From: a virus
Direction: 5' to 3' (one strand)
DNA: 52,435 bases
IMG/VR virus record: IMGVR_UViG_3300049846_000543
Coordinates: 1-52,435 of that record
Shown here: positions 1 through 52,435 of the stretch, in pieces
How positions within the stretch are numbered: position 1 is the stretch's first letter
Layout: every line of letters starts with the position of its first letter
The notes under the pieces: model-generated
The model's input: the letters and a program-made list of their open reading frames with translations, nothing else
What the model was told of the DNA's origin: nothing
Database searches by the model: none
Program-made: the position numbers and the translations under genes

Positions 1-40
1 TCACTGGAAAACTCCTTATACTCCTTGTCAGAGGTAATTC

Positions 41-277
41 ATGAAAGAGGAATTTGTAACATATGCTAGAGATTCATTTGGGAGATGTGATCTCGTAAGG
101 AAACTAGTAGTAACATCTGATGATTGTGCATGGTGTGGAAGATATAGACATAAAGCAGGTAAACCAACAGGTAAGCTGTTTCAATATGGTGTATTCAACG
201 ATGATGCACCATTTCCTTTCTTCTATACAGAGTTTTTCTGTTCAGTTGATTGTATGCGAACATACTACTTCGGATGA
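41..277 (+). CDS. Small Cys-rich protein, probable zinc-binding
   Basis: 78 residues; function not recognised. Two separated cysteine pairs (CAWC near residue 29 and CSVDC near residue 67) have the spacing of a treble-clef or zinc-ribbon knuckle, so one bound zinc is inferred. The start has a modest AGAGG Shine-Dalgarno 7-8 bases upstream. The stop overlaps the next gene's ATG (ATGA), the translational-coupling pattern seen across this early block. It is the first of at least eight small Cys-rich proteins encoded on this strand. Could be a DNA- or protein-binding host-takeover factor, but nothing in the sequence decides that. Confidence 0.75.
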   Translation: MKEEFVTYARDSFGRCDLVRKLVVTSDDCAWCGRYRHKAGKPTGKLFQYGVFNDDAPFPFFYTEFFCSVDCMRTYYFG

Positions 278-447
278 AGATAGCTTTTGTCATTATCATA
301 GTATGCGGAATTGTAGCTCTATTAGAATGGCAGATAATTACAGTGTCTACTCAACATAGACAAGATCTATGTTCCATTCATGTTCTCCCCAACGGTAATC
401 TTGTCAAAGCCACCGATTGGGATTACTACAACTGTATAACAAAATGA
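274..447 (+). CDS. Small single-span membrane protein
   Basis: 57 residues. The N-terminus has one lysine and then a hydrophobic stretch of about 18 residues (FVIIIVCGIVALLEW), followed by a polar tail with two cysteines (LCSIHV and YYNC). This looks like a signal anchor with a short outward tail that might form a disulfide. I chose the ATG at 274 because it overlaps the previous stop as ATGA; an in-frame upstream start at 250 lies inside the preceding gene. The next gene again starts by ATGA overlap. Early position and topology would fit a superinfection-exclusion or host-membrane factor, but that is speculation. Confidence 0.6.
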   Translation: MKIAFVIIIVCGIVALLEWQIITVSTQHRQDLCSIHVLPNGNLVKATDWDYYNCITK

Positions 448-905
448 ATCTAGAAGACATCCTCAAACTCGATAAACTAATCTGTACTGGTGACCAGGCT
501 AAAGCTGGTTGGTACCTAGATCAAGATGAGATTATCTCAGCAATTGATTCTCTTGGTATTAAACTTCAAGTAAGAATCAGGTTCATGACTGCTATCTCTC
601 GAATGGGTACTCACTACGCTTATGAAGATCACCACAAGATTACAGTAGATCAAACACTTCTTCGTCATTCTGCCAGTCATACTCTATGGCATGAGCTGGT
701 TCATGCTATGCAAGCAGAGAAATTTGCTAGAGAGACTGGTAAACCTATTACAAAATTTCATCATGAAGCATATCGTCCCTCTAATGGTCCTTGGGGTGCA
801 AGTTATCGTCTTAATGAAATGGAGATTGAAGCTAACAGGATTGCTGATGAAATGCAACATTTGATGTTAGTTGTCTACCCTGCCGATCGAGGCTCGGGAG
901 CTTGA
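444..905 (+). CDS. HExxH zinc metallopeptidase-like protein
   Basis: 153 residues. HELVH at residues 83-87 is a zincin motif (two zinc-binding His and the catalytic Glu), and the acidic helix NEMEIEANRIAD about 40 residues later supplies a third ligand, as in gluzincin-type families such as ImmA/IrrE-like phage peptidases. The ATG at 444 overlaps the previous stop (ATGA); an upstream in-frame start at 417 would lie inside the preceding gene. The stop lies within the -35 box of the next promoter. A soluble intracellular protease acting on a host or phage regulator is plausible; the substrate is unknown. No HTH domain is attached, unlike classical IrrE/ImmA regulators. Confidence 0.8.
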   Translation: MNLEDILKLDKLICTGDQAKAGWYLDQDEIISAIDSLGIKLQVRIRFMTAISRMGTHYAYEDHHKITVDQTLLRHSASHTLWHELVHAMQAEKFARETGKPITKFHHEAYRPSNGPWGASYRLNEMEIEANRIADEMQHLMLVVYPADRGSGA

Positions 906-930
906 CATCCGCGCTCGAACCTGCTATGCT
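902..930 (+). promoter_or_regulatory. Sigma-70/sigma-A type promoter
   Basis: TTGACA at 902-907, a 17-base spacer, then TATGCT at 925-930. A strong AAGGAG ribosome site and the gene at 976 follow. The -35 box overlaps the stop codon of the protease gene. It drives the small-gene block that runs toward 2647. Confidence 0.85.
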
Positions 931-975
931 TGTGGGGATCTCCCAGAAGGTCAACCGCGTTTAAGGAGATAAGTA

Positions 976-1293
976 ATGAATGATGTAATTGCCTCTTACA
1001 CTAAAAGAGGTAGAATCCTAGCAGTAGATGAGGCAACAAAAGTGTTGCTTCAGACTCGTGCTCAGTCGCACGAAAAGTTGCAAAGTGTATTTACTCCCTA
1101 CTTTAAGTCTATCATTGAGCAATTGTTCAATGTACCTAACACAGTTGAGTTGGGTGGAAATACTTATCTAGTAGATTACGATCCTAAGAATGATGATCTA
1201 ATTTTCGTAAAGCCTGCAAGAGGATTTGTTCCTTGTGGTTGGCTTTCACTAGAAAAGATGCAAAGGGCAGTCGAGTATGACCTCGCCTATTGA
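976..1293 (+). CDS. Early hypothetical protein, first after the promoter
   Basis: 105 residues; family not recognised. Mixed alpha/beta composition, no membrane segment, and one cysteine (FVPCGWLSLEKM) near the C-terminus. It has the best ribosome site in this block (AAGGAGATAAGTA before the ATG) directly behind a consensus promoter, so it should be among the most strongly expressed early proteins. Its end overlaps the next gene by 17 bases, which suggests coupled translation. Confidence 0.75.
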   Translation: MNDVIASYTKRGRILAVDEATKVLLQTRAQSHEKLQSVFTPYFKSIIEQLFNVPNTVELGGNTYLVDYDPKNDDLIFVKPARGFVPCGWLSLEKMQRAVEYDLAY

Positions 1294-1546
1294 AAATATT
1301 GATTTCCTGCAAGAACTTCTAGATGCACCTGAAGAAAAGACAACAAGAACACGTAAGCCTAAAGACATTCGAGATCAAGATGTTTGGTTCAAACTTAATC
1401 ACAATGTTATGGGTGTGTGTTCTCAGGGTACAGAATGTCTAGGTCTTGTTCTACACAACAAAGGTCCTGGACGAGTAACCGCCGTTGTGAATGGTGTAGA
1501 AATGTGTAGACTTGATTTTCTAAATGGACTGGCAAAGGAAAGTTAG
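1277..1546 (+). CDS. Hypothetical protein
   Basis: 89 residues, family not recognised. Acidic N-terminal third, a basic patch (TRTRKPKD, residues 23-30), then a compact region with three cysteines (VCSQGTEC and MCRLDF) that could bind metal. Overlaps the preceding gene by 17 bases; the next gene starts 2 bases after its stop. Position indicates the early operon behind the promoter at 902. Confidence 0.7.
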   Translation: MTSPIENIDFLQELLDAPEEKTTRTRKPKDIRDQDVWFKLNHNVMGVCSQGTECLGLVLHNKGPGRVTAVVNGVEMCRLDFLNGLAKES

Positions 1547-1547
1547 G

Positions 1548-1838
1548 ATGAAGTTTCTAGTAACACGTAAAGAAGCGTTGCATATTGAACGATCTCGCTC
1601 TGTAATGAAAACCAGTGATCTTTGGCCTGTAGTTGTAGATTGTCCAGAGATTCATGGATGGCCTGGATTAACAAATGAAATGTTAGAAGAAATTGTAAGA
1701 AGGGCATTAGATCTTAAATGGCCTGAATACATACCTAGAAATAAAACTTTTATTGTGTTTCCAATCCGTAATCCTATGGAAGTTACTTTTAAACCTAAAA
1801 CAGATTACACTGTTACTGTTAAGAACGTTAATCTCTAA
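1548..1838 (+). CDS. Hypothetical protein
   Basis: 96 residues, not recognised. The ATG at 1548 has an AAAGGAAAG ribosome site at the end of the preceding gene; an earlier in-frame GTG/ATG-like start at 1524 would overlap that gene. No cysteine cluster or membrane span; a central amphipathic helix (NEMLEEIVRRALDLKWPEY) and a beta-rich C-terminus. The stop is immediately followed by the ATG of the next gene. Confidence 0.65.
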   Translation: MKFLVTRKEALHIERSRSVMKTSDLWPVVVDCPEIHGWPGLTNEMLEEIVRRALDLKWPEYIPRNKTFIVFPIRNPMEVTFKPKTDYTVTVKNVNL

Positions 1839-2276
1839 ATGACTGAAACTTTCATCAACCACTGTATCTCAATGTATGAGGCTCTTGATGAGAGAGCTAC
1901 ATACAAAGAGGTAGAAAGTGGTAAAGTTAAAGTCTTCGCAGGTTCATATACCGAAGTTTGGGTATCAACTGGAATCTCACAAACCTACTACAAACCTGTT
2001 CGTCGAGCGCTAGAGAGACACGAAGCTATAGAAGTCTTGCAGCGCGGTTCTAGGAATGCTGATACAGTGATAGTCCTAAAGGGACTACCTGATACCTGGG
2101 ACATCGACGGATGGAATGATAAGTCAGGCTTGACAGCTACCACTAGGTATGCTAAACTAGAGGTAGAGGTCGCAAACCTTAAACAATCACTAGGAGGGAT
2201 GAATGTAGTAAAGGCTCTAGAAGAAATTGAACGTAGGTTAGTACAGTTGGAAACAAAAAACAAAAAATCAAAATAA
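1839..2276 (+). CDS. Winged-helix-like protein with C-terminal coiled coil
   Basis: 145 residues. The first 85 residues suggest a small winged helix: a helix, TYKEVESGKVKVFAGS, a recognition-type helix (YYKPVRRALERHEAIEVL) and a beta wing ending VIVLKGLP. Residues 103-140 form a leucine/valine heptad (YAKLEVEVANLKQSL... ALEEIERRLVQLE) typical of a dimerising coiled coil, with a lysine-rich tail. A DNA-binding dimer is inferred; no exact family is recognised. It starts directly after the preceding stop and is followed by AAGGAG for the next gene. Confidence 0.65.
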   Translation: MTETFINHCISMYEALDERATYKEVESGKVKVFAGSYTEVWVSTGISQTYYKPVRRALERHEAIEVLQRGSRNADTVIVLKGLPDTWDIDGWNDKSGLTATTRYAKLEVEVANLKQSLGGMNVVKALEEIERRLVQLETKNKKSK

Positions 2277-2287
2277 GGAGTTGAAAA

Positions 2288-2647
2288 ATGTCACTTACTC
2301 TTGACGACATTACCGGCATTCTTGGCGAGACTCGTTCAAAGACTAATGCTGGTGAGTATCTTCGTGAGTTTATTGCAAGTGGTGAGCTCGGTCGTGAGGT
2401 AGATCTTAATGTTGGTTCTTTCGCAGGTAAGCCTGCTAAGACAGTTAAGACCGCTCTCGATAACGCTCGTAAGAAGTTCAATGAGGAGACTAAGGAACTC
2501 GTAATTCCTGGTGGACTCGATGTTCAGGTTCGTGTTAAGGAAGTCACCAATGGTAAGAAGGGTGATGAGCGAAAGGTTCTTGAGTCGCATCTTTTCGTTA
2601 TTAACACGAAGCTCGTTGCTGAGGCTCGTGCTAAGGCAACTAAGTAA
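2288..2647 (+). CDS. Abundant early protein of unknown function
   Basis: 119 residues, family not recognised. Alpha/beta, strongly Lys/Asp/Glu-rich, with no cysteine. It has an AAGGAG ribosome site and its codon use differs from its neighbours: CGT, CTC, AAG and GGT dominate where adjacent genes use AGA, CTA and AAA. The same bias appears in the ssDNA-binding protein at 10420 and the capsid gene, so high expression is inferred. It ends the operon; a 15-bp perfect hairpin follows 7 bases after the stop. A nucleic-acid-binding or host-takeover role is possible but unproven. Confidence 0.75.
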   Translation: MSLTLDDITGILGETRSKTNAGEYLREFIASGELGREVDLNVGSFAGKPAKTVKTALDNARKKFNEETKELVIPGGLDVQVRVKEVTNGKKGDERKVLESHLFVINTKLVAEARAKATK

Positions 2648-2654
2648 TTAAAGA

Positions 2655-2705
2655 GTTGTGGGGGATTAGTACCCTCTCTCAATTCCCCAGCTAATCCCCC
2701 ACAAC
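2655..2705 (+). terminator. 15-bp perfect hairpin after the early operon
   Basis: 2655-2669 (GTTGTGGGGGATTAG) pairs perfectly with 2691-2705 across a 21-base loop. It sits 7 bases after the stop of the gene at 2288. There is no T-tract after the stem, so it may be a factor-assisted terminator, an RNase-protective 3' end, or the first domain of the structured RNA that follows. Confidence 0.6.
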
Positions 2706-2706
2706 A

Positions 2707-2827
2707 AATAGTAGATACGGAATTCTCGGCTGAAGCAAATCCGTATCTACTATTGAGAGTAGACAGACCGAGCTTTATGGCTAGGAAGCGAACGGGGCTA
2801 CTCTCAATAGTAGATTCAAATCTACTA
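2707..2827 (+). ncRNA. Structured non-coding RNA with alternative stems
   Basis: No gene fits 2648-2953. 2707-2721 pairs perfectly (15 bp) with 2740-2754. The 3' side of that stem is re-used: 2745-2762 pairs perfectly (18 bp) with 2798-2815. The two stems share 2745-2754 and cannot both form fully. A third hairpin re-uses the same sequence, 2808-2816 with 2819-2827. Further weak stems follow at 2842-2868 and 2885-2904 (GGTTG/CAACC) before the tRNA gene. The layout resembles an attenuator or a processed structural RNA. No known RNA family is recognised. Confidence 0.55.
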
Positions 2828-2953
2828 AAGAAAGCTCACTATCAGAGATACCCTTTTAAGGTAATCTGAAAGTAGGTAAGGGGGGTTGCTATTCCCTCAA
2901 CCGTGTGAGTGTGAGTGGGAAAGGCATCCGCGACTCACATTATGAATTTTCTC

Positions 2954-3026
2954 GGACCGGAGGCGATTTGGTTAACGCGCTACTCTTATAAGGTAGAAAG
3001 AGAAGGTTCGAGTCCTTCCCGGTCTA
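2954..3026 (+). tRNA. tRNA-Ile (anticodon UAU)
   Basis: 73 bases fold into a cloverleaf: acceptor GGACCGG/CCGGTCT (one G-U pair) with discriminator A; D-stem GCG/CGC with loop ATTTGGTTAA; anticodon stem CTACT/GGTAG with loop CTTATAA (anticodon TAT); T-arm GAAGG-TTCGAGT-CCTTC. Base 8 is A rather than the usual T. CCA is not encoded. UAU reads AUA, a codon common in this AT-rich genome. AUA-reading tRNAs usually carry a modified CAU anticodon, so a true UAU anticodon is notable. Confidence 0.88.
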
Positions 3027-3040
3027 TTACAGGAGAAAGA

Positions 3041-3145
3041 ATGAGACGTTATAAGTGTAACAACATGAAGTGTAAGAACTACGGTTCTCACACTGGAAAG
3101 TCTAAGTATTGTCGTGAGTGTAAATCTAGAACGGTTAAGGCATGA
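3041..3145 (+). CDS. 34-residue zinc-ribbon peptide
   Basis: 34 residues, very basic. Four cysteines in two pairs (CNNMKC at residues 6-11 and CREC at 24-27) give a minimal zinc ribbon. The ATG at 3041 has an AGGAGAAAGA ribosome site just after the tRNA-Ile 3' end, so it may be translated from a tRNA-processed transcript. The stop overlaps the next start as ATGA. Nucleic-acid binding is inferred from charge and fold only. Confidence 0.65.
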   Translation: MRRYKCNNMKCKNYGSHTGKSKYCRECKSRTVKA

Positions 3146-3546
3146 CTACAGTATATCAATGTAAAGTGAGTGGTTGTGAAAAGATGGCTCACTGGACTAG
3201 AGGAAGATACGCATTTATGTGTGTAGATCATGCCAATAAAAAGAGAGTTGAAGAAGAAGGTCTAGATCCTATTAAAAGTTCCACTTTAAGTAAATTTCCT
3301 AAATTACCTCTTACATTAACAACCCCACCTTCTTTCATTAAAGAGGAAACTTCAAAGCCTGAGATTTCTCTAGTAGATGCTTCTAAGAAACTAGTACCAA
3401 TTGCTAAGAAGCTCGAGCTTTCTGCTAAAGCAAAACGTAAAGCTCATCATGCTCTTATTAAAGATGCTACAGAATTTAACGACATACTAGCAGAAATCAA
3501 AAAGGCTGCTAATTCACTGATTAGTGGAACAACTGATGTGGGTTAG
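3142..3546 (+). CDS. N-terminal zinc-finger protein with helical tail
   Basis: 134 residues. The first 32 residues hold a Cys-x4-Cys...Cys-x2-His knuckle (CKVSGC and CVDH). A Pro/Thr-rich linker follows (residues 50-75), then a Lys/Ala-rich helical region with coiled-coil character. The start overlaps the preceding stop (ATGA). The same CxxxxC...CxxH signature occurs in the genes at 9037 and, in variant form, 51671, so these may be a small paralogous set. Function unknown. Confidence 0.7.
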   Translation: MTTVYQCKVSGCEKMAHWTRGRYAFMCVDHANKKRVEEEGLDPIKSSTLSKFPKLPLTLTTPPSFIKEETSKPEISLVDASKKLVPIAKKLELSAKAKRKAHHALIKDATEFNDILAEIKKAANSLISGTTDVG

Positions 3547-3859
3547 AAAAGGGGAATGTAACGGTTGTGGATTTTGTTGCGAGATTATTACACAAGTTCA
3601 CCTAGATTTTGTACTTAATGATCCAGACTGGATTAGAGTTAGAGGATTACCCCCTAATGGTAGAAAACTCTATTTGATTAATGATCCGTGTCCACAATTA
3701 GAGCAAGAAACTAAGCGTTGCAAAGTTTACGAAAATCGTCCACAACTTTGTAAAGATTTCCCACAAGAACCTGATGACATCGCAAATTCTCCGTGTTCAT
3801 ATTATTTTGAGAACACCGAAACAGGAGAAATTGTTACAGGATCGAATCAGGGAGTATAG
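3536..3859 (+). CDS. YkgJ-type cysteine-cluster protein
   Basis: 107 residues. The N-terminus carries GECNGCGFCCE, the CxxCxxCC signature of the YkgJ/Fli-B zinc- or iron-chelating family (PF03692), with further cysteines in CPQLE, RCKVYENRP and LCKDFP as the family shows. The biochemical role of the family is not established. I favour the ATG at 3536; a GTG at 3524 is an alternative. It overlaps the preceding gene by 11 bases, and its last codons and TAG stop lie inside the 5' acceptor and D-arm start of the tRNA-Lys gene, so tRNA processing would destroy this message's 3' end. Confidence 0.85.
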   Translation: MWVRKGECNGCGFCCEIITQVHLDFVLNDPDWIRVRGLPPNGRKLYLINDPCPQLEQETKRCKVYENRPQLCKDFPQEPDDIANSPCSYYFENTETGEIVTGSNQGV

Positions 3860-3920
3860 GTCAATGGTAGACCTCCTGACTTTTAATCAGGCTATCTAGG
3901 TTCGATTCCTAGTACTCCCA
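3850..3920 (+). tRNA. tRNA-Lys (anticodon UUU)
   Basis: 71 bases: acceptor GGGAGTA/TACTCCC with discriminator A, bases TA at 8-9, D-arm GGTC-AATGGTA-GACC, anticodon stem CCTGA/TCAGG with loop CTTTTAA (anticodon TTT), four-base variable loop, T-arm CTAGG-TTCGATT-CCTAG. All stems are perfect. CCA is not encoded. It reads AAA/AAG. Its first 10 bases overlap the end of the YkgJ-type gene. Confidence 0.95.
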
Positions 3921-3942
3921 TCAAATCTGTAAATCCTGAATT

Positions 3943-3977
3943 AACCGCTTGACAACCGCTTAAATCTATGCTAGGGT
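3943..3977 (+). promoter_or_regulatory. Promoter with operator-like AACCGCTT repeats
   Basis: TTGACA at 3949-3954, a 17-base spacer and TAGGGT at 3972-3977. Two direct copies of AACCGCTT (3943-3950 and 3954-3961) overlap the -35 box at an 11-base step, one helical turn. A third, inverted copy within a 13-base match lies downstream at 4013-4025. Repressor binding is a natural reading. It drives the lytic-transglycosylase-like gene. Confidence 0.7.
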
Positions 3978-3999
3978 CGAATTGCGCGCCTACGCCGCA

Positions 4000-4042
4000 G
4001 CGGCCGGTAGATGATTTAAGCGGTTGGATCTCTACCGGCCGC
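4000..4042 (+). promoter_or_regulatory. GC-rich leader hairpin with operator half-site in loop
   Basis: GCGGCCGGTAGA (4000-4011) pairs perfectly with 4031-4042 (12 bp), much richer in G+C than its surroundings. The 19-base loop contains GATTTAAGCGGTT, the exact reverse complement of 13 bases in the upstream promoter (3954-3966). It could be an attenuator in the leader, a protein-binding site, or both. Confidence 0.55.
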
Positions 4043-4069
4043 ATATTCTGTAATCCCACAAGGGGGTAA

Positions 4070-4549
4070 ATCGTACCTAAGCCAAAAGCCATACTAACTA
4101 CAATTGCGGTAGCAAGCATAATCGCAATTGCAGGACAATCGGCCCAGGCCCAAAGTACGGATCGTGTAGATTCTTTATCAACTAAACAGTTGAAAAAAGA
4201 ATCGATCCGAGTGGCTACTCATGGAGGAATATTGTGTACCCGGTGGGGATGCGCAACTTCCTACATGAAAAGACTAAGCTACGAATTAGTAGAAAGAGCA
4301 TTCGCACCATACGGTTCAGATGCAGTACGTTGGTCGTTGTGTGTAGTAAATCGTGAAAGTGGAGGTAATCCTGGTGCAGTATCTAGAACAGACGATCATG
4401 GATTACCACAATTCAATCGTCCTTCACATCCTTGGATTGACTACACTAGACTCAAACGAGATCCGCCCTACGCAGTTGCGATATTTGTGAAAATGTCACA
4501 CGGCGGATCATACAGGAGTCCTTGGAGTGGTGGACATTACTCATGCTAA
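4070..4549 (+). CDS. Secreted lytic transglycosylase-like protein, non-canonical start
   Basis: The open frame runs from 4070 and has no ATG, GTG or TTG before 4190. Its first residues (PKPKAILTTIAVASIIAIAG then QSAQAQ) form a textbook signal peptide with an AxA cleavage site, so translation must begin upstream, at GTA 4073 or ATC 4070; AAGGGGG lies 6 bases before the GTA. Starting at TTG 4190 would delete the signal peptide. The mature part has NRESGGNPGAVS with the likely catalytic Glu and DHGLPQFNRPSHPW, as in the SLT/lysozyme-like fold, but the domain is short (about 100 residues). It would act on cell-wall glycan outside the membrane. Early expression suggests wall remodelling or exclusion rather than final lysis. 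Confidence 0.75.
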   Translation: MVPKPKAILTTIAVASIIAIAGQSAQAQSTDRVDSLSTKQLKKESIRVATHGGILCTRWGCATSYMKRLSYELVERAFAPYGSDAVRWSLCVVNRESGGNPGAVSRTDDHGLPQFNRPSHPWIDYTRLKRDPPYAVAIFVKMSHGGSYRSPWSGGHYSC

Positions 4550-4555
4550 CATAAA

Positions 4556-4906
4556 TTGGATGAAGTATGTCCCAATTGTGGTGAGTTCGTAGAGACAGTT
4601 AATGAAATAACTGGTTTCTGTATATCCTGTAGTAATGATGTGGGGGTCTTTTCCGAAAGGAAGGCCCCCACAAACATTTCCGCGATTGATCTAAATAATT
4701 TAGATTCTCTACTAGAATTAACAACGGTAATCTGTAAATGTTGTGGAGAGGCTATACCTAGAGCTACTCCAGATAGACACTTCTTTTGTAAGAAGAACGA
4801 GATATGTAGAAAAGCTAGAAGATATTATGCTTATCTAATCTATGAAAAAGGAATAGACAAGGACAACGCTTTAAGTAGAACTTTGATAAAATTCAAGAAG
4901 GAATAA
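4556..4906 (+). CDS. Protein with two zinc-knuckle domains
   Basis: 116 residues. CPNCGEF...CISC (residues 5-25) forms one zinc ribbon; CKCCGEAI...HFFCKKNEIC (61-84) forms a second, followed by a basic helix with many Tyr. The only in-frame start is TTG at 4556, 7 bases after the preceding stop, with no convincing ribosome site. The linker between the two fingers is encoded by a strong GAAA-capped hairpin (4639-4672). The stop is one base before the ATG of the helicase gene. Nucleic-acid binding inferred. Confidence 0.65.
   Translation: MDEVCPNCGEFVETVNEITGFCISCSNDVGVFSERKAPTNISAIDLNNLDSLLELTTVICKCCGEAIPRATPDRHFFCKKNEICRKARRYYAYLIYEKGIDKDNALSRTLIKFKKE
4639..4672 (+). promoter_or_regulatory. 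Strong intragenic hairpin with GAAA tetraloop
   Basis: TGTGGGGGTC (4639-4648) pairs with 4663-4672, and TTCC/GGAA closes a GAAA loop, giving about 14 bp with one G-T pair and a two-base bulge. It lies inside the coding region between two zinc fingers. The TGTGGGGG arm also appears in the hairpin at 2655. Possible attenuator or RNase site ahead of the helicase gene. Confidence 0.5.
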
Positions 4907-4907
4907 G

Positions 4908-6515
4908 ATGCTTACACCAACCGCATGGCAACAAGAAGATCTCGAGAAATATATCCATCTAGATAATTCTGCTGATTGGTCGCAGATGGGTTGTTTCAAG
5001 ACTTCATCTGCATTGTGGAAATTGCAGAATAAGCTAGAACATGTAGAAAATCCTTCCGTACTAGTTGTAACAACTTCTTCTGGTAAGGGTGCTTACTTTC
5101 GAGATATCCCACAAACCATTAATTCTGACTGGCAGATTATCAATCTTAAGTCAGATGGTATCTATCTCATAATTAATGGTGCGCAGATCAAGATAGGTAA
5201 GCGTCTTGCTGAAAAGATAGACTTCCCTCATATTGTAGTCACGCACTACCATCTATACTCTCGTAGTAATCTCAATAAGTTTGATGATTGCAAAGATTGT
5301 AATGGTAGAGGTCTATCAAAAGACTTCCTAACTCCATGTTGGCTCTGTGATGGTAAAGGAAAAATTCCTAAGAAACTATCACATTGTGATCCACTTCTTC
5401 AACGTCGATGGAATATGATTATCCTCGATGAAGCTCATAGGATCAAGAATCCTGATGCCAAATGGACACAACATATCAAGAAACTTAAAGCTGATTATAA
5501 ACACATAATCACAGGTTCTGGATTTGTTAATAGACCCGATGAAATCTGGAGTCTCCTTAACTTTCTAGACAAAAAGACTTATTCTTCGTATTGGGAATTT
5601 CGTCAGAATTACTGTGAAGAAGATGCCTACAATGGTTATCGTACTGTTATAGGTCTTCGTAAAGATAGAGTTAGGCAATTCCGTAAGTTAAGAGAATCTT
5701 TTGGTCCTAGACGTACTAAGCCAGAAGTGTTCCCTGATCTTACTGCACCTATCTACGAAGACTTCACTATTGAGTTGAATCCAATTCAACGTAGAATGTA
5801 TAATGAGATTAAGCATGATCTTATGTTGATGGATCAAAAGGGTGAACCTCTACATTCACCTAACGTGCTTTCTCAGCTTCAGAGAATGAGACAGATTTCT
5901 GTAGCAACTCCTGAAGTTGTATCGGATGAATACGATCCTAAACAAGGTCGTAGAGTTACGAAGATCAAGCTAGTAGAACCATCATCTAAGCTTGATGCAC
6001 TTATGGAAACTATTGATGGTATGCAATGGGACGATGAAGATCGTCAGCAAATTGTAGTGTTTTCCAACTTTAATGATCCGCTCGAGCTTCTTCAAACAAG
6101 ACTAGATAAAGCGGGTATAAAGTGGATACGTCTACGCGCATCTGACAAAGATGTTGAAAGGTACCAAAAGTGGAAAGTAGAGTTTCCGAAGAAGAATCAC
6201 CAAGTCTTCTTGTCTACTATTAAGCTAGGTGGTGAATCTATTGATCTTACTCCAGCTTCTTATGTAGCACTTCTGGATCTTGATTGGGCGCCAATGAATA
6301 ACGATCAAGCAATTGAAAGAGTTTGGCGTCCAGGTTACGATTCATCTAAAGGCGCTCCTATTGTTCTGCGTTACTTTGCAGATGATACAGTAGATCAACG
6401 AATGCTTGATATGAACGAAACCAAGAAAGATTGGTTTAATGCAATCTTCGGAGATGGTTCAAGTAATAGAAGTGAGAATACAAACGAGGCGTCTAAATGG
6501 GCTCAAATGCTTTAA
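4908..6515 (+). CDS. SNF2-type helicase with zinc-ribbon insert
   Basis: 535 residues, superfamily 2. Motif I is unusual: QMGCFKTSSAL (Lys31) instead of the SNF2 consensus with GxGKT. Motif II is DEAH in ILDEAHRIKNP (about residue 175). Between motifs Ia and II is a DnaJ-like zinc insert (CKDCNGRG and CWLCDGKG, about 124-150). Motif VI reads QAIERVWRPGYD near residue 465. ATP-driven translocation on DNA during replication or recombination is expected. Good ribosome site (GAAGGAATAAG). Similar proteins are common in phage replication modules. No nuclease domain is fused. Confidence 0.93.
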   Translation: MLTPTAWQQEDLEKYIHLDNSADWSQMGCFKTSSALWKLQNKLEHVENPSVLVVTTSSGKGAYFRDIPQTINSDWQIINLKSDGIYLIINGAQIKIGKRLAEKIDFPHIVVTHYHLYSRSNLNKFDDCKDCNGRGLSKDFLTPCWLCDGKGKIPKKLSHCDPLLQRRWNMIILDEAHRIKNPDAKWTQHIKKLKADYKHIITGSGFVNRPDEIWSLLNFLDKKTYSSYWEFRQNYCEEDAYNGYRTVIGLRKDRVRQFRKLRESFGPRRTKPEVFPDLTAPIYEDFTIELNPIQRRMYNEIKHDLMLMDQKGEPLHSPNVLSQLQRMRQISVATPEVVSDEYDPKQGRRVTKIKLVEPSSKLDALMETIDGMQWDDEDRQQIVVFSNFNDPLELLQTRLDKAGIKWIRLRASDKDVERYQKWKVEFPKKNHQVFLSTIKLGGESIDLTPASYVALLDLDWAPMNNDQAIERVWRPGYDSSKGAPIVLRYFADDTVDQRMLDMNETKKDWFNAIFGDGSSNRSENTNEASKWAQML

Positions 6516-6551
6516 TGATGGAAAATAATTAAAAAGCGTGACTGGTGAAAA

Positions 6552-6977
6552 ATGATAATAGATCCTAAACTAATAGATGAAGCTATTAAAATAGCAGAAC
6601 GTAGTCCAGCAAGAAAGTATATGACTGGATGTGTTATAGCAAATTCTGAGGGAGATGTAATAGCTACTGGTTGGTCGCATACAGGTACTTGGAGAATGAG
6701 AGAATTGTATTCTGTACATGCTGAAATGCACGCTCTCATTAGATCTAGACACTTGTTCTTTGCTAGTACCGATCAAGCTTATATTGCTACTATAGCTAGA
6801 AAGTCAGGAGCTATTACTTTAGGTCGTCCCTGTCTTAGTTGTGCAACCGCTCTACTGAGATCAGGAATTGGTAGAGTTAACTATACAGTTAAAGAAAATC
6901 TGAATAGATCAGAACATATCAATAGTGAGATGATGGTTTGTCTCAAAGTATACAACCGTCCTGCTTACGATGACTGA
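6552..6977 (+). CDS. Deoxycytidylate/cytidine deaminase family protein
   Basis: 141 residues. HAE at residues 56-58 (one zinc ligand and the proton-shuttling Glu) and PCLSC at 93-97 (PCxxC, two Cys ligands) define the zinc-dependent deaminase fold. In this context, with ThyX and a dNMP kinase, the likely reaction is dCMP to dUMP, feeding dTMP synthesis. The usual extra zinc-binding insert and dCTP regulatory region of T4 dCMP deaminase are not visible, so an unregulated or different substrate is possible. Ends by overlapping the next gene's start by 8 bases. Confidence 0.85.
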   Translation: MIIDPKLIDEAIKIAERSPARKYMTGCVIANSEGDVIATGWSHTGTWRMRELYSVHAEMHALIRSRHLFFASTDQAYIATIARKSGAITLGRPCLSCATALLRSGIGRVNYTVKENLNRSEHINSEMMVCLKVYNRPAYDD

Positions 6978-7359
6978 GGAAGAAGAACTAGAGTATCTTC
7001 AAAATCATCTTCAATACGTTCAGGAACGTATCTTACAATTGCGAGTAGATATTCAAACTCGTAAAGTTAAGAAATCTCCAAAACGTAGACCACTATGGGT
7101 ACAAACAAGTGCTCTTTCACCTTACGTAACAAATTATCTAAATAGTGAACAGATGTCAATGGTAGTATTAGCAGAAGAAGCTAATGTTTCAGATACAACA
7201 ATTAAAGGAATTATCTCTAATAGAACTTTCTGGACATCTGAGATTATCGCAGATCAGATTTTGACTGCTATGGGGATTCCTCATATATTGCAGGAATTGA
7301 ATCCTGTTGTTTTAAGCAAAATCCCCACACCCCCACCAAGTCATTATTTCGAGGATTAG
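6970..7359 (+). CDS. Helix-turn-helix regulator with N-terminal coiled coil
   Basis: 129 residues. Residues 1-30 are a Glu/Leu-rich coiled coil. Residues 60-100 carry a Cro/CI-type HTH: LAEEANVSDTTIKGIISNR, with the spacing of an XRE domain. The tail is Pro-rich (IPTPPP). A dimeric DNA-binding regulator is inferred. It lies just upstream of a consensus promoter (7371), and is the best candidate on this strand for binding the operator-like repeats at 3943 or 18972, though no binding site is demonstrated. Confidence 0.75.
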   Translation: MTEEEELEYLQNHLQYVQERILQLRVDIQTRKVKKSPKRRPLWVQTSALSPYVTNYLNSEQMSMVVLAEEANVSDTTIKGIISNRTFWTSEIIADQILTAMGIPHILQELNPVVLSKIPTPPPSHYFED

Positions 7360-7370
7360 GGATTTACCTC

Positions 7371-7399
7371 TTGACAAACTGACTGAGATATGATAGGAT
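7371..7399 (+). promoter_or_regulatory. Sigma-70/sigma-A type promoter
   Basis: TTGACA at 7371-7376, a 17-base spacer, TAGGAT at 7394-7399. The nuclease gene starts 33 bases downstream of the -10. The promoter fills most of the only gap (7360-7431) in this stretch. Confidence 0.85.
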
Positions 7400-7431
7400 C
7401 CCTGCCTCACTTCTAGTAAATTGGAGTGGTA

Positions 7432-8718
7432 ATGTCAACCGCACTTATTACAGAAGTCCCGACTCCTAGTAAGTGGGATATTATCCCGCTTCATACTTCC
7501 GATCGGGCAACATTTAAGCAATGTAGACGAAAGTGGTATTGGTCGTCTCCTGCACATATGAATCTTATTCCTAAAGCTGCAATTAATGGAGTTTACAAAC
7601 CATTTTGGTTCGGCTCAGGAATACACTATGCACTAGAAAAGTTCTACAATCCACTTCTTAAAGAAGATCCAGAATCAGTATTCGATGCGTGGTTCAATCT
7701 TCAATGGAATGGTGGAGAAATTCACGAACATGAGCTAGAACAATTTAAGGATCGTCTTCCGTATCAGATTGAAGATAAGTGGTTCATTCGTGGTCTAGAG
7801 GAAGTTCTGCCAGATCCATCAGATCCAGAATATGAAGAACTACATCAGACTGGTATGGGTATGATGAGATTCTACAAAGATTATGCAGAACGTAGTGATA
7901 ACTTTGTAGTAGTCTCAACTGAGCACATGTTCAGTGTTCCCATTCTAGATCCTAAAACTAATGATGCTCTCTATATGCCAGACTATAGAGAAATGCCAGA
8001 AGATTGGGAACCATCAGAAGAAGAAAACATATACGGTCCATTAATGCGTTTCAATAAATCACGACAACTGATGAAGCAAGTCCACGCACGCGGTCGTCAG
8101 GACATGATTGTCTATTCAGAGGAAACAGGCAATTATGTTATCTTCGACCACAAAACTGCAAAGACTATAGATGAGGATTACTTCGATCATACAGATCTAG
8201 ACGAACAGTGTACTACATACTTGTGGGCTGCTGAACGAGAAGCAGTCATGTACGATTTGCCTTATAAGAAAATAGCTGGTATTATGTATCAAGCTCTTAG
8301 AAAGGCATATCCGAAACCACCCACAATTATGGCTAGAGGATTGCCATCACTTAATCGTCAGACTGAATCTACAACTCCACAACTCTTTGAACAATGTATC
8401 AAAGAGTTGAATCTGGAGAATTTGTTTAGAACTGATGATAAGATGCAACGGTACTATACGTATCTAGTTGAAAAGGGTGATAAGCAATTTGTTCAAAGAC
8501 ATCCTGTAGAACGCAATGAAAGTCAGAAGCTAAATGCAGGATTGCGTATCTACATGGAAGCACTAGATATGCTTGACAATCCTTATATCTATCCTAATCC
8601 GTCTAAAGATTATTCCTGTCTCAGATGTCCTTTCCGAGCTCCGTGTCTAGCAATTGAGAAAGGCTACGATTATGAAGGGATGATCTCTGACGGATACGAA
8701 TCTAATTTCGACAGATGA
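7432..8718 (+). CDS. RecB/Cas4-like PD-(D/E)XK nuclease
   Basis: 428 residues. Domain order matches PDDEXK_1 nucleases: an N-terminal first cysteine (QCRRKWYWS), GSGIHYALEKFY (motif with catalytic His), GRQDMIVY...YVIFDHKTAK (the D and D/E-x-K core, roughly 220-245), a Gln-Tyr motif (QCTTYLWAAE), and a C-terminal cysteine group YSCLRCPFRAPC consistent with an iron-sulfur cluster. 5'-3' or endonuclease processing of DNA ends for recombination is expected, in company with the Sak4-like ATPase. Start: GTG 7426 is possible, but GGAG at 7423 is best spaced for ATG 7432. Ends with ATGA overlap. Confidence 0.9.
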   Translation: MSTALITEVPTPSKWDIIPLHTSDRATFKQCRRKWYWSSPAHMNLIPKAAINGVYKPFWFGSGIHYALEKFYNPLLKEDPESVFDAWFNLQWNGGEIHEHELEQFKDRLPYQIEDKWFIRGLEEVLPDPSDPEYEELHQTGMGMMRFYKDYAERSDNFVVVSTEHMFSVPILDPKTNDALYMPDYREMPEDWEPSEEENIYGPLMRFNKSRQLMKQVHARGRQDMIVYSEETGNYVIFDHKTAKTIDEDYFDHTDLDEQCTTYLWAAEREAVMYDLPYKKIAGIMYQALRKAYPKPPTIMARGLPSLNRQTESTTPQLFEQCIKELNLENLFRTDDKMQRYYTYLVEKGDKQFVQRHPVERNESQKLNAGLRIYMEALDMLDNPYIYPNPSKDYSCLRCPFRAPCLAIEKGYDYEGMISDGYESNFDR

Positions 8719-9050
8719 CAGTTACCATAATAACTGATATTCCTGAAGTAGTAGAGTTACTAGATCAATTTGTAACTCATGATTATTCAGGAGAAGAATA
8801 CGATGATTATTGGTGTATCAGTATCAAACCTCAGAAATGTTTTTGTGGACATATAACGTGTTACGCAGAATGCGGACCACACATAATAGTGATTTGGAAA
8901 GAACGAGACGAACATTCAATCTTGAAGATAGCTGCCTCTTTAAAAGAGAAACTATATAATCCTTATATCACTCAATACAATAGAATTCTAGGTCCCTGTA
9001 TGACGTACGAAGATGCTAAAAAACTAGGATGGGCAGATGGAGTTATCTGA
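8715..9050 (+). CDS. Hypothetical protein with Cys-rich centre
   Basis: 111 residues, family not recognised. A central KCFCGHITCYAECGPH segment (residues 41-56) offers four Cys and two His and probably binds a metal. Flanking regions are alpha/beta (TIITDIPEVVELLDQF; HIIVIWKERDEHSILKIAASL). Start overlaps the nuclease stop (ATGA); the end overlaps the next gene by 14 bases. Conserved coupling suggests a role with the nuclease. Confidence 0.65.
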   Translation: MTVTIITDIPEVVELLDQFVTHDYSGEEYDDYWCISIKPQKCFCGHITCYAECGPHIIVIWKERDEHSILKIAASLKEKLYNPYITQYNRILGPCMTYEDAKKLGWADGVI

Positions 9051-9270
9051 AATTGAAGCCCTTCTCTCAGAACCGCAGGAATCAAAAGAATATCAATGGC
9101 CTAGAGTAGAACAAAAAGGACCTTTAAGACAGTTTGATAATGAAATGCGTTGTGCTAGTCGTGGATGTAGATCACCCACTCATTTCAAAGTTAAGGGTAT
9201 TCCTTATTGCATGATACATGCAATGAGGAAATTAAACGATATGCTTATAGAACTTGGAGTGGAGGCTTAA
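9037..9270 (+). CDS. Small zinc-finger protein
   Basis: 77 residues. A Cys-x4-Cys...Cys-x2-His knuckle (CASRGC, residues 39-44, and CMIH, 58-61) in an otherwise helical acidic protein. Similar signature to the gene at 3142. The ribosome site AGGATGGG lies inside the preceding gene. The stop TAA overlaps the next ATG. Not assigned to a family. Confidence 0.65.
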   Translation: MELSEIEALLSEPQESKEYQWPRVEQKGPLRQFDNEMRCASRGCRSPTHFKVKGIPYCMIHAMRKLNDMLIELGVEA

Positions 9271-9500
9271 TGGGAAAAGCTAAAAGAAACAGAGCTTTAA
9301 GAAGGAAAGCTTTAGAAATCTCACCAAAATATGTTAAGTCACTAGCAAGGAGACTACGAAAAGATGGAAGAAATCCTCACAAAGTCACAACGACAACACC
9401 GAGAAAACCTAGAACGCCAGGCACGGAATCGAGCCAAGCGGAAGCATACACAAGAAGAAAAGATCGAGAGAGACGCAAAGCTAGCAGAAATCAACAATAA
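9270..9500 (+). CDS. Very basic small protein
   Basis: 76 residues, about 35% Arg/Lys, with no hydrophobic core beyond a short helix (SPKYVKSLARRLRKDGRN). Starts by TAATG overlap with the preceding stop. Its last 45 residues are overprinted in another frame by the gene at 9364. RNA or DNA binding by charge is plausible; it could also be an ORF kept open by the overlapping gene. Confidence 0.45.
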   Translation: MGKAKRNRALRRKALEISPKYVKSLARRLRKDGRNPHKVTTTTPRKPRTPGTESSQAEAYTRRKDRERRKASRNQQ

Positions 9501-9597
9501 GTACATGCCAGCAATTCAAGCTCTACAAGCTGAATACAATGCAGAGAAGAAGAAAGTTTGGGACGAGTGGAGAAAGTCTAGAGAAACGTCGCAATGA
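9364..9597 (+). CDS. Small coiled-coil protein
   Basis: 77 residues, almost entirely charged and helical, with continuous heptad character (QEEKIERDAKLAEINNKYMP; LQAEYNAEKKKVWDEW). It overlaps the preceding gene by 137 bases in a different frame and joins the next gene by ATGA. An AAGGAGAC site lies 11 bases before the ATG. The clean coupling to the Sak4-like gene favours it being real. It may be a structural adaptor of the recombination module. Confidence 0.55.
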   Translation: MEEILTKSQRQHRENLERQARNRAKRKHTQEEKIERDAKLAEINNKYMPAIQALQAEYNAEKKKVWDEWRKSRETSQ

Positions 9598-10382
9598 CAA
9601 CAGTATCTCTTAGAGAACAACTCAATCTAGATCCTTTGGATAATCTATCCAAGTATCTAAATCTTCTTATTTATGGTCCACCGAATGCTGGTAAGACTCA
9701 CTTTGCAGCAACAGCACAAGATCATAAAGATTTCTCACCTGCACTCCATCTAGGTTTCGAGCAAGGATTGTTAACTGTAGCATATCGTAAGAACTACGAT
9801 GCTAAAGAAATTCGTACAATAGCACAACTAGAAGCAGTAGTAGAACTTCTTGAGGAAGATCAGAAGTCAGCAAAGCCTTACTACAAAACTGTCATAATCG
9901 ACAATGCGACAGAACTACAGTATCTTGATATTGATACTGTTATGCGTGAGGCTAAGAATACATCTAACAATCCTGATCGTATTGATATAGATATCCCTTC
10001 GCCCCGTGAATGGGGAAAGATTGGTAAGCGTCTCAGGAGATGCGTACAAGCATTCCGAGATATGCCTACCCATACAATTTGGACAGCGTGGAGAGGAGAT
10101 TATACAGACGATTCTACTAACATAACTCACTATTTTCCAAAGCTATCCGGATTCATGAAAGTGGAGTTTGCTGGATATTTCGATATAGTGGGATATCTAA
10201 CATCCGACACGAAAGTATCCGGAGATGTATCACAACATATAGGATATCTTCAAACACGGGAAACTAAGCGAGTAGTCGCAAAGTGGCGTAATCGTCCACC
10301 TGAAGTTCCCGATGTAATCGAAGATCCTACAGTCTCATTAATTTGGGACTATGTTCAGAAGTCTCGTATAGCGACTACCTGA
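9594..10382 (+). CDS. Sak4-like RecA-family ATPase (single-strand annealing)
   Basis: 262 residues. Walker A is GPPNAGKTH (Lys34) and Walker B TVIIDNATEL (about residues 100-109), with a RecA/KaiC-like core of the AAA_24/Sak4 type. Sak4 proteins are short RecA-like phage recombinases that promote annealing, usually with an SSB partner; the DUF669-like protein directly downstream fits. C-terminal GYLQTRETKRVVAKWRNRPP is typical of the family's basic end. Expected in the cytoplasm at replication forks and DNA ends, with the RecB-like nuclease 900 bases upstream. Confidence 0.87.
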   Translation: MTTVSLREQLNLDPLDNLSKYLNLLIYGPPNAGKTHFAATAQDHKDFSPALHLGFEQGLLTVAYRKNYDAKEIRTIAQLEAVVELLEEDQKSAKPYYKTVIIDNATELQYLDIDTVMREAKNTSNNPDRIDIDIPSPREWGKIGKRLRRCVQAFRDMPTHTIWTAWRGDYTDDSTNITHYFPKLSGFMKVEFAGYFDIVGYLTSDTKVSGDVSQHIGYLQTRETKRVVAKWRNRPPEVPDVIEDPTVSLIWDYVQKSRIATT

Positions 10383-10419
10383 ACGCTTTAACTTAACCTT
10401 AAACACGAAAGGGAATACA

Positions 10420-10911
10420 ATGGGTCTTGGTCTAAATCTCGCTGGTGCTGATCTGTCAGGTAGTGACTTTGAGGCAATTCCTTCCGGTACTTATCATTGT
10501 GCCGTTCAGGATGTTCAGATGAAGGAAACGAAGGGTGGAGAGAACGCAAAGCTCCCAAAGGGCACTCCAATGATTAACCTTCAATTCCGTGTTATGGGTG
10601 GAGAATACGATAATCGTCGTGTGTTCCGTCAGCTTATTATTGCACCGGAGAAAGTCGGTAATAAGAAGTATGAGCACAAGGCTGTAATGGATCGTATTCT
10701 AGGACAGTTCTTCAAGTCACTCGGATACTCAGAAGATGAGATCACTAGCGAGGGGTTTGATCCTGAGCCAGAGGATATCATTGGTCGTGAGCTACTTGTT
10801 GTAGTTTCACAAAAGCAAAAGTACAATGCTCCTGAAGGTGTGATGGATAATGAGGTTAAGGGCTTTAAGGCTCTTAATGCTACTGTCGCATCAGGAAGCA
10901 AGCTGCTTTAA
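10420..10911 (+). CDS. DUF669-like ssDNA-binding protein
   Basis: 163 residues. An OB-like pattern, IPSGTYHCAVQDVQMKET...INLQFRVMGGEYDNRRVFRQLI, is typical of the phage DUF669 family found beside Sak-type recombinases and thought to serve as SSB. The C-terminus ends in a hydrophobic SGSKLL rather than the acidic tail of bacterial SSB. Codon use is shifted to CGT, AAG, CTC and GAG relative to neighbours, suggesting abundant expression. A strong terminator follows at 10931. Confidence 0.78.
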   Translation: MGLGLNLAGADLSGSDFEAIPSGTYHCAVQDVQMKETKGGENAKLPKGTPMINLQFRVMGGEYDNRRVFRQLIIAPEKVGNKKYEHKAVMDRILGQFFKSLGYSEDEITSEGFDPEPEDIIGRELLVVVSQKQKYNAPEGVMDNEVKGFKALNATVASGSKLL

Positions 10912-10930
10912 GGTAAATAGGAAATAACTG

Positions 10931-10962
10931 AAATGGGCGGCTCTTAACCGGGCCGCCCATTT
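10931..10962 (+). terminator. Intrinsic-type hairpin after the recombination operon
   Basis: AAATGGGCGGC (10931-10941) pairs perfectly with 10952-10962 across a 10-base loop: an 11-bp GC-rich stem whose 3' arm ends TTT. The T-run is short, so termination may be partial, letting some transcripts reach the primase-helicase gene at 10986. Confidence 0.75.
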
Positions 10963-10985
10963 CGTATGTCTTATAAAAGGATTAC

Positions 10986-13169
10986 ATGCCAACTGAAGAA
11001 TCTATCCTACGTATTCAATTTTTCGAATACGTCTTTGAAGATGAATCAGGCTATGTGTGTCTTGCTCTTGGTACACCTAGAAAATCTCAGAAGGATGGAT
11101 TCTATCAAGAGTTTTTCAAATGGCCTGAACAAAAACAACAAATCACAGAATTCATTGAAGGTGCTAGAACTAAGAATGTATGGTTTGGCATAAATCTTTT
11201 AGAAAAACCTGAACGAATAAAAGAGAATTGTCAACCTACTAAAATTGTTTGGGCTGATCTAGATGCTTGTCATCCAGATACGATAGAACCACGACCTAGT
11301 GTAGTAATTGAATCATCACCTAATCGTTTTCAAGCATTGTGGAAGCTATCTGAATCAGTAGCTTCTACAGTTGCAGAGGAATACTCTAAAAGAATTTACA
11401 ACCGTTATCGAGATGCAGGTGTAGATTCTGGATGGGCACTCACAAAGTTACTTCGTGTACCATTCACACTTAACCACAAGTACCACAATGCTCCAGATGT
11501 AGTTCTAACTAAAGTAGCTCACGAAGGTCTAGATCCGTCAGTTTTTGAAAATATCATTATTGAAGATCTGTCGGAAGCAGGTATCGAAGATATAGAGATG
11601 CCTGATCTAACAGAGCTTCCAGCAGCGGAATTCGTAATTTATGAATATCGTCATCCGCTTAAAGAAACTTCATTCAAGAATCTCTACTTCTCTGAGCCAG
11701 ATGAAAATTGGTCTGCATCCCTTTGGCAGCTAATTCGTATATGCTTTGAAGTTGGTATGACTCGCGAAGAAGTGTTAGTCATAGCAGCGAGTTCAAAGTG
11801 TAATAAGTACGAAAGAGATAAAAGACCATTACGTCATCTCTGGCTAGACATAGTTAAAGCTAATACGATTGATACTGCATTCGCGGTTATTACGGGAGAA
11901 CTGGATGCCACTCTTGAGTTCCCCACACTCGTAGAAGAAGATGTAAATATTGAGAATTCCTTTCTTCATGAGTATGTTACTTGGGCTAGTTCTGTAACAG
12001 ATGCGAATAAGGAATACCATGAATTGTGCGGAGCTATGTTGCTCTCCATTCTTCTTGCAGACAAATTGCATTTGAATGTATCTTTCGGAAAAATCATTCC
12101 TAACCTGTGGGGACTTATTCTGGGAGAAAGCACTTTAACTAGAAAAACCACAGCAATGGAAATGGTGATGGAGTTCGTATCTGAGATTGATCCTACAGTC
12201 ATTATTGCTACAACTGATTCATCGGCTGAAGGATTGTTAACCGCTTTATCTGCTAGACCATCTCTCGTATCAGTATACTATCGTGATGAGGTAGCAGGAT
12301 TCTTTGATGCAATGGCTAATAAAAGCTACTTAGCTGGTTTGCCAGAAACTCTAACTAAGCTCTATGACGTACCACCTGTTCACGTGAGACAGCTTAGAAA
12401 AGAAACTATCACAATTACTAAACCAGTATTCGTATTCTTTGGTGGCGGAATTCGTGATAGAGTATACGAGGCTGTAAATGAGGATTTCTTCTTCTCAGGC
12501 TTTCTTCCTAGATTTCTTGTAGTCTCAGGTGAAGCAGACATAGATGCAGTCCGATGGATGGGACCAGCATCAGATAACAACAATTCATCAACTGGTAAAG
12601 AAAGCATTAGATCAACTTTAGCTGATATGGTTTCGATGTATAGAACTCAGATCATATCAACTAAGCTACTAGGTCAAGAAGCAACAATAAGCAAAGATGT
12701 AGAAGCTGTACTTACTACAGAAGCTTGGCAAAAAATGCAAGAGATTGAAAGTCTACTTGTGATGACCGCCAATGCGAATGCACGATCTATGATTGCTTTG
12801 CCTACTTTTACAAGATTGTCAGTGAGCATTCTAAAGCTGTCAATCTTGATAGCTGCATCTAGACAGGAACCTCGAGATTTTCAGATAACTGTAGAACTAC
12901 GAGACATAATTGCATCAGCTAGTTTAGTACAGAAATGGGCTACTCACACAGTACACATGATGACCAACGTAGGTACTACTACGTCTGAACGATTAATTCA
13001 GAAGATTCTCAGATCCATAAGAGATCATCCAGGTATGACTAGGGCAGAATGTATGCGTAGACATCACTTGCAATCAATTCCTGCTAAGTCAATATTTGCT
13101 ACACTTGAAGAACGCGGACTCGTACAGATCAAACAATCAGGAAGGGGGTGGAGATTATATCCAATCTAG
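10986..13169 (+). CDS. Primase-helicase (RepB-like primase plus DUF3987-type ATPase)
   Basis: 727 residues. N-terminal third resembles RepB/PrimPol-type primases: IVWADLDACHPD (catalytic Asp pair) and SSPNRFQALWKLSE. The middle carries an SF3/DUF3987-like ATPase with Walker A GESTLTRKTTAMEM (near residue 383) and Walker B SVYYRDEVAGFF. C-terminal residues about 650-727 form a winged helix (RDHPGMTRAECMRRH; LEERGLVQIKQSGRGWRLYP). Primer synthesis and unwinding at the origin are the expected roles. No DnaB-type helicase or separate primase is visible elsewhere, so this is probably the replisome's primase-helicase. AAAAGGA ribosome site precedes ATG 10986. Confidence 0.85.
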   Translation: MPTEESILRIQFFEYVFEDESGYVCLALGTPRKSQKDGFYQEFFKWPEQKQQITEFIEGARTKNVWFGINLLEKPERIKENCQPTKIVWADLDACHPDTIEPRPSVVIESSPNRFQALWKLSESVASTVAEEYSKRIYNRYRDAGVDSGWALTKLLRVPFTLNHKYHNAPDVVLTKVAHEGLDPSVFENIIIEDLSEAGIEDIEMPDLTELPAAEFVIYEYRHPLKETSFKNLYFSEPDENWSASLWQLIRICFEVGMTREEVLVIAASSKCNKYERDKRPLRHLWLDIVKANTIDTAFAVITGELDATLEFPTLVEEDVNIENSFLHEYVTWASSVTDANKEYHELCGAMLLSILLADKLHLNVSFGKIIPNLWGLILGESTLTRKTTAMEMVMEFVSEIDPTVIIATTDSSAEGLLTALSARPSLVSVYYRDEVAGFFDAMANKSYLAGLPETLTKLYDVPPVHVRQLRKETITITKPVFVFFGGGIRDRVYEAVNEDFFFSGFLPRFLVVSGEADIDAVRWMGPASDNNNSSTGKESIRSTLADMVSMYRTQIISTKLLGQEATISKDVEAVLTTEAWQKMQEIESLLVMTANANARSMIALPTFTRLSVSILKLSILIAASRQEPRDFQITVELRDIIASASLVQKWATHTVHMMTNVGTTTSERLIQKILRSIRDHPGMTRAECMRRHHLQSIPAKSIFATLEERGLVQIKQSGRGWRLYPI

Positions 13170-13468
13170 TGATATTTATAGAATCAGGAACTTATGATGA
13201 TCATTTTGGAGTACGTAGATGTGAAACATGTCACATGATGATAAAGTCAGGTTATCACAGACACGCACGTTCAGTAGTTATTCCTGATTGTGAATCATGT
13301 AATAACAAACTCTCAAACATATTGACTCAAGTTGGAATAAGGCATTATGCCTGTGTAACACCAAAATGTGATATGCAGTATAAAACTGTATTGAAAGTGA
13401 GTCCTAGTGGCGAATTTATTAGAGATCGAAAGACTGCAAGCGATGATGCCGGAGCAGTTAACGATTGA
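13148..13468 (+). CDS. Cys/His-rich zinc-binding protein
   Basis: About 106 residues from GTG 13148 (AAGGGGG site); GTG 13169 is an alternative. CETCHMMIK...HRHAR...CESC and a later CVTPKC give two potential zinc sites, similar to HNH-like or Zn-beta-ribbon knuckles, but no HNH catalytic motif is present. Overlaps the primase-helicase end by 22 bases and the next gene's start. Function unknown. Confidence 0.6.
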   Translation: MEIISNLVIFIESGTYDDHFGVRRCETCHMMIKSGYHRHARSVVIPDCESCNNKLSNILTQVGIRHYACVTPKCDMQYKTVLKVSPSGEFIRDRKTASDDAGAVND

Positions 13469-13751
13469 TGAATGGAATACTCTAATAGAGTATGAGGAAA
13501 GAAAATGGGAACGTGTAGGAATGACACCTAATGCAATAGGTGTAGATCACTTTACAAGCAACTTACAGCTTCTTGCAGTAATGGATTTTCTTGTAGAAAA
13601 AGGAATAATGACAGAAGAAGAATTTGATAAGAAGTTCTTAAAAAAGAAATACGAAACTCTCAAAGAAATCCGAGAGAATATTCAAGGTGAGATTTTAAAG
13701 CAACGTCTCACACAAGGCATCCATCAACCACTACCACCCATGAGAAAATGA
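13443..13751 (+). CDS. Hypothetical helical protein
   Basis: 102 residues from ATG 13443 (an in-frame GTG at 13407 is possible). Charged and helical throughout, Glu/Lys rich with a coiled-coil-like segment (EEFDKKFLKKKYETLKEIRE). No motif recognised. Ends ATGA into the dNMP kinase gene. A similar small helical protein ahead of kinases is common in phage nucleotide modules, but no role can be assigned. Confidence 0.6.
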   Translation: MMPEQLTIDEWNTLIEYEERKWERVGMTPNAIGVDHFTSNLQLLAVMDFLVEKGIMTEEEFDKKFLKKKYETLKEIRENIQGEILKQRLTQGIHQPLPPMRK

Positions 13752-14329
13752 TAATCGGAATTTGTGGATATAAAGGTTCAGGTAAGTCTACAGTAGGTAG
13801 CTTTCTAGTTCAAGACTATGGATTCTATCAAGTAGCTTTTGCAGATAAACTGAAAGATGCTGCAGCTGCACTATTTGGTATATCTAGAGAAGATGTAGAT
13901 AACTTCAAGGAAGTAACTTACGATACAACTGGCAGAACTAAAGGTATGGTAATTCTGCAACAAGAAGTTGAATTCGTTTCAAGAAAAGCCTTCATAGAGA
14001 AAGAAATCACTTGGAGAGAAATCCTTCAAAGACTAGGAACTGAAGTAGGTAGAAATATCTTCGGTGAAGATTTTTGGGTAAATCAGGTAGATATCTCTAA
14101 CCCATTCACAGTGATAACAGACGTTCGATTCAATAATGAAGCAAAGTTCATTATCGATAATGGTGGAGAAATGGTCTATGTTCATAGACCTGGATATACT
14201 TCAGACGGACATCCTTCAGAAGTTCTACCTACTTACAACACTCCTTACAGGTTAATCGTTAATGATGGTACAGTAGAAGAATTATATCGTAAAGTTGGTA
14301 ATATGATGGATCATATTCTAGATGACTGA
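13748..14329 (+). CDS. Deoxynucleoside monophosphate kinase
   Basis: 193 residues. Walker A GYKGSGKST (residues 7-15); then FADKLKDAAAALFG (the base-binding region of T4 gp1-type dNMP kinases) and ITDVRFNNEAKFI (the DVR motif of the lid and Walker B region). Length fits the phage family. It would phosphorylate dTMP, and perhaps dCMP or dGMP, to diphosphates. Directly followed by ThyX with an 8-base overlap, giving a clear dUMP to dTDP pathway. Confidence 0.88.
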   Translation: MIIGICGYKGSGKSTVGSFLVQDYGFYQVAFADKLKDAAAALFGISREDVDNFKEVTYDTTGRTKGMVILQQEVEFVSRKAFIEKEITWREILQRLGTEVGRNIFGEDFWVNQVDISNPFTVITDVRFNNEAKFIIDNGGEMVYVHRPGYTSDGHPSEVLPTYNTPYRLIVNDGTVEELYRKVGNMMDHILDD

Positions 14330-15002
14330 GATTCTAGTACTAGATCATGGATTCGTTAGACTAGAATCCTCTATGGGTGACGATAGAACAATCGTCAATT
14401 CTGCAAGAGTATCGTTCGGCAAACGAACAGAAGTAATGACAGAAGCCGACGAAGCACTCATTAACTATCTAATGAAGAATCGTCATGGCACACCATTCGA
14501 ACATGTGGTGTTCTGCTTTCATGTAAAAGCGCCAATATTCGTATTTCGTGAATGGCAGCGTCATCGTATAGGTTCATTCAATGAGATGTCTGCTAGGTAT
14601 ATGGAATTACCTGGTCAGTGGTATATTCCTGATATCGAGAACGTGCGAAGACGAGTAGGTAAACCAGGACATTACACCTACGAACCAGCACCTAAAGATA
14701 CAGCACAGTTTTTCATAGATGCGCTGGATGATTCTTGTGGTGAATCCTATGATCGCTACAAAGGATTCATAGGTAGCGGAATCGCTCCTGAACAAGCTCG
14801 CATGTTTCTTCATGTAAACCATTACAGTGAAATGTACTGGACAGTGAATGCTCGTAGCTTGATGAATTTCTTATCACTTCGTAATCATGAAACAGCTCAA
14901 TGGGAGATAAGACAATATGCTAAGGTAGTAGAAAAAATCTTCAGAAATGTTATCCCAATAACAGCACTATCTTTTCAACGCAATGAAAGGAAATCACCAT
15001 GA
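14322..15002 (+). CDS. thyX: Flavin-dependent thymidylate synthase
   Basis: 226 residues. The ThyX signature RHRxxSxNExSxRY is present as RHRIGSFNEMSARY starting at residue 80, with FEHVVFCFHVKAPIFVFREWQ before it and SLRNHETAQWEIRQYA near the C-terminus, as in the FAD/dUMP-binding fold. It makes dTMP from dUMP using methylene-tetrahydrofolate, FAD and NADPH. Overlaps the kinase gene by 8 bases and couples by ATGA to the next. With the deaminase at 6552, it completes a thymidylate supply for AT-rich DNA. Confidence 0.97.
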   Translation: MTEILVLDHGFVRLESSMGDDRTIVNSARVSFGKRTEVMTEADEALINYLMKNRHGTPFEHVVFCFHVKAPIFVFREWQRHRIGSFNEMSARYMELPGQWYIPDIENVRRRVGKPGHYTYEPAPKDTAQFFIDALDDSCGESYDRYKGFIGSGIAPEQARMFLHVNHYSEMYWTVNARSLMNFLSLRNHETAQWEIRQYAKVVEKIFRNVIPITALSFQRNERKSP

Positions 15003-15160
15003 AGGTTGAAATCTTTAAAGGTACAGATAAGCAATGGTACGTTCGTCTAAAAGCAGCAAACAACAGAACACTCTCAACGAGTGAAGGTTACGTTTCGAAG
15101 TACAATGCAGAACGAGCATCACAAAGAATGTTTCCTGGTCTTCCTATTTTTATAGTGTGA
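14999..15160 (+). CDS. DUF1508/YegP-like small protein
   Basis: 53 residues from ATG 14999, overlapping the thyX stop (ATGA). FKGTDKQWYVRLKAANNRTL followed by STSEGYVSK and then NAERA fits the DUF1508 (YegP) pattern of F..G.W...L.A.N......SEGY.SK..A. YegP-like domains are small beta-rich folds of unknown function. Here a single copy is present where bacterial YegP has two. Confidence 0.7.
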   Translation: MKVEIFKGTDKQWYVRLKAANNRTLSTSEGYVSKYNAERASQRMFPGLPIFIV

Positions 15161-15167
15161 GGTTATA

Positions 15168-15359
15168 ATGGAATCTGGAGAACAATACATAAAGAAACTA
15201 GAAGATGAAGTAGCTAATATAGATCTAGGAAGAACATTGTTTAATATTATGAGAGGTGTAAAAGCAGAAGGAGGATCTTTTATGGATTGCGTTGAGGTAT
15301 TCGCAATCTTTATGAAGGCTGGTGAACAAATATCTGAGGAATCTGAGAATGATTCGTAA
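15168..15359 (+). CDS. Hypothetical small acidic helical protein
   Basis: 63 residues, acidic, helical, no recognised family. GAGG lies 7 bases before the ATG. Ends 11 bases inside the polymerase gene. The amphipathic helices (EQYIKKLEDEVANI; MDCVEVFAIFMKAGEQI) suggest a small protein-interaction module, possibly for the polymerase, on position alone. Confidence 0.6.
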   Translation: MESGEQYIKKLEDEVANIDLGRTLFNIMRGVKAEGGSFMDCVEVFAIFMKAGEQISEESENDS

Positions 15360-17673
15360 GCATCCTTTAGCTGAATGTGAAACTTGTCCATTACAAGGAG
15401 AACGGTGTGCTCCCACCAAAGGCCCCACAAGTGCCAAAGTGGCTATTGTTTCTCGTTCCCCTGGCTCTACTGATGTCCGTATTGGAGCTCCTTTTTCTGG
15501 AGCTTCCGGTAAAATTCTCGATCACCTTCTTAGTAGTAATCATTATTCTCGAAGCGATGTTTTGGTTACTAATCTTGTTCTTTGCCAAACGGATGATCCA
15601 CCGAAAGCGGCGATAAATGCCTGTAGAAACAGATTACGATCAGAAATCGAAAACGTCAATACCATCATTGCCTGCGGAAGTGAAGCGGTAAGAGAGTTTA
15701 TAGGTCCAATTGCGATCCAGAAGGCGAGAGGTCTTGAACACAAGAAAGAGAATAAAAGGATTATTGCTACGAATAATCCCGCTGCTGTTTTGTATGATTC
15801 TGATTCTTTTCCTAATTTGGTTGAGGATTTCAAACTCGCTTTAAATCCTCCACCATCAGTTGTTCTTCCGGAGGTTAAAATCTATGATTCGGAGAAGGAA
15901 GCTAAAGCTCTTTTTGATTTTCTATCGAGGCATCAAGGTTTGGTAGCAACGGACCTTGAAGGACATTCCCCACATATCGAATGTGCAGGATTCTCAATTG
16001 AACCCAATGAGGCACATGTTCTAACTAGACGTGCTATTGTACAATCCGAATCCGCCTTTCGAAAGTTCTACGAATCAAAGAAAGACTGGTTGTGGCATAA
16101 CGGAGTCTACGATGTAAAACTTCTAAGACGAAATCAGATTAACTCACGAATAGTACAAGACACATATCCTCTATCATATGTCCTAGACGAAAGGACTACT
16201 GGAGTACACAATCTTGAATACCTCGCTAGAATGCAACTCGGATGGACAAACTACGAACCCGAATCTGTCGAACATTATAAAGATACAGGAGAACTACCGG
16301 AGGACATTACAGAACTATACGAATACAATGGATATGACTGCGCAGCAACTTTACAACTGTACCATATCCTTATCAATAAAGCCAGAGAAGATGAAGTAGA
16401 AGAACTGTACAATCGTTATATTCCAAGACTCAATGCTCTTGTAGATGTTGAGCTTCGAGGATTCTTCTATGATGATATCGCAGCAGCGGACCTGAACGAA
16501 GAAATTGTAATACCTGAGATCCGCAAGCTAAAGAAAGAGATGCAAGAGTTAGTAGGACTTGAGTTTTTCAATCCTGCATCTAATCCACAAACTCAAGCAT
16601 TTGTATATGATACTTGTGGACTAGCTCATAATCTTAAGGATACGAAGAAACGGAAATTCTCGAGGTCGTTCTCAGATCCAGTACGAGTGGAAGTTCTAGA
16701 AGGACGATTCACTTGTAATTCTAAGTACAAGGATAAACTAGTAAAATTTGCAGAGCTACATGACAATTGGTCAGAGATTGACAAACAACGCGGTACTTAC
16801 ATCGAAGGCTTAATTAAGCTAGTAGCACCTGATGGTAAATTATACTGTACGTTCAATCCTTGTGGAACTGTAACTGGTCGATGGTCAGGAAGAACACCTA
16901 ACTTTCAGAATATTACAAGAACTGGTAAGGGTGTAGTTCCTGCTATTCGTACATTGTTCAAGCCTTCACCAGGAAACGTAATCGTATCCGCTGATTTCTC
17001 ACAAGCTGAGCTTAGATGTATTGCGCAATTTAGTGGAGATGTTGAGCTCTCTGCTATTTATCGTGAGTCTACTAGATCACTACACAAAGAGACAGCAGCA
17101 GCTTTCTATGGTGAAGACTACACAAAGGACGAATACGTAAAATCGAAGAACATCAACTTTGGTGTATGTTTCGGACAGTCCGCTTTTGCTTTCGCACAGA
17201 TGTATCATATGCCACAAGAAGAAGCTCAAGCATATATCGACAATTGGTTCAAGAAGTTCCCCACGGTTCTAGAATGGATTAATGAGACAAACAAGAGAAC
17301 CCTACAGGACAACTATCTTACTAATCCGTTTGGACGTAAGCGTAGATTCTATCTGATAACTGAGGAGAACGTAGGAGATACATTACGAGAAGGTGTCAAC
17401 TTCCTACCCCAATCTACAGCAGCAGACTTTACGATCGAAGCACTACATAAGCTTAATACTGAAGGTGTACCGATAATCTCTACAGTCCACGATTCAATAA
17501 TCGCAGACGTACCACAAAACGAAGCAATGGATGTAGCACTCTTAATGAAAAAAGTAATGGAAACACAACCCAAAGAAACTATCGGATGGGATCTACCATT
17601 CAAAGTTGATATCTCAATGTCAGATATTTCATGGGGACACGTAGAAGAAATAGAATTGGAGATTGCAGTATGA
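15349..17673 (+). CDS. UDG-like / 3'-5' exonuclease / family A DNA polymerase fusion
   Basis: 774 residues. Residues 9-165 align with family 4 uracil-DNA glycosylases: CETC, a Cys in LVLC and NAC (iron-sulfur ligands), SPGSTDVRIGAPFSGASGKI and VTNLVLC. Key catalytic positions are changed (GExPG is SRSPG; HPA is NPA), so glycosylase activity is doubtful and uracil sensing possible. Residues about 200-345 hold Exo I TDLEG, Exo II NGVYD and Exo III YNGYD. Polymerase motif A is DFSQAELR, motif B KNINFGVCFGQSAFAF with Phe in place of the usual Tyr, motif C VHDSI. It is the replicative polymerase. ATG 15349 overlaps the preceding stop; an upstream start at 15322 is less likely. Confidence 0.93.
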   Translation: MIRKHPLAECETCPLQGERCAPTKGPTSAKVAIVSRSPGSTDVRIGAPFSGASGKILDHLLSSNHYSRSDVLVTNLVLCQTDDPPKAAINACRNRLRSEIENVNTIIACGSEAVREFIGPIAIQKARGLEHKKENKRIIATNNPAAVLYDSDSFPNLVEDFKLALNPPPSVVLPEVKIYDSEKEAKALFDFLSRHQGLVATDLEGHSPHIECAGFSIEPNEAHVLTRRAIVQSESAFRKFYESKKDWLWHNGVYDVKLLRRNQINSRIVQDTYPLSYVLDERTTGVHNLEYLARMQLGWTNYEPESVEHYKDTGELPEDITELYEYNGYDCAATLQLYHILINKAREDEVEELYNRYIPRLNALVDVELRGFFYDDIAAADLNEEIVIPEIRKLKKEMQELVGLEFFNPASNPQTQAFVYDTCGLAHNLKDTKKRKFSRSFSDPVRVEVLEGRFTCNSKYKDKLVKFAELHDNWSEIDKQRGTYIEGLIKLVAPDGKLYCTFNPCGTVTGRWSGRTPNFQNITRTGKGVVPAIRTLFKPSPGNVIVSADFSQAELRCIAQFSGDVELSAIYRESTRSLHKETAAAFYGEDYTKDEYVKSKNINFGVCFGQSAFAFAQMYHMPQEEAQAYIDNWFKKFPTVLEWINETNKRTLQDNYLTNPFGRKRRFYLITEENVGDTLREGVNFLPQSTAADFTIEALHKLNTEGVPIISTVHDSIIADVPQNEAMDVALLMKKVMETQPKETIGWDLPFKVDISMSDISWGHVEEIELEIAV

Positions 17674-18125
17674 CTAGTGTTCTACAAGATTGGGTAATGG
17701 AGCTACCACTTCGTGAGCAGGGGACTATCTTAACTGGAATCAGAGGTTGTGATGTAGCTCAGAAAAACATAAACGATAAAATTACTATTCCTGTAGAAAG
17801 ACAACTCGTAGCATTTTTCAGATATTGTGTAATGAATCCTGCTGATACAAGAGAAGTAGATATTCCTAATTCGTTCTTTCAGAGCAAACCTCCTTACAAT
17901 TGGAGTCCATCTCAAATAGCTCACTATCCTGTTCACTGGTATTCACATCTTATGCACTGTTTTGAAGTAGTAGCTTATAGATGTCCGAAGAATACTCTTG
18001 CTCAAGAATGTTTTGAAATCTACGTTAAATTAGTAAAGGCTTTACACTTGTATCCAGAGACAGAAGAAGAAATGATTAAACGTTTATCCGAAGATCGTAT
18101 AAAGGCAGGTAATGTAGTATCATGA
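17670..18125 (+). CDS. Conserved phage protein, unknown function
   Basis: 151 residues from ATG 17670, overlapping the polymerase stop (ATGA). ELPLREQGTILTGIRGCDVAQK resembles a family widespread in phage DNA-metabolism regions whose members begin with this LR.QG.LLxAIRGCD motif; no function is established. The rest is helical with a His/Trp-rich stretch (HYPVHWYSHLMHCF). Coupled to the next gene by ATGA. Confidence 0.75.
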   Translation: MTSVLQDWVMELPLREQGTILTGIRGCDVAQKNINDKITIPVERQLVAFFRYCVMNPADTREVDIPNSFFQSKPPYNWSPSQIAHYPVHWYSHLMHCFEVVAYRCPKNTLAQECFEIYVKLVKALHLYPETEEEMIKRLSEDRIKAGNVVS

Positions 18126-18931
18126 CTAACAAGCAACTTTATCTGATATGGGAACATTGGAAAGAACAAGGCGGTATTCTCAAAAATCGTCCGAGCGCTT
18201 TACCACCAAAGATCCCCACACGATGGTTCTTACGTTATAAGTCTAGGCACATCAAAAAGCCAGTAGAGTACAACGGAGTGTTTTCGAGTTTTGGGGTTGT
18301 AATGAGAACTCCAGGAGGTAACATTGAGAATACAGATGAACAATCAAAATACATAGAATGGAGTGCTTTAAACATTGGTAGAGAAAATGGTGATATGAAT
18401 GCGTGGGCTAACCAAATTAGAAAGAATAATAATTCAACAATAGTATCTATTCCCTGGTTGCATTGTAGAGATGATATAGATATAGAACGTTTATTCAACT
18501 ACGCAGAATCATTAACGTTCAATCATAATAAACATTGTATCATAAATTTTGAAGCAGAGGCAATCTCCACGCTACCGCCTTCGCACATCCGACAAAGAAT
18601 TGATAATTACAAGAAAGTGAATTCGGGTGCAGAAGTAGCTACCTTTGTATTGCCTTGGGTACAAAATGGGCAAGGCTGGAAAGCTCTACGAGATATTCCT
18701 ACTTACATCGAAGTCTTCACGAACGAGATGCCACAATACACAGCAGCCGTTTGTGTAGATCATGCACGCAAAGAAGGTCTAAATCTAGTAGGATGTTTAT
18801 GGGGTGCATATCCCTTTTATGGCATTCACCCAGATCCGAAGATATATCCTCTAAATAGCTATGAACTCGGAGCGATCTATTGTGGCGATGATGTCCATAA
18901 TTGGGAAGACTGGAAAATCTCTAAAAGTTGA
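18122..18931 (+). CDS. Possible TIM-barrel (glycoside-hydrolase-like) protein
   Basis: 269 residues; not securely recognised. Alternating beta/alpha segments with barrel-like strand ends, such as FSSFGVVMR, TIVSIPWLHC, CIINFEAEAIS, AEVATFVLPWVQNG, TYIEVFTNE, and NLVGCLWGAYPFYG, suggest a TIM barrel with acidic residues at strand ends (E in NFEAE, E in FTNE), as in lysozyme GH25 or GH18-like proteins. It lacks a signal peptide or binding domain. It is the last gene of its operon; a 164-base regulatory gap follows. Confidence 0.55.
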   Translation: MTNKQLYLIWEHWKEQGGILKNRPSALPPKIPTRWFLRYKSRHIKKPVEYNGVFSSFGVVMRTPGGNIENTDEQSKYIEWSALNIGRENGDMNAWANQIRKNNNSTIVSIPWLHCRDDIDIERLFNYAESLTFNHNKHCIINFEAEAISTLPPSHIRQRIDNYKKVNSGAEVATFVLPWVQNGQGWKALRDIPTYIEVFTNEMPQYTAAVCVDHARKEGLNLVGCLWGAYPFYGIHPDPKIYPLNSYELGAIYCGDDVHNWEDWKISKS

Positions 18932-18971
18932 CTCAGTGCGTCGTCGCGGTCGGTCGACCCCTCGGAAGCCC

Positions 18972-19059
18972 GTAGGGACTGTTTCTGTTACAGCGTACAC
19001 CACTTGACAGGGGTATGGTGGTAGGATAACCTACGTCTGTAAGGACTAGTTCTGTTACA
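18972..19059 (+). promoter_or_regulatory. Promoter flanked by 21-base direct repeats
   Basis: TTGACA at 19004-19009, 17 bases, TAACCT at 19027-19032. A 21-base repeat (GTAGGGACTGTTTCTGTTACA at 18972-18992; a copy with three mismatches at 19039-19059) flanks the promoter on both sides. The -10 region also sits in a small palindrome, GTAGGATAACCTAC (19021-19034). Looping or repression by a protein bound at both repeats is plausible. The gap 18932-19095 holds no other gene. Confidence 0.65.
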
Positions 19060-19095
19060 TAACACAATCTGTCCTAAACGAGAATCCGAGGATCC

Positions 19096-19467
19096 ATGCA
19101 GGCTGAGTGCCAAAAGTGCAATAAGTCATTCGACACAATAAGGCCAACAGCTAAGTATTGCACAGATGCTTGTAGGATGGCAGCATACAGAGAACGCAAA
19201 GGAATAGTAACAAAGAAGGAGAAACAATATGAAACATGCCAACGTCCAGGATGTACAAATCCTATATCTCCCGAACGAAACGCACAATCAAAGTATTGCA
19301 GTTCTAAATGTAACAAAGCTGTTTACAACCATAATCATAAAGACGAAATAAGAAAGAAACGTCTAGATAAGGATCTAGAAGCAAGACTAGTAAGAGACAG
19401 AATTCGTAAAGAAAAGCAATCTCAAAAGATTGCAAATGACTTTCTTAAGGAGCTGATGGGTGAATGA
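19096..19467 (+). CDS. Double zinc-finger protein
   Basis: 123 residues. Two similar fingers: CQKCNKSFDTIRPTAKYCTDACR (residues 5-27, in shorter form CxxC...CxxxC) and CQRPGCTNP...KYCSSKC (47-71). The first matches a small zinc-finger family common in Actinomycetota and their phages. The C-terminus is a basic helix. Probably DNA-binding. GAGGATCC precedes the ATG; it is the first gene behind the promoter at 19004. Confidence 0.75.
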   Translation: MQAECQKCNKSFDTIRPTAKYCTDACRMAAYRERKGIVTKKEKQYETCQRPGCTNPISPERNAQSKYCSSKCNKAVYNHNHKDEIRKKRLDKDLEARLVRDRIRKEKQSQKIANDFLKELMGE

Positions 19468-19637
19468 CTAAGCAGGCAAGAAATCGTAAGTTTGAGGCAG
19501 CATGTAGTTATCTAACTCAGGTACTTAATGAGATAGAAAAGATAGACCAAAAGCTAGCAGTATCATTTGTACGTGATATCGAGAGTTTGCAAGATACATA
19601 CCGTGTTGCGGTTAAGTTGGAGAAGATAAATGTTTAG
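19464..19637 (+). CDS. Small helical hypothetical protein
   Basis: 57 residues from ATG 19464 (ATGA overlap with the preceding stop). Two amphipathic helices, KFEAACSYLTQVLNEIEKID and AVSFVRDIESLQDTYRVAVK, suggest a helical hairpin. No family recognised. Its end overlaps the next gene by 8 bases. Confidence 0.6.
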   Translation: MTKQARNRKFEAACSYLTQVLNEIEKIDQKLAVSFVRDIESLQDTYRVAVKLEKINV

Positions 19638-19851
19638 AATTGTAGTATGGAGAGATGGACAGTATGAAACTACTTTAAATCTAATAGATGGTGATAGTGC
19701 TATCTTTGAAGCTCCACAAGGGTTTACTGCTATAGGAAAACATGCAGTATTAAAATGGAAACTCAAAAAAGAAAGAGAAGCTAATAAAGTATTAAGAGAA
19801 AAGTTGGATCAAGTTAGAACTCAATTAGACGAACTCAGTTTGGAGATTTAA
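19630..19851 (+). CDS. Hypothetical protein with C-terminal coiled coil
   Basis: 73 residues. Short N-terminal beta region (FRIVVWRDGQYETTLNLIDG) followed by a long basic-acidic helix (KLKKEREANKVLREKLDQV) with leucine heptads, likely an oligomerising coiled coil. Overlaps the preceding gene by 8 bases. Unknown function. Confidence 0.6.
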   Translation: MFRIVVWRDGQYETTLNLIDGDSAIFEAPQGFTAIGKHAVLKWKLKKEREANKVLREKLDQVRTQLDELSLEI

Positions 19852-19862
19852 AGGAGTAACGT

Positions 19863-20177
19863 ATGAAAATAATCGCAAGACCGAGACAGACAGGTCGCAC
19901 TGATGAGTTAATAAGACTTTCTGAAGCAGCAGATAATGCAGGGGAAGTTTCTTATATCGTCTGTCATTCACGAGCTGAGGCTTATCGAATCGCACAACGA
20001 GCTAATGAAATTGGTTGCAAAATCCGATTCCCTATCTCGTACGATGAATTACCAATAAGTAATAGCAGTTTCTGCACTTACCTCTGCATAGACAATGTTG
20101 AAATACTAATTGAGAAGATTACGAGACGAACTATTGGAGCAATGGTTATTACTACGGAAGAAGAAAATGAAAATTAA
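19863..20177 (+). CDS. P-loop-like mini-protein
   Basis: 104 residues. RPRQTGRTDELIRLSE resembles a Walker A of the GRQxGRTT kind seen in short phage P-loop proteins, but the Lys is Arg, so ATP hydrolysis is doubtful. A second strand (SYIVCHSRAEAYRIAQRA) and CIDNVEI could be a degenerate Walker B. Good AAAGGAG ribosome site. Could be a remnant of a helicase domain or a nucleotide-binding regulator. Confidence 0.55.
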   Translation: MKIIARPRQTGRTDELIRLSEAADNAGEVSYIVCHSRAEAYRIAQRANEIGCKIRFPISYDELPISNSSFCTYLCIDNVEILIEKITRRTIGAMVITTEEENEN

Positions 20178-20361
20178 CATAACACTAAATCAACCAATGG
20201 TTGAAATAGAGGAAGGTAATGTTACTGTTGTCGGTCCGGATGGTTATCGCGCTCTTACGCAAGGTGATTCGTTCGTTCTCGGGGAACGCTCAACTTTGAC
20301 GATCGCGATTCCAAGGTGGAAGTTACTATTCAAACGCGACATTAACATCGAGATACAATAA
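20167..20361 (+). CDS. Small beta-rich hypothetical protein
   Basis: 64 residues from ATG 20167, overlapping the preceding gene by 11 bases; GGAAGAAG precedes the start. Beta-rich (KINITLNQPMVEIEEGNVTV...STLTIAIPRW). The reading frame from 20230 to 20330 is G+C-richer (CGC, CTC, ACG, GAT) than its neighbours. No family recognised. Ends TAATG with the next gene. Confidence 0.55.
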   Translation: MKINITLNQPMVEIEEGNVTVVGPDGYRALTQGDSFVLGERSTLTIAIPRWKLLFKRDINIEIQ

Positions 20362-20570
20362 TGGATGAAGTTAGATATTCATATTCTAAACCTTATTATC
20401 CAACAATTCTAGATTGTTGTCGTACCGTAATTAGTTATAGAGCTATTTCACCAACCGAACTAATGATTTGGGAATGTAAACCAATGAAAATAAAGGCTGA
20501 AGTAAGAGGTGGAAAATGGGAATTTGGCATCTTAAGAGATGGTGTTCTCATAGATAGATTACTGCCATGA
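20361..20570 (+). CDS. Hypothetical protein
   Basis: 69 residues, beta-rich, three cysteines (DCCRTV and WECKPM). Starts by TAATG overlap with the preceding stop and ends by ATGA overlap with the RuvC-like gene, so it is translated in a tightly coupled row. No family recognised. Confidence 0.55.
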   Translation: MDEVRYSYSKPYYPTILDCCRTVISYRAISPTELMIWECKPMKIKAEVRGGKWEFGILRDGVLIDRLLP

Positions 20571-21007
20571 AAATCCTCGCATTCGATCCAGGAATAACTA
20601 CAGGTTATGCTGTGGGGTACTTGGATGTGAAAGCGTGTTTGATGACAGTTAGTGCAGATCAAAATAAGTTTAGTCATGAAGAATTACACAACACTCTAAT
20701 AGCTACCAATCCTGATATCATCATCTGTGAAACTTTTGAGTATCGTAATAGATCAAGAGCTGGATTAGTGTTATATTCTGTAGAGATGATAGGTATAATT
20801 AAGTTACATTGTGAGTGGGCTGATATAGATCTAATAGAGCAAACTCCAGCTCAAGCAATGGGATATTTTACAGATAAGAAGCTGAAAGAATTTGAAGTGT
20901 ATCAACCAGGTAAACCACATGCTATGGATGCTTTACGTCATCTGCTACAATGGTATCAATTCGGTGCAGGCTATCAATACAATAAATTAGGTTTCAGATC
21001 AATCTAA
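20567..21007 (+). CDS. RuvC-like Holliday junction resolvase
   Basis: 146 residues. RNase H-fold acidic residues are at D7 (LAFDPGITTGYA), E55 (IICETFEYR), and D121 in KPHAMDALRH, the RuvC pattern (D, E, H/D). Length is near that of phage RuvC-like resolvases. It would cleave four-way junctions and branched DNA before packaging. Starts by ATGA overlap; followed immediately by the metallophosphoesterase gene. Confidence 0.9.
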   Translation: MKILAFDPGITTGYAVGYLDVKACLMTVSADQNKFSHEELHNTLIATNPDIIICETFEYRNRSRAGLVLYSVEMIGIIKLHCEWADIDLIEQTPAQAMGYFTDKKLKEFEVYQPGKPHAMDALRHLLQWYQFGAGYQYNKLGFRSI

Positions 21008-21517
21008 ATGTTCACTGTAAATGAAAAAACCTGGATTATCTCTGATACCCATTTAGGCCATGATAACATCGTGCGTTATTGCAATCGTCCAAGAAATCAC
21101 AACAAGCTCATAATAGCTAATTGGAAGAAATCTATAAAGAAAACAGATACAGTATTACATCTTGGTGATGTTACTGTATGGTATGGTTCTCAATTCTTTT
21201 GGGCTAAACTAGTCAGTAAGTTACCAGGAGAGAAATTCCTTATAAAAGGAAATCATGACGAACAGTGGACAGATGAACAATGGTTCTCTAAGTGTGGAAT
21301 GACTGTAATTCCACCTTTCTTACAAAACAAGATTTACTTCTCACATGAACCAGTAGTTGAAGGAGATTGGCAAATCAATGTTCATGGTCATACTCACAAT
21401 CATACACCATTTAAATACTATTGGAGATTCGGTTCTGAATACTACAATGCCTCCATAGAGGGTATGGATTACAAGCCTGTACGAATGCGTCAAATTCTGA
21501 AAGACATAACTAACTAG
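21008..21517 (+). CDS. Calcineurin-like metallophosphoesterase
   Basis: 169 residues. All metal-binding blocks are present in order: DTHLGHDN (residues 13-20), LGDV, GNHDE, H in FSHEP, and HGHTHNH. Two-metal phosphoesterase; substrates of phage members include nucleic-acid ends and cyclic nucleotides, the latter being relevant to signalling defences. Starts directly after the RuvC stop. The stop TAG shares one base with the start of tRNA-Leu. Confidence 0.93.
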   Translation: MFTVNEKTWIISDTHLGHDNIVRYCNRPRNHNKLIIANWKKSIKKTDTVLHLGDVTVWYGSQFFWAKLVSKLPGEKFLIKGNHDEQWTDEQWFSKCGMTVIPPFLQNKIYFSHEPVVEGDWQINVHGHTHNHTPFKYYWRFGSEYYNASIEGMDYKPVRMRQILKDITN

Positions 21518-21598
21518 CCCGTGTGGCGGAATTGGCATACGCAGCAGACTTAAAATCTGCCGGTGAAAACCTTGAGGGTTCGAGTCCCTCCGCGGGCA
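21517..21598 (+). tRNA. tRNA-Leu (anticodon UAA)
   Basis: 82 bases: acceptor GCCCGTG/CGCGGGC (one T-G pair), discriminator A, D-arm GCGGAATTGGCATACGC, anticodon stem GCAGA/TCTGC with loop CTTAAAA (anticodon TAA), a long type II variable arm (about 14 bases), T-arm GAGGG-TTCGAGT-CCCTC. CCA not encoded. Reads UUA, the codon that is scarce in G+C-rich Actinomycetota but common here. Confidence 0.96.
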
Positions 21599-21599
21599 T

Positions 21600-21845
21600 A
21601 TGATAGATAAATGCAAAGATGTAAAATGGAGTACAACCGAGTTTTCTCAGAAAGTTCGGCCTGTGCTAAGAACAGGATCTCTCGTTTGGGATCCTAAGAT
21701 GGGAGAAGGACACGTTTTAGTAGCACAGGAAAAAGTCGTTTATTGGGTAGAGCCCGATATTATTTGGCTTTGTGAATGCGGACATTGGGACTGGCAAGAT
21801 CATCACACCTATTTTGATTCGAAGGACAGTAACAGATATGGTTAA
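21600..21845 (+). CDS. Hypothetical protein with WD/CxC motif
   Basis: 81 residues. Beta-rich centre (GSLVWDPKMGEGHVLVAQEKVVYWVEPD) and a C-terminal LCECGHWDWQDHH, a possible metal site. Begins one base after the tRNA-Leu 3' end without its own strong ribosome site. The stop overlaps the next start by 8 bases. Not recognised. Confidence 0.6.
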   Translation: MIDKCKDVKWSTTEFSQKVRPVLRTGSLVWDPKMGEGHVLVAQEKVVYWVEPDIIWLCECGHWDWQDHHTYFDSKDSNRYG

Positions 21846-21927
21846 ATACGCAATATTTATAGGACTACTTATAGCAGTCTGGATACCAATAGTATTCCTA
21901 CTGGTAGTCTTCGCAAAAATAGCATAA
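21838..21927 (+). CDS. 29-residue membrane peptide
   Basis: 29 residues, nearly all hydrophobic (MVKYAIFIGLLIAVW then IPIVFLLVVFAKIA): one transmembrane helix with a basic residue at each end. ATG 21838 overlaps the preceding gene by 8 bases. It is the last rightward gene before the terminators. A pinholin-like or regulatory membrane peptide is possible. Confidence 0.5.
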   Translation: MVKYAIFIGLLIAVWIPIVFLLVVFAKIA

Positions 21928-21930
21928 AAA

Positions 21931-21963
21931 GAGGGCCAGTCCCAGGAGTAAAGACTGGCCCTC
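21931..21963 (-). terminator. Terminator of the leftward late operon
   Basis: GAGGGCCAGTC (21931-21941) pairs perfectly with 21953-21963 (11 bp, 11-base loop). Reading leftward the stem is followed by TTTTT (the AAAAA at 21926-21930), a good intrinsic terminator for the late transcripts. Confidence 0.8.
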
Positions 21964-21966
21964 GTA

Positions 21967-22002
21967 CCATTCAGCACGGCCCTTATGCTGAATGGATCTT
22001 TT
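21967..22002 (+). terminator. Terminator of the rightward early operon
   Basis: CCATTCAGCA (21967-21976) pairs perfectly with 21986-21995, followed by ATCTTTT (21996-22002). Oriented for rightward transcripts, so the two convergent halves of the genome have back-to-back terminators. 21928-22012 contains nothing else. Confidence 0.8.
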
Positions 22003-22012
22003 AATGCTAAAC

Positions 22013-22204
22013 TTAGCTAGGCTTAACTCCTGACTTTGCAATACCCCTAGCTACTGCATAACCGAATGTTACGCCTCCCATTATCCAAGTGGAATATTTG
22101 TTTGGAACAAAGTCCCAAATCCCCACAAGGTTGAGGAACTGCATAACCTGAACATAGATCATCACCCAAAACTCAGTGGTGTGCTGACCAGGCTTAGTTT
22201 CCAT
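22013..22204 (-). CDS. Holin-like membrane protein
   Basis: 63 residues. TTEFWVMIYVQVMQFLNLVG and STWIMGGVTFGYAVARGIA form two likely membrane segments joined by WDFVPNKYS, with a basic tail (KSGVKPS), the layout of small holin-type proteins found downstream of endolysins in actinophages. AGGAGGA precedes a double ATG; the second (22204) is better spaced. It is the last gene of the leftward operon. Confidence 0.7.
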   Translation of the reverse strand: METKPGQHTTEFWVMIYVQVMQFLNLVGIWDFVPNKYSTWIMGGVTFGYAVARGIAKSGVKPS

Positions 22205-22212
22205 CATTCCTC

Positions 22213-22986
22213 CTAGAGCGAATAGTGAATATAACTATTGATGTCTTTACGATAGTCGTATGGTAAATACTTCATTGGATACGAACCCATCGAAAGAACA
22301 TCACCATCTCCTACATACAGGGCCACGTGTGTAGGAGAACCTGTTGGAAACCCGGCTTTGTGACCGGATGCAAAACCGTAGAAAATCATATCTCCAGGTT
22401 CCAAGTCACGGAAGTTTACACGTACTCCATGACTAATGAGAGTACCAGTGTATCCTAATCCGTCATAATTTCTTCCGTTGGGATCTTTCGCACCACCAGC
22501 ATAATGACAGTTGGTAACGAAAGCACTACAATCCCAACGTGTAGGAATCTGTTGAGGTTTACATAGCTGGAATGGTCTATATTGATCGTATGCTATTTTA
22601 CTACGATTCCCATACCAGTAGAAAGCAGCTTTAATTACTTTGTCTCGCACTGTGAGTGCGGGATGATCTTTGCAGTAATTAGCTGCTAACCATATAGCGT
22701 AATCATCGAATGCCCACTCATCAGTAGTGGGCTTTTTGCGCTGCTCTAAAGCCTCATGGGTCGCTTTATCAATCTCCCCTGTTGTGGGGAGTTTCATAAT
22801 TAACTGTGCACCTTTAATAGCAGCTACAAAACGATCACCATAGAAGGAACTAAAGCCTCTTATAGGTTGATCATATATAGAAGGAAAAGCACGACTTACT
22901 GCACGTTTGTGTGCAATGATGTCTTGCCCTCTCATTCCCTTCTTGAGAGTGCCTCTACAAAATTGTACGTTAGGTGCTTTACTCAT
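22213..22986 (-). CDS. Endolysin (peptidoglycan-binding plus NlpC/P60)
   Basis: 257 residues. Residues 12-80 look like a PG_binding_1 domain (LKKGMRGQDIIAHKRAV...ALEQ). Residues 110-257 are NlpC/P60: catalytic Cys153 in WDCSAFV, His220 in SPTHVALYVGDG, and DLEPGDMIFY. It cleaves stem-peptide or cross-bridge bonds of the wall at lysis. There is no signal peptide, so release needs a holin. The start overlaps an acidic mini-gene by 8 bases. Confidence 0.93.
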   Translation of the reverse strand: MSKAPNVQFCRGTLKKGMRGQDIIAHKRAVSRAFPSIYDQPIRGFSSFYGDRFVAAIKGAQLIMKLPTTGEIDKATHEALEQRKKPTTDEWAFDDYAIWLAANYCKDHPALTVRDKVIKAAFYWYGNRSKIAYDQYRPFQLCKPQQIPTRWDCSAFVTNCHYAGGAKDPNGRNYDGLGYTGTLISHGVRVNFRDLEPGDMIFYGFASGHKAGFPTGSPTHVALYVGDGDVLSMGSYPMKYLPYDYRKDINSYIHYSL

Positions 22987-23077
22987 CTTCGTGATCCGAT
23001 GGTACTACTGACTCGTCTTCATCTTCGTCGTCATCTTCATAATCATCATGAACGGGCTCGTCTTCGTCGTGTTCCAT
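22979..23077 (-). CDS. 32-residue highly acidic peptide
   Basis: 32 residues, of which about 20 are Asp or Glu. The AAGGGG ribosome site lies in the last codons of the preceding gene and is well spaced for ATG 23077; the end overlaps the endolysin start by 8 bases. It may act mainly as a leader peptide for coupling, as an inhibitor of the basic endolysin, or as a DNA mimic. Too short for homology. Confidence 0.55.
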   Translation of the reverse strand: MEHDEDEPVHDDYEDDDEDEDESVVPSDHEDE

Positions 23078-23078
23078 T

Positions 23079-23453
23079 TTAACCCCTTAATGTACTTTCT
23101 ACGATTTTCTCTAGTTTTCGTCTTGAAATTAATTCATTTAATACTAAGAAACATATTACAATTTCTGCTACCATAAATGATATAACAAATAGTATATGAT
23201 GCCAGTGTAAATCTCTTGATTCAGCATTAACTACAGTTAAAGCTAAAGCTACAAAACATAACTGAACAGTTATAAAACCAAAAGATTTGATAATTGAAGC
23301 AGCAGAAATGACGTGTAAAGCTTGATTATTAAGAGATAAAACAGCTTTGTAATTTTTCCAAGAACTAATTAATTCAAAGATAGATAGAAAGAATGTAACT
23401 AGTACTATACCTAAAAACACAATTACTAACTTAGTAGTCATATCGGCTATCAC
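23079..23453 (-). CDS. Three-span membrane protein
   Basis: 124 residues with hydrophobic segments at about 8-26 (LVIVFLGIVLVTFFLSIF), 48-75 (ISAASIIKSFGFITVQLCFVALALTV) and 85-105 (HILFVISFMVAEIVICFLVL); charged C-terminus. The lysis-block location suggests an accessory holin or spanin-like membrane protein, but the family is not recognised. GTG 23453 overlaps the preceding stop (GTGA); ATG 23441 is an alternative. Confidence 0.65.
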   Translation of the reverse strand: MIADMTTKLVIVFLGIVLVTFFLSIFELISSWKNYKAVLSLNNQALHVISAASIIKSFGFITVQLCFVALALTVVNAESRDLHWHHILFVISFMVAEIVICFLVLNELISRRKLEKIVESTLRG

Positions 23454-23602
23454 GTCTGTGCTCTTTTCTGGATAGCCACAGTAGTCTCAATAGATTTTAA
23501 TTCAGCTTCAACCATTAACTGACGTTTCTTTAGATCAGTCTGATCAGATGATCTTTCTTGTTTCTTATCCTTTTTTGTAAATGGTATTTTAAGAGCCATT
23601 AG
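23450..23602 (-). CDS. Small basic hypothetical protein
   Basis: 50 residues from ATG 23602, which has GGAGGGCAC upstream. Lys/Arg/Gln-rich, helical, with no membrane span. Overlaps the holin-like gene by 14 bases and the membrane-protein gene by 4. An upstream in-frame start at 23650 lies wholly in the preceding gene. Unknown role in the lysis block. Confidence 0.55.
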   Translation of the reverse strand, partial: LMALKIPFTKKDKKQERSSDQTDLKKRQLMVEAELKSIETTVAIQKRAQT

Positions 23603-23819
23603 TGGTGCCCTCCACAACTTCTCTGGCAATCTTGACTGAACGTTCAGCAAGATGTGTTCCTCCCATTGCTAGACTTTTCCATTCATCTCTGTCTCTTACA
23701 ACCTCCTTGTAGTGCCAACCAAATACCCACCATCTACGAAAACCTCCAATAAGAGCAAAGATCAGTAATCCTGTGATTCCTCCTGCTCTTATTAGCTCGA
23801 GAATCTCTTGTGGATTCAT
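23589..23819 (-). CDS. Holin-like single-span membrane protein
   Basis: 76 residues. A hydrophobic segment GGITGLLIFALIGGF (13-27) is followed by RRWWVFGWHYKEVVRDRDEW. This N-terminal span with a WWVFG-type basic turn and acidic helix is typical of a small holin-type family in actinophages. It overlaps the fibre gene's end by 4 bases. Confidence 0.7.
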   Translation of the reverse strand: MNPQEILELIRAGGITGLLIFALIGGFRRWWVFGWHYKEVVRDRDEWKSLAMGGTHLAERSVKIAREVVEGTTNGS

Positions 23820-26605
23820 CTCAAAGGAACCACCTCATTGAAGATTAAAGGTCCTTCACTTAGAGCTGTATATTTTCTTATTCTAGGAACCCATTCTTCT
23901 CCAAAATTTACATTAAAACCATCTATACATAAATATAGATTATTCTCAAAACCTCTTAGAAATGGAGTGAAATCACTACCTATAATAGCACCATCATTAG
24001 GTGCATATACCCAGGGCTGTTCTGGATTGCCTGGTTTATATTGAGTTATAGTATAATCACCGTTAACGTTAAACGTCATCAGTGAAACAAATTCTTTACC
24101 ATTCTTAGTTTTGACATACATAGGAGTCCAGGAATCCCAATCTTCTATTTGGCAAGGATCTCCTTGATACGGTTCCCAACCATCTCCAGTAGCATTGAGT
24201 TTAGCAACAATAATAGGATTATGCACATAAGTAGTAGGATTTTCCCAGACTTGAATTAATGCAATTGGTCTTTGTCCATCATTTCCAAGCCAACAACCCT
24301 GCGCTGTTGCATAAACATTTGTACTTCCTATAGTTGTTGTATTTTTATAAGGAAAATCTATTCCAGCGTTATTCCAGTCTATTGCATGCCATACTAAAGG
24401 AGTAGACCAACCGCTTCCATTATATTCTGAATAATAAAAGATTACTTCATCTGAAGTATGTGGAGGTACATCATGTGTCGCAACAGTGAACAAACTTGGA
24501 TGATCTGATAAACCATCATGGTGACAAAAAGTTAAACCAATATTAAAATTGCCTGGTTCAATAAAGGAAATAGACCAATAATCTGAATTCCAAGAACCTG
24601 ATGCCGGATTTGGTGGATTAATATTAACCCAAGAAGATCCGTTCCATTTCATAACAAATAATCTATCTTGACCACCGCTAGTGAAATAAGGCCAAGCAGC
24701 AATATAAGGCATACTAGCATCGCTTGAAGCATCGTGCCTACTCACTACAAAGGTAAATTCAGAGAATTTTGCCTGTTGATAATTAGGATCAAATTCTATT
24801 CCAGAGCTACTTCCTACAAAACTAGTGGTTCCAGCAGACACGTCATATTTTTTTACTCTTATTTTATGAGGGCCATTTCCTGTGTCTGTTCCAGCTTGCT
24901 CTGATTCTGCCCAAGCTATCCAAACGTCTATTCCATCTGTCGCCAAATGGCAAGGTGAAATCTTTGCACTACCCGCCGTATAAAATGTATAGACATGATC
25001 AGATAAAGGTCCTGCAACTTTTGTCCACGTAGTTCCTCCCACTAACTCCCAAAGAATAGGACCATAGTTGCATCTTGCGTTTGTGGATTCTTCAACTGTA
25101 GAAGCAAAAATTCTGCCATCATCTAGCACAACTATATCAGGAGTTGTAGAAGCTCTTTGTAGTACAACACCTGTTTTTGGAATACTTCCATCAACCTCAT
25201 TACCTAACCAACCATCATCTATTAATTCATAAGAGGTTCGAGAGGTTGTAGTACTTGTATTTATTTGAACAAAGTCTACATAATCTATGAAAAAGGTAGC
25301 ACTACTTGTTGGAATACAATAAAATGTTAAATCTTCACCATTAACTATTAATTTAGGTAGCACTCTAAATCTAATAGATTGAAAATCGCCTGAACCCCAG
25401 CTACTATCAATTCCATCTCTATATGTTAAAGGTACTTCTCTATAACTTGTATTTATTTTTCCATAGTCACAATATATTTTTCCAGGAAAAACATCTCCAC
25501 GTTTTATATTAATAAATCTTAAAAATCCACCACTTATTTTAGCTCTTATAACTAATTGATATTCTCCATTAGGAGGTAGGGCTGCCCCTCTAACATAAAA
25601 TGTTTCTGTTTCATCAGTAGGATTAGTTGCTTGTTGGAATTTTAAATCTTGAGTTGTTTGTACAATTCCAGATACGACAGAGACATCTGCATGAGGCTCG
25701 TTTGCATCATCAGCAGCTTGTACTCTATAATTTCTTCCCCAAGTATAATCGAAAGTTCCTATATTGGGAGCATCAGGTATTGGAGTTGAATCTCCTATAA
25801 TTCTAACCCAAGCAGTATAACCAGGAGGTATTAAAATTGTATAAACTCCACTACCTAAATTTGGAGCTTGATGATTAGTACCTAAAAATCCTACGCCGCC
25901 ACCCACTACATATATAAGTGGTTCATTTATATTAGTATAGACTTCAGCACCAGCATTTATATTTTCCCAATAATGACTTTTAACAATCAATCTTCTATTA
26001 AATGAATCTTCATTTTTGAAATAATACCAAGCTGTACCATCATCCGAATTTGTTAAATTTTCTTCTCCACCATCAAATGTCTCAATTGTGTAATCTCTAA
26101 CATCAACACTAATAGTTCCTTCAGCAGCAGTTAGTCTAGTTGCGCCAAAGAATGAATCATTGTTTGAAGGCGATAATTCTGTGAGTGACCAATCAAAAGA
26201 AAAGTTACCTGAAGAACCATCTCCACCCCAAGAATGAACTGTTAAGTAAAAAGTAATTTCAGGGGCAACTCTAAATGTTTTTGCGGGAGGATCATTAGTT
26301 CCATCACCTGCAAAATAAGATAAACTTCTATCCAAAAAATTGAAAGGAGGTTCACCTGATATTGCATAATAAGTATGAACGGTTACATTAAAATCACCTG
26401 ATATATCAATATCGAAATCTACTGCTTGTGCACCAGTAGTAAATTTATACCAAACAGTAGGTTCATCTAAACCATACCACCATTGTTCATCTCCTGTAGA
26501 ACCATTACCTTCCGAAGTAGCTCCAATTGTGGTTCCTGTTACAGTTCCAGAAGAACCTACTGTTAAAGTTACAGCATTAGCAATATTATCATTAGAAGGA
26601 GGCAT
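23816..26605 (-). CDS. Tail fibre / receptor-binding protein
   Basis: 929 residues. Two tandem pre-peptidase-C-like beta domains: residues 1-150 (starting PSNDNIANAVTL, with EPTVWYKFTT) and 152-290 (SPSNNDSFFGATRL, with DGTAWYYF). A beta-sandwich follows (about 300-440), and a long C-terminal part (about 455-929) repeats short beta-strand units with W, D and G that suggest a beta-propeller or sialidase-like domain (PTIV/IWYSEYNG-type strands). No catalytic signature is clear. It is the most distal of the tail genes and probably recognises surface glycans. Confidence 0.78.
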   Translation of the reverse strand: MPPSNDNIANAVTLTVGSSGTVTGTTIGATSEGNGSTGDEQWWYGLDEPTVWYKFTTGAQAVDFDIDISGDFNVTVHTYYAISGEPPFNFLDRSLSYFAGDGTNDPPAKTFRVAPEITFYLTVHSWGGDGSSGNFSFDWSLTELSPSNNDSFFGATRLTAAEGTISVDVRDYTIETFDGGEENLTNSDDGTAWYYFKNEDSFNRRLIVKSHYWENINAGAEVYTNINEPLIYVVGGGVGFLGTNHQAPNLGSGVYTILIPPGYTAWVRIIGDSTPIPDAPNIGTFDYTWGRNYRVQAADDANEPHADVSVVSGIVQTTQDLKFQQATNPTDETETFYVRGAALPPNGEYQLVIRAKISGGFLRFINIKRGDVFPGKIYCDYGKINTSYREVPLTYRDGIDSSWGSGDFQSIRFRVLPKLIVNGEDLTFYCIPTSSATFFIDYVDFVQINTSTTTSRTSYELIDDGWLGNEVDGSIPKTGVVLQRASTTPDIVVLDDGRIFASTVEESTNARCNYGPILWELVGGTTWTKVAGPLSDHVYTFYTAGSAKISPCHLATDGIDVWIAWAESEQAGTDTGNGPHKIRVKKYDVSAGTTSFVGSSSGIEFDPNYQQAKFSEFTFVVSRHDASSDASMPYIAAWPYFTSGGQDRLFVMKWNGSSWVNINPPNPASGSWNSDYWSISFIEPGNFNIGLTFCHHDGLSDHPSLFTVATHDVPPHTSDEVIFYYSEYNGSGWSTPLVWHAIDWNNAGIDFPYKNTTTIGSTNVYATAQGCWLGNDGQRPIALIQVWENPTTYVHNPIIVAKLNATGDGWEPYQGDPCQIEDWDSWTPMYVKTKNGKEFVSLMTFNVNGDYTITQYKPGNPEQPWVYAPNDGAIIGSDFTPFLRGFENNLYLCIDGFNVNFGEEWVPRIRKYTALSEGPLIFNEVVPLR

Positions 26606-26986
26606 CTAGAATACCACCGTGACAGATCCGTTGGTAGAACCTAAAATAAGTACTGCGGGTGTAATTGATGCTCCTGAGTAAACCCACCCATGAACAGGAA
26701 CGTCTGCATCAGGCCAGAAAGGCTCTAATAGATAATACGCAATTGTGCCGCTTGTTCCACCAGTAAGAGCCCCACGCACATGTAACATATCTCTAGCAAA
26801 TTCTCTATATTGATGCTTATGATATGGAGCACCTTGATGAGCCCAAGAATTAATCAAAGTTGGTGTAACCCATACTTTTGAAAGCTTCTCATTCTGAAGC
26901 TTGATAATATCTCGAGTATTACGATTAGACTTCTCAGGAATCCAATCGTAGAAATCTTTACTCTCGGGTTCTGTAAATTTAGCCAT
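26606..26986 (-). CDS. Minor tail / baseplate protein
   Basis: 126 residues. An N-terminal helical segment (PEKSNRNTRDIIKLQNEKLS) precedes a beta-rich C-terminus (VPVHGWVYSGASITPAVLILGSTNGSVTVVF in two runs), like adaptor proteins between the baseplate hub and a fibre. The ATG overlaps the preceding stop (TAATG). Function assigned by position. Confidence 0.65.
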   Translation of the reverse strand: MAKFTEPESKDFYDWIPEKSNRNTRDIIKLQNEKLSKVWVTPTLINSWAHQGAPYHKHQYREFARDMLHVRGALTGGTSGTIAYYLLEPFWPDADVPVHGWVYSGASITPAVLILGSTNGSVTVVF

Positions 26987-28107
26987 TAGTAGATCTGATC
27001 CAGTGTAAACTTACAAGTCCAGTTACCTTCAGTGTTAGATAATTCTTGAGACGCGATAATGTAAGGTGCATCTACTTTGTGATAAGGCATAAACATATCT
27101 TCACTATCTACATACACAACGCGCCCACAATGATTGTAGAACCCCACAGTCTCATCAAATGGATCCATGCGATCAGGTAAAATTGTGATTGTGTTCTTCT
27201 TTTGTGGGTTACTGTGGTATCCACCAATATCATTAGTTGCTTGCTGAGCTGCAAAATTAGTACGGATCGTTTCATTGAAAGATACGATCTCTAACCATTT
27301 TCTAAATTGCGCTCTAGACGGAGCATAGCTATAATACTTAGGAGTCGCAGCAGTAGGCATTCCTACTGTAGCAGTTGCTAAAGGACCTTCATTAGCCCAA
27401 TCAATATCTAAAAGACCATTTACATAACTAGGTGCGAAGATCGCAATAGGAACCGCGCTTTCGACTGTAGAACGTTTCGGAGAAAAGCATCTAACTGTTT
27501 TGTCCCAATCACAAACAAAATCGAAACCGTAAGGTTCAGCTAGATTACCTATTGATCTAAATTGGTCAATAACATTGGTAGTGTCACCAACCATTACTGA
27601 GTAGCTAACAGAGTTTAACCAGCCAGAACCACTAAATGATGGTATAAGATGAATTGTCTGACTGGTACCATCATACATTCCTGCAAGAAGTTGTGTAAGA
27701 ACTGTTTGCTGACTTTGGTTAACCCAATACTTAATGATATCTGTTTCAGTCCAAGTACTAGGATTAATGGCATAACCAGCAAAGTGGTAAGGCTGTTCAA
27801 GCCATGCTAACCAATCCACTCCCTTAATTGTTACAAAATCTTCGCGAGTCTTTAATCCTATAGGAGCACAAATTCCTCCCTGAATAGGATCGAAGGTGAG
27901 TCCACCATCAGTAGAGATTTTGTAGATGAAGTCTGTTCGACGTGGAGCGAAAAGATCTCTTGCGAGCTTAGGATCTGACAATGCGATCTTGCATTCATTG
28001 TCTCCAATATCACTACGTCGATAAGTTATTGTAATGTCATTTGGCTCGAAAGTCTCGAGAATCATTCCATCATGATCTTTGATATCGAGCCAAACTGATA
28101 CTGCCAT
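26986..28107 (-). CDS. Baseplate hub / Tal-like tail protein
   Basis: 373 residues. EPNDITITYRRSDIGDNECKI resembles the opening of siphophage hub proteins (Gp37/Siphovirus ReqiPepy6-like). The N-terminus resembles that of Dit/Tal, followed by an insertion-rich middle and GFDFVCDWDKTVRCFSPKR. It would form the tail tip with the Dit-like protein at 28822. The two small genes 28109-28822 separate it from Dit, which is unusual. Confidence 0.7.
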   Translation of the reverse strand: MAVSVWLDIKDHDGMILETFEPNDITITYRRSDIGDNECKIALSDPKLARDLFAPRRTDFIYKISTDGGLTFDPIQGGICAPIGLKTREDFVTIKGVDWLAWLEQPYHFAGYAINPSTWTETDIIKYWVNQSQQTVLTQLLAGMYDGTSQTIHLIPSFSGSGWLNSVSYSVMVGDTTNVIDQFRSIGNLAEPYGFDFVCDWDKTVRCFSPKRSTVESAVPIAIFAPSYVNGLLDIDWANEGPLATATVGMPTAATPKYYSYAPSRAQFRKWLEIVSFNETIRTNFAAQQATNDIGGYHSNPQKKNTITILPDRMDPFDETVGFYNHCGRVVYVDSEDMFMPYHKVDAPYIIASQELSNTEGNWTCKFTLDQIY

Positions 28108-28108
28108 T

Positions 28109-28417
28109 TTACGTCTCTACAAGTTGGACGTCAATAGGACCTAGTTTGACTACTTCTGAACCTACAGTAAATCCCACAAACAGACGATAATGTCCTGCTG
28201 GTAATAGTCCACCAGGGCCGCCTGAAGAAGTATCTACAAGAGGATTAATTCTCATTGCTACAGCAGTCGTACTTGCGTTGTTATACACGTAAGAGTTGTC
28301 ATCCTTCTGAAACCAAAATTTTGGAGATGCTCCAGAAAGATCAGTAACAGCACTAGTACGATCTACGATATCAACAGGTACTATCTCCTTAGTACCAACA
28401 GTGAGTTTAACAGCCAT
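28109..28417 (-). CDS. BppU-like beta-sandwich protein (paralogue of 42712-43014)
   Basis: 102 residues. The pattern VPVDIVDRTSAVTDLSGASPKFWF...GHYRLFVGF...VKLGPIDV resembles the N-terminal domain of lactococcal phage BppU, which anchors fibres to a baseplate. It is clearly related to the product of 42712-43014: both share P(V/I).(I/V).D......L.GA, NAS..., PL.DT, G.Y.L...F and LGP. In both places it follows a gene with 18-residue repeats. Confidence 0.75.
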   Translation of the reverse strand: MAVKLTVGTKEIVPVDIVDRTSAVTDLSGASPKFWFQKDDNSYVYNNASTTAVAMRINPLVDTSSGGPGGLLPAGHYRLFVGFTVGSEVVKLGPIDVQLVET

Positions 28418-28420
28418 ACG

Positions 28421-28822
28421 TTATAACCTACCTCTCACTACATACTTAAATCTTTGAGTAACAGCTAATGACCATTTACCTGCTTCTGTATGGAACCACT
28501 TACGAGAACATTCCAATTCATCCCAAGCACTAGCTCCGAACCTTTCTAGGAAAACTACAACTGCATTAGAACTCGTAGCTTTTAATATTCGTATAGGTGA
28601 TCTAAGCAGACTTGTAGAATTCGTAGCAGTAGCTTTAAGTGTCCTTATTGGTGAAGACACTTTCTTAGGAATTGTAGTTGAAATGGCTGTTAGAATTCTT
28701 ATAGGCATTGCAACTTTAGAAGGTACTGCTGTAGCTACTGCTGTAAGTACCTTATTAGGCATACTAACGTAAGAAGCTGTACCTGTGCCGGTACAGCTTA
28801 ATGTAGCGTTTTGAGTAGCCAT
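28421..28822 (-). CDS. Short 18-residue-repeat protein
   Basis: 133 residues. Four to five repeats of 18 residues (SMPNKVLTAVATAVPSKV, AMPIRILTAISTTIPKKV, SSPIRTLKATATNSTSLL, then RSPIRILKATSSN) match the unit of the 928-residue protein at 43017-45803. The C-terminal 45 residues (FGASAWDELECSRKWFHTEA and a basic end) are a separate domain. It lies between the Dit-like and Tal-like genes; a fibre or adaptor in the baseplate is inferred. Confidence 0.78.
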   Translation of the reverse strand: MATQNATLSCTGTGTASYVSMPNKVLTAVATAVPSKVAMPIRILTAISTTIPKKVSSPIRTLKATATNSTSLLRSPIRILKATSSNAVVVFLERFGASAWDELECSRKWFHTEAGKWSLAVTQRFKYVVRGRL

Positions 28823-29295
28823 TAGATTACGACATAAGAGTTATCTGACACTTTACGCCAATAGCCTTCTCTACATTCAAAGGTTAAATCAAATTGTTGG
28901 ACTGTAGGAGAACCACTAGCTGTAAGTGCTCCTAGATTTTGTTCAAGAACACACAAAGCGTAATACTGAGTCGCGTCACCATCTACGGTAAGAACGAATT
29001 TAACATGATCGAACTCAGTGTTACTTTGTGGTGGTACTACCTTCTGAAGCAAAGCCTTTCTTTTAGTCCAGAAGGATGAAGTAGTATCTGCTAGAATTTC
29101 ACCCTTTAGATTTATTGGCATATACTCAACATCTTGATATGTCTTCCATCTACCAGGACCTTGACTTTTTCTAGCAGTCATACCATTAGTAACATATTCC
29201 CAATCAAAGTGTTGGATTGGATAATTAAGATCATCAAGTTCTAGTGAGCTCGAGAAATTATCGTGAACTCCGTAGATATAAAGGCTAGTAATCAT
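28822..29295 (-). CDS. Distal tail protein (Dit-like)
   Basis: 157 residues. FDWEYVTNGMTARKSQGPGRWKTYQDVEYMPINLKGEI and a C-terminal QFDLTFECREGYW are typical of the phage Dit/SPP1 gp19.1 N-terminal ring domain. Directly downstream of the tape measure gene (ATGA overlap), its standard place. The carbohydrate-binding C-terminal domain of larger Dits is absent. Confidence 0.78.
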   Translation of the reverse strand: MITSLYIYGVHDNFSSSLELDDLNYPIQHFDWEYVTNGMTARKSQGPGRWKTYQDVEYMPINLKGEILADTTSSFWTKRKALLQKVVPPQSNTEFDHVKFVLTVDGDATQYYALCVLEQNLGALTASGSPTVQQFDLTFECREGYWRKVSDNSYVVI

Positions 29296-32200
29296 CGCCT
29301 ATTCCTACGGTTGAAGGAGTGTTCATTCATAGCCTTTTTGATAGCTCTAGCTGTATCTGCACTATCAGCATGGATTGTTATGTTATCTCCATGATTATGA
29401 ACTACCGCACCTGCACCAGCACCTACGCCTACACCTGCACCAACGCCAATAGTTGAACGTGTGGGGGGCTTTGGCGGTCTAGGCGGTGGTTTAACTGGAT
29501 TGGTAGTATTCGAGTTATTCTGTTGAGTTCTCTGCCAATTTGCTACAGCGTCTTGAACCTCTTTTTGCAACGAGGCTGCTAGCTCTTTACCAAACGTAGC
29601 AACGATGTAATTTTTGTATCCTTTACGAAGCACTGCTTGTGCTTTATCAGAAGCCAAACCTTGAACGATCTGCCATGCTATATCATTACCGTAGCTTTTC
29701 CAGAGAGCAAGAGTATCATCCATATCTTTCTTTGTAGATTGTTGAATCTTCTTTTGACTTTTTTCCCACAAATCTACATACTCTTTGAATGCTCCTGGAC
29801 CAGCTTTACGTAGACCTTCAAGTAGTGGTAATGCTTCTACACCCTTATTACGAAGCTCATCTATTAACTCTCTTGGAGCTCCACGACGACGAAGGATATT
29901 AAGATCACGACGGAACTGAGTAAAGTTCCTAAGCTGAACTTTCATATCTTGTAGTTGCAGAGTTATAGGAATGGCAATAGGCTTGATACCGAATCCTTGT
30001 AACATCGAGTTGATGTTATTGTATAGCTGAGCAATAGGACCTTGTGAGATAGGTCCAGTAAATATACCGAATGCTGCTTTATTTACTTGCTCTAGTTCTT
30101 TGAACTTATTAGCTAAGTTGTCTGCTGCCCGAGCAATCAGATCCATCTGATTTCTCTTAGCTTCTAATTGGGCGCGAATTCTCTCATCAGCTAATTTACC
30201 TTGTGAAGAAGCAGCTGAATTAGCAGAAGAAGCAAGGCTATCATTCTTTTGGGTAATATCATTGTAAAGCTGAATCAGTGCTTTAGCTTTACCAGGACTA
30301 TCTGCTTGCTTTTCTAAACGGTAAATTAGCTGCCAGTCATCTATAATGGATTGTCTAGTTAATTTGTTGACCAGCGCAGTATTACCAGTAGCTTCTGCTT
30401 TAGCTAAAGTGACTTGTATGTTAGAAACCATCTGAGCTGCTTGCTGTGATAGAGTATTGAATACGTCTATACCTGAAAGTTCAGATGCGAGTTCTTTCCA
30501 TTTATTAGCAATAGAATTCTTAGCCTTTTCATTGTCCTGCATTATATTATGAACATTATCTCTGTTACGTTCTACTGCTTCTATACCTACTGGAATAGCA
30601 TACTTAATAGCTCTTTGTCGTGCAATGATTTCTTGGATTTTCTTTTCGAAACTATCATCTTTGAAATCTGAGCTAACTTTCATCGCAACAGGAACTATTA
30701 TTCCTCCTGCTAAAGCTCCCCACGGACCTCCTATAGTACCTCCTGCTATAGCACCACTTAATGCGCCAGCTAGGAAATCTTTTGCTTTCGGATCTCCTTG
30801 AATAGCAGTCTTAATGATTATTGAGATAGCACCTATTACACTTAAACGTTTAGCTACTATTGCTAACCTTCCAAGTAATCCAACTGTTCCTTCTAGTGGA
30901 CCAGCTAGCCTAGAGATCCAACTAATCAAAGTGCCTATAGCACCTACTAGCATTGCAATGATTCCGACGGCTACTGTTATTGCAGATCCCCACACCATGA
31001 AGATGCCAATTAATCTACGTGTGCGTGGACTGAGATCTTCGAAACGATGTGCTAGTTTATTGATCCATTCAATGAATCGAACCATTTGAGGCAAAGCATA
31101 TTCACCAAGAATGATAGCGAATGCTTTAAATTGGTTAACAGCAATCTGCCACCGAACACCCGGCGATTGCATACCTGCTTGGAACGATGAATTGAATTCG
31201 TTTGTATCTAGGTTAACTTCTTTGATGATATTTAAATATTGTTGGTAACCTGTAATTAGGTTAGTCAGAGCTCTACGAGCCTGAATAGTTCCCTGAACTC
31301 CTGTCGTATCTTTACCTGTTAATACAAACTCACCACGTTTAGTGATTGTTTGTATTAAGTTTTGAAGTTCAATTCCACCACTTTTAAGTTCTTTAGCTCT
31401 AGTTACTATCTTAGTAATAATAGTAGAAAGATCATCGAGCTTTTCTACTTCTTTTCCACTAATAAGTTCTTTGTGGGTAATACCAACTTTGAATAAATCT
31501 TTGAATCCAGCAACGAATCTTTTATCACCCATTACTTGTAATAATCTCTGAAGTCCTGCCGCAGCTTGCGGTTGTGGTAATCGAGTAGTAAGGAAAGCGA
31601 GTGCTCCACCAACTTCAGTAAGATTCTGTCCAGCAGCTTTACCAGCAGCAGCTACAGGCCCGAATAATTGAGAGAATGTAGCAAAGTCACCTCTACCGAA
31701 GCGGACTGTAGCAAACAGAGTATTTATTACCTTATCTACATTTTTCAAACGTGGATCGAAGTTGTTCAAAGTGACAATCATTGCGTCAGTAGCAGTCTTT
31801 AGATCTGTGAATCCTGCTACTGCAACTTTATTAGCAGTCTTTAATAATGCACTTGTTTTCGCATAGCGAGCTTGAGAGTTGCCCGCCATATCAATACCTG
31901 ATGCAATCTCGAAAGCTGCTTGAGCATTTTCAGCAGCAGTCGAAGGAAATTGTCTAGTTAAGTCTAAAATAGACTTTCCAAGGATTCTACTAATTTGAAT
32001 CGTCTTGCTCATAGGCTCATTAACGCCTCTAAGCTGAGTGGAAGTCTTAATTACTTCACGATTGAAATTAGCGAATGTGCTAGACAATCCTGCTGATAGA
32101 CCTAATCCAAGTCCACCAAACATTAATGCTACTGAGCCACCATGAATAAGTGATCTATTACGAATCATCCTTTGTTGCATGGCAGCTTCTTTTTCATACT

Positions 32201-32747
32201 CTGCTGTTGTTTTAGCTGCCAGAGTATTTAAGAAACCTTGCTCAGTAGCGGCGGTTGCCAGTCCAGCATTTAATCTGGCAACCGCCTCACCTTCATTCAT
32301 ACGAAGTCTAGTCATTTGTTGCTGGGTAGACAGACCTCTTAATGCTATTTGAGCATTCTTCTGATTCAGACCTATTATTTGTCCATTTAATAATCTAGCA
32401 TAAGCGTTCCCATTACGGAAACTGATGTTTTGAATCTGATTTAGATCTAGACCTATTCTCTTTAATTTAGTAGCGTGAGATAACTCTGTCGCTTTCAAGC
32501 TATTCATTCTAGATTGATAAGACAGAGCCTTCTGACCAGTAGTTAATGTGTGATCTTGTAGCTGAGCTGCTAATTTAGCTTGCTTGTTGAAATTCGCTTG
32601 CTGAGCATTAGCAATTCTTCCTACTTCTCTCTGTAGCTGAGCAGCACGATTTACTCCCCCGAGATCGGAAGATAATCTTCGCAACCTTGTAGTCGCGCGA
32701 TCCTGCACGCGCAACATAAGATTCAGCTCATAACCTCGGAATGCCAT
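29292..32747 (-). CDS. Tape measure protein
   Basis: 1151 residues. N-terminal coiled-coil region rich in Ala/Gln, then the PhageMin_Tail core (about 215-430: STFANFNREVIKTSTQLRGV ... FSQLFGPVAAAGKAAGQNLT). Hydrophobic segments lie near 577-615, 640-650 and 660-690, as in tape measures that form a membrane channel. The C-terminus is Pro-rich (NPVKPPPRPPKPPT) then Gly-rich (IGVGAGVGVGAGAG). At about 0.15 nm per residue the tail would be near 170 nm. It starts by TAATG overlap with the frameshifted chaperone. Confidence 0.95.
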   Translation of the reverse strand: MAFRGYELNLMLRVQDRATTRLRRLSSDLGGVNRAAQLQREVGRIANAQQANFNKQAKLAAQLQDHTLTTGQKALSYQSRMNSLKATELSHATKLKRIGLDLNQIQNISFRNGNAYARLLNGQIIGLNQKNAQIALRGLSTQQQMTRLRMNEGEAVARLNAGLATAATEQGFLNTLAAKTTAEYEKEAAMQQRMIRNRSLIHGGSVALMFGGLGLGLSAGLSSTFANFNREVIKTSTQLRGVNEPMSKTIQISRILGKSILDLTRQFPSTAAENAQAAFEIASGIDMAGNSQARYAKTSALLKTANKVAVAGFTDLKTATDAMIVTLNNFDPRLKNVDKVINTLFATVRFGRGDFATFSQLFGPVAAAGKAAGQNLTEVGGALAFLTTRLPQPQAAAGLQRLLQVMGDKRFVAGFKDLFKVGITHKELISGKEVEKLDDLSTIITKIVTRAKELKSGGIELQNLIQTITKRGEFVLTGKDTTGVQGTIQARRALTNLITGYQQYLNIIKEVNLDTNEFNSSFQAGMQSPGVRWQIAVNQFKAFAIILGEYALPQMVRFIEWINKLAHRFEDLSPRTRRLIGIFMVWGSAITVAVGIIAMLVGAIGTLISWISRLAGPLEGTVGLLGRLAIVAKRLSVIGAISIIIKTAIQGDPKAKDFLAGALSGAIAGGTIGGPWGALAGGIIVPVAMKVSSDFKDDSFEKKIQEIIARQRAIKYAIPVGIEAVERNRDNVHNIMQDNEKAKNSIANKWKELASELSGIDVFNTLSQQAAQMVSNIQVTLAKAEATGNTALVNKLTRQSIIDDWQLIYRLEKQADSPGKAKALIQLYNDITQKNDSLASSANSAASSQGKLADERIRAQLEAKRNQMDLIARAADNLANKFKELEQVNKAAFGIFTGPISQGPIAQLYNNINSMLQGFGIKPIAIPITLQLQDMKVQLRNFTQFRRDLNILRRRGAPRELIDELRNKGVEALPLLEGLRKAGPGAFKEYVDLWEKSQKKIQQSTKKDMDDTLALWKSYGNDIAWQIVQGLASDKAQAVLRKGYKNYIVATFGKELAASLQKEVQDAVANWQRTQQNNSNTTNPVKPPPRPPKPPTRSTIGVGAGVGVGAGAGAVVHNHGDNITIHADSADTARAIKKAMNEHSFNRRNRR

Positions 32748-33399
32748 TAAGTCCCTTTTTCAGTCTCGATTAGATAATCTTGATAACGAGAGTCTGCATC
32801 AACTACAGCTTCTAGACGTAAGACTGTTCCTTTTGGTTGATTCATTAAACCGCCAGGCCAGGGTAGAGTGTTGAATTCTTTACATAGCCTTGTTATTCTT
32901 AACCACTCTAAGCATTCTTCTATTAACTCGTCACTGTATCCGTATTGTCGAACATCGACTGTTCCGGATTTGGAGGTTCTGAGGAGTTGGAAACAGCATT
33001 CGGAAAATCCCCCTGAAACTCATCACCCTCACTATTTAGTTCATCTATCAGACGCTCTATTTCCATCCCCACGTCGGGTCTGAGAGAACGGAGTGTAATT
33101 GGGTTGTTGAAATCAAGAGGATTTTCCGATGCGTCAGTAAGGTTATGATCCGCGATACAGTTCTTGAACATGAAATCCCTCTCCCATGTTTGGAGAGATT
33201 CAAGAACCATCTTCGCTGTCTGTGGTTGTGATTGGCCCCTTTTTCCTTGATTAATCTGTTGTTCCATTGATGCTTTAGTAGCTTTATCACGACGCTCTAG
33301 CATTTGGTAATAAGGAAGCTGTCGTAACTTCACCCAAGCACCAGGTAGATTCTTCAGATCATAGTGATGAAGCTCTTGTGATACTGTAGCATTAGGCAT
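32747..33399 (-). CDS. Tail assembly chaperone G-T fusion by -1 frameshift
   Basis: The frame -1 to the G gene stays open from about 33020 to a TAA at 32747-32749, exactly at the tape measure ATG. Shifting at the G5 run (C5 on the plus strand at 33009-33013; message CAGGGGGATTTTCC) appends about 85 residues (including GYSDELIEECLEWLRI and KEFNTLPWPGGLMNQPKG), giving about 217 residues. A stop in the -1 frame just upstream of the run confines the slip to this window. The GT chaperone guards the tape measure during tube assembly. Confidence 0.75.
32923..33399 (-). CDS. Tail assembly chaperone G
   Basis: 158 residues. Helical N-terminus (YDLKNLPGAWVKLRQLPYYQ) and a low-complexity C-terminus (NSSEPPNPEQSMFDNT). 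Position, immediately before the tape measure and after the tail tube gene, and the downstream -1 frame identify it as G. AGGAGT ribosome site precedes ATG 33399. Sequence similarity to characterised G proteins is weak, as is common. Confidence 0.8.
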   Translation of the reverse strand: MPNATVSQELHHYDLKNLPGAWVKLRQLPYYQMLERRDKATKASMEQQINQGKRGQSQPQTAKMVLESLQTWERDFMFKNCIADHNLTDASENPLDFNNPITLRSLRPDVGMEIERLIDELNSEGDEFQGDFPNAVSNSSEPPNPEQSMFDNTDTVTS

Positions 33400-33424
33400 A
33401 ATTTACTCCTGTTTTAGTAAGTGT

Positions 33425-33670
33425 TTAAAACGAACCTTCGCGGATTCCGGTTAGTAGATTATCTACTACTTCACTTTCTTGACCAGGCCAGTGCTTTAGA
33501 GTTGCAATATTAACCGTTGCTCCACTCCGCTTTAAACGTCGTACATATTCTCGAGTAATACAATCAGGACAATTAGGACGATCACATCCTAATACAGCTT
33601 GACCATGACCGTACTCTCTTTGACAACCATGACCACCTACTGCTTCTACTGTTACTAAAAAAGTACCCAT
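33425..33670 (-). CDS. Small conserved phage Zn-finger-like protein
   Basis: 81 residues. VEAVGGHGCQREYGHGQAVL followed by GCDRPNCPDC gives a Cys/His group for one zinc, then EYVRRLKRSG and HWPGQESEVVDNLLTGIREGSF. This closing motif recurs in small proteins encoded near the tail tube and chaperone genes of many phages; no function is known. Weak ribosome site. Confidence 0.7.
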   Translation of the reverse strand: MGTFLVTVEAVGGHGCQREYGHGQAVLGCDRPNCPDCITREYVRRLKRSGATVNIATLKHWPGQESEVVDNLLTGIREGSF

Positions 33671-33697
33671 TTTCTATTTTCTCTTCTCTTTTTTGAA

Positions 33698-34684
33698 TTA
33701 CGAAATACTAATTGCTGACTTAACTTCGATTTGGTATCCGTCTCCACCAACTTGAGCAAGACCGTGACCTACGAAATTAGCCATTACGATCTGATCTAGT
33801 GATTCGTTGTTGACTTCATAAGTATCGAAGGCCATTCGGTTAGCTTGTAGTTTAACACCGTCTGTTGCGCTAGCGAATGAAACACCTCCTACTGTAGATT
33901 CAAGCTTGATTGCTTGAGTTGCACTAGCTACCATGTTGTCATAATCAACGCGATCTACGAAGTCAAGCTCACTACGTACTTCAAATTCTGTCTTTCCGAA
34001 TTTAACGTAGTTTGCAGAACGCTGAGACTTGATTCGATTTTGTGCTTCTGGATTGTGATTCACATTGAATGTGAATCCATTGAAACTAGTAATTGCAGAG
34101 AATGTAGGTGTAACACCACTTGCGCCATTGTAGACATTGTGAGTATCTGCACCAAGAATGTCTGCTGCAATCCAGGATGGAGTTGGTAGAGACTGTACTG
34201 CTTCCGCAAGACCTAGAATGCTGAGAGTACACTTAAGTACAGCATTGTCGATTGTGAAAGCGTACTGACCAACTGTGCATCCTGTATAACCGAATACAAT
34301 ACCATTTCTCACGATTGTGATCGAGAGAGTTCTTTGGACTGCTCCCGATGCTGCTGTAGAAGTTGAACCTGCTGTAGAAGGAACGAACTTGTAAGTATAT
34401 GGACCAGCACCAGTCTTTGTGATTGTATGTCTAGAAGCATACAGGAAATACAGGAAGTTGTTGGTATCAACTTCTAACTCGATGTCGCCTTCTGTATGAT
34501 AGTAACCAGGCTTCACTTCTGCATCAATCACCTGCTGACGCATCTGTTGTGAATAGTACTTTGACTCTGTATACTTAAGACCTTCACGTAGAATGGGTAC
34601 AAATACAGTAGGAGCTACATATGTACCCATTGTGGATTCTGGCGCAATACCAAGATATCCGGTAGCTCCAATCCCAGGCGGCAT
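33698..34684 (-). CDS. Major tail tube protein
   Basis: 328 residues. Pattern of tube monomers: TGYLGIAPESTMGTYVAPTV, VKPGYYHTEGDIELEVDTNN, a beta-sandwich with TITKTGAGPYTYKF, and C-terminal VGGDGYQIEVKSAISIS. Larger than minimal tube proteins, suggesting an added surface domain between about 120 and 230. Lies between joining genes and chaperones, as expected. Confidence 0.85.
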   Translation of the reverse strand: MPPGIGATGYLGIAPESTMGTYVAPTVFVPILREGLKYTESKYYSQQMRQQVIDAEVKPGYYHTEGDIELEVDTNNFLYFLYASRHTITKTGAGPYTYKFVPSTAGSTSTAASGAVQRTLSITIVRNGIVFGYTGCTVGQYAFTIDNAVLKCTLSILGLAEAVQSLPTPSWIAADILGADTHNVYNGASGVTPTFSAITSFNGFTFNVNHNPEAQNRIKSQRSANYVKFGKTEFEVRSELDFVDRVDYDNMVASATQAIKLESTVGGVSFASATDGVKLQANRMAFDTYEVNNESLDQIVMANFVGHGLAQVGGDGYQIEVKSAISIS

Positions 34685-34953
34685 TAATTATCACCTTCTT
34701 CCTCATCATCGAGTTCTGATTCATCCATGACTAGTTGTGCTTGTTCTTGTGGGGGTGGAACATAAGTAACACCGTCCACAACCATATTAGGATTTCTAGA
34801 AAGATACTCTTTTAGAGGTACACCATGAACACCCTCTAGATATTCCTGTTCTTCTTGTGTAATCACGACTACCTGCTTATTAGGTAGAAGTAAACCACCC
34901 ACATCAAATTCTAATCCCTCTGGATATTCCTCATTATGAAACTTGACCTGCAT
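34684..34953 (-). CDS. Small acidic head-tail region protein
   Basis: 89 residues from ATG 34953, with AAAGGAG 6 bases before it and TAATG overlap with the preceding stop. Central segment EGLEFDVGGLLLPNKQVVVITQ and an acidic tail (ESELDDEEEGD). Not assigned; location suggests a tail-completion accessory. Confidence 0.65.
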   Translation of the reverse strand: MQVKFHNEEYPEGLEFDVGGLLLPNKQVVVITQEEQEYLEGVHGVPLKEYLSRNPNMVVDGVTYVPPPQEQAQLVMDESELDDEEEGDN

Positions 34954-35432
34954 TAAAATCTCCTTTGTGTTAGTGCTCTCCAACTTATTACTGTTGAAAT
35001 AATTGCGTTGGATTTACTTGATCTAGGCTGAAGTACTCCATACTTCTCATCACTTACATAGGCAAATACTACTCTTTTGCTTCCAGGAATATTAGGAAAC
35101 TCCTTCCACTCATAATCTTTTTCGAGTTCTTGTTCAACCGCTGTAACAAGCAACATATCCGCTTCAGATCTTTCTCTCTTAGTAAGAGTAAGATCCCCAT
35201 GATATACATAAAGCTTGAGCTCAATAACAACGTTGAAGGTTTGAGTTGCATGAATTTCCTTAGTACGTTCTCCTGGAATTATAACTACAGCTGGATACTT
35301 GGGAATTCTAGTTTCATTATATTTGCCTACGAATCTAATACCTAGTGGACCGCTTTGCTCCTCCAAACGACCCACAACCATATCAATCGCTTCTGATGTA
35401 TTAGATATCAATTCGCTTACCAAACTTGCCAC
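34953..35432 (-). CDS. Tail terminator / minor tail-joining protein
   Basis: About 159 residues from GTG 35432 (AGAGG five bases upstream); TTG 35471 is an alternative. GKYNETRIPKYPAVVIIPGE and the strand/helix order fit the gpU/gp17-like tail-terminator fold that caps the tube. Overlaps the preceding gene's end by 32 bases. Assigned by position and secondary-structure pattern. Confidence 0.6.
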   Translation of the reverse strand: MASLVSELISNTSEAIDMVVGRLEEQSGPLGIRFVGKYNETRIPKYPAVVIIPGERTKEIHATQTFNVVIELKLYVYHGDLTLTKRERSEADMLLVTAVEQELEKDYEWKEFPNIPGSKRVVFAYVSDEKYGVLQPRSSKSNAIISTVISWRALTQRRF

Positions 35433-36066
35433 CAATGCCTCTAGTCTGTAGAACTCCTTGACTAGAAACAAAGAAATTATGAGAGGCTTCTTCTAGACCT
35501 GTACTAAACCATATATCGAATACCTCGAAAATTTTAGCTTCTGCTTCATCACTGAGTCCGATAAATGGTCTAGGTGGAATATTCGAACCGCCCTCGCCAG
35601 AGTCTAAATGACCTGTTTCATCAATATTGCCACCATGAAACATTGTCCCATAATCATCAGATCCATATTGGTGAACTTCCCAATAATCTGGAAGACTAGC
35701 GGTAGAATAAAAAATTGATTCTCCAGTGATAGACCAGGCTTCTTCACTAAGAGCCTTTTCTTTAAGATCACCAGTCTTAGTGAGAATAGGGTATATAAAA
35801 CCTACTTCATGTTCTTTCTTAACCGCATAATCAGGATCTAAATCTCTCCATTGCGTACCATCAGGAGCGATCTGACTTTCAAAACGTTCACGCATATCAT
35901 CACGTGCAATTTTCTTAGCTGCACGTAAAGGAGGATCTAAAGCTGCAAAATAACCAGCTAATTCTAATAGAGCTGCTTCTCCCCTTTTGAAATCTATTGC
36001 ATCAATCTCTACCCGAGAGATTTCAATGTTTTCATACCAAGGCCAGGGAGTTGTAGCAACAGTCAT
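35401..36066 (-). CDS. Virion morphogenesis / tail-completion protein
   Basis: 221 residues from ATG 36066 (ATGA overlap). RFESQIAPDGTQWRDLDPDYAVKK matches the PF05069 phage virion morphogenesis (tail completion S) signature: a helix followed by PDG..W..L...Y...K. C-terminal SNIPPRPFIGLSDEAEAKI is the family's second block. Joins head and tail after packaging. Confidence 0.83.
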   Translation of the reverse strand: MTVATTPWPWYENIEISRVEIDAIDFKRGEAALLELAGYFAALDPPLRAAKKIARDDMRERFESQIAPDGTQWRDLDPDYAVKKEHEVGFIYPILTKTGDLKEKALSEEAWSITGESIFYSTASLPDYWEVHQYGSDDYGTMFHGGNIDETGHLDSGEGGSNIPPRPFIGLSDEAEAKIFEVFDIWFSTGLEEASHNFFVSSQGVLQTRGIGGKFGKRIDI

Positions 36067-36509
36067 GACCAAATTTCACCTATAGCGAAAGAAGGATTAG
36101 GAGCTGTATTATTAGGATAAAAACTGGCTTCTGTTAAATTCTGAACAGTCACTTCATTACCACTAGGATCTATTACTGTCAGATTGTTACCTAGCTTAAT
36201 ATCATTAAGCATCTGAATTGCATCATTGTACAAATCTTGTGCATACTTAGAACCATCTGAATCGTCTTCTGCAACTAGTATTGCATAGAATTTAGCTGCT
36301 ACTAATTTGCCTGTAATCTCCCTAATGATTTCAGGGGTAAGAGCTGGATTAGTCCAAGAGTTTAATGTAGCAGAATCAAAACAACTGAATAATCTAGCTC
36401 TTACTAATCTTTGAGCATCTATCAAAAGAGGAGTAGCCTGAGCATCCTCAATTTGAGCTTTATCTTCAGGGAGATGAAGATTAATATCAGTGATATCAGC
36501 GTAAGCCAT
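36063..36509 (-). CDS. Head-tail connector (DUF1320/gp16-like)
   Basis: 148 residues. MAYADITDINLHLPEDKAQI and DAQRLVRARLFSCF are typical of connector proteins that dock beneath the portal, with mostly helical N-terminal two thirds (REITGKLVAAKFYAILVAED). A terminator-like hairpin lies immediately upstream at 36517-36550. Confidence 0.75.
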   Translation of the reverse strand: MAYADITDINLHLPEDKAQIEDAQATPLLIDAQRLVRARLFSCFDSATLNSWTNPALTPEIIREITGKLVAAKFYAILVAEDDSDGSKYAQDLYNDAIQMLNDIKLGNNLTVIDPSGNEVTVQNLTEASFYPNNTAPNPSFAIGEIWS

Positions 36510-36516
36510 AAGAGTA

Positions 36517-36550
36517 TAAAGTAGGGGGAGTTTTACGTCCCCCTACTTTA
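36517..36550 (-). terminator. 13-bp hairpin between capsid and joining genes
   Basis: TAAAGTAGGGGGA (36517-36529) pairs perfectly with 36538-36550 across an 8-base loop. Located just after the gene ending at 36551. The leftward side continues ATACTCTT, so termination may be partial, reducing tail-joining gene expression relative to capsid genes. Symmetric, so it could also end stray rightward transcripts. Confidence 0.7.
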
Positions 36551-36901
36551 TTAGTCACCCACCGAAGTAGAAGGGTCCTTTACTTTGTTGTCATCATTTG
36601 TTTCTTCTTCTTTTTCTTGTACCACTTCTACTACTTCATTGTCATCAGCATACAAATCAAGATCCTCTAGTTGCTGCAATTGCTCTGACCGCTGTTTAAG
36701 GACGAAATCCTTAGGGCTACCAGTAAAGCTTGCAGGCATATTTGGATACTTGATTGTTCTGACAACACGTGCTTCTACTAACTGATCCCATTCTTCTTCG
36801 TCTATACCTAGTTTTTGAGCTGATACTTCTGCACCAGCTTTAACAGTAAGACGTTTCTTGTTACTAGAATAATGGATATCAGTCCAAGCGTAATAGGCCA
36901 T
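36551..36901 (-). CDS. Small head-region protein with acidic tail
   Basis: 116 residues. YAWTDIHYSSNKKRLTVKAG then EEEWDQLVEARVVRTI; the last third is very acidic (EVVEVVQEKEEETNDDN). AGGAG before the ATG. Similar small proteins lie right after the capsid in many siphophages, but no function is known. Confidence 0.65.
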   Translation of the reverse strand: MAYYAWTDIHYSSNKKRLTVKAGAEVSAQKLGIDEEEWDQLVEARVVRTIKYPNMPASFTGSPKDFVLKQRSEQLQQLEDLDLYADDNEVVEVVQEKEEETNDDNKVKDPSTSVGD

Positions 36902-36919
36902 TTTAATACACTCCTGTTA

Positions 36920-37930
36920 TCACGTAGCTGCAACAGCGGTCTGGATAAGATATCCAGCGACGTTAGAAACGATCTTTAGATCGTATTCGTAAGTCACACG
37001 AATCATATCAGACCTTGTATCTTCATCACGCCAAGTATCCGTAGCACGGACCGAACCATCAGGCTGAGGATAGACAAACGTTTTAGCGAATGTCTTTGTC
37101 TTCTGACCAGGAGTAGGATCGACTAGACCGAGCCATACATCCTGTCCCCAGAATGACTGAATGTTCTCCGCTGCATCAATATTCTGTGCAGAGTTGTACT
37201 TGGAATCAACGATGAAGAACGACTCAGGTGCAGGAACGTTGATTAGTGTCTTCCAAGCTTCAGGCTCAGAGAGCGAGAAGTTTTTGAAACGATCTACAAC
37301 ACGTGGATGCTGTTCGATAATACCAAGAGCATCAATAGGGATAATCATGGTATTGGGCCATCGACCAGTGTTGTTGTAAATCTTGAAACAAGCAGTACGG
37401 ATATCAGATACAGGATTAGATGTCGAAGAAGTACCACCTGTATAATCTGACCACTTAGCTGCGCCAGCTAGTGCTGTAGTAAAACCAGCAGCATAGTTAG
37501 ATGTATTACGGAATGCAGTAGATACTTTCTGCTCATGCTCAAGAAGAAGTGAACCAGTAACATCTTCTGTTACATCGCGTTCAGGATCAATATCAAGATC
37601 TCCACCGAAAGTAGCATCTGCAAGTCCACCTAGAGAGGTGAGTTCACGTCTTTCTTCATCAGTAACACGACCCTTAAGAGCGTGTTGCTGAGTCGAGAAC
37701 GTATCTTCACTCCACTTACGTGGACCGATTTCGCGTGCCGATGTTCCCGGCTCACGCCTAGAACGATAAATCATCCAGTTTGAACGATCGAAAACACGAT
37801 AGCGACCGCTCTTAGTACGAACTGGTGTAAGTGGAGCTAACCGCTCACCGTATAGAGACTGATCCTGATAACCTACTGAGAATCCGGTAAGAATAGGATC
37901 AATATACAGTTTACTTGGATCATACGCCAT
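36920..37930 (-). CDS. Major capsid protein
   Basis: 336 residues. Opening MAYDPSKLYIDPILTGFSVG, E-loop-like KWSEDTFSTQQHALKGRVTD, helical spine (SDIRTACFKIYNNTGRWPN; PIDALGIIEQHPRVVDRF) and C-terminal beta region are typical of HK97-fold capsids of the phage capsid-E type. GGAGGTGAAATAAT ribosome site. Codon use is biased to G/C-ending codons, as expected for the most abundant virion protein. Confidence 0.9.
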   Translation of the reverse strand: MAYDPSKLYIDPILTGFSVGYQDQSLYGERLAPLTPVRTKSGRYRVFDRSNWMIYRSRREPGTSAREIGPRKWSEDTFSTQQHALKGRVTDEERRELTSLGGLADATFGGDLDIDPERDVTEDVTGSLLLEHEQKVSTAFRNTSNYAAGFTTALAGAAKWSDYTGGTSSTSNPVSDIRTACFKIYNNTGRWPNTMIIPIDALGIIEQHPRVVDRFKNFSLSEPEAWKTLINVPAPESFFIVDSKYNSAQNIDAAENIQSFWGQDVWLGLVDPTPGQKTKTFAKTFVYPQPDGSVRATDTWRDEDTRSDMIRVTYEYDLKIVSNVAGYLIQTAVAAT

Positions 37931-37947
37931 TTATTATTTCACCTCCC

Positions 37948-38334
37948 TTATGGAATGAGTGGTAGACCAGGAGTAAGAAGAACTGGCACGTAATCGCCAG
38001 CAACACCAGTTGCAAGACAAATTCCTAGTGGACGAGCACCGGAGTTAGATGCGACAGCAAGACCTGCACCATCACTAACTACAATGTTACCGAAAGAAAC
38101 TCCACCTGTACCAACTTTAACAAGTGAGACTCCAGTAACTCGAACACTAGCACCCTTGCCCTGCAGAATTTCTGCAGAAGTAACTCCAAACTGCGAGATA
38201 CCAAGAACAACATCACCTTCAGCAGTTACAGGAGTAACTGCATCGGCGCTAGACATCTTAACAGCAGCAAACTTAGTAAGTGCCGCTGCTGCATCGAAGC
38301 CTAAACTTAGAATGTCGATTCCACCCTCAGCCAT
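37948..38334 (-). CDS. Head decoration protein (DUF2190-like)
   Basis: 128 residues, Gly/Ala/Val-rich beta protein: GDVVLGISQFGVTSAEILQG, KGASVRVTGVSLVKVG and a C-terminal LATGVAGDYVPVLL. This is the DUF2190 pattern of trimeric decoration proteins that stabilise the capsid surface. AGAGGTGAAA ribosome site. Sits between protease/scaffold and capsid, the family's standard place. Confidence 0.85.
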   Translation of the reverse strand: MAEGGIDILSLGFDAAAALTKFAAVKMSSADAVTPVTAEGDVVLGISQFGVTSAEILQGKGASVRVTGVSLVKVGTGGVSFGNIVVSDGAGLAVASNSGARPLGICLATGVAGDYVPVLLTPGLPLIP

Positions 38335-38924
38335 TAATTTTCACCTCTTTCACTGTTTGAGCGATACATCTTAACGAGATCTTCGTTCTCCTTCATCACC
38401 TGTGAAATAGCATCACCATAGGATAAACCCTTTTCTGCCATCCTCTCGTAAGCTAAATCACGTAGCTTCAGTGCTGCATCTTCACTAGAAGAAGCATTTG
38501 TGTTGCTCTCGCGAGAAGAACCAAGTTCACGATAATCTACAATTGCTGCACCATCCTTGAAATGATCTAGGAAAGATTCCAGATCCTCATGAGTCATAAG
38601 ACCATCTGCAATCTTAAGATGCAGAGATTCTACTTCACCAAGTACTAGAGCAGAGAATCCTGAACCATTACCAAACGACGTATACTTCTGCGAGAATAGA
38701 TGTGCAGAATCTGCACGATTCTTTGCACGAAGTTCTGCAATTTCTCGAGCTTGCTCAGGGAACATTGCAGCAAAATTGAGAGCCGCATCATTTTCATCAC
38801 CTGGATCTCCGTCATCATCATCGTCATCTCCCATAAGGGCGGTAACGACCTTATCCAGTTCTTCTGTTGATGCGTCCTCACTAAGACCTAGCTTCGCTAG
38901 AATCTCAGGAGTTAATTCAGCCAT
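38334..38924 (-). CDS. Nested in-frame scaffold protein
   Basis: An internal ATG at 38924 (residue 302 of the protease) is preceded by GGAGGA with a 6-base spacer, stronger than most ribosome sites here. It would make the 196-residue scaffold domain alone (MAELTPEILAKLGLSED onwards), as Nu3 is made within lambda C. Helical and acidic. The evidence is the ribosome site and the position at the domain boundary. Confidence 0.75.
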   Translation of the reverse strand: MAELTPEILAKLGLSEDASTEELDKVVTALMGDDDDDDGDPGDENDAALNFAAMFPEQAREIAELRAKNRADSAHLFSQKYTSFGNGSGFSALVLGEVESLHLKIADGLMTHEDLESFLDHFKDGAAIVDYRELGSSRESNTNASSSEDAALKLRDLAYERMAEKGLSYGDAISQVMKENEDLVKMYRSNSERGEN

Positions 38925-39827
38925 TACTTTTCCTCCTACATTTGTTGGTACACTTATTCTTGATTGATCTTTAGTAGCAGATGATAATTCAGAAACTAGA
39001 CTATCTAGAGTTTTAACACCATCCACCATACCATGCTTCAAAGCTGTTTTAGATCTATAGACACGTCCTTGTCCGTAATTTTCCATTACATTTTCGGTAG
39101 TTGTATCGCGTCCTCTAGCTACACTCTCAACGAACATATCGTACATTTCGTGCATTGTTGAAAGCATATGTGCTTTAGCATCATCTCCTAGAGGCTCGTA
39201 AGGATTACCTTCTGCCTTGTACTTTCCTACCGAAAGAATAGTACGCTTTAATCCAGACTTCTCATCTTTAGCACTCTCATCAACATGAGTAGCAATTACT
39301 CCTATTGAACCTGTTACTCCAGAAGGAGTTGCCCATAACTTATCAGCCTGAGAGCTTAAGAAGTAAGCAGCTGAACCATTTACAGAATTTGAGATAGCAT
39401 GAATAGGTTTGATATTAGCTTGACGGGCTTCATAGATTACATCGGCAGTTTCTTTAACCATCTGGGCAGAACCACCGGGAGAATCTACATTAAGAATGAT
39501 ACTAGTAACCTTGTCACTATTCATTAACTGAGTAAAATCATTCTTAAACTTCTGAAGACTAGTAGCACCACTCATGCTAGTCATCATATTAGCTTTAGGG
39601 AAGATTGGACCCTGAAGTGGAAGAATTGCAAGGCTAGGCTTATCAGGTAATTCCAATTCTCCTGAGCTCATATTTGATGCTCTTAGAGCTTCTAGTTCTT
39701 CTGAGCTTAGTGAAATTCCTTCAATCTTACGATCTAAAATTGAAAGAATTAGCTCCATACCTTCTTTAGTAATATACCAGCATTGCTCGTATATACCTGA
39801 AAGGATTTGTTCATAACGCTCTGACAT
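38334..39827 (-). CDS. S49 (SppA-type) prohead protease fused to scaffold
   Basis: 497 residues. Residues 65-280 are an S49 protease: oxyanion DSPGGS (about 115-120), catalytic Ser152 in SNSVNGSAAYF and Lys204 in VGKYKAEGNPY. After residue 300 the sequence becomes a helical, acidic scaffold domain (MGDDDDDDGDPGDENDAALN, ALKLRDLAYERMAEKG). Protease and scaffold in one frame resembles lambda C/Nu3. It will process capsid, scaffold and portal during maturation. Starts by TAATG overlap. Confidence 0.92.
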   Translation of the reverse strand: MSERYEQILSGIYEQCWYITKEGMELILSILDRKIEGISLSSEELEALRASNMSSGELELPDKPSLAILPLQGPIFPKANMMTSMSGATSLQKFKNDFTQLMNSDKVTSIILNVDSPGGSAQMVKETADVIYEARQANIKPIHAISNSVNGSAAYFLSSQADKLWATPSGVTGSIGVIATHVDESAKDEKSGLKRTILSVGKYKAEGNPYEPLGDDAKAHMLSTMHEMYDMFVESVARGRDTTTENVMENYGQGRVYRSKTALKHGMVDGVKTLDSLVSELSSATKDQSRISVPTNVGGKVMAELTPEILAKLGLSEDASTEELDKVVTALMGDDDDDDGDPGDENDAALNFAAMFPEQAREIAELRAKNRADSAHLFSQKYTSFGNGSGFSALVLGEVESLHLKIADGLMTHEDLESFLDHFKDGAAIVDYRELGSSRESNTNASSSEDAALKLRDLAYERMAEKGLSYGDAISQVMKENEDLVKMYRSNSERGEN

Positions 39828-39964
39828 TACTCATCTTCCTCCTTTGCAATTGGAGGAGTCTCTCGGCGCCATCCATTTATCACATCCTTAGTCTTAGGTT
39901 GATAAATAGGAGTTGGACCTGTACCGGCATCGGATCTTTCGTATGCACGATTTTCTGCACTCAT
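39827..39964 (-). CDS. 45-residue protein between portal and protease
   Basis: 45 residues from ATG 39964 (overlap with the portal stop) to TAA overlapping the protease ATG. Polar and Pro-rich, acidic C-terminus (AKEEDE). The message also carries AAAGGAGGAAGATG ahead of the protease start. Possibly a translational coupler; no family recognised. Confidence 0.55.
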   Translation of the reverse strand: MSAENRAYERSDAGTGPTPIYQPKTKDVINGWRRETPPIAKEEDE

Positions 39965-41343
39965 TATACAGCTCCACTACTAGGTGATTTACCAACGTTA
40001 CCAGCACCACCATTATTGCTGGTTGATAATTTTGTAGGTGTTACTTCCGGACGAGCTTCAGTCTTTGCAGGCATATCAGCAATCTGACGTAGATACTGTT
40101 CTGTGCTCATATCTGGAGTAATGCCTGCTGCATCCATTAAGTTCTTTATACCTGAAGACCACATCTGGAAATCTTTTACTTCCCCAATATTACGAACCTT
40201 CATCTGTGGGAATCTGTTTGTGGGGAAGTTGTAGGATACTAATCTAGGAATTGTGTACATATTCATGTATCCACAAATTCCATTAGCAATATTTCTCATT
40301 GCTTTCATAAACATGTCAAAGGCCGTTGCACCAGTAGCACGACCTCCGCCAGATGAGTCAATTCCCATGTTTATGAATTGCACTAGAATGTTTTTCATGA
40401 TTTGATTATCATGATGTAAAGCACTTTCTAGTGCATTTACTAAATTACCTTCAACTTTTGCGAAACCTACAGTAAGACTAGAAGGACGAACGATATATCC
40501 TTTTTCGTTCGTTCGTAAGTTTGCTGCTAGTTCTTCTGCTAGTTTCTTTTCAGCTTTGGTAGCACCAGGCATAACCTCAACTTCTGGTACTCCAATACCG
40601 TGACGTTCTTTTTGAATTGCATCAATAGTGTAGAGTTTATCTTTGTAATACCAAGGACGATAAGCTGGACGAAGAATTGACTCTCCTTCAATATCTCCAT
40701 CACCTTCAAAGGTGAATACTACACATTTATCTATAGGTATCTCAATTTGTTTAACTTTATTATCAGCACCTATAGCATTCTGCTTTAGAGATAAAGGTCC
40801 ACCATTATCATCAAAGTTAAATCCTGTAACAGAACGAGCAGGTCTTTCAGCTAATTTCTTAAGCATTGTATATTGTCGAAGATTAGCTGTGGGAGAAGTA
40901 GTCCTAGGTGACCACTCTCGTAATTCGTAAACTTCCTCTAAGACAGAGAAACCATTTTCTAAGAAACGACAAATAGCTTCAAGTGTCTTGTTCCAAGGAA
41001 GATGTCCACCAAAGAAAATGTTGTCAGAGACGAATTCTCCAACAACTTGATCATTGATATCCTGGCTATAAGCATCTACGTAGAATTCTGCACCAAGTAT
41101 AGATGCTTTGCCAGCGCGTAAAGAGGAGCGTACAGAGACATCCCCTCTAATCATCTTTTTGTAGGTTTGGAGCTCTTGATTCCTATTCGCTAATTCAGGT
41201 ACAGGGTCCTGAATCTTAGATAGCCTAGATGACCCTAATTCGTTATCTGAGCCACTAGGTACAGGAACGGCTCCTTGAGCGGAGTAGCTAGTTCCGGTAA
41301 TTTGCTTACGTGGTGTAGATTGTACTAAACGAGCACTAGCCAT
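39964..41343 (-). CDS. Portal protein
   Basis: 459 residues. ELQTYKKMIRGDVSVRSSLRAG, FVSDNIFFGGHLPWNKTLEAI and EEVYELREW fit the DUF935-type (Mu gp29-like) portal family; RPAYRPWYYKDKLYTIDAIQKERHGIG is its stem/wing block. Forms the 12-fold DNA entry vertex. Downstream of the large terminase with an 8-base overlap. Confidence 0.88.
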   Translation of the reverse strand: MASARLVQSTPRKQITGTSYSAQGAVPVPSGSDNELGSSRLSKIQDPVPELANRNQELQTYKKMIRGDVSVRSSLRAGKASILGAEFYVDAYSQDINDQVVGEFVSDNIFFGGHLPWNKTLEAICRFLENGFSVLEEVYELREWSPRTTSPTANLRQYTMLKKLAERPARSVTGFNFDDNGGPLSLKQNAIGADNKVKQIEIPIDKCVVFTFEGDGDIEGESILRPAYRPWYYKDKLYTIDAIQKERHGIGVPEVEVMPGATKAEKKLAEELAANLRTNEKGYIVRPSSLTVGFAKVEGNLVNALESALHHDNQIMKNILVQFINMGIDSSGGGRATGATAFDMFMKAMRNIANGICGYMNMYTIPRLVSYNFPTNRFPQMKVRNIGEVKDFQMWSSGIKNLMDAAGITPDMSTEQYLRQIADMPAKTEARPEVTPTKLSTSNNGGAGNVGKSPSSGAV

Positions 41344-42712
41344 ATGATATCGATTCTTCCGCTTTTATACCACTAGTATACGTGAAAAATGACTCTGCTT
41401 CGCTTCCCTGCATTGTACCACTGTATACGGAATCTAGTCCTATATTCCTCCCTAATACGAAATACTGACTAAAGAAGTAACGGATAGTATCAGGTCCGTG
41501 GTCATCATAATCATGCTGCCCTACTTTTTCGTTATGACCATCTTTTCCTTCCTTACGACGTAGCTGACTCATTTGTCGTATAAGATGCTTACAAGAAGGA
41601 TCTACGAAGAACTTAGGAGGACCTTCAAGAGGTTTAATCCATCTAGTTACAGCTTCTATTCCTTGTGACCAAGGAACACGATCTGCCCATATTTTACCAA
41701 GTAAATATTCTAAAGTTGCAATTTCATCTGCACCTGATGGATCTCCAAACATCATACTCACATGAAAACCTGGAGGATTTTCCCTATTTTTGATAATATT
41801 TGCATGTTGGAAAGTTGGAAGATAAGATACCTGATACTCTCTCCACACATAAACATTATCCATTGGATCTACCATTATATCATAACAACAGAATGGATCA
41901 ATGTAACCAAAGTCAAATGCCCAGAAATTTTTCCAGTCAGGATTATACTCGATTGAACGTACATGAGTTTCTTCTTTAAAGTCTGGATAGATTTGACCTT
42001 CGAACGAAGTGAAAGCTGCTGCATACTCTTGTTCCCAATACTGTTTTGAAACGTTTTGGCGGATACGTACAAGTTCTGGGTCGTCGTACCCACCTGGGTA
42101 CATTGCAGTATTTGTCCAAGTTGGGAATCTCCAAGATTGATAATCTGGAAAGTTAGGATCCATACCAAGATCGAATAATCCCTTGTACCAATTGAATCCT
42201 TGTGGAGTACTCGGGAAAATAGCAGAACCACGTTTGTCAGATAATGAAGGTTCAATAATCTGCTGCCAAGTACGCATACTATGCCTAGCAGCTTCTGACA
42301 TAATTACACCATCAAGAGCTTCACCTACTAGAGTATCAGGCTTTTCTGCTGACACGACTTCTATTGTGCTACCCCAAGAAGTAACGATACGCATCTGCCC
42401 TTGATTAACATTGTAAGTTTTCGTAGTACAACTGCTTAGAAGGCCTAACTTCTTTAAGTCATTCCAGACAACTCTAAATTCTTTTTCTCCAAGACGATAA
42501 GTAGGACCTACAATCCACCACATAGTATCTGGAATAAACAGATTATAGGTAAATTCATGTCCAGCCGCTTGTGATTTTCCGAAGCGTCTACCACAACAAG
42601 GCACTTTGAATCTAACAGTAGAATTATGAATTTCCCACTGTTCTGCACTATGTGGCTTGTAACCAAGCTTATAAAACAGAGTGGTTTTATTTATTAGTGC
42701 TTCACGCTTCAT
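41336..42712 (-). CDS. Large terminase subunit
   Basis: 458 residues. Walker A CGRRFGKSQAA (Lys46), Walker B LDGVIMSEAAR, and nuclease motifs AFDFGY, GDPSGADE and DYDDHGPDTIRYFF, as in phage packaging motors of the Terminase_6 type. It cuts concatemers and pumps DNA. The nearest small-terminase candidate (50655) is about 8 kb upstream, an unusual separation. Confidence 0.95.
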   Translation of the reverse strand: MKREALINKTTLFYKLGYKPHSAEQWEIHNSTVRFKVPCCGRRFGKSQAAGHEFTYNLFIPDTMWWIVGPTYRLGEKEFRVVWNDLKKLGLLSSCTTKTYNVNQGQMRIVTSWGSTIEVVSAEKPDTLVGEALDGVIMSEAARHSMRTWQQIIEPSLSDKRGSAIFPSTPQGFNWYKGLFDLGMDPNFPDYQSWRFPTWTNTAMYPGGYDDPELVRIRQNVSKQYWEQEYAAAFTSFEGQIYPDFKEETHVRSIEYNPDWKNFWAFDFGYIDPFCCYDIMVDPMDNVYVWREYQVSYLPTFQHANIIKNRENPPGFHVSMMFGDPSGADEIATLEYLLGKIWADRVPWSQGIEAVTRWIKPLEGPPKFFVDPSCKHLIRQMSQLRRKEGKDGHNEKVGQHDYDDHGPDTIRYFFSQYFVLGRNIGLDSVYSGTMQGSEAESFFTYTSGIKAEESISYG

Positions 42713-43014
42713 CAGTCATCTACTCTAATTCTAAACGGTCCTAATCTTACTTGTTGTGGAGATGCAACAAAGTGAATATACAGATTGTAATAACCTTCTT
42801 CAAGGTTAGTTGTATCAATTAAAGGTAGAGCGATCATAACATCATTAGCTGCTGAAGCGTTAGTTACAACTGCTGTCTCCGCTGCATCAGCTTTATATAA
42901 ATCGTATCTTAAGTCTGCACCAGTTAAAGTTATTAAAGCATTTAATACATCTGTAACCTTAATTGGTACATTCTCGACAGTACCTTTAGTTAATCTTACT
43001 TCTCCTGTTGCCAT
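42712..43014 (-). CDS. BppU-like beta-sandwich protein (paralogue of 28109-28417)
   Basis: 100 residues. VENVPIKVTDVLNALITLTG, NASAANDVMIALPLIDTTN and GYYNLYIHF...VRLGPFRIRV match the BppU-type N-terminal fold and the baseplate copy at 28109. Two bases downstream of the long repeat gene and overlapping the terminase start. A fibre anchor is inferred. Confidence 0.75.
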   Translation of the reverse strand: MATGEVRLTKGTVENVPIKVTDVLNALITLTGADLRYDLYKADAAETAVVTNASAANDVMIALPLIDTTNLEEGYYNLYIHFVASPQQVRLGPFRIRVDD

Positions 43015-43016
43015 TG

Positions 43017-45803
43017 TTACTCCTTATGAGAACTAAAGGGATCTAACATTTTAGCTATAAATCTTCTTGTGTGACTCCCTTGATAAGCTGAATAGGATTG
43101 TGCTGTATAGTGTTTCAATACTTCTGCAGTCCATTCAGAGAATGCTATAGCATGTAACTTCGTACGACCAATGAAATTAAAGATATGAGTTGCAATACTA
43201 GCAACAGCATGTCCTGTAGCATTTAGTATTAAACCTGCTGCTGAATTAGTTGTAAGAACTGGATTTATACTTCCAGTAGTAATAATGAATTTACCAACCT
43301 GGCGAACTATACTTAATAGTGGTGTAGCTGTTGTTTGTAAAATCTTATTAACAGATTTTACTAAAGTAACAGTATTAGAACCTATAGCAAGTAGAGTTAC
43401 TGTACCCGGAATCACTGTTGTATTAAGAGAGGTTACATTAGAAGCTATTGCTTTTAGAATTCTAATAGGACTTCTAATTAAAATAGCTACTCCAGTACTA
43501 ACAGCTGAAAGAGTTACAACTTTAACTTTAACTGTAGTTAATGAAGCAATTCCTGTAATAGTTGTTATTAGTACTTTTGAAGGAACTACAATTTTAACAG
43601 CAACTCCTGTAGCAGTAGTAGATAGAATCTTGATAACTGATTTTACTAATGATGCTGTTCCAGTTCCTATAACTGTTAATGTCTTTAATGGAAATCTTAT
43701 TAGAGACGCAGTAGCAGGTCTAGATACTGAAAACACTTTCGAAGGAGAACGAACTAAAGTAGCTATTCCTGAACCTGATACAGTTAGAATTCTCGAGGGT
43801 GATCTAACAAAAGATGCTACAGACGTTCCTACCACATTTAATGTTCTTATTGGACTTCGTATTAATGAAGCTACATTACCTGCTGTGGCTGTAAGAGTCC
43901 TTGTAATTACCTTAAGAGTTGTTAATGTAGCTATTGATGTTGCAGTTGCTATTAGAGTCTTTGCAGGAATTTTTAATAAGTTAGATACTGATACACTAGT
44001 AGCCGAAAGCACTTTTATAGGAGAACGAACGAATGTTACTATTCCAGTACCTATAACTGATAGTATTTTGATAGGACTTCGAATTAAGAATGTTACATTT
44101 GTACCTGTAACTATTAAAGTTCTTATAGGTGACTTTATTAAAGTTACTATAGAGATTGCAACTACACTTAGAACTCTAGAAGGAACTTTAAGTAATTTTG
44201 GTACGGATGTAATAATTATAGAAAATATATTAGTAGGAGAACGTACAAATGATGCGACACTTGTTCCAGTAGTTATTAAAATCTTTATAGGACTTCGAAT
44301 CAGAAATACTGCATTAGTACTAGTAGCCGTTAAAGTTTTAACAATGACTTTTAAAGTAGTTAAAGTTGCTACTGAAGTAGCTGTAGTAGTAAGAATCTTT
44401 AATGGGGATCTTATTAAAGAAGCTGCACCAGTTCCAATAACAGATAAAATTCTAATAGGAGTTTTAATAAGTGTTGCTACTCCTGTACCTATAACGGAAT
44501 AGGTCCTTTGAGGAGTTTTAAGTAATTTTGGTACACTTGTTGCTATAACACTTAATGTTCTAGACGGTAATCTAACTAAAACTGGAATAGTAGTTGATAC
44601 TACTGTTAAAATCTTTTGTGGAGCCCTTGTTAATACAACAGTATTACTCGCTGTTGCAGCTAAAACTTTTATAGGATTTCTTACTAAGAAGGCTATACCT
44701 GTTCCTGTAACACTAAGTATTCTACTAGGAGATCGAATTAGAGATACAGAGTTTGTAGCTACAGCAGTTAAAGTTCTTACAATCACTTTTACAGCAGCTA
44801 AACTAGCTACTCCAGTACCAATAACACTCAAAATTTTATTTGGAGTTACTAATTTATTAGCAATTCCTGTAGCAGTAACAGATAAAACTTTTAGAACGTC
44901 TCTCTTTAATGTAGCTATTCCAGTACCTGTTGTACTCAATACTTTTATAGGAGATCGAATTAGAGTAGCAATAGAACTACCATGAGTAGCCGTCAGAATT
45001 CGTTGAGGCGATCTAATGAAAGATACCACTCCAACAACTACTACACTTAACACTCTAATAGGAGATCTAATTAAAGAAGCTACTCCAGTTCCTGTTACAC
45101 TTAAGATTCTTTGTGGATTCCTTATTAAGGTAGAAACACCAGTACCGGAGACTGAGAGTAATCTTTGTGGAGCTCTAATTAAGAATACTGAGTTAGTTGC
45201 TATAGCAGTAAGAGTTCTATTTATAACCTTACTTGTTATTAGCGTAGCTACTCCAGTACCGACTAAAGTAGTCATAGTACGAGAAAGACTTATTATCTTT
45301 GTAGCTGTTCCAGTACCCGTTGCACTAAGAGTCCTTATTGGATTAGTAATCTTAGTAGCTAATCCAGTTCCTGTACTTAATAGAACTTTTCCGGGTACCC
45401 TTATGAAGGACACCACACCACTACCAGTTGCTAATAGCACCTTTATAGGAGAACGGATTAATGTAGCAACAGAGGAACCGCTCGATGCAGATAGCACTCT
45501 TTGAGGAGTGCGAATAAGAGCAGCAATCTCTGTATTTGGAGTAACAGTAAGTATTCTAGAAGGTAATCTCAGAAAACTAGCTACAGCTGCACTAGGAGAA
45601 CTCCTAGTAAGAATTCTAGAAGGAGATCTAATTAGAAATAGAACAGCAGTACCAATTGAAAATAAAATTTTGATTGGACTACGAATTAAAGAAGCACTAC
45701 CTGATGCTACAGCAGATAATGTTTGTTGAACTAAATTACCTGTAGGAGTAGCTTGAGGTATTTTAGGAGTTGGATTCCTAAATATAGGTGCTTGAAAAGG
45801 CAT
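43017..45803 (-). CDS. Giant 18-residue-repeat fibre-like protein
   Basis: 928 residues. A 40-residue N-terminus is followed by about 44 units averaging 18 residues, consensus RSPIRILSVTGTGVASLI: two short beta-strands joined by RSP and GTG turns. Every eighth unit is a 20-residue variant (KVIVRTLTAVATNSVSLI type) at residues 190, 337, 483, 629 and 757. The last 75 residues are non-repetitive (SEWTAEVLKHYTAQSYSAYQ, basic end). Strand-turn repeats of this length suggest a triple beta-spiral or beta-solenoid shaft. It is followed by the BppU-like gene; a homologous short pair lies at 28109-28822. Virion fibre is inferred; family not recognised. Confidence 0.85.
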   Translation of the reverse strand: MPFQAPIFRNPTPKIPQATPTGNLVQQTLSAVASGSASLIRSPIKILFSIGTAVLFLIRSPSRILTRSSPSAAVASFLRLPSRILTVTPNTEIAALIRTPQRVLSASSGSSVATLIRSPIKVLLATGSGVVSFIRVPGKVLLSTGTGLATKITNPIRTLSATGTGTATKIISLSRTMTTLVGTGVATLITSKVINRTLTAIATNSVFLIRAPQRLLSVSGTGVSTLIRNPQRILSVTGTGVASLIRSPIRVLSVVVVGVVSFIRSPQRILTATHGSSIATLIRSPIKVLSTTGTGIATLKRDVLKVLSVTATGIANKLVTPNKILSVIGTGVASLAAVKVIVRTLTAVATNSVSLIRSPSRILSVTGTGIAFLVRNPIKVLAATASNTVVLTRAPQKILTVVSTTIPVLVRLPSRTLSVIATSVPKLLKTPQRTYSVIGTGVATLIKTPIRILSVIGTGAASLIRSPLKILTTTATSVATLTTLKVIVKTLTATSTNAVFLIRSPIKILITTGTSVASFVRSPTNIFSIIITSVPKLLKVPSRVLSVVAISIVTLIKSPIRTLIVTGTNVTFLIRSPIKILSVIGTGIVTFVRSPIKVLSATSVSVSNLLKIPAKTLIATATSIATLTTLKVITRTLTATAGNVASLIRSPIRTLNVVGTSVASFVRSPSRILTVSGSGIATLVRSPSKVFSVSRPATASLIRFPLKTLTVIGTGTASLVKSVIKILSTTATGVAVKIVVPSKVLITTITGIASLTTVKVKVVTLSAVSTGVAILIRSPIRILKAIASNVTSLNTTVIPGTVTLLAIGSNTVTLVKSVNKILQTTATPLLSIVRQVGKFIITTGSINPVLTTNSAAGLILNATGHAVASIATHIFNFIGRTKLHAIAFSEWTAEVLKHYTAQSYSAYQGSHTRRFIAKMLDPFSSHKE
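43250..45683 (-). repeat. 54-bp tandem coding repeats with 8-unit super-period
   Basis: About 44 diverged 54-bp units encode the 18-residue repeats. The 60-bp variant units begin near 45236, 44795, 44357, 43919 and 43535 (hand-counted), giving super-periods of 441, 438, 438 and 384 bp. Units have diverged too far at the DNA level for recent slippage, but the protein pattern is strict. Confidence 0.8.
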
Positions 45804-46549
45804 TAATTAAGAGAAGATAAAATGTATGACTCACAAGTTAGTGTATTTGAAGCACTAGAAGTACCCCAAGTAATGTTTATAGTAATACCACAACCAGCTG
45901 TACCTTGACCAGTTGTATCAATAGTAGCTGCTGTATTACCCATATAAGATATTTGAGCGTATTGGGAGTTAGTGACAGGAATGCCCATTACAACATACCC
46001 TTGACCTCTACCAGTACCTTGTGTAGCTCCCGGAGGAGCAGTTCTAACATCAAACCTAAATTCTCCATAGAAAGGTAAAGCTGAAACACCTGTAATAGTA
46101 GTTATAGTGGGAGAGGCTCCTAAACTTACATTAGTACCAGGAGTAGTAGAAATTCCCCATCTAGGAGTCCATATTATAGTTGGTGTACCAGTATTACCAT
46201 AAGTTCCACCAAATGTTACTTTATAAATTTTTCCTGCTTTAGCATCATTAGCTGCAATTGAACAAAATTGATTAATTAATGCTTGTGTAGAACCTACAAT
46301 ATTAGACTCTGAAATTGTAGTGTTAATAGCTGCAAAAGCAGCAGTATTTACATCATTAGTATCTAATGATGTAAAACCTTGTCTAGCCATCATATATAAA
46401 TTGGGATACTTCTTACCTAAAGCTAAATTTTTTCTTACAACTTCTGGAGCTTTGTTTTCAATAAGCCATCTACGATGAAAAGGACCTAAAGGCATTCCTG
46501 AAGCTATTTCACGTTCAATAACTTCTGAAACAGACATCAAACCCTGCAT
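45803..46549 (-). CDS. Virion structural protein, fibre cluster
   Basis: 248 residues. N-terminal helical part (SVSEVIEREIASGMPLGPFH; RRWLIENKAPEVVRKNLALG) and a Gly/Thr-rich beta C-terminus (VTFGGTYGNTGTPTIIWTPR; ITINITWGTSSASNTLTCES). The N-terminus resembles capsid-associated proteins; the C-terminus resembles jelly-roll fibre tips. It lies between a lectin-like gene and the repeat fibre gene. Not assigned to a family. Confidence 0.65.
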   Translation of the reverse strand: MQGLMSVSEVIEREIASGMPLGPFHRRWLIENKAPEVVRKNLALGKKYPNLYMMARQGFTSLDTNDVNTAAFAAINTTISESNIVGSTQALINQFCSIAANDAKAGKIYKVTFGGTYGNTGTPTIIWTPRWGISTTPGTNVSLGASPTITTITGVSALPFYGEFRFDVRTAPPGATQGTGRGQGYVVMGIPVTNSQYAQISYMGNTAATIDTTGQGTAGCGITINITWGTSSASNTLTCESYILSSLN

Positions 46550-46562
46550 AATCTGAACTCCT

Positions 46563-47789
46563 TTACCTATTCTTTCTTAAATAAATGAAATCTGGTTTAA
46601 TTGGTGGAGGCACATCTCTAATAAAAGGATCATAATGAATCATTAAACCTAAAAAACAGATAGATGCTACTCTAGTTCCGGCATCAGTTTTACGTGCAGC
46701 TAGAATAGGATTGTTATTTATGTTTATAGTAAAGTTATAAGGATCTACAGGAGAACCAAATGCCCATCTCCAGTTTGAAGGAAATGTTCCTAAAGCTCCA
46801 ACATCACCACCATAAGTAAAAGTATCAATTTGTAAAGTGCTAGGATTATCAAAAACTTGAATTGAACCTGTTTTTGTACCTACAGAAACATCTTCACCAT
46901 GACAAGCTACAGCAAAAAAGCCATTTATTTCATCTAATTCTTTTATACCTAAATTTCTATATGTAGTTAAATTGACTCTATATTCATCGGTTGTATTATC
47001 ACCTGTTGAATCAGTACTTTCAATTTGTGTTAAATCTGTTTCAGTAGCTGTTCCTATAGGAGGTAGATTATTTACAGCATCAAAAAGATTAGTAGTACCA
47101 CCTACACCACCAGTCCATGAACCTCTTTGGTTGTCTGAAATAGGTATAGCTAATACTACTCTACCTTCATCACACCAACTAGTATTTCTAACTGCGGCAG
47201 AACTATTGTTTTGACAATAATCATCTAACCAAACTGTCGTTAATGCTCCACCGGGATCTGAAAGCCATCCCATTTTTGGAAGAGCACTTCCGCTTCCTGA
47301 AGCGGACCCACTAGCTACATTTTTTCCCTCTAAACGTAAAGCAGCGTTTGTAATAGCACCTAATGCTTTAGTAATAGCTAATTCAATTCTATACCAAGTA
47401 GTACTATCAGCTTTAATAATTTGTTCACTATTACTACCTATCTGAGCACCACTACCACTGTATAATCCTATAGTACCATCGGTATTTAATTTAACTAATA
47501 CATTTTCCCAGTTAATAATAGAAATTACTGACGCTGGTATTGCAGAAAAGCACATATAAATACGCATATAGTTGGTACCTTCAGATACTGTAGTTCCTGT
47601 ACCAACTGTAACGCTTGTGCCTGATCCAGATTGCCTAAGACATTGTATTGCGTAATTACCAGATCTTTTTGTACTAGAAACTACAGAAGGTGTACCTAAA
47701 TCAGTTAAAAAATCAGGAAATGAACCTACACCAACACCATCTGTTGGTGAAATATTTAATTCAGCACCACAGTAATGACCTAAATACAC
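46563..47789 (-). CDS. Lectin-like (LamG/ConA fold) virion protein
   Basis: 408 residues. Opening MYLGHYCGAEL; then KRSGNYAIQCLRQSGSG, TNYMRIYMCFSAIPA, LYSGSGAQIG, TTWYRIELAI and TVWLDDYCQ follow the concanavalin A/laminin G strand order for about 190 residues. A second beta region follows. Glycan binding and host attachment are inferred; it may decorate a head or tail fibre. The location upstream of terminase is unusual for an adhesin. Confidence 0.7.
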   Translation of the reverse strand: MYLGHYCGAELNISPTDGVGVGSFPDFLTDLGTPSVVSSTKRSGNYAIQCLRQSGSGTSVTVGTGTTVSEGTNYMRIYMCFSAIPASVISIINWENVLVKLNTDGTIGLYSGSGAQIGSNSEQIIKADSTTWYRIELAITKALGAITNAALRLEGKNVASGSASGSGSALPKMGWLSDPGGALTTVWLDDYCQNNSSAAVRNTSWCDEGRVVLAIPISDNQRGSWTGGVGGTTNLFDAVNNLPPIGTATETDLTQIESTDSTGDNTTDEYRVNLTTYRNLGIKELDEINGFFAVACHGEDVSVGTKTGSIQVFDNPSTLQIDTFTYGGDVGALGTFPSNWRWAFGSPVDPYNFTININNNPILAARKTDAGTRVASICFLGLMIHYDPFIRDVPPPIKPDFIYLRKNR

Positions 47790-48263
47790 TTAAATCACCT
47801 TAACATTGATTGTTGTAGCATTCCACTTATATTTAGCAGAGATGCCAGGACAATTGCTATTAGCGAAATATAAAGTGTACTTAGATAGTACTGCAAAAGT
47901 TTGTACTTGCCCAGCACCAGCGTAATACTTTCCTCGTAGAACTGGAGGAGAATCTCCAGAACTAGTTACTGTCTTAGTCCACCATCGATAACCTTCTGCA
48001 TAATTCTTGATAAGAAGACCTACAGTAGATTTACGAACAGTAACATCAGCAACTTGAGAACAGTTCTTACCATCTACTCCACCTAAACGAACTCGAGCTC
48101 CAAACGGTGGATCAGGTTCATTTGTAGGATAAGTAGGAGGAATTTGTAAAGTTAAAGAAGGCTCCTGTGTCGCAGTAGAAGTATCTAAACTATTAGCTAC
48201 TAACGCACCTGTTGTTACTGCAAGTGCAGATAATCCCACTGCTGCAATTCCTTTTCGTCCCAT
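47790..48263 (-). CDS. Protein with N-terminal signal/anchor segment
   Basis: 157 residues. The N-terminus (GRKGIAAVGLSALAVTTGAL) looks like a signal peptide or membrane anchor with a short basic start; the mature part is beta-rich with two cysteines (KNCSQ and NCPGI) that could form a disulfide. It might be exported or inserted into the membrane during infection. Overlaps the LuxR-type gene by 49 bases. Confidence 0.6.
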   Translation of the reverse strand: MGRKGIAAVGLSALAVTTGALVANSLDTSTATQEPSLTLQIPPTYPTNEPDPPFGARVRLGGVDGKNCSQVADVTVRKSTVGLLIKNYAEGYRWWTKTVTSSGDSPPVLRGKYYAGAGQVQTFAVLSKYTLYFANSNCPGISAKYKWNATTINVKVI

Positions 48264-48469
48264 TTAATATATCCTGTTTGATGTAATCTAGTTGCTAGGT
48301 GGGCTCTATTTTTTGCTCTTAATTTCCAAAGACACTTTTTCAAATGAGTCTTAGTAGTTTCTAAAGATACATTTAAAGTATCTGCTATTTCTTGATTAGT
48401 GTATCCTTGTGCTGCGAGAATCGCTGTTCTGAGTTGTATTGAAGATAAAGGTCGTAAATTCTCTCGCAT
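48215..48469 (-). CDS. LuxR/GerE-type helix-turn-helix protein
   Basis: 84 residues. LRPLSSIQLRTAILAAQGYT and NQEIADTLNVSLETTKTHLKKCLWKL follow the GerE tetra-helical pattern (the scissor turn E-IA..L..S..TVK.H). It consists of little beyond the DNA-binding domain. It overlaps the sigma-factor gene's 3' end by 85 bases in another frame, suggesting the two are made together. Likely a late-transcription activator. Confidence 0.8.
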   Translation of the reverse strand: MRENLRPLSSIQLRTAILAAQGYTNQEIADTLNVSLETTKTHLKKCLWKLRAKNRAHLATRLHQTGYIKWDEKELQQWDYLHLQ

Positions 48470-48996
48470 AATTGGCTAATTCTCGATTCTGTAACATTGA
48501 TTTGTTTTGCAATCTCTGTCCCCGTATAGCCCTCTATGCGCATTAAAGCTACATAACGTTGTCTATCTGTCAAGGTATCTAAGAAATTTTCAAAATCTAT
48601 GTTAAAATCTATATTAGGAAGATTATCAGCTTTTAGTTCAAGTCCTGAACGTTCATCTGTATCTTCCATTAAAAGATCTAGAGAGTAAACAGTAAAACCT
48701 AGAAACTTAAAATTTTCCTCGTTATACTGTGATCTTTTGATACCTTTGTATTGTTGTACTAATTTTCGTCTTACATCTATCGATGCGCCATAAGCTCTTT
48801 GGTATAAATAACTTAATAAGGATGAACCTTTATCAGGATCATGTAAAGTGTAAGCTCTGTATAATTTTTCCTGTATTTCAGCTATAACATCATCTAACAT
48901 AAAATCGAACTGCATACAGTTCTTTAAAGCAAAATGTTTAGATAGACGCTTTATAGTTTCTATGTCTTCTTGCTTTATTTCCGATAGTGGCGGCAT
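48385..48996 (-). CDS. Phage-encoded sigma factor
   Basis: 203 residues. Region 2: DVIAEIQEKLYRAYTLHDPD then KGSSLLSYLYQRAYGASIDVRR, matching core binding and -10 melting. Region 4: LTDRQRYVALMRIEGYTGTE then IAKQINVTESRISQLCERIY, the -35 recognising HTH. No region 1.1 or 3 is clear, as in alternative sigma factors. It probably redirects host RNA polymerase to late promoters, where sigma-70 boxes were not found. It lies inside the late region, so early basal expression must arise otherwise. Confidence 0.85.
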   Translation of the reverse strand: MPPLSEIKQEDIETIKRLSKHFALKNCMQFDFMLDDVIAEIQEKLYRAYTLHDPDKGSSLLSYLYQRAYGASIDVRRKLVQQYKGIKRSQYNEENFKFLGFTVYSLDLLMEDTDERSGLELKADNLPNIDFNIDFENFLDTLTDRQRYVALMRIEGYTGTEIAKQINVTESRISQLCERIYDLYLQYNSEQRFSQHKDTLIKK

Positions 48997-49004
48997 TTTA
49001 AGTC

Positions 49005-49039
49005 ATTATTGTTGGGGTGGGCCTTGCCCCAACAATAAT
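49005..49039 (-). terminator. 13-bp hairpin ahead of the sigma gene
   Basis: ATTATTGTTGGGG (49005-49017) pairs perfectly with 49027-49039 across a 9-base loop, starting at the stop of the preceding gene. It separates the first late sub-operon (50975-49039) from the sigma-factor gene at 48996 and could be read through only partly, limiting sigma expression. Confidence 0.75.
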
Positions 49040-49695
49040 TAATTCCAGACTACGAAACTGGAAGTTGCAGAGTTAGTTCCATCTGTAGCTGTTAGAATCC
49101 ATTTACCTGCTGCTTCTGCAAAGAACTTAGCATCTGTTGCACCTGTAGCTGCTGCACCACCTGAGAATGTTCCACCACCAAATGATAACTGAGTAGATGC
49201 TTCAGTTGATGCTAGTGAGTTACCACCAGTACCACCTGTTTTTGCTACTAAGAATAGAGTTGTAGCAGTAATTGTGCTAGCACGTACTGTTGGGTGTAAT
49301 GTTGTAGCAGCAGCATACTGAGTGCCAGATACGCCTGTTTGATTAATTGCATCTTTAAGGTTCTGTAGTGAAGCTGCTGCTGAAGCTCCGATAAGAACTT
49401 CGTTAGCGGCAGGAGTTAATGTGGTCTTGAATGTATATGTAACTGCACCAATTGTAACAGTATCGTTGTTTGCTACGTTAGTACCTGTTGAAGTAAGAGT
49501 TGCTACTGCAAAGTCTACTTCGTCAGTTGTACTGAAGCTGCCTGAACCATCTGTAGAAACTATTTCACGGAATGTTGCAAGCCCAGGCTTAGTGTATTCT
49601 AGAGTAACAGTTGTAGACGGAAGAAAGTCATCTCCGTCTACAATTACACCATCACCTTTATTGATATTTGTGGGAGATATTGAAAGAGTAGCCAT
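49039..49695 (-). CDS. Ig-like virion structural protein
   Basis: 218 residues. N-terminal IPT-like strands (SISPTNINKGDGVIVDGDDF; TTVTLEYTKPG), a central GTNVANNDTVTIGAVTYTFK...VLIGASAAASLQNLKDAIN domain seen in many phage structural proteins, and a C-terminal strand ending WN. Probably displayed on the virion surface. No ribosome site clearer than AAAT. Confidence 0.7.
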   Translation of the reverse strand: MATLSISPTNINKGDGVIVDGDDFLPSTTVTLEYTKPGLATFREIVSTDGSGSFSTTDEVDFAVATLTSTGTNVANNDTVTIGAVTYTFKTTLTPAANEVLIGASAAASLQNLKDAINQTGVSGTQYAAATTLHPTVRASTITATTLFLVAKTGGTGGNSLASTEASTQLSFGGGTFSGGAAATGATDAKFFAEAAGKWILTATDGTNSATSSFVVWN

Positions 49696-50097
49696 TTAGG
49701 TAATCTGTACCTTCCATGTTAGCTGTAGTGAATCACCGTTCAGTAGGTTAATTACGTTTAAAGTTGCAGACGTAATCATGTTACCTGCTGAGGAAGCATC
49801 AAAAAGCCCCGATTCGTCTACGGCCCTTGTTGCTGTAATTGAGATTGTACCAACTGACTGGTACGTATCGCCGGTCTGAGTAGTAGTAACGGTTGACTCA
49901 GTACCCGATGCGCGAGTTTCGACTTCAGTGGTTAATGCTGTATCTGATGCTGCTGCCGTTCGTGCTGCACCTGTTGCACCTGTACCAATTCCAATAAACT
50001 TAGGTGAAGTGGTATAAGTACCAGGAGTTGTTCTTGCACGATCAGCGAAAAGTGCCTTGCCTTTGTTCGTTAGAACAGTGGCTACACCGAATGCCAT
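49696..50097 (-). CDS. Conserved phage structural protein
   Basis: 133 residues. MAFGVATVLTNKGKALFADR then SPKFIGIGTGATGAARTAAA match a small beta-sandwich family found in phage structural clusters. C-terminus LNVINLLNGDSLQLTWKVQI. Followed without gap by the Ig-like gene. Probably a fibre or collar component. Confidence 0.7.
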   Translation of the reverse strand: MAFGVATVLTNKGKALFADRARTTPGTYTTSPKFIGIGTGATGAARTAAASDTALTTEVETRASGTESTVTTTQTGDTYQSVGTISITATRAVDESGLFDASSAGNMITSATLNVINLLNGDSLQLTWKVQIT

Positions 50098-50135
50098 GTT
50101 TTAACCTTTCTATCTAACGTAAAGTAATTTAACCT

Positions 50136-50390
50136 TTACTTGAGTGGTTTGTTGAATGGGCTCTTTGCGTGGCGGCTCATTACCTTTAAAGTTCCCCACA
50201 GCCTCTTTAGTGGGTTCTCGTGGTAAAAGGCAATTACACCTAAGTCAATAACATCTCCAGGTTTAACCTCTCTTCCTAATTTCTTTGTTAGAAGTTTAGC
50301 ACTTTCTTCACCAACGGTGACCGCGCCGTGTAATTCAGCCTGTTTAACATTAGCATTTGCTGAACGAATTATGACTCTAGGGGCCTTCAT
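50136..50390 (-). CDS. Hypothetical protein
   Basis: 84 residues, basic. APRVIIRSANANVKQAELHG, then TVGEESAKLLTKKLGREV and LGVIAFYHENPLKRLWGTLK. Beta then helix. Not recognised. It lies between a small SH3-like gene and structural genes. Confidence 0.6.
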   Translation of the reverse strand: MKAPRVIIRSANANVKQAELHGAVTVGEESAKLLTKKLGREVKPGDVIDLGVIAFYHENPLKRLWGTLKVMSRHAKSPFNKPLK

Positions 50391-50410
50391 AATTTTGAAT
50401 TTGAATGGAA

Positions 50411-50608
50411 TTACGCTACTCGTTTAACTTCGTCTTCAGTGAGAGTCTTGCTACCGTGATCACCAAAGTCAACAACAACGTAAGTTAGCTCATCATTAGC
50501 AAAATTAACAATGGGACCTTCCATATGAACTGGAGGCCACTCTGATCCGTCTTCATAAGCTACTACATCACCAACACGAAATCGGTGCATTCTAGTCTCA
50601 TCAGCCAT
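50411..50608 (-). CDS. SH3-like small protein
   Basis: 65 residues from ATG 50608, which has AAAAGGAGTTTAACTGAA upstream; ATG 50653 is in frame. RFRVGDVVAYEDGSEWPPVH, GPIVNF, YVVVDFGDHGSKTL resembles a KOW/SH3-like barrel. Possibly a head-completion or packaging accessory; not assigned. Confidence 0.6.
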   Translation of the reverse strand: MADETRMHRFRVGDVVAYEDGSEWPPVHMEGPIVNFANDELTYVVVDFGDHGSKTLTEDEVKRVA

Positions 50609-50654
50609 TTCAGTTAAACTCCTTTTACTTAATGTATTACCTAAGTTACCCATT

Positions 50655-50975
50655 TTAACTTTCCGAGGGAACTGGTGTTGCTTGAAGTTGTCTTATAATA
50701 TCTGCAATCTCATTCTCCTTCTTATCCATGACAGCAGGCTTGCCGAGAGCATATTCGAATACGAGTTTACAGGCTGAAAGACGGACTGCATCCTCTTTGT
50801 CACCTGTTCGGAGAATTTGCGAAAGTGAACTAGTTGCTTCTGGAAGCAAAGCCGCCAAATCACGTCTAGCACTATCTGCGATTTCTTCTGCACTACCAGT
50901 AGTAGCTAAATGGAGTTCCTGCTCCATCGCTTTACGGTATTCGGCAAGATTTTGAGCTAAGGGTTTATCTTCCAT
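50655..50975 (-). CDS. Possible small terminase-like protein
   Basis: 106 residues, helical. SARRDLAALLPEATSSLSQI and AVRLSACKLVFEYALGKP resemble the helical segments of small terminase-associated proteins, in which a hydrophobic helix ends with ALGKP. It is the first leftward gene behind the control region, the usual place for a small terminase, though the large subunit is about 8 kb away. Confidence is modest. Confidence 0.55.
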   Translation of the reverse strand: MEDKPLAQNLAEYRKAMEQELHLATTGSAEEIADSARRDLAALLPEATSSLSQILRTGDKEDAVRLSACKLVFEYALGKPAVMDKKENEIADIIRQLQATPVPSES

Positions 50976-51018
50976 AATCCTATTAATCCTATGGTTAGAT
51001 TGTAGTTGGATGGTAGCG

Positions 51019-51082
51019 ACTAGTGTACGTGCAGGGTCGCGCGTAGTGACACTAATAATACAGCATGGTTACGTATACTAGT
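51019..51082. promoter_or_regulatory. Inverted repeats in the divergent control region
   Basis: ACTAGTGTACGT (51019-51030) and ACGTATACTAGT (51071-51082) are inverted repeats with one mismatch; TAGTGACACTA (51044-51054) between them is an interrupted palindrome of the same half-site. TATTAT, a possible leftward -10, lies near 51057-51062 on the minus strand without a matching -35. Repressor/activator sites for late leftward transcription are inferred. 50976-51256 holds no convincing gene; 51080-51170 is very AT-rich. Confidence 0.5.
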
Positions 51083-51256
51083 GTTTCAAAAATTCCATTC
51101 GTTATAGTTTGATTTTTTGATTTTAAGAATTTAGAGATTCTGATTTTGAAAATTTTACTTCGGAGTTACTTGGGGAGTAAAGCGCACAGTGGTCGTCGCG
51201 CGCGTTATAGTTCCTCTTGTGAGTTGAAGTTAGTCACCTAGATCGGAGGGATCGGA

Positions 51257-51526
51257 ATGGACGATCGTATGGTCATTCGCGCGGATGCCCGCGCAATGGG
51301 AGCAGTCACCGCAGTATCTCCGCGCGCATCGGCACGGTGGATCGGGAGTGGTACGAAGTCTGGTCCGTGTACGTCCCGATTCGGCGACGGTCCCGCAATT
51401 CCCTTCGTCCGCACGCGCGACACATCCGAACGAGTCACGCGTAAAATTCTCTCCGCACGTGAGGCACATCGGCACATGCTCCGCGAGTCGGCGCTCGGCA
51501 AGCTCGGAGAGGCAGAACAGTACTGA
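51257..51526 (+). CDS. Hypothetical protein in a G+C-rich island
   Basis: 89 residues, Arg-rich, not recognised. GGAGGGATCGGA precedes the ATG. G+C at the third codon position is high (GCG, CGC, GTC, CTC), unlike any neighbour. Leftward frames are also open here (about 104 residues), because of the G+C-rich composition, so strand is not certain; the ribosome site and the following hairpin favour the plus strand. Confidence 0.45.
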   Translation: MDDRMVIRADARAMGAVTAVSPRASARWIGSGTKSGPCTSRFGDGPAIPFVRTRDTSERVTRKILSAREAHRHMLRESALGKLGEAEQY

Positions 51527-51542
51527 GAGGCGCAAGCCTCTC
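51525..51542 (+). terminator. Hairpin with GCAA tetraloop
   Basis: GAGAGGC (51525-51531), GCAA, GCCTCTC (51536-51542): a very stable 7-bp GNRA hairpin starting in the stop codon of the preceding gene. No T-tract follows, so it may protect the message 3' end or aid termination. Confidence 0.55.
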
Positions 51543-51613
51543 ACACTCTCCCCCCACCACTTTCACGCTGCGCATAGTTAGCTATTGCGCGCGATGATAC
51601 CCGAATTTTTCAC

Positions 51614-51642
51614 TTGACAGTGTGAGCGTAGGATGCTACAAT
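51614..51642 (+). promoter_or_regulatory. Strong sigma-70/sigma-A type promoter
   Basis: TTGACA at 51614-51619, 17 bases, TACAAT at 51637-51642: the closest match to consensus in the window. It drives the small genes from 51671 and, if the molecule is circularised or permuted, the genes at the window's left end. Confidence 0.88.
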
Positions 51643-51670
51643 CACACTATCGAAAGAAAGGAAAAGAAAA

Positions 51671-51937
51671 GTGGCATACACAATCGGAATGAGAAATAGG
51701 AAACAGCTAGTCGAGGATGATCGCTGTAAGTGTGGTGAGATCGCGATCGTTTCAAAGACTGTCGACGGTATGCGATATCACTTCTGTGCGAATCATCTCG
51801 GAACACCAGTACAGTCAGAAGAAGACGAAGTGATGAGCGCGGTCATGGAATTCATCAATCGACCGAAGATCACTCCAACAACACAACCGATGCTCGGAGC
51901 ACCTACCGATGACGGTGGAAGGAAACGGTGGATCTGA
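51671..51937 (+). CDS. Small zinc-binding early protein
   Basis: 88 residues from GTG 51671 with AAAGGAAA upstream. DRCKCGEIAIVSKTVDGMRY and HFCANH form a CxC...CxxxH finger at residues 19-43; the rest is disordered (TPTTQPMLGAPTDDGG). Immediately behind the strong promoter, so probably an abundant early protein. Codon use is more G+C-rich than the main genome (GTC, GAC, CGC). Confidence 0.7.
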   Translation: MAYTIGMRNRKQLVEDDRCKCGEIAIVSKTVDGMRYHFCANHLGTPVQSEEDEVMSAVMEFINRPKITPTTQPMLGAPTDDGGRKRWI

Positions 51938-52170
51938 TGGATCAGGAATTCCTCGACTATATGTCAAATAAGATCAGTGAGGGAGATCATGGAGCTTTGA
52001 TCTGTCTCTCAGCACTGAATCTTTACATGGGAGATTACACTCGTAGTCTGATTCACTGTGATTGGGAGAGTTTTCTCCGCACACGCCCCGTCAAAGAGAA
52101 TATCTGGAAAGCGATTCGCGCTGGACAGTATCTCAGAGAAAGGAAACGTGAAGAATGTTCAGATGGTTGA
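51937..52170 (+). CDS. Hypothetical early protein
   Basis: 77 residues from ATG 51937 (TGATG overlap with the preceding stop). Helical: QEFLDYMSNKISEGDHGALI, CLSALNLYMGDYTRS, ENIWKAIRAGQYLRERKREE. No family recognised. It overlaps the next small ORF by 16 bases. Confidence 0.6.
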   Translation: MDQEFLDYMSNKISEGDHGALICLSALNLYMGDYTRSLIHCDWESFLRTRPVKENIWKAIRAGQYLRERKREECSDG

Positions 52171-52241
52171 CATACAACTTTCCACAGAATCGACGTAAGA
52201 GAGTAAATCGGATTTTGTGGCAAATCCGGCTTTGGTACTAG
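52155..52241 (+). CDS. 28-residue basic peptide
   Basis: MFRWLTYNFPQNRRKRVNRI followed by LWQIRLWY: 28 residues, Arg/Trp-rich, with AAAGGAAACGTGAAG upstream. Amphipathic, like membrane-active or RNA-binding peptides. Its 3' half overlaps alternative hairpins (52209-52260). Could be a leader peptide. Confidence 0.4.
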   Translation: MFRWLTYNFPQNRRKRVNRILWQIRLWY

Positions 52242-52260
52242 AGAAGAACCCCACAAAATC
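52209..52260 (+). promoter_or_regulatory. Alternative hairpins near the window end
   Basis: GATTTTGTGG (52211-52220) pairs perfectly with 52251-52260; CGGATTT (52209-52215) pairs with AAATCCG (52222-52228). The two share 52211-52215, so they are exclusive, as in an attenuator. They lie at the end of the small peptide gene above. Confidence 0.45.
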
Positions 52261-52261
52261 A

Positions 52262-52435
52262 TCGAATCCGCGAAATCGGAGGTAATGTCTTCTAGACAAC
52301 TGTACATACTTGCATAGTCAAGTGAGCAGAGTAGCGGGTAGCAAGAGTATGCTATTTTTCTAGTAGAAAACTGGAAAATAGTCCAACCTAGCTACTATAG
52401 TATATATTATATATAGATATTTTTATATATAGTAT
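52262..52435. other. Non-coding AT-rich end of the window
   Basis: No gene seen except a 10-codon frame (52285-52317) with GGAGGT in front. A hairpin-like stretch (CTATTTT...AAAATAG, 52350-52379) is followed by about 45 bases of nearly pure A/T with TATATA runs to the end. This may be a genome terminus, a replication-origin-type AT-rich element, or an assembly end. Positions 1-40 hold only the upstream region of the first gene. Confidence 0.4.

Follow-up and report, generated by a model that had tools for sequence, protein, structure and literature searches.

The window, the whole stretch of DNA that was analysed (a single IMG/VR virus record, 52,435 bases long and with 39% GC), possesses a chain of hairpins at 2655-2827 directly behind the stop codon of a small gene. 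This element is real, conserved within one clade of uncultured soil siphophages and outside Rfam, and it is best described as a variant of the intercistronic processing or stabilising signals. It is possibly an intercistronic cut-and-refold site, at which a putative RNase III cut would yield two end-capped RNAs. A rough probability of 45% is assigned to this reading.

Hairpins and neighboring genes in the window

The gene that precedes the element, always and in every phage that has it, is located at 2288-2647 (+ strand) and encodes a protein of 119 amino acids. Homologs are present in all of the phages compared, and the family is highly divergent (13-77% identity to the window protein). The protein belongs to no Pfam or PHROGs family, its structural model (mean pLDDT 82) has no fold match at E <= 0.001, and no homologs were found in cultured phages. 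A consensus promoter, TTGACA-N17-TAAACT with TATGC ahead of the -10, is found at 2130-2158 (+ strand) within the end of the preceding gene. This promoter would drive gene 2288-2647 plus the element. In 30 of 34 phages, the window included, a strong promoter of the form TTGACA-N17-TAnnnT, in many cases with a TG ahead of the -10, lies 450-645 nt 5' of the homolog's stop codon.

All of the hairpins are on the + strand. The first, at 2655-2705, lies ahead of those that share arms and has a G-rich 5' arm and a perfect 15-bp stem (2655-2669/2691-2705), or 16 pairs once one G.U is counted. The second, S1 (2707-2754), has a perfect 15-bp stem (2707-2721/2740-2754) that contains A1 (AATAGTAGAT, 2707-2716), and its 3' base is A' (ATCTACTATT, 2745-2754). 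A' is common to two stems that overlap by 10 nt, as it pairs with A1 in S1 and with A2 in S2. S2 (2745-2815) is the long duplex A'B:B'A2, a perfect 18 bp (2745-2762/2798-2815), with B at 2755-2762 and B' at 2798-2805 forming the putative cut region. A2 (2806-2815) is a second copy of A1, AATAGTAGAT, and its partner can be A' (in S2) or A'' (in S3). S3, TAGTAGAT-TCAA-ATCTACTA (2808-2827), has 8 bp (2808-2815/2820-2827), and A'' is at 2820-2827. All four hairpins were named in the original prediction, and each was recovered exactly.

The original prediction also considered such pairing unlikely to arise by chance, and the shuffles agree. The predicted fold of 2640-2840 has an energy of -76.8 kcal/mol (z = -7.4), a stability that no shuffle out of 200 reached. 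A strict chain was defined, with thresholds of our own choice, as two stems of at least 10 Watson-Crick pairs each that have at least 5 nt of one arm in common. Exactly one strict chain is found in the 52-kb window, the hairpin chain at 2655-2827, and 100 shuffles of the element region contained none. There is no long reading frame between 2648 and 2953; the longest frame wholly within it is a TTG frame of 38 codons (+ strand, 2753-2869), or 30 codons from its ATG. A peptide encoded in the S2 loop was considered for this frame and rejected, as most relatives have no ATG in the S2 loop.

Between the chain and the next gene there is a structured leader (2828-2953, + strand) for which a multi-branch fold is predicted when 2645-3030 is folded. 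The gene that follows is tRNA-Ile(UAU) at 2954-3026 (+ strand). The chain had been described as lying next to a tRNA gene, and in the window the tRNA does start 127 nt downstream. However, the element is tied to the 3' end of gene 2288-2647. The next feature after the element in most relatives is a small ORF, a Y-like RNA or another structured RNA, with no tRNA, and thus the tRNA is an incidental neighbor.

Further along the window, the hairpin cluster at 3953-4042 was tried as a repeat of the element and rejected, as it consists of a promoter and a hairpin in the 5' UTR, with no chain. The region 3949-4042 contains the promoter TTGACA-N17-TAGGGT and a 12-bp hairpin in its own leader (GCGGCCGGTAGA/TCTACCGGCCGC), and the -35/spacer sequence CAACCGCTTAAATC is exactly complementary to the loop of that hairpin. 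The hairpin and promoter recur in a relative (L018), whereas the complementarity does not. A sigma-70-like protein (Pfam regions 2 and 4) is encoded at 48385-48996 on the minus strand.

Conservation and covariation in related phages

Relatives were gathered by protein homology and not by the element. The search went outward from the DNA polymerase to a helicase alignment, then to a PD-(D/E)XK nuclease alignment and finally to the gene-2288 family. The profile of gene 2288-2647 found a homolog in 25 distinct phages, and two later scans with the family brought in 11 more loci, of which one is near a locus found before, for about 35 distinct phages overall. Single-protein scans with window proteins near the element found nothing, an exact-pattern scan of IMG/VR for the second stem gave no match, and no DNA relatives of the element region were found in cultured phages. 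Genome contigs contained only distant helicases and served as background. The window terminase is about 30-35% identical to terminases of Arthrobacter, Gordonia and Microbacterium phages. All of the phages compared are metagenomic and unevenly sampled, related phages are not fully independent, and the structures are predicted.

The layout A1...A'B...B'A2...(A'') is present directly 3' of the stop codon of the gene-2288 homolog in 24 of the approximately 35 distinct phages, and in these 24 the 3' base of S1 (A') doubles as the 5' base of the longer S2. Every one of the 11 later loci, whose retrieval took no account of the element, has it. In the other 11 members of the clade, the homolog is followed by a simple hairpin only, or by nothing. 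Two loci that match A1 weakly (5/8), L114 and L141, were counted among the 24 by layout. S2 is 15-25 bp long in the 24 phages (20.9 +/- 2.7 bp), although the size of its loop varies between 6 and 113 nt, and it is longer than S1 and S3. S2 reaches at least 22 bp in about half of the phages and has 18 bp in the window. A good A'' is present in only 9 of 23 phages.

Eight places in 600 kb of DNA from these phages have a strict chain, and six of the eight are directly after the gene-2288 homolog. At the element position, 6 of 25 phages have a strict chain against 0.01 expected from dinucleotide shuffles. The bacterial background has 13 chains in 724 kb, with shorter stems of mostly 10-14 pairs. 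Because bacterial DNA also has such chains, arm sharing by itself is not unique to these phages; the stem length together with the fixed position is.

The arms differ in sequence from phage to phage. L094 has the same A as the window (TAGTAGAT), with an unrelated B that is still fully paired (AAGTGCTAGTG/CACTAGCACTT). A1 and A2 are both TAATATGGGA in L197 and both ATCAAGCCTA in L176. The perfection of S2 carries no weight as evidence, as S2 was selected by its pairing; A1 and A'' were not selected. On average, 7.1 of 8 positions of A' pair with the region upstream of it in the same phage, compared with 4.8 after these regions have been exchanged among phages (permutation z = 8.8, n = 23, with L191, near L114, and L143, near L141, dropped). 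A2 has 5.2 paired with its own downstream 40 nt against 4.2 when swapped (permutation z = 5.5), which tests A2/A''. A1, A' and A2 change together while their sequences differ. The compensatory change that the original prediction had named as a check is strongly present.

On the transcribed strand, the non-Watson-Crick pairs include 40 G.U and 8 A.C (p = 3e-6), although the search tolerated both kinds equally. This excess indicates that selection acts on RNA. The asymmetry is what would be expected of RNA made from this strand, unlike a DNA palindrome, and a DNA-level palindrome such as an origin or a recombination site is therefore disfavoured. With compensatory change and tolerance of G.U both found, the element appears to be a conserved structured RNA acting on the + strand. 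In this, the idea of an RNA-level element with mutually exclusive long stems holds up.

Possible functions of the element

The cut-and-refold reading would work as follows. In the growing transcript, A' would pair with A1 first. Once B'A2 is made, the duplex A'B:B'A2 of about 21 bp would form by strand exchange at little energy cost. As the longest helix of the element, S2 could then be the target of a host RNase specific for double strands, with RNase III the most likely candidate. Cleavage within B/B' would part the strands. With A1:A' closed, the upstream half would end in a 3' hairpin behind the stop codon of gene 2288-2647; with A2:A'' closed, the downstream half would begin with a 5' hairpin ahead of the next ORF, tRNA or structured RNA. 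A single cut would thus give two end-capped RNAs.

This reading is favoured because the length of S2 is confined, because RNase III provides precedents, and because in silico halves complete S1 and S3. S2 is a long, near-uninterrupted intercistronic duplex (15-25 bp) after the gene-2288 stop codon and has a promoter upstream, as an RNase III site should. RNase III needs a duplex of about 22 nt as a minimum target; RNAs of phages T7 and lambda are among its substrates, and cleavage by it can uncover RBSs or leave hairpins that stabilise the RNA (PMC5371410). A 5' hairpin is able to stabilise a long downstream RNA (PMC3997798). An in silico cut of the window element in B/B' leaves two halves that are predicted to fold as a complete S1 and a complete S3. 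The unrelated kinds of downstream neighbor are what would be expected of a separator. However, S2 is shorter than the RNase III minimum in about half of the phages, the window included, only a minority has a good A'', and 11 members of the clade lack the chain. Own promoters are also often located just downstream of the element, and separation is perhaps unneeded there. The original prediction had offered a processed structural RNA as one role. Processing is near to the favoured reading, but the element looks more like a processing site than its product.

The predicted energies of the competing states are close. The state with A1:A' and A2:A'' and the S2 state are at most 3 kcal/mol apart in 17 of the 24 phages. 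S2 is predicted to be favoured in 17 of the 24, mostly by 1-5 kcal/mol. In the window, S1+S3 is predicted to be favoured over S2 by 2.8 kcal/mol, and thus S2 may be a minor state there. Near-equal energies fit the model of a three-strand exchange in which the swapped segments are alike. When the RNA ends at the end of the 5' arm of S2, A' is predicted to pair with A1 in nearly all cases. A count of switching nucleotides along the growing RNA, compared with shuffles, was noisy. It located A' in relatives, and in the window it gave one nucleotide only, with S1 winning at equilibrium.

Two states this close could also serve as a bistable translational switch in which S2 hides the start of a downstream small ORF and S1+S3 exposes it; a protein, or ribosomes that complete translation of the upstream gene, would set the switch. 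The Shine-Dalgarno (SD) sequence or the start codon is inside A2 in L155, L153, L141 and L143, and an SD-ATG is closely 3' of A2 in many relatives. Predicted exposure rises between the states from 0.16 to 0.54 in L155 and from 0.00 to 0.69 in L141. However, these two are the exceptions among the 17 phages tested, most of which have about equal SD exposure in both states; in L153 it takes a cut to raise exposure. No ORF directly follows the element in the window, L094 or L114, and the downstream ORFs are from unrelated families. Because SD exposure hardly depends on the state in most phages, a general translation switch is unlikely. The suggestion that the chain is a switch controlling entry into the tRNA and early genes loses ground for the same reason.

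The competing hairpins could instead act on transcription, as an attenuator or terminator that sets passage from the upstream gene into the island of genes downstream. The first hairpin is close behind the stop codon, and new promoters are often found further down. On the other side, the + strand at 2655-2830 has no T-run, terminator-like site or intrinsic terminator (GC-rich hairpin plus T-run). This does not settle the matter, as T-runs are absent from some actinobacterial terminators; the explanation is considered improbable.

It is equally doubtful that the element is an independent, stable non-coding RNA, which might act as a decoy or bind a protein. It would be at home in an RNA-rich island, which has tRNAs, tmRNA in L122 and L158, Y-like motifs in six loci and a manA RNA in L023. 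However, the loop (6-113 nt) has no conserved sequence for a partner, and the element keeps a fixed position relative to an mRNA stop codon. Nothing was found in support of a nuclease decoy. Least probable is a functionless mutational by-product, with replication template switching copying the arms and keeping palindromes perfect: many stems are perfect and the A1/A2 copies look duplicated, but a strand-wise bias of G.U over A.C is not expected of a DNA process, and six of the eight places with strict chains in 600 kb are at one position.

Comparison with known RNAs and the downstream island

The cut-and-refold reading places the element near the RNase III sites of T7 early mRNA and lambda and the E. 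coli adhE and lambda cIII leaders, with which it has in common an intercistronic or leader position and a long duplex. Cuts at those sites can release messages, expose RBSs or leave stabilising hairpins (PMC5371410), whereas in the element cutting is proposed. A limited search of the open-access literature found no description of its pairing logic, in which three hairpins share arms and each half completes its own terminal hairpin. The intercistronic expression element (IEE) of plastids is also a small intergenic element, with cleavage into stable separate mRNAs (PMC2230500). The IEE is defined by sequence and belongs to plant plastids, whereas the phage element keeps its architecture and not its sequence. 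In bistable switches and attenuators, such as riboswitch-type expression platforms, one strand likewise pairs with an upstream or a downstream partner in mutually exclusive ways. Unlike these, the phage element has no conserved ligand-binding core and no terminator T-run, and SD exposure is mostly independent of its state. GOLLD, ROOL and other large phage RNAs are structured and lie near tRNAs, whereas the phage element is much shorter, has no conserved adjoining tRNA and has no Rfam match. An Rfam scan of the window at the gathering threshold found tRNAs only, and a scan at E <= 5 gave, besides tRNAs, only weak sub-threshold matches. This agrees with the original prediction, which had claimed no family.

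The island after the gene-2288 homolog contains a number of other structured RNAs. A motif, GGCCGGA..GGGUUAUC (or GUUACC)..CAUGACC, is present in six loci (L122:3844, L150:6599, L173:1137, L175:2232, L183:2206 and L197:2765), and we take it to resemble the Ro60-binding helix of Y RNAs. Weak sub-threshold RF01656 matches were found in L183 and L175, and in L183 the Y-like motif sits inside the S2 loop. L023 has a manA RNA above the Rfam threshold and a weak YrlA match (3809-3985, 3067-3145), and a gene for a TROVE (Ro60) domain over the Pfam cut-off is at 17151-17405 of its record (L199). Several degenerate tRNA-like repeats lie between the manA RNA, the YrlA match and the TROVE gene. By eye, L024 (2427-2592) has what resembles a second manA RNA. 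tmRNA genes are present in L122 (4253-4588) and L158 (6292-6588). Repeated modules bounded by ACGTAGTTGAAT and ATTGAGCTACGT, with variable interiors, are chained so that neighbors share flanks (L094:3953-4160, L102:2883-3110, L114:4690-4890, L122:4130-4940 and L158:6595-6900), and they flank a tRNA-like gene and tmRNA. Separately, on the minus strand of L012 (8942-9044 and 10687-10759) there is an 18-bp stem hiding a gene's RBS and start codon; a competitor for the 5' arm of this stem lies upstream, and a perfect stem of 24 bp further on. A tRNA with anticodon TTA on the same strand (L012:9269-9344) was called as a stop-codon tRNA and is a possible suppressor.

More tentatively, the element could represent a new class of RNA defined by topology, in which one central cut completes a protective hairpin on each new end, and which would serve across the clade as a separator of the gene message from downstream tRNAs, Y-like RNAs or small ORFs. 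RNA families are mostly recognized by their sequence. This element keeps a three-strand pairing logic and almost no sequence, and is therefore missed by ordinary scans. It also flags a region of soil phage genomes where structured RNAs abound, among them tmRNA, Y-like RNAs, manA RNA and repeated unnamed modules. If the cut-and-refold reading is true, the element would give these phages a compact route to separate, end-capped RNAs from one transcript.
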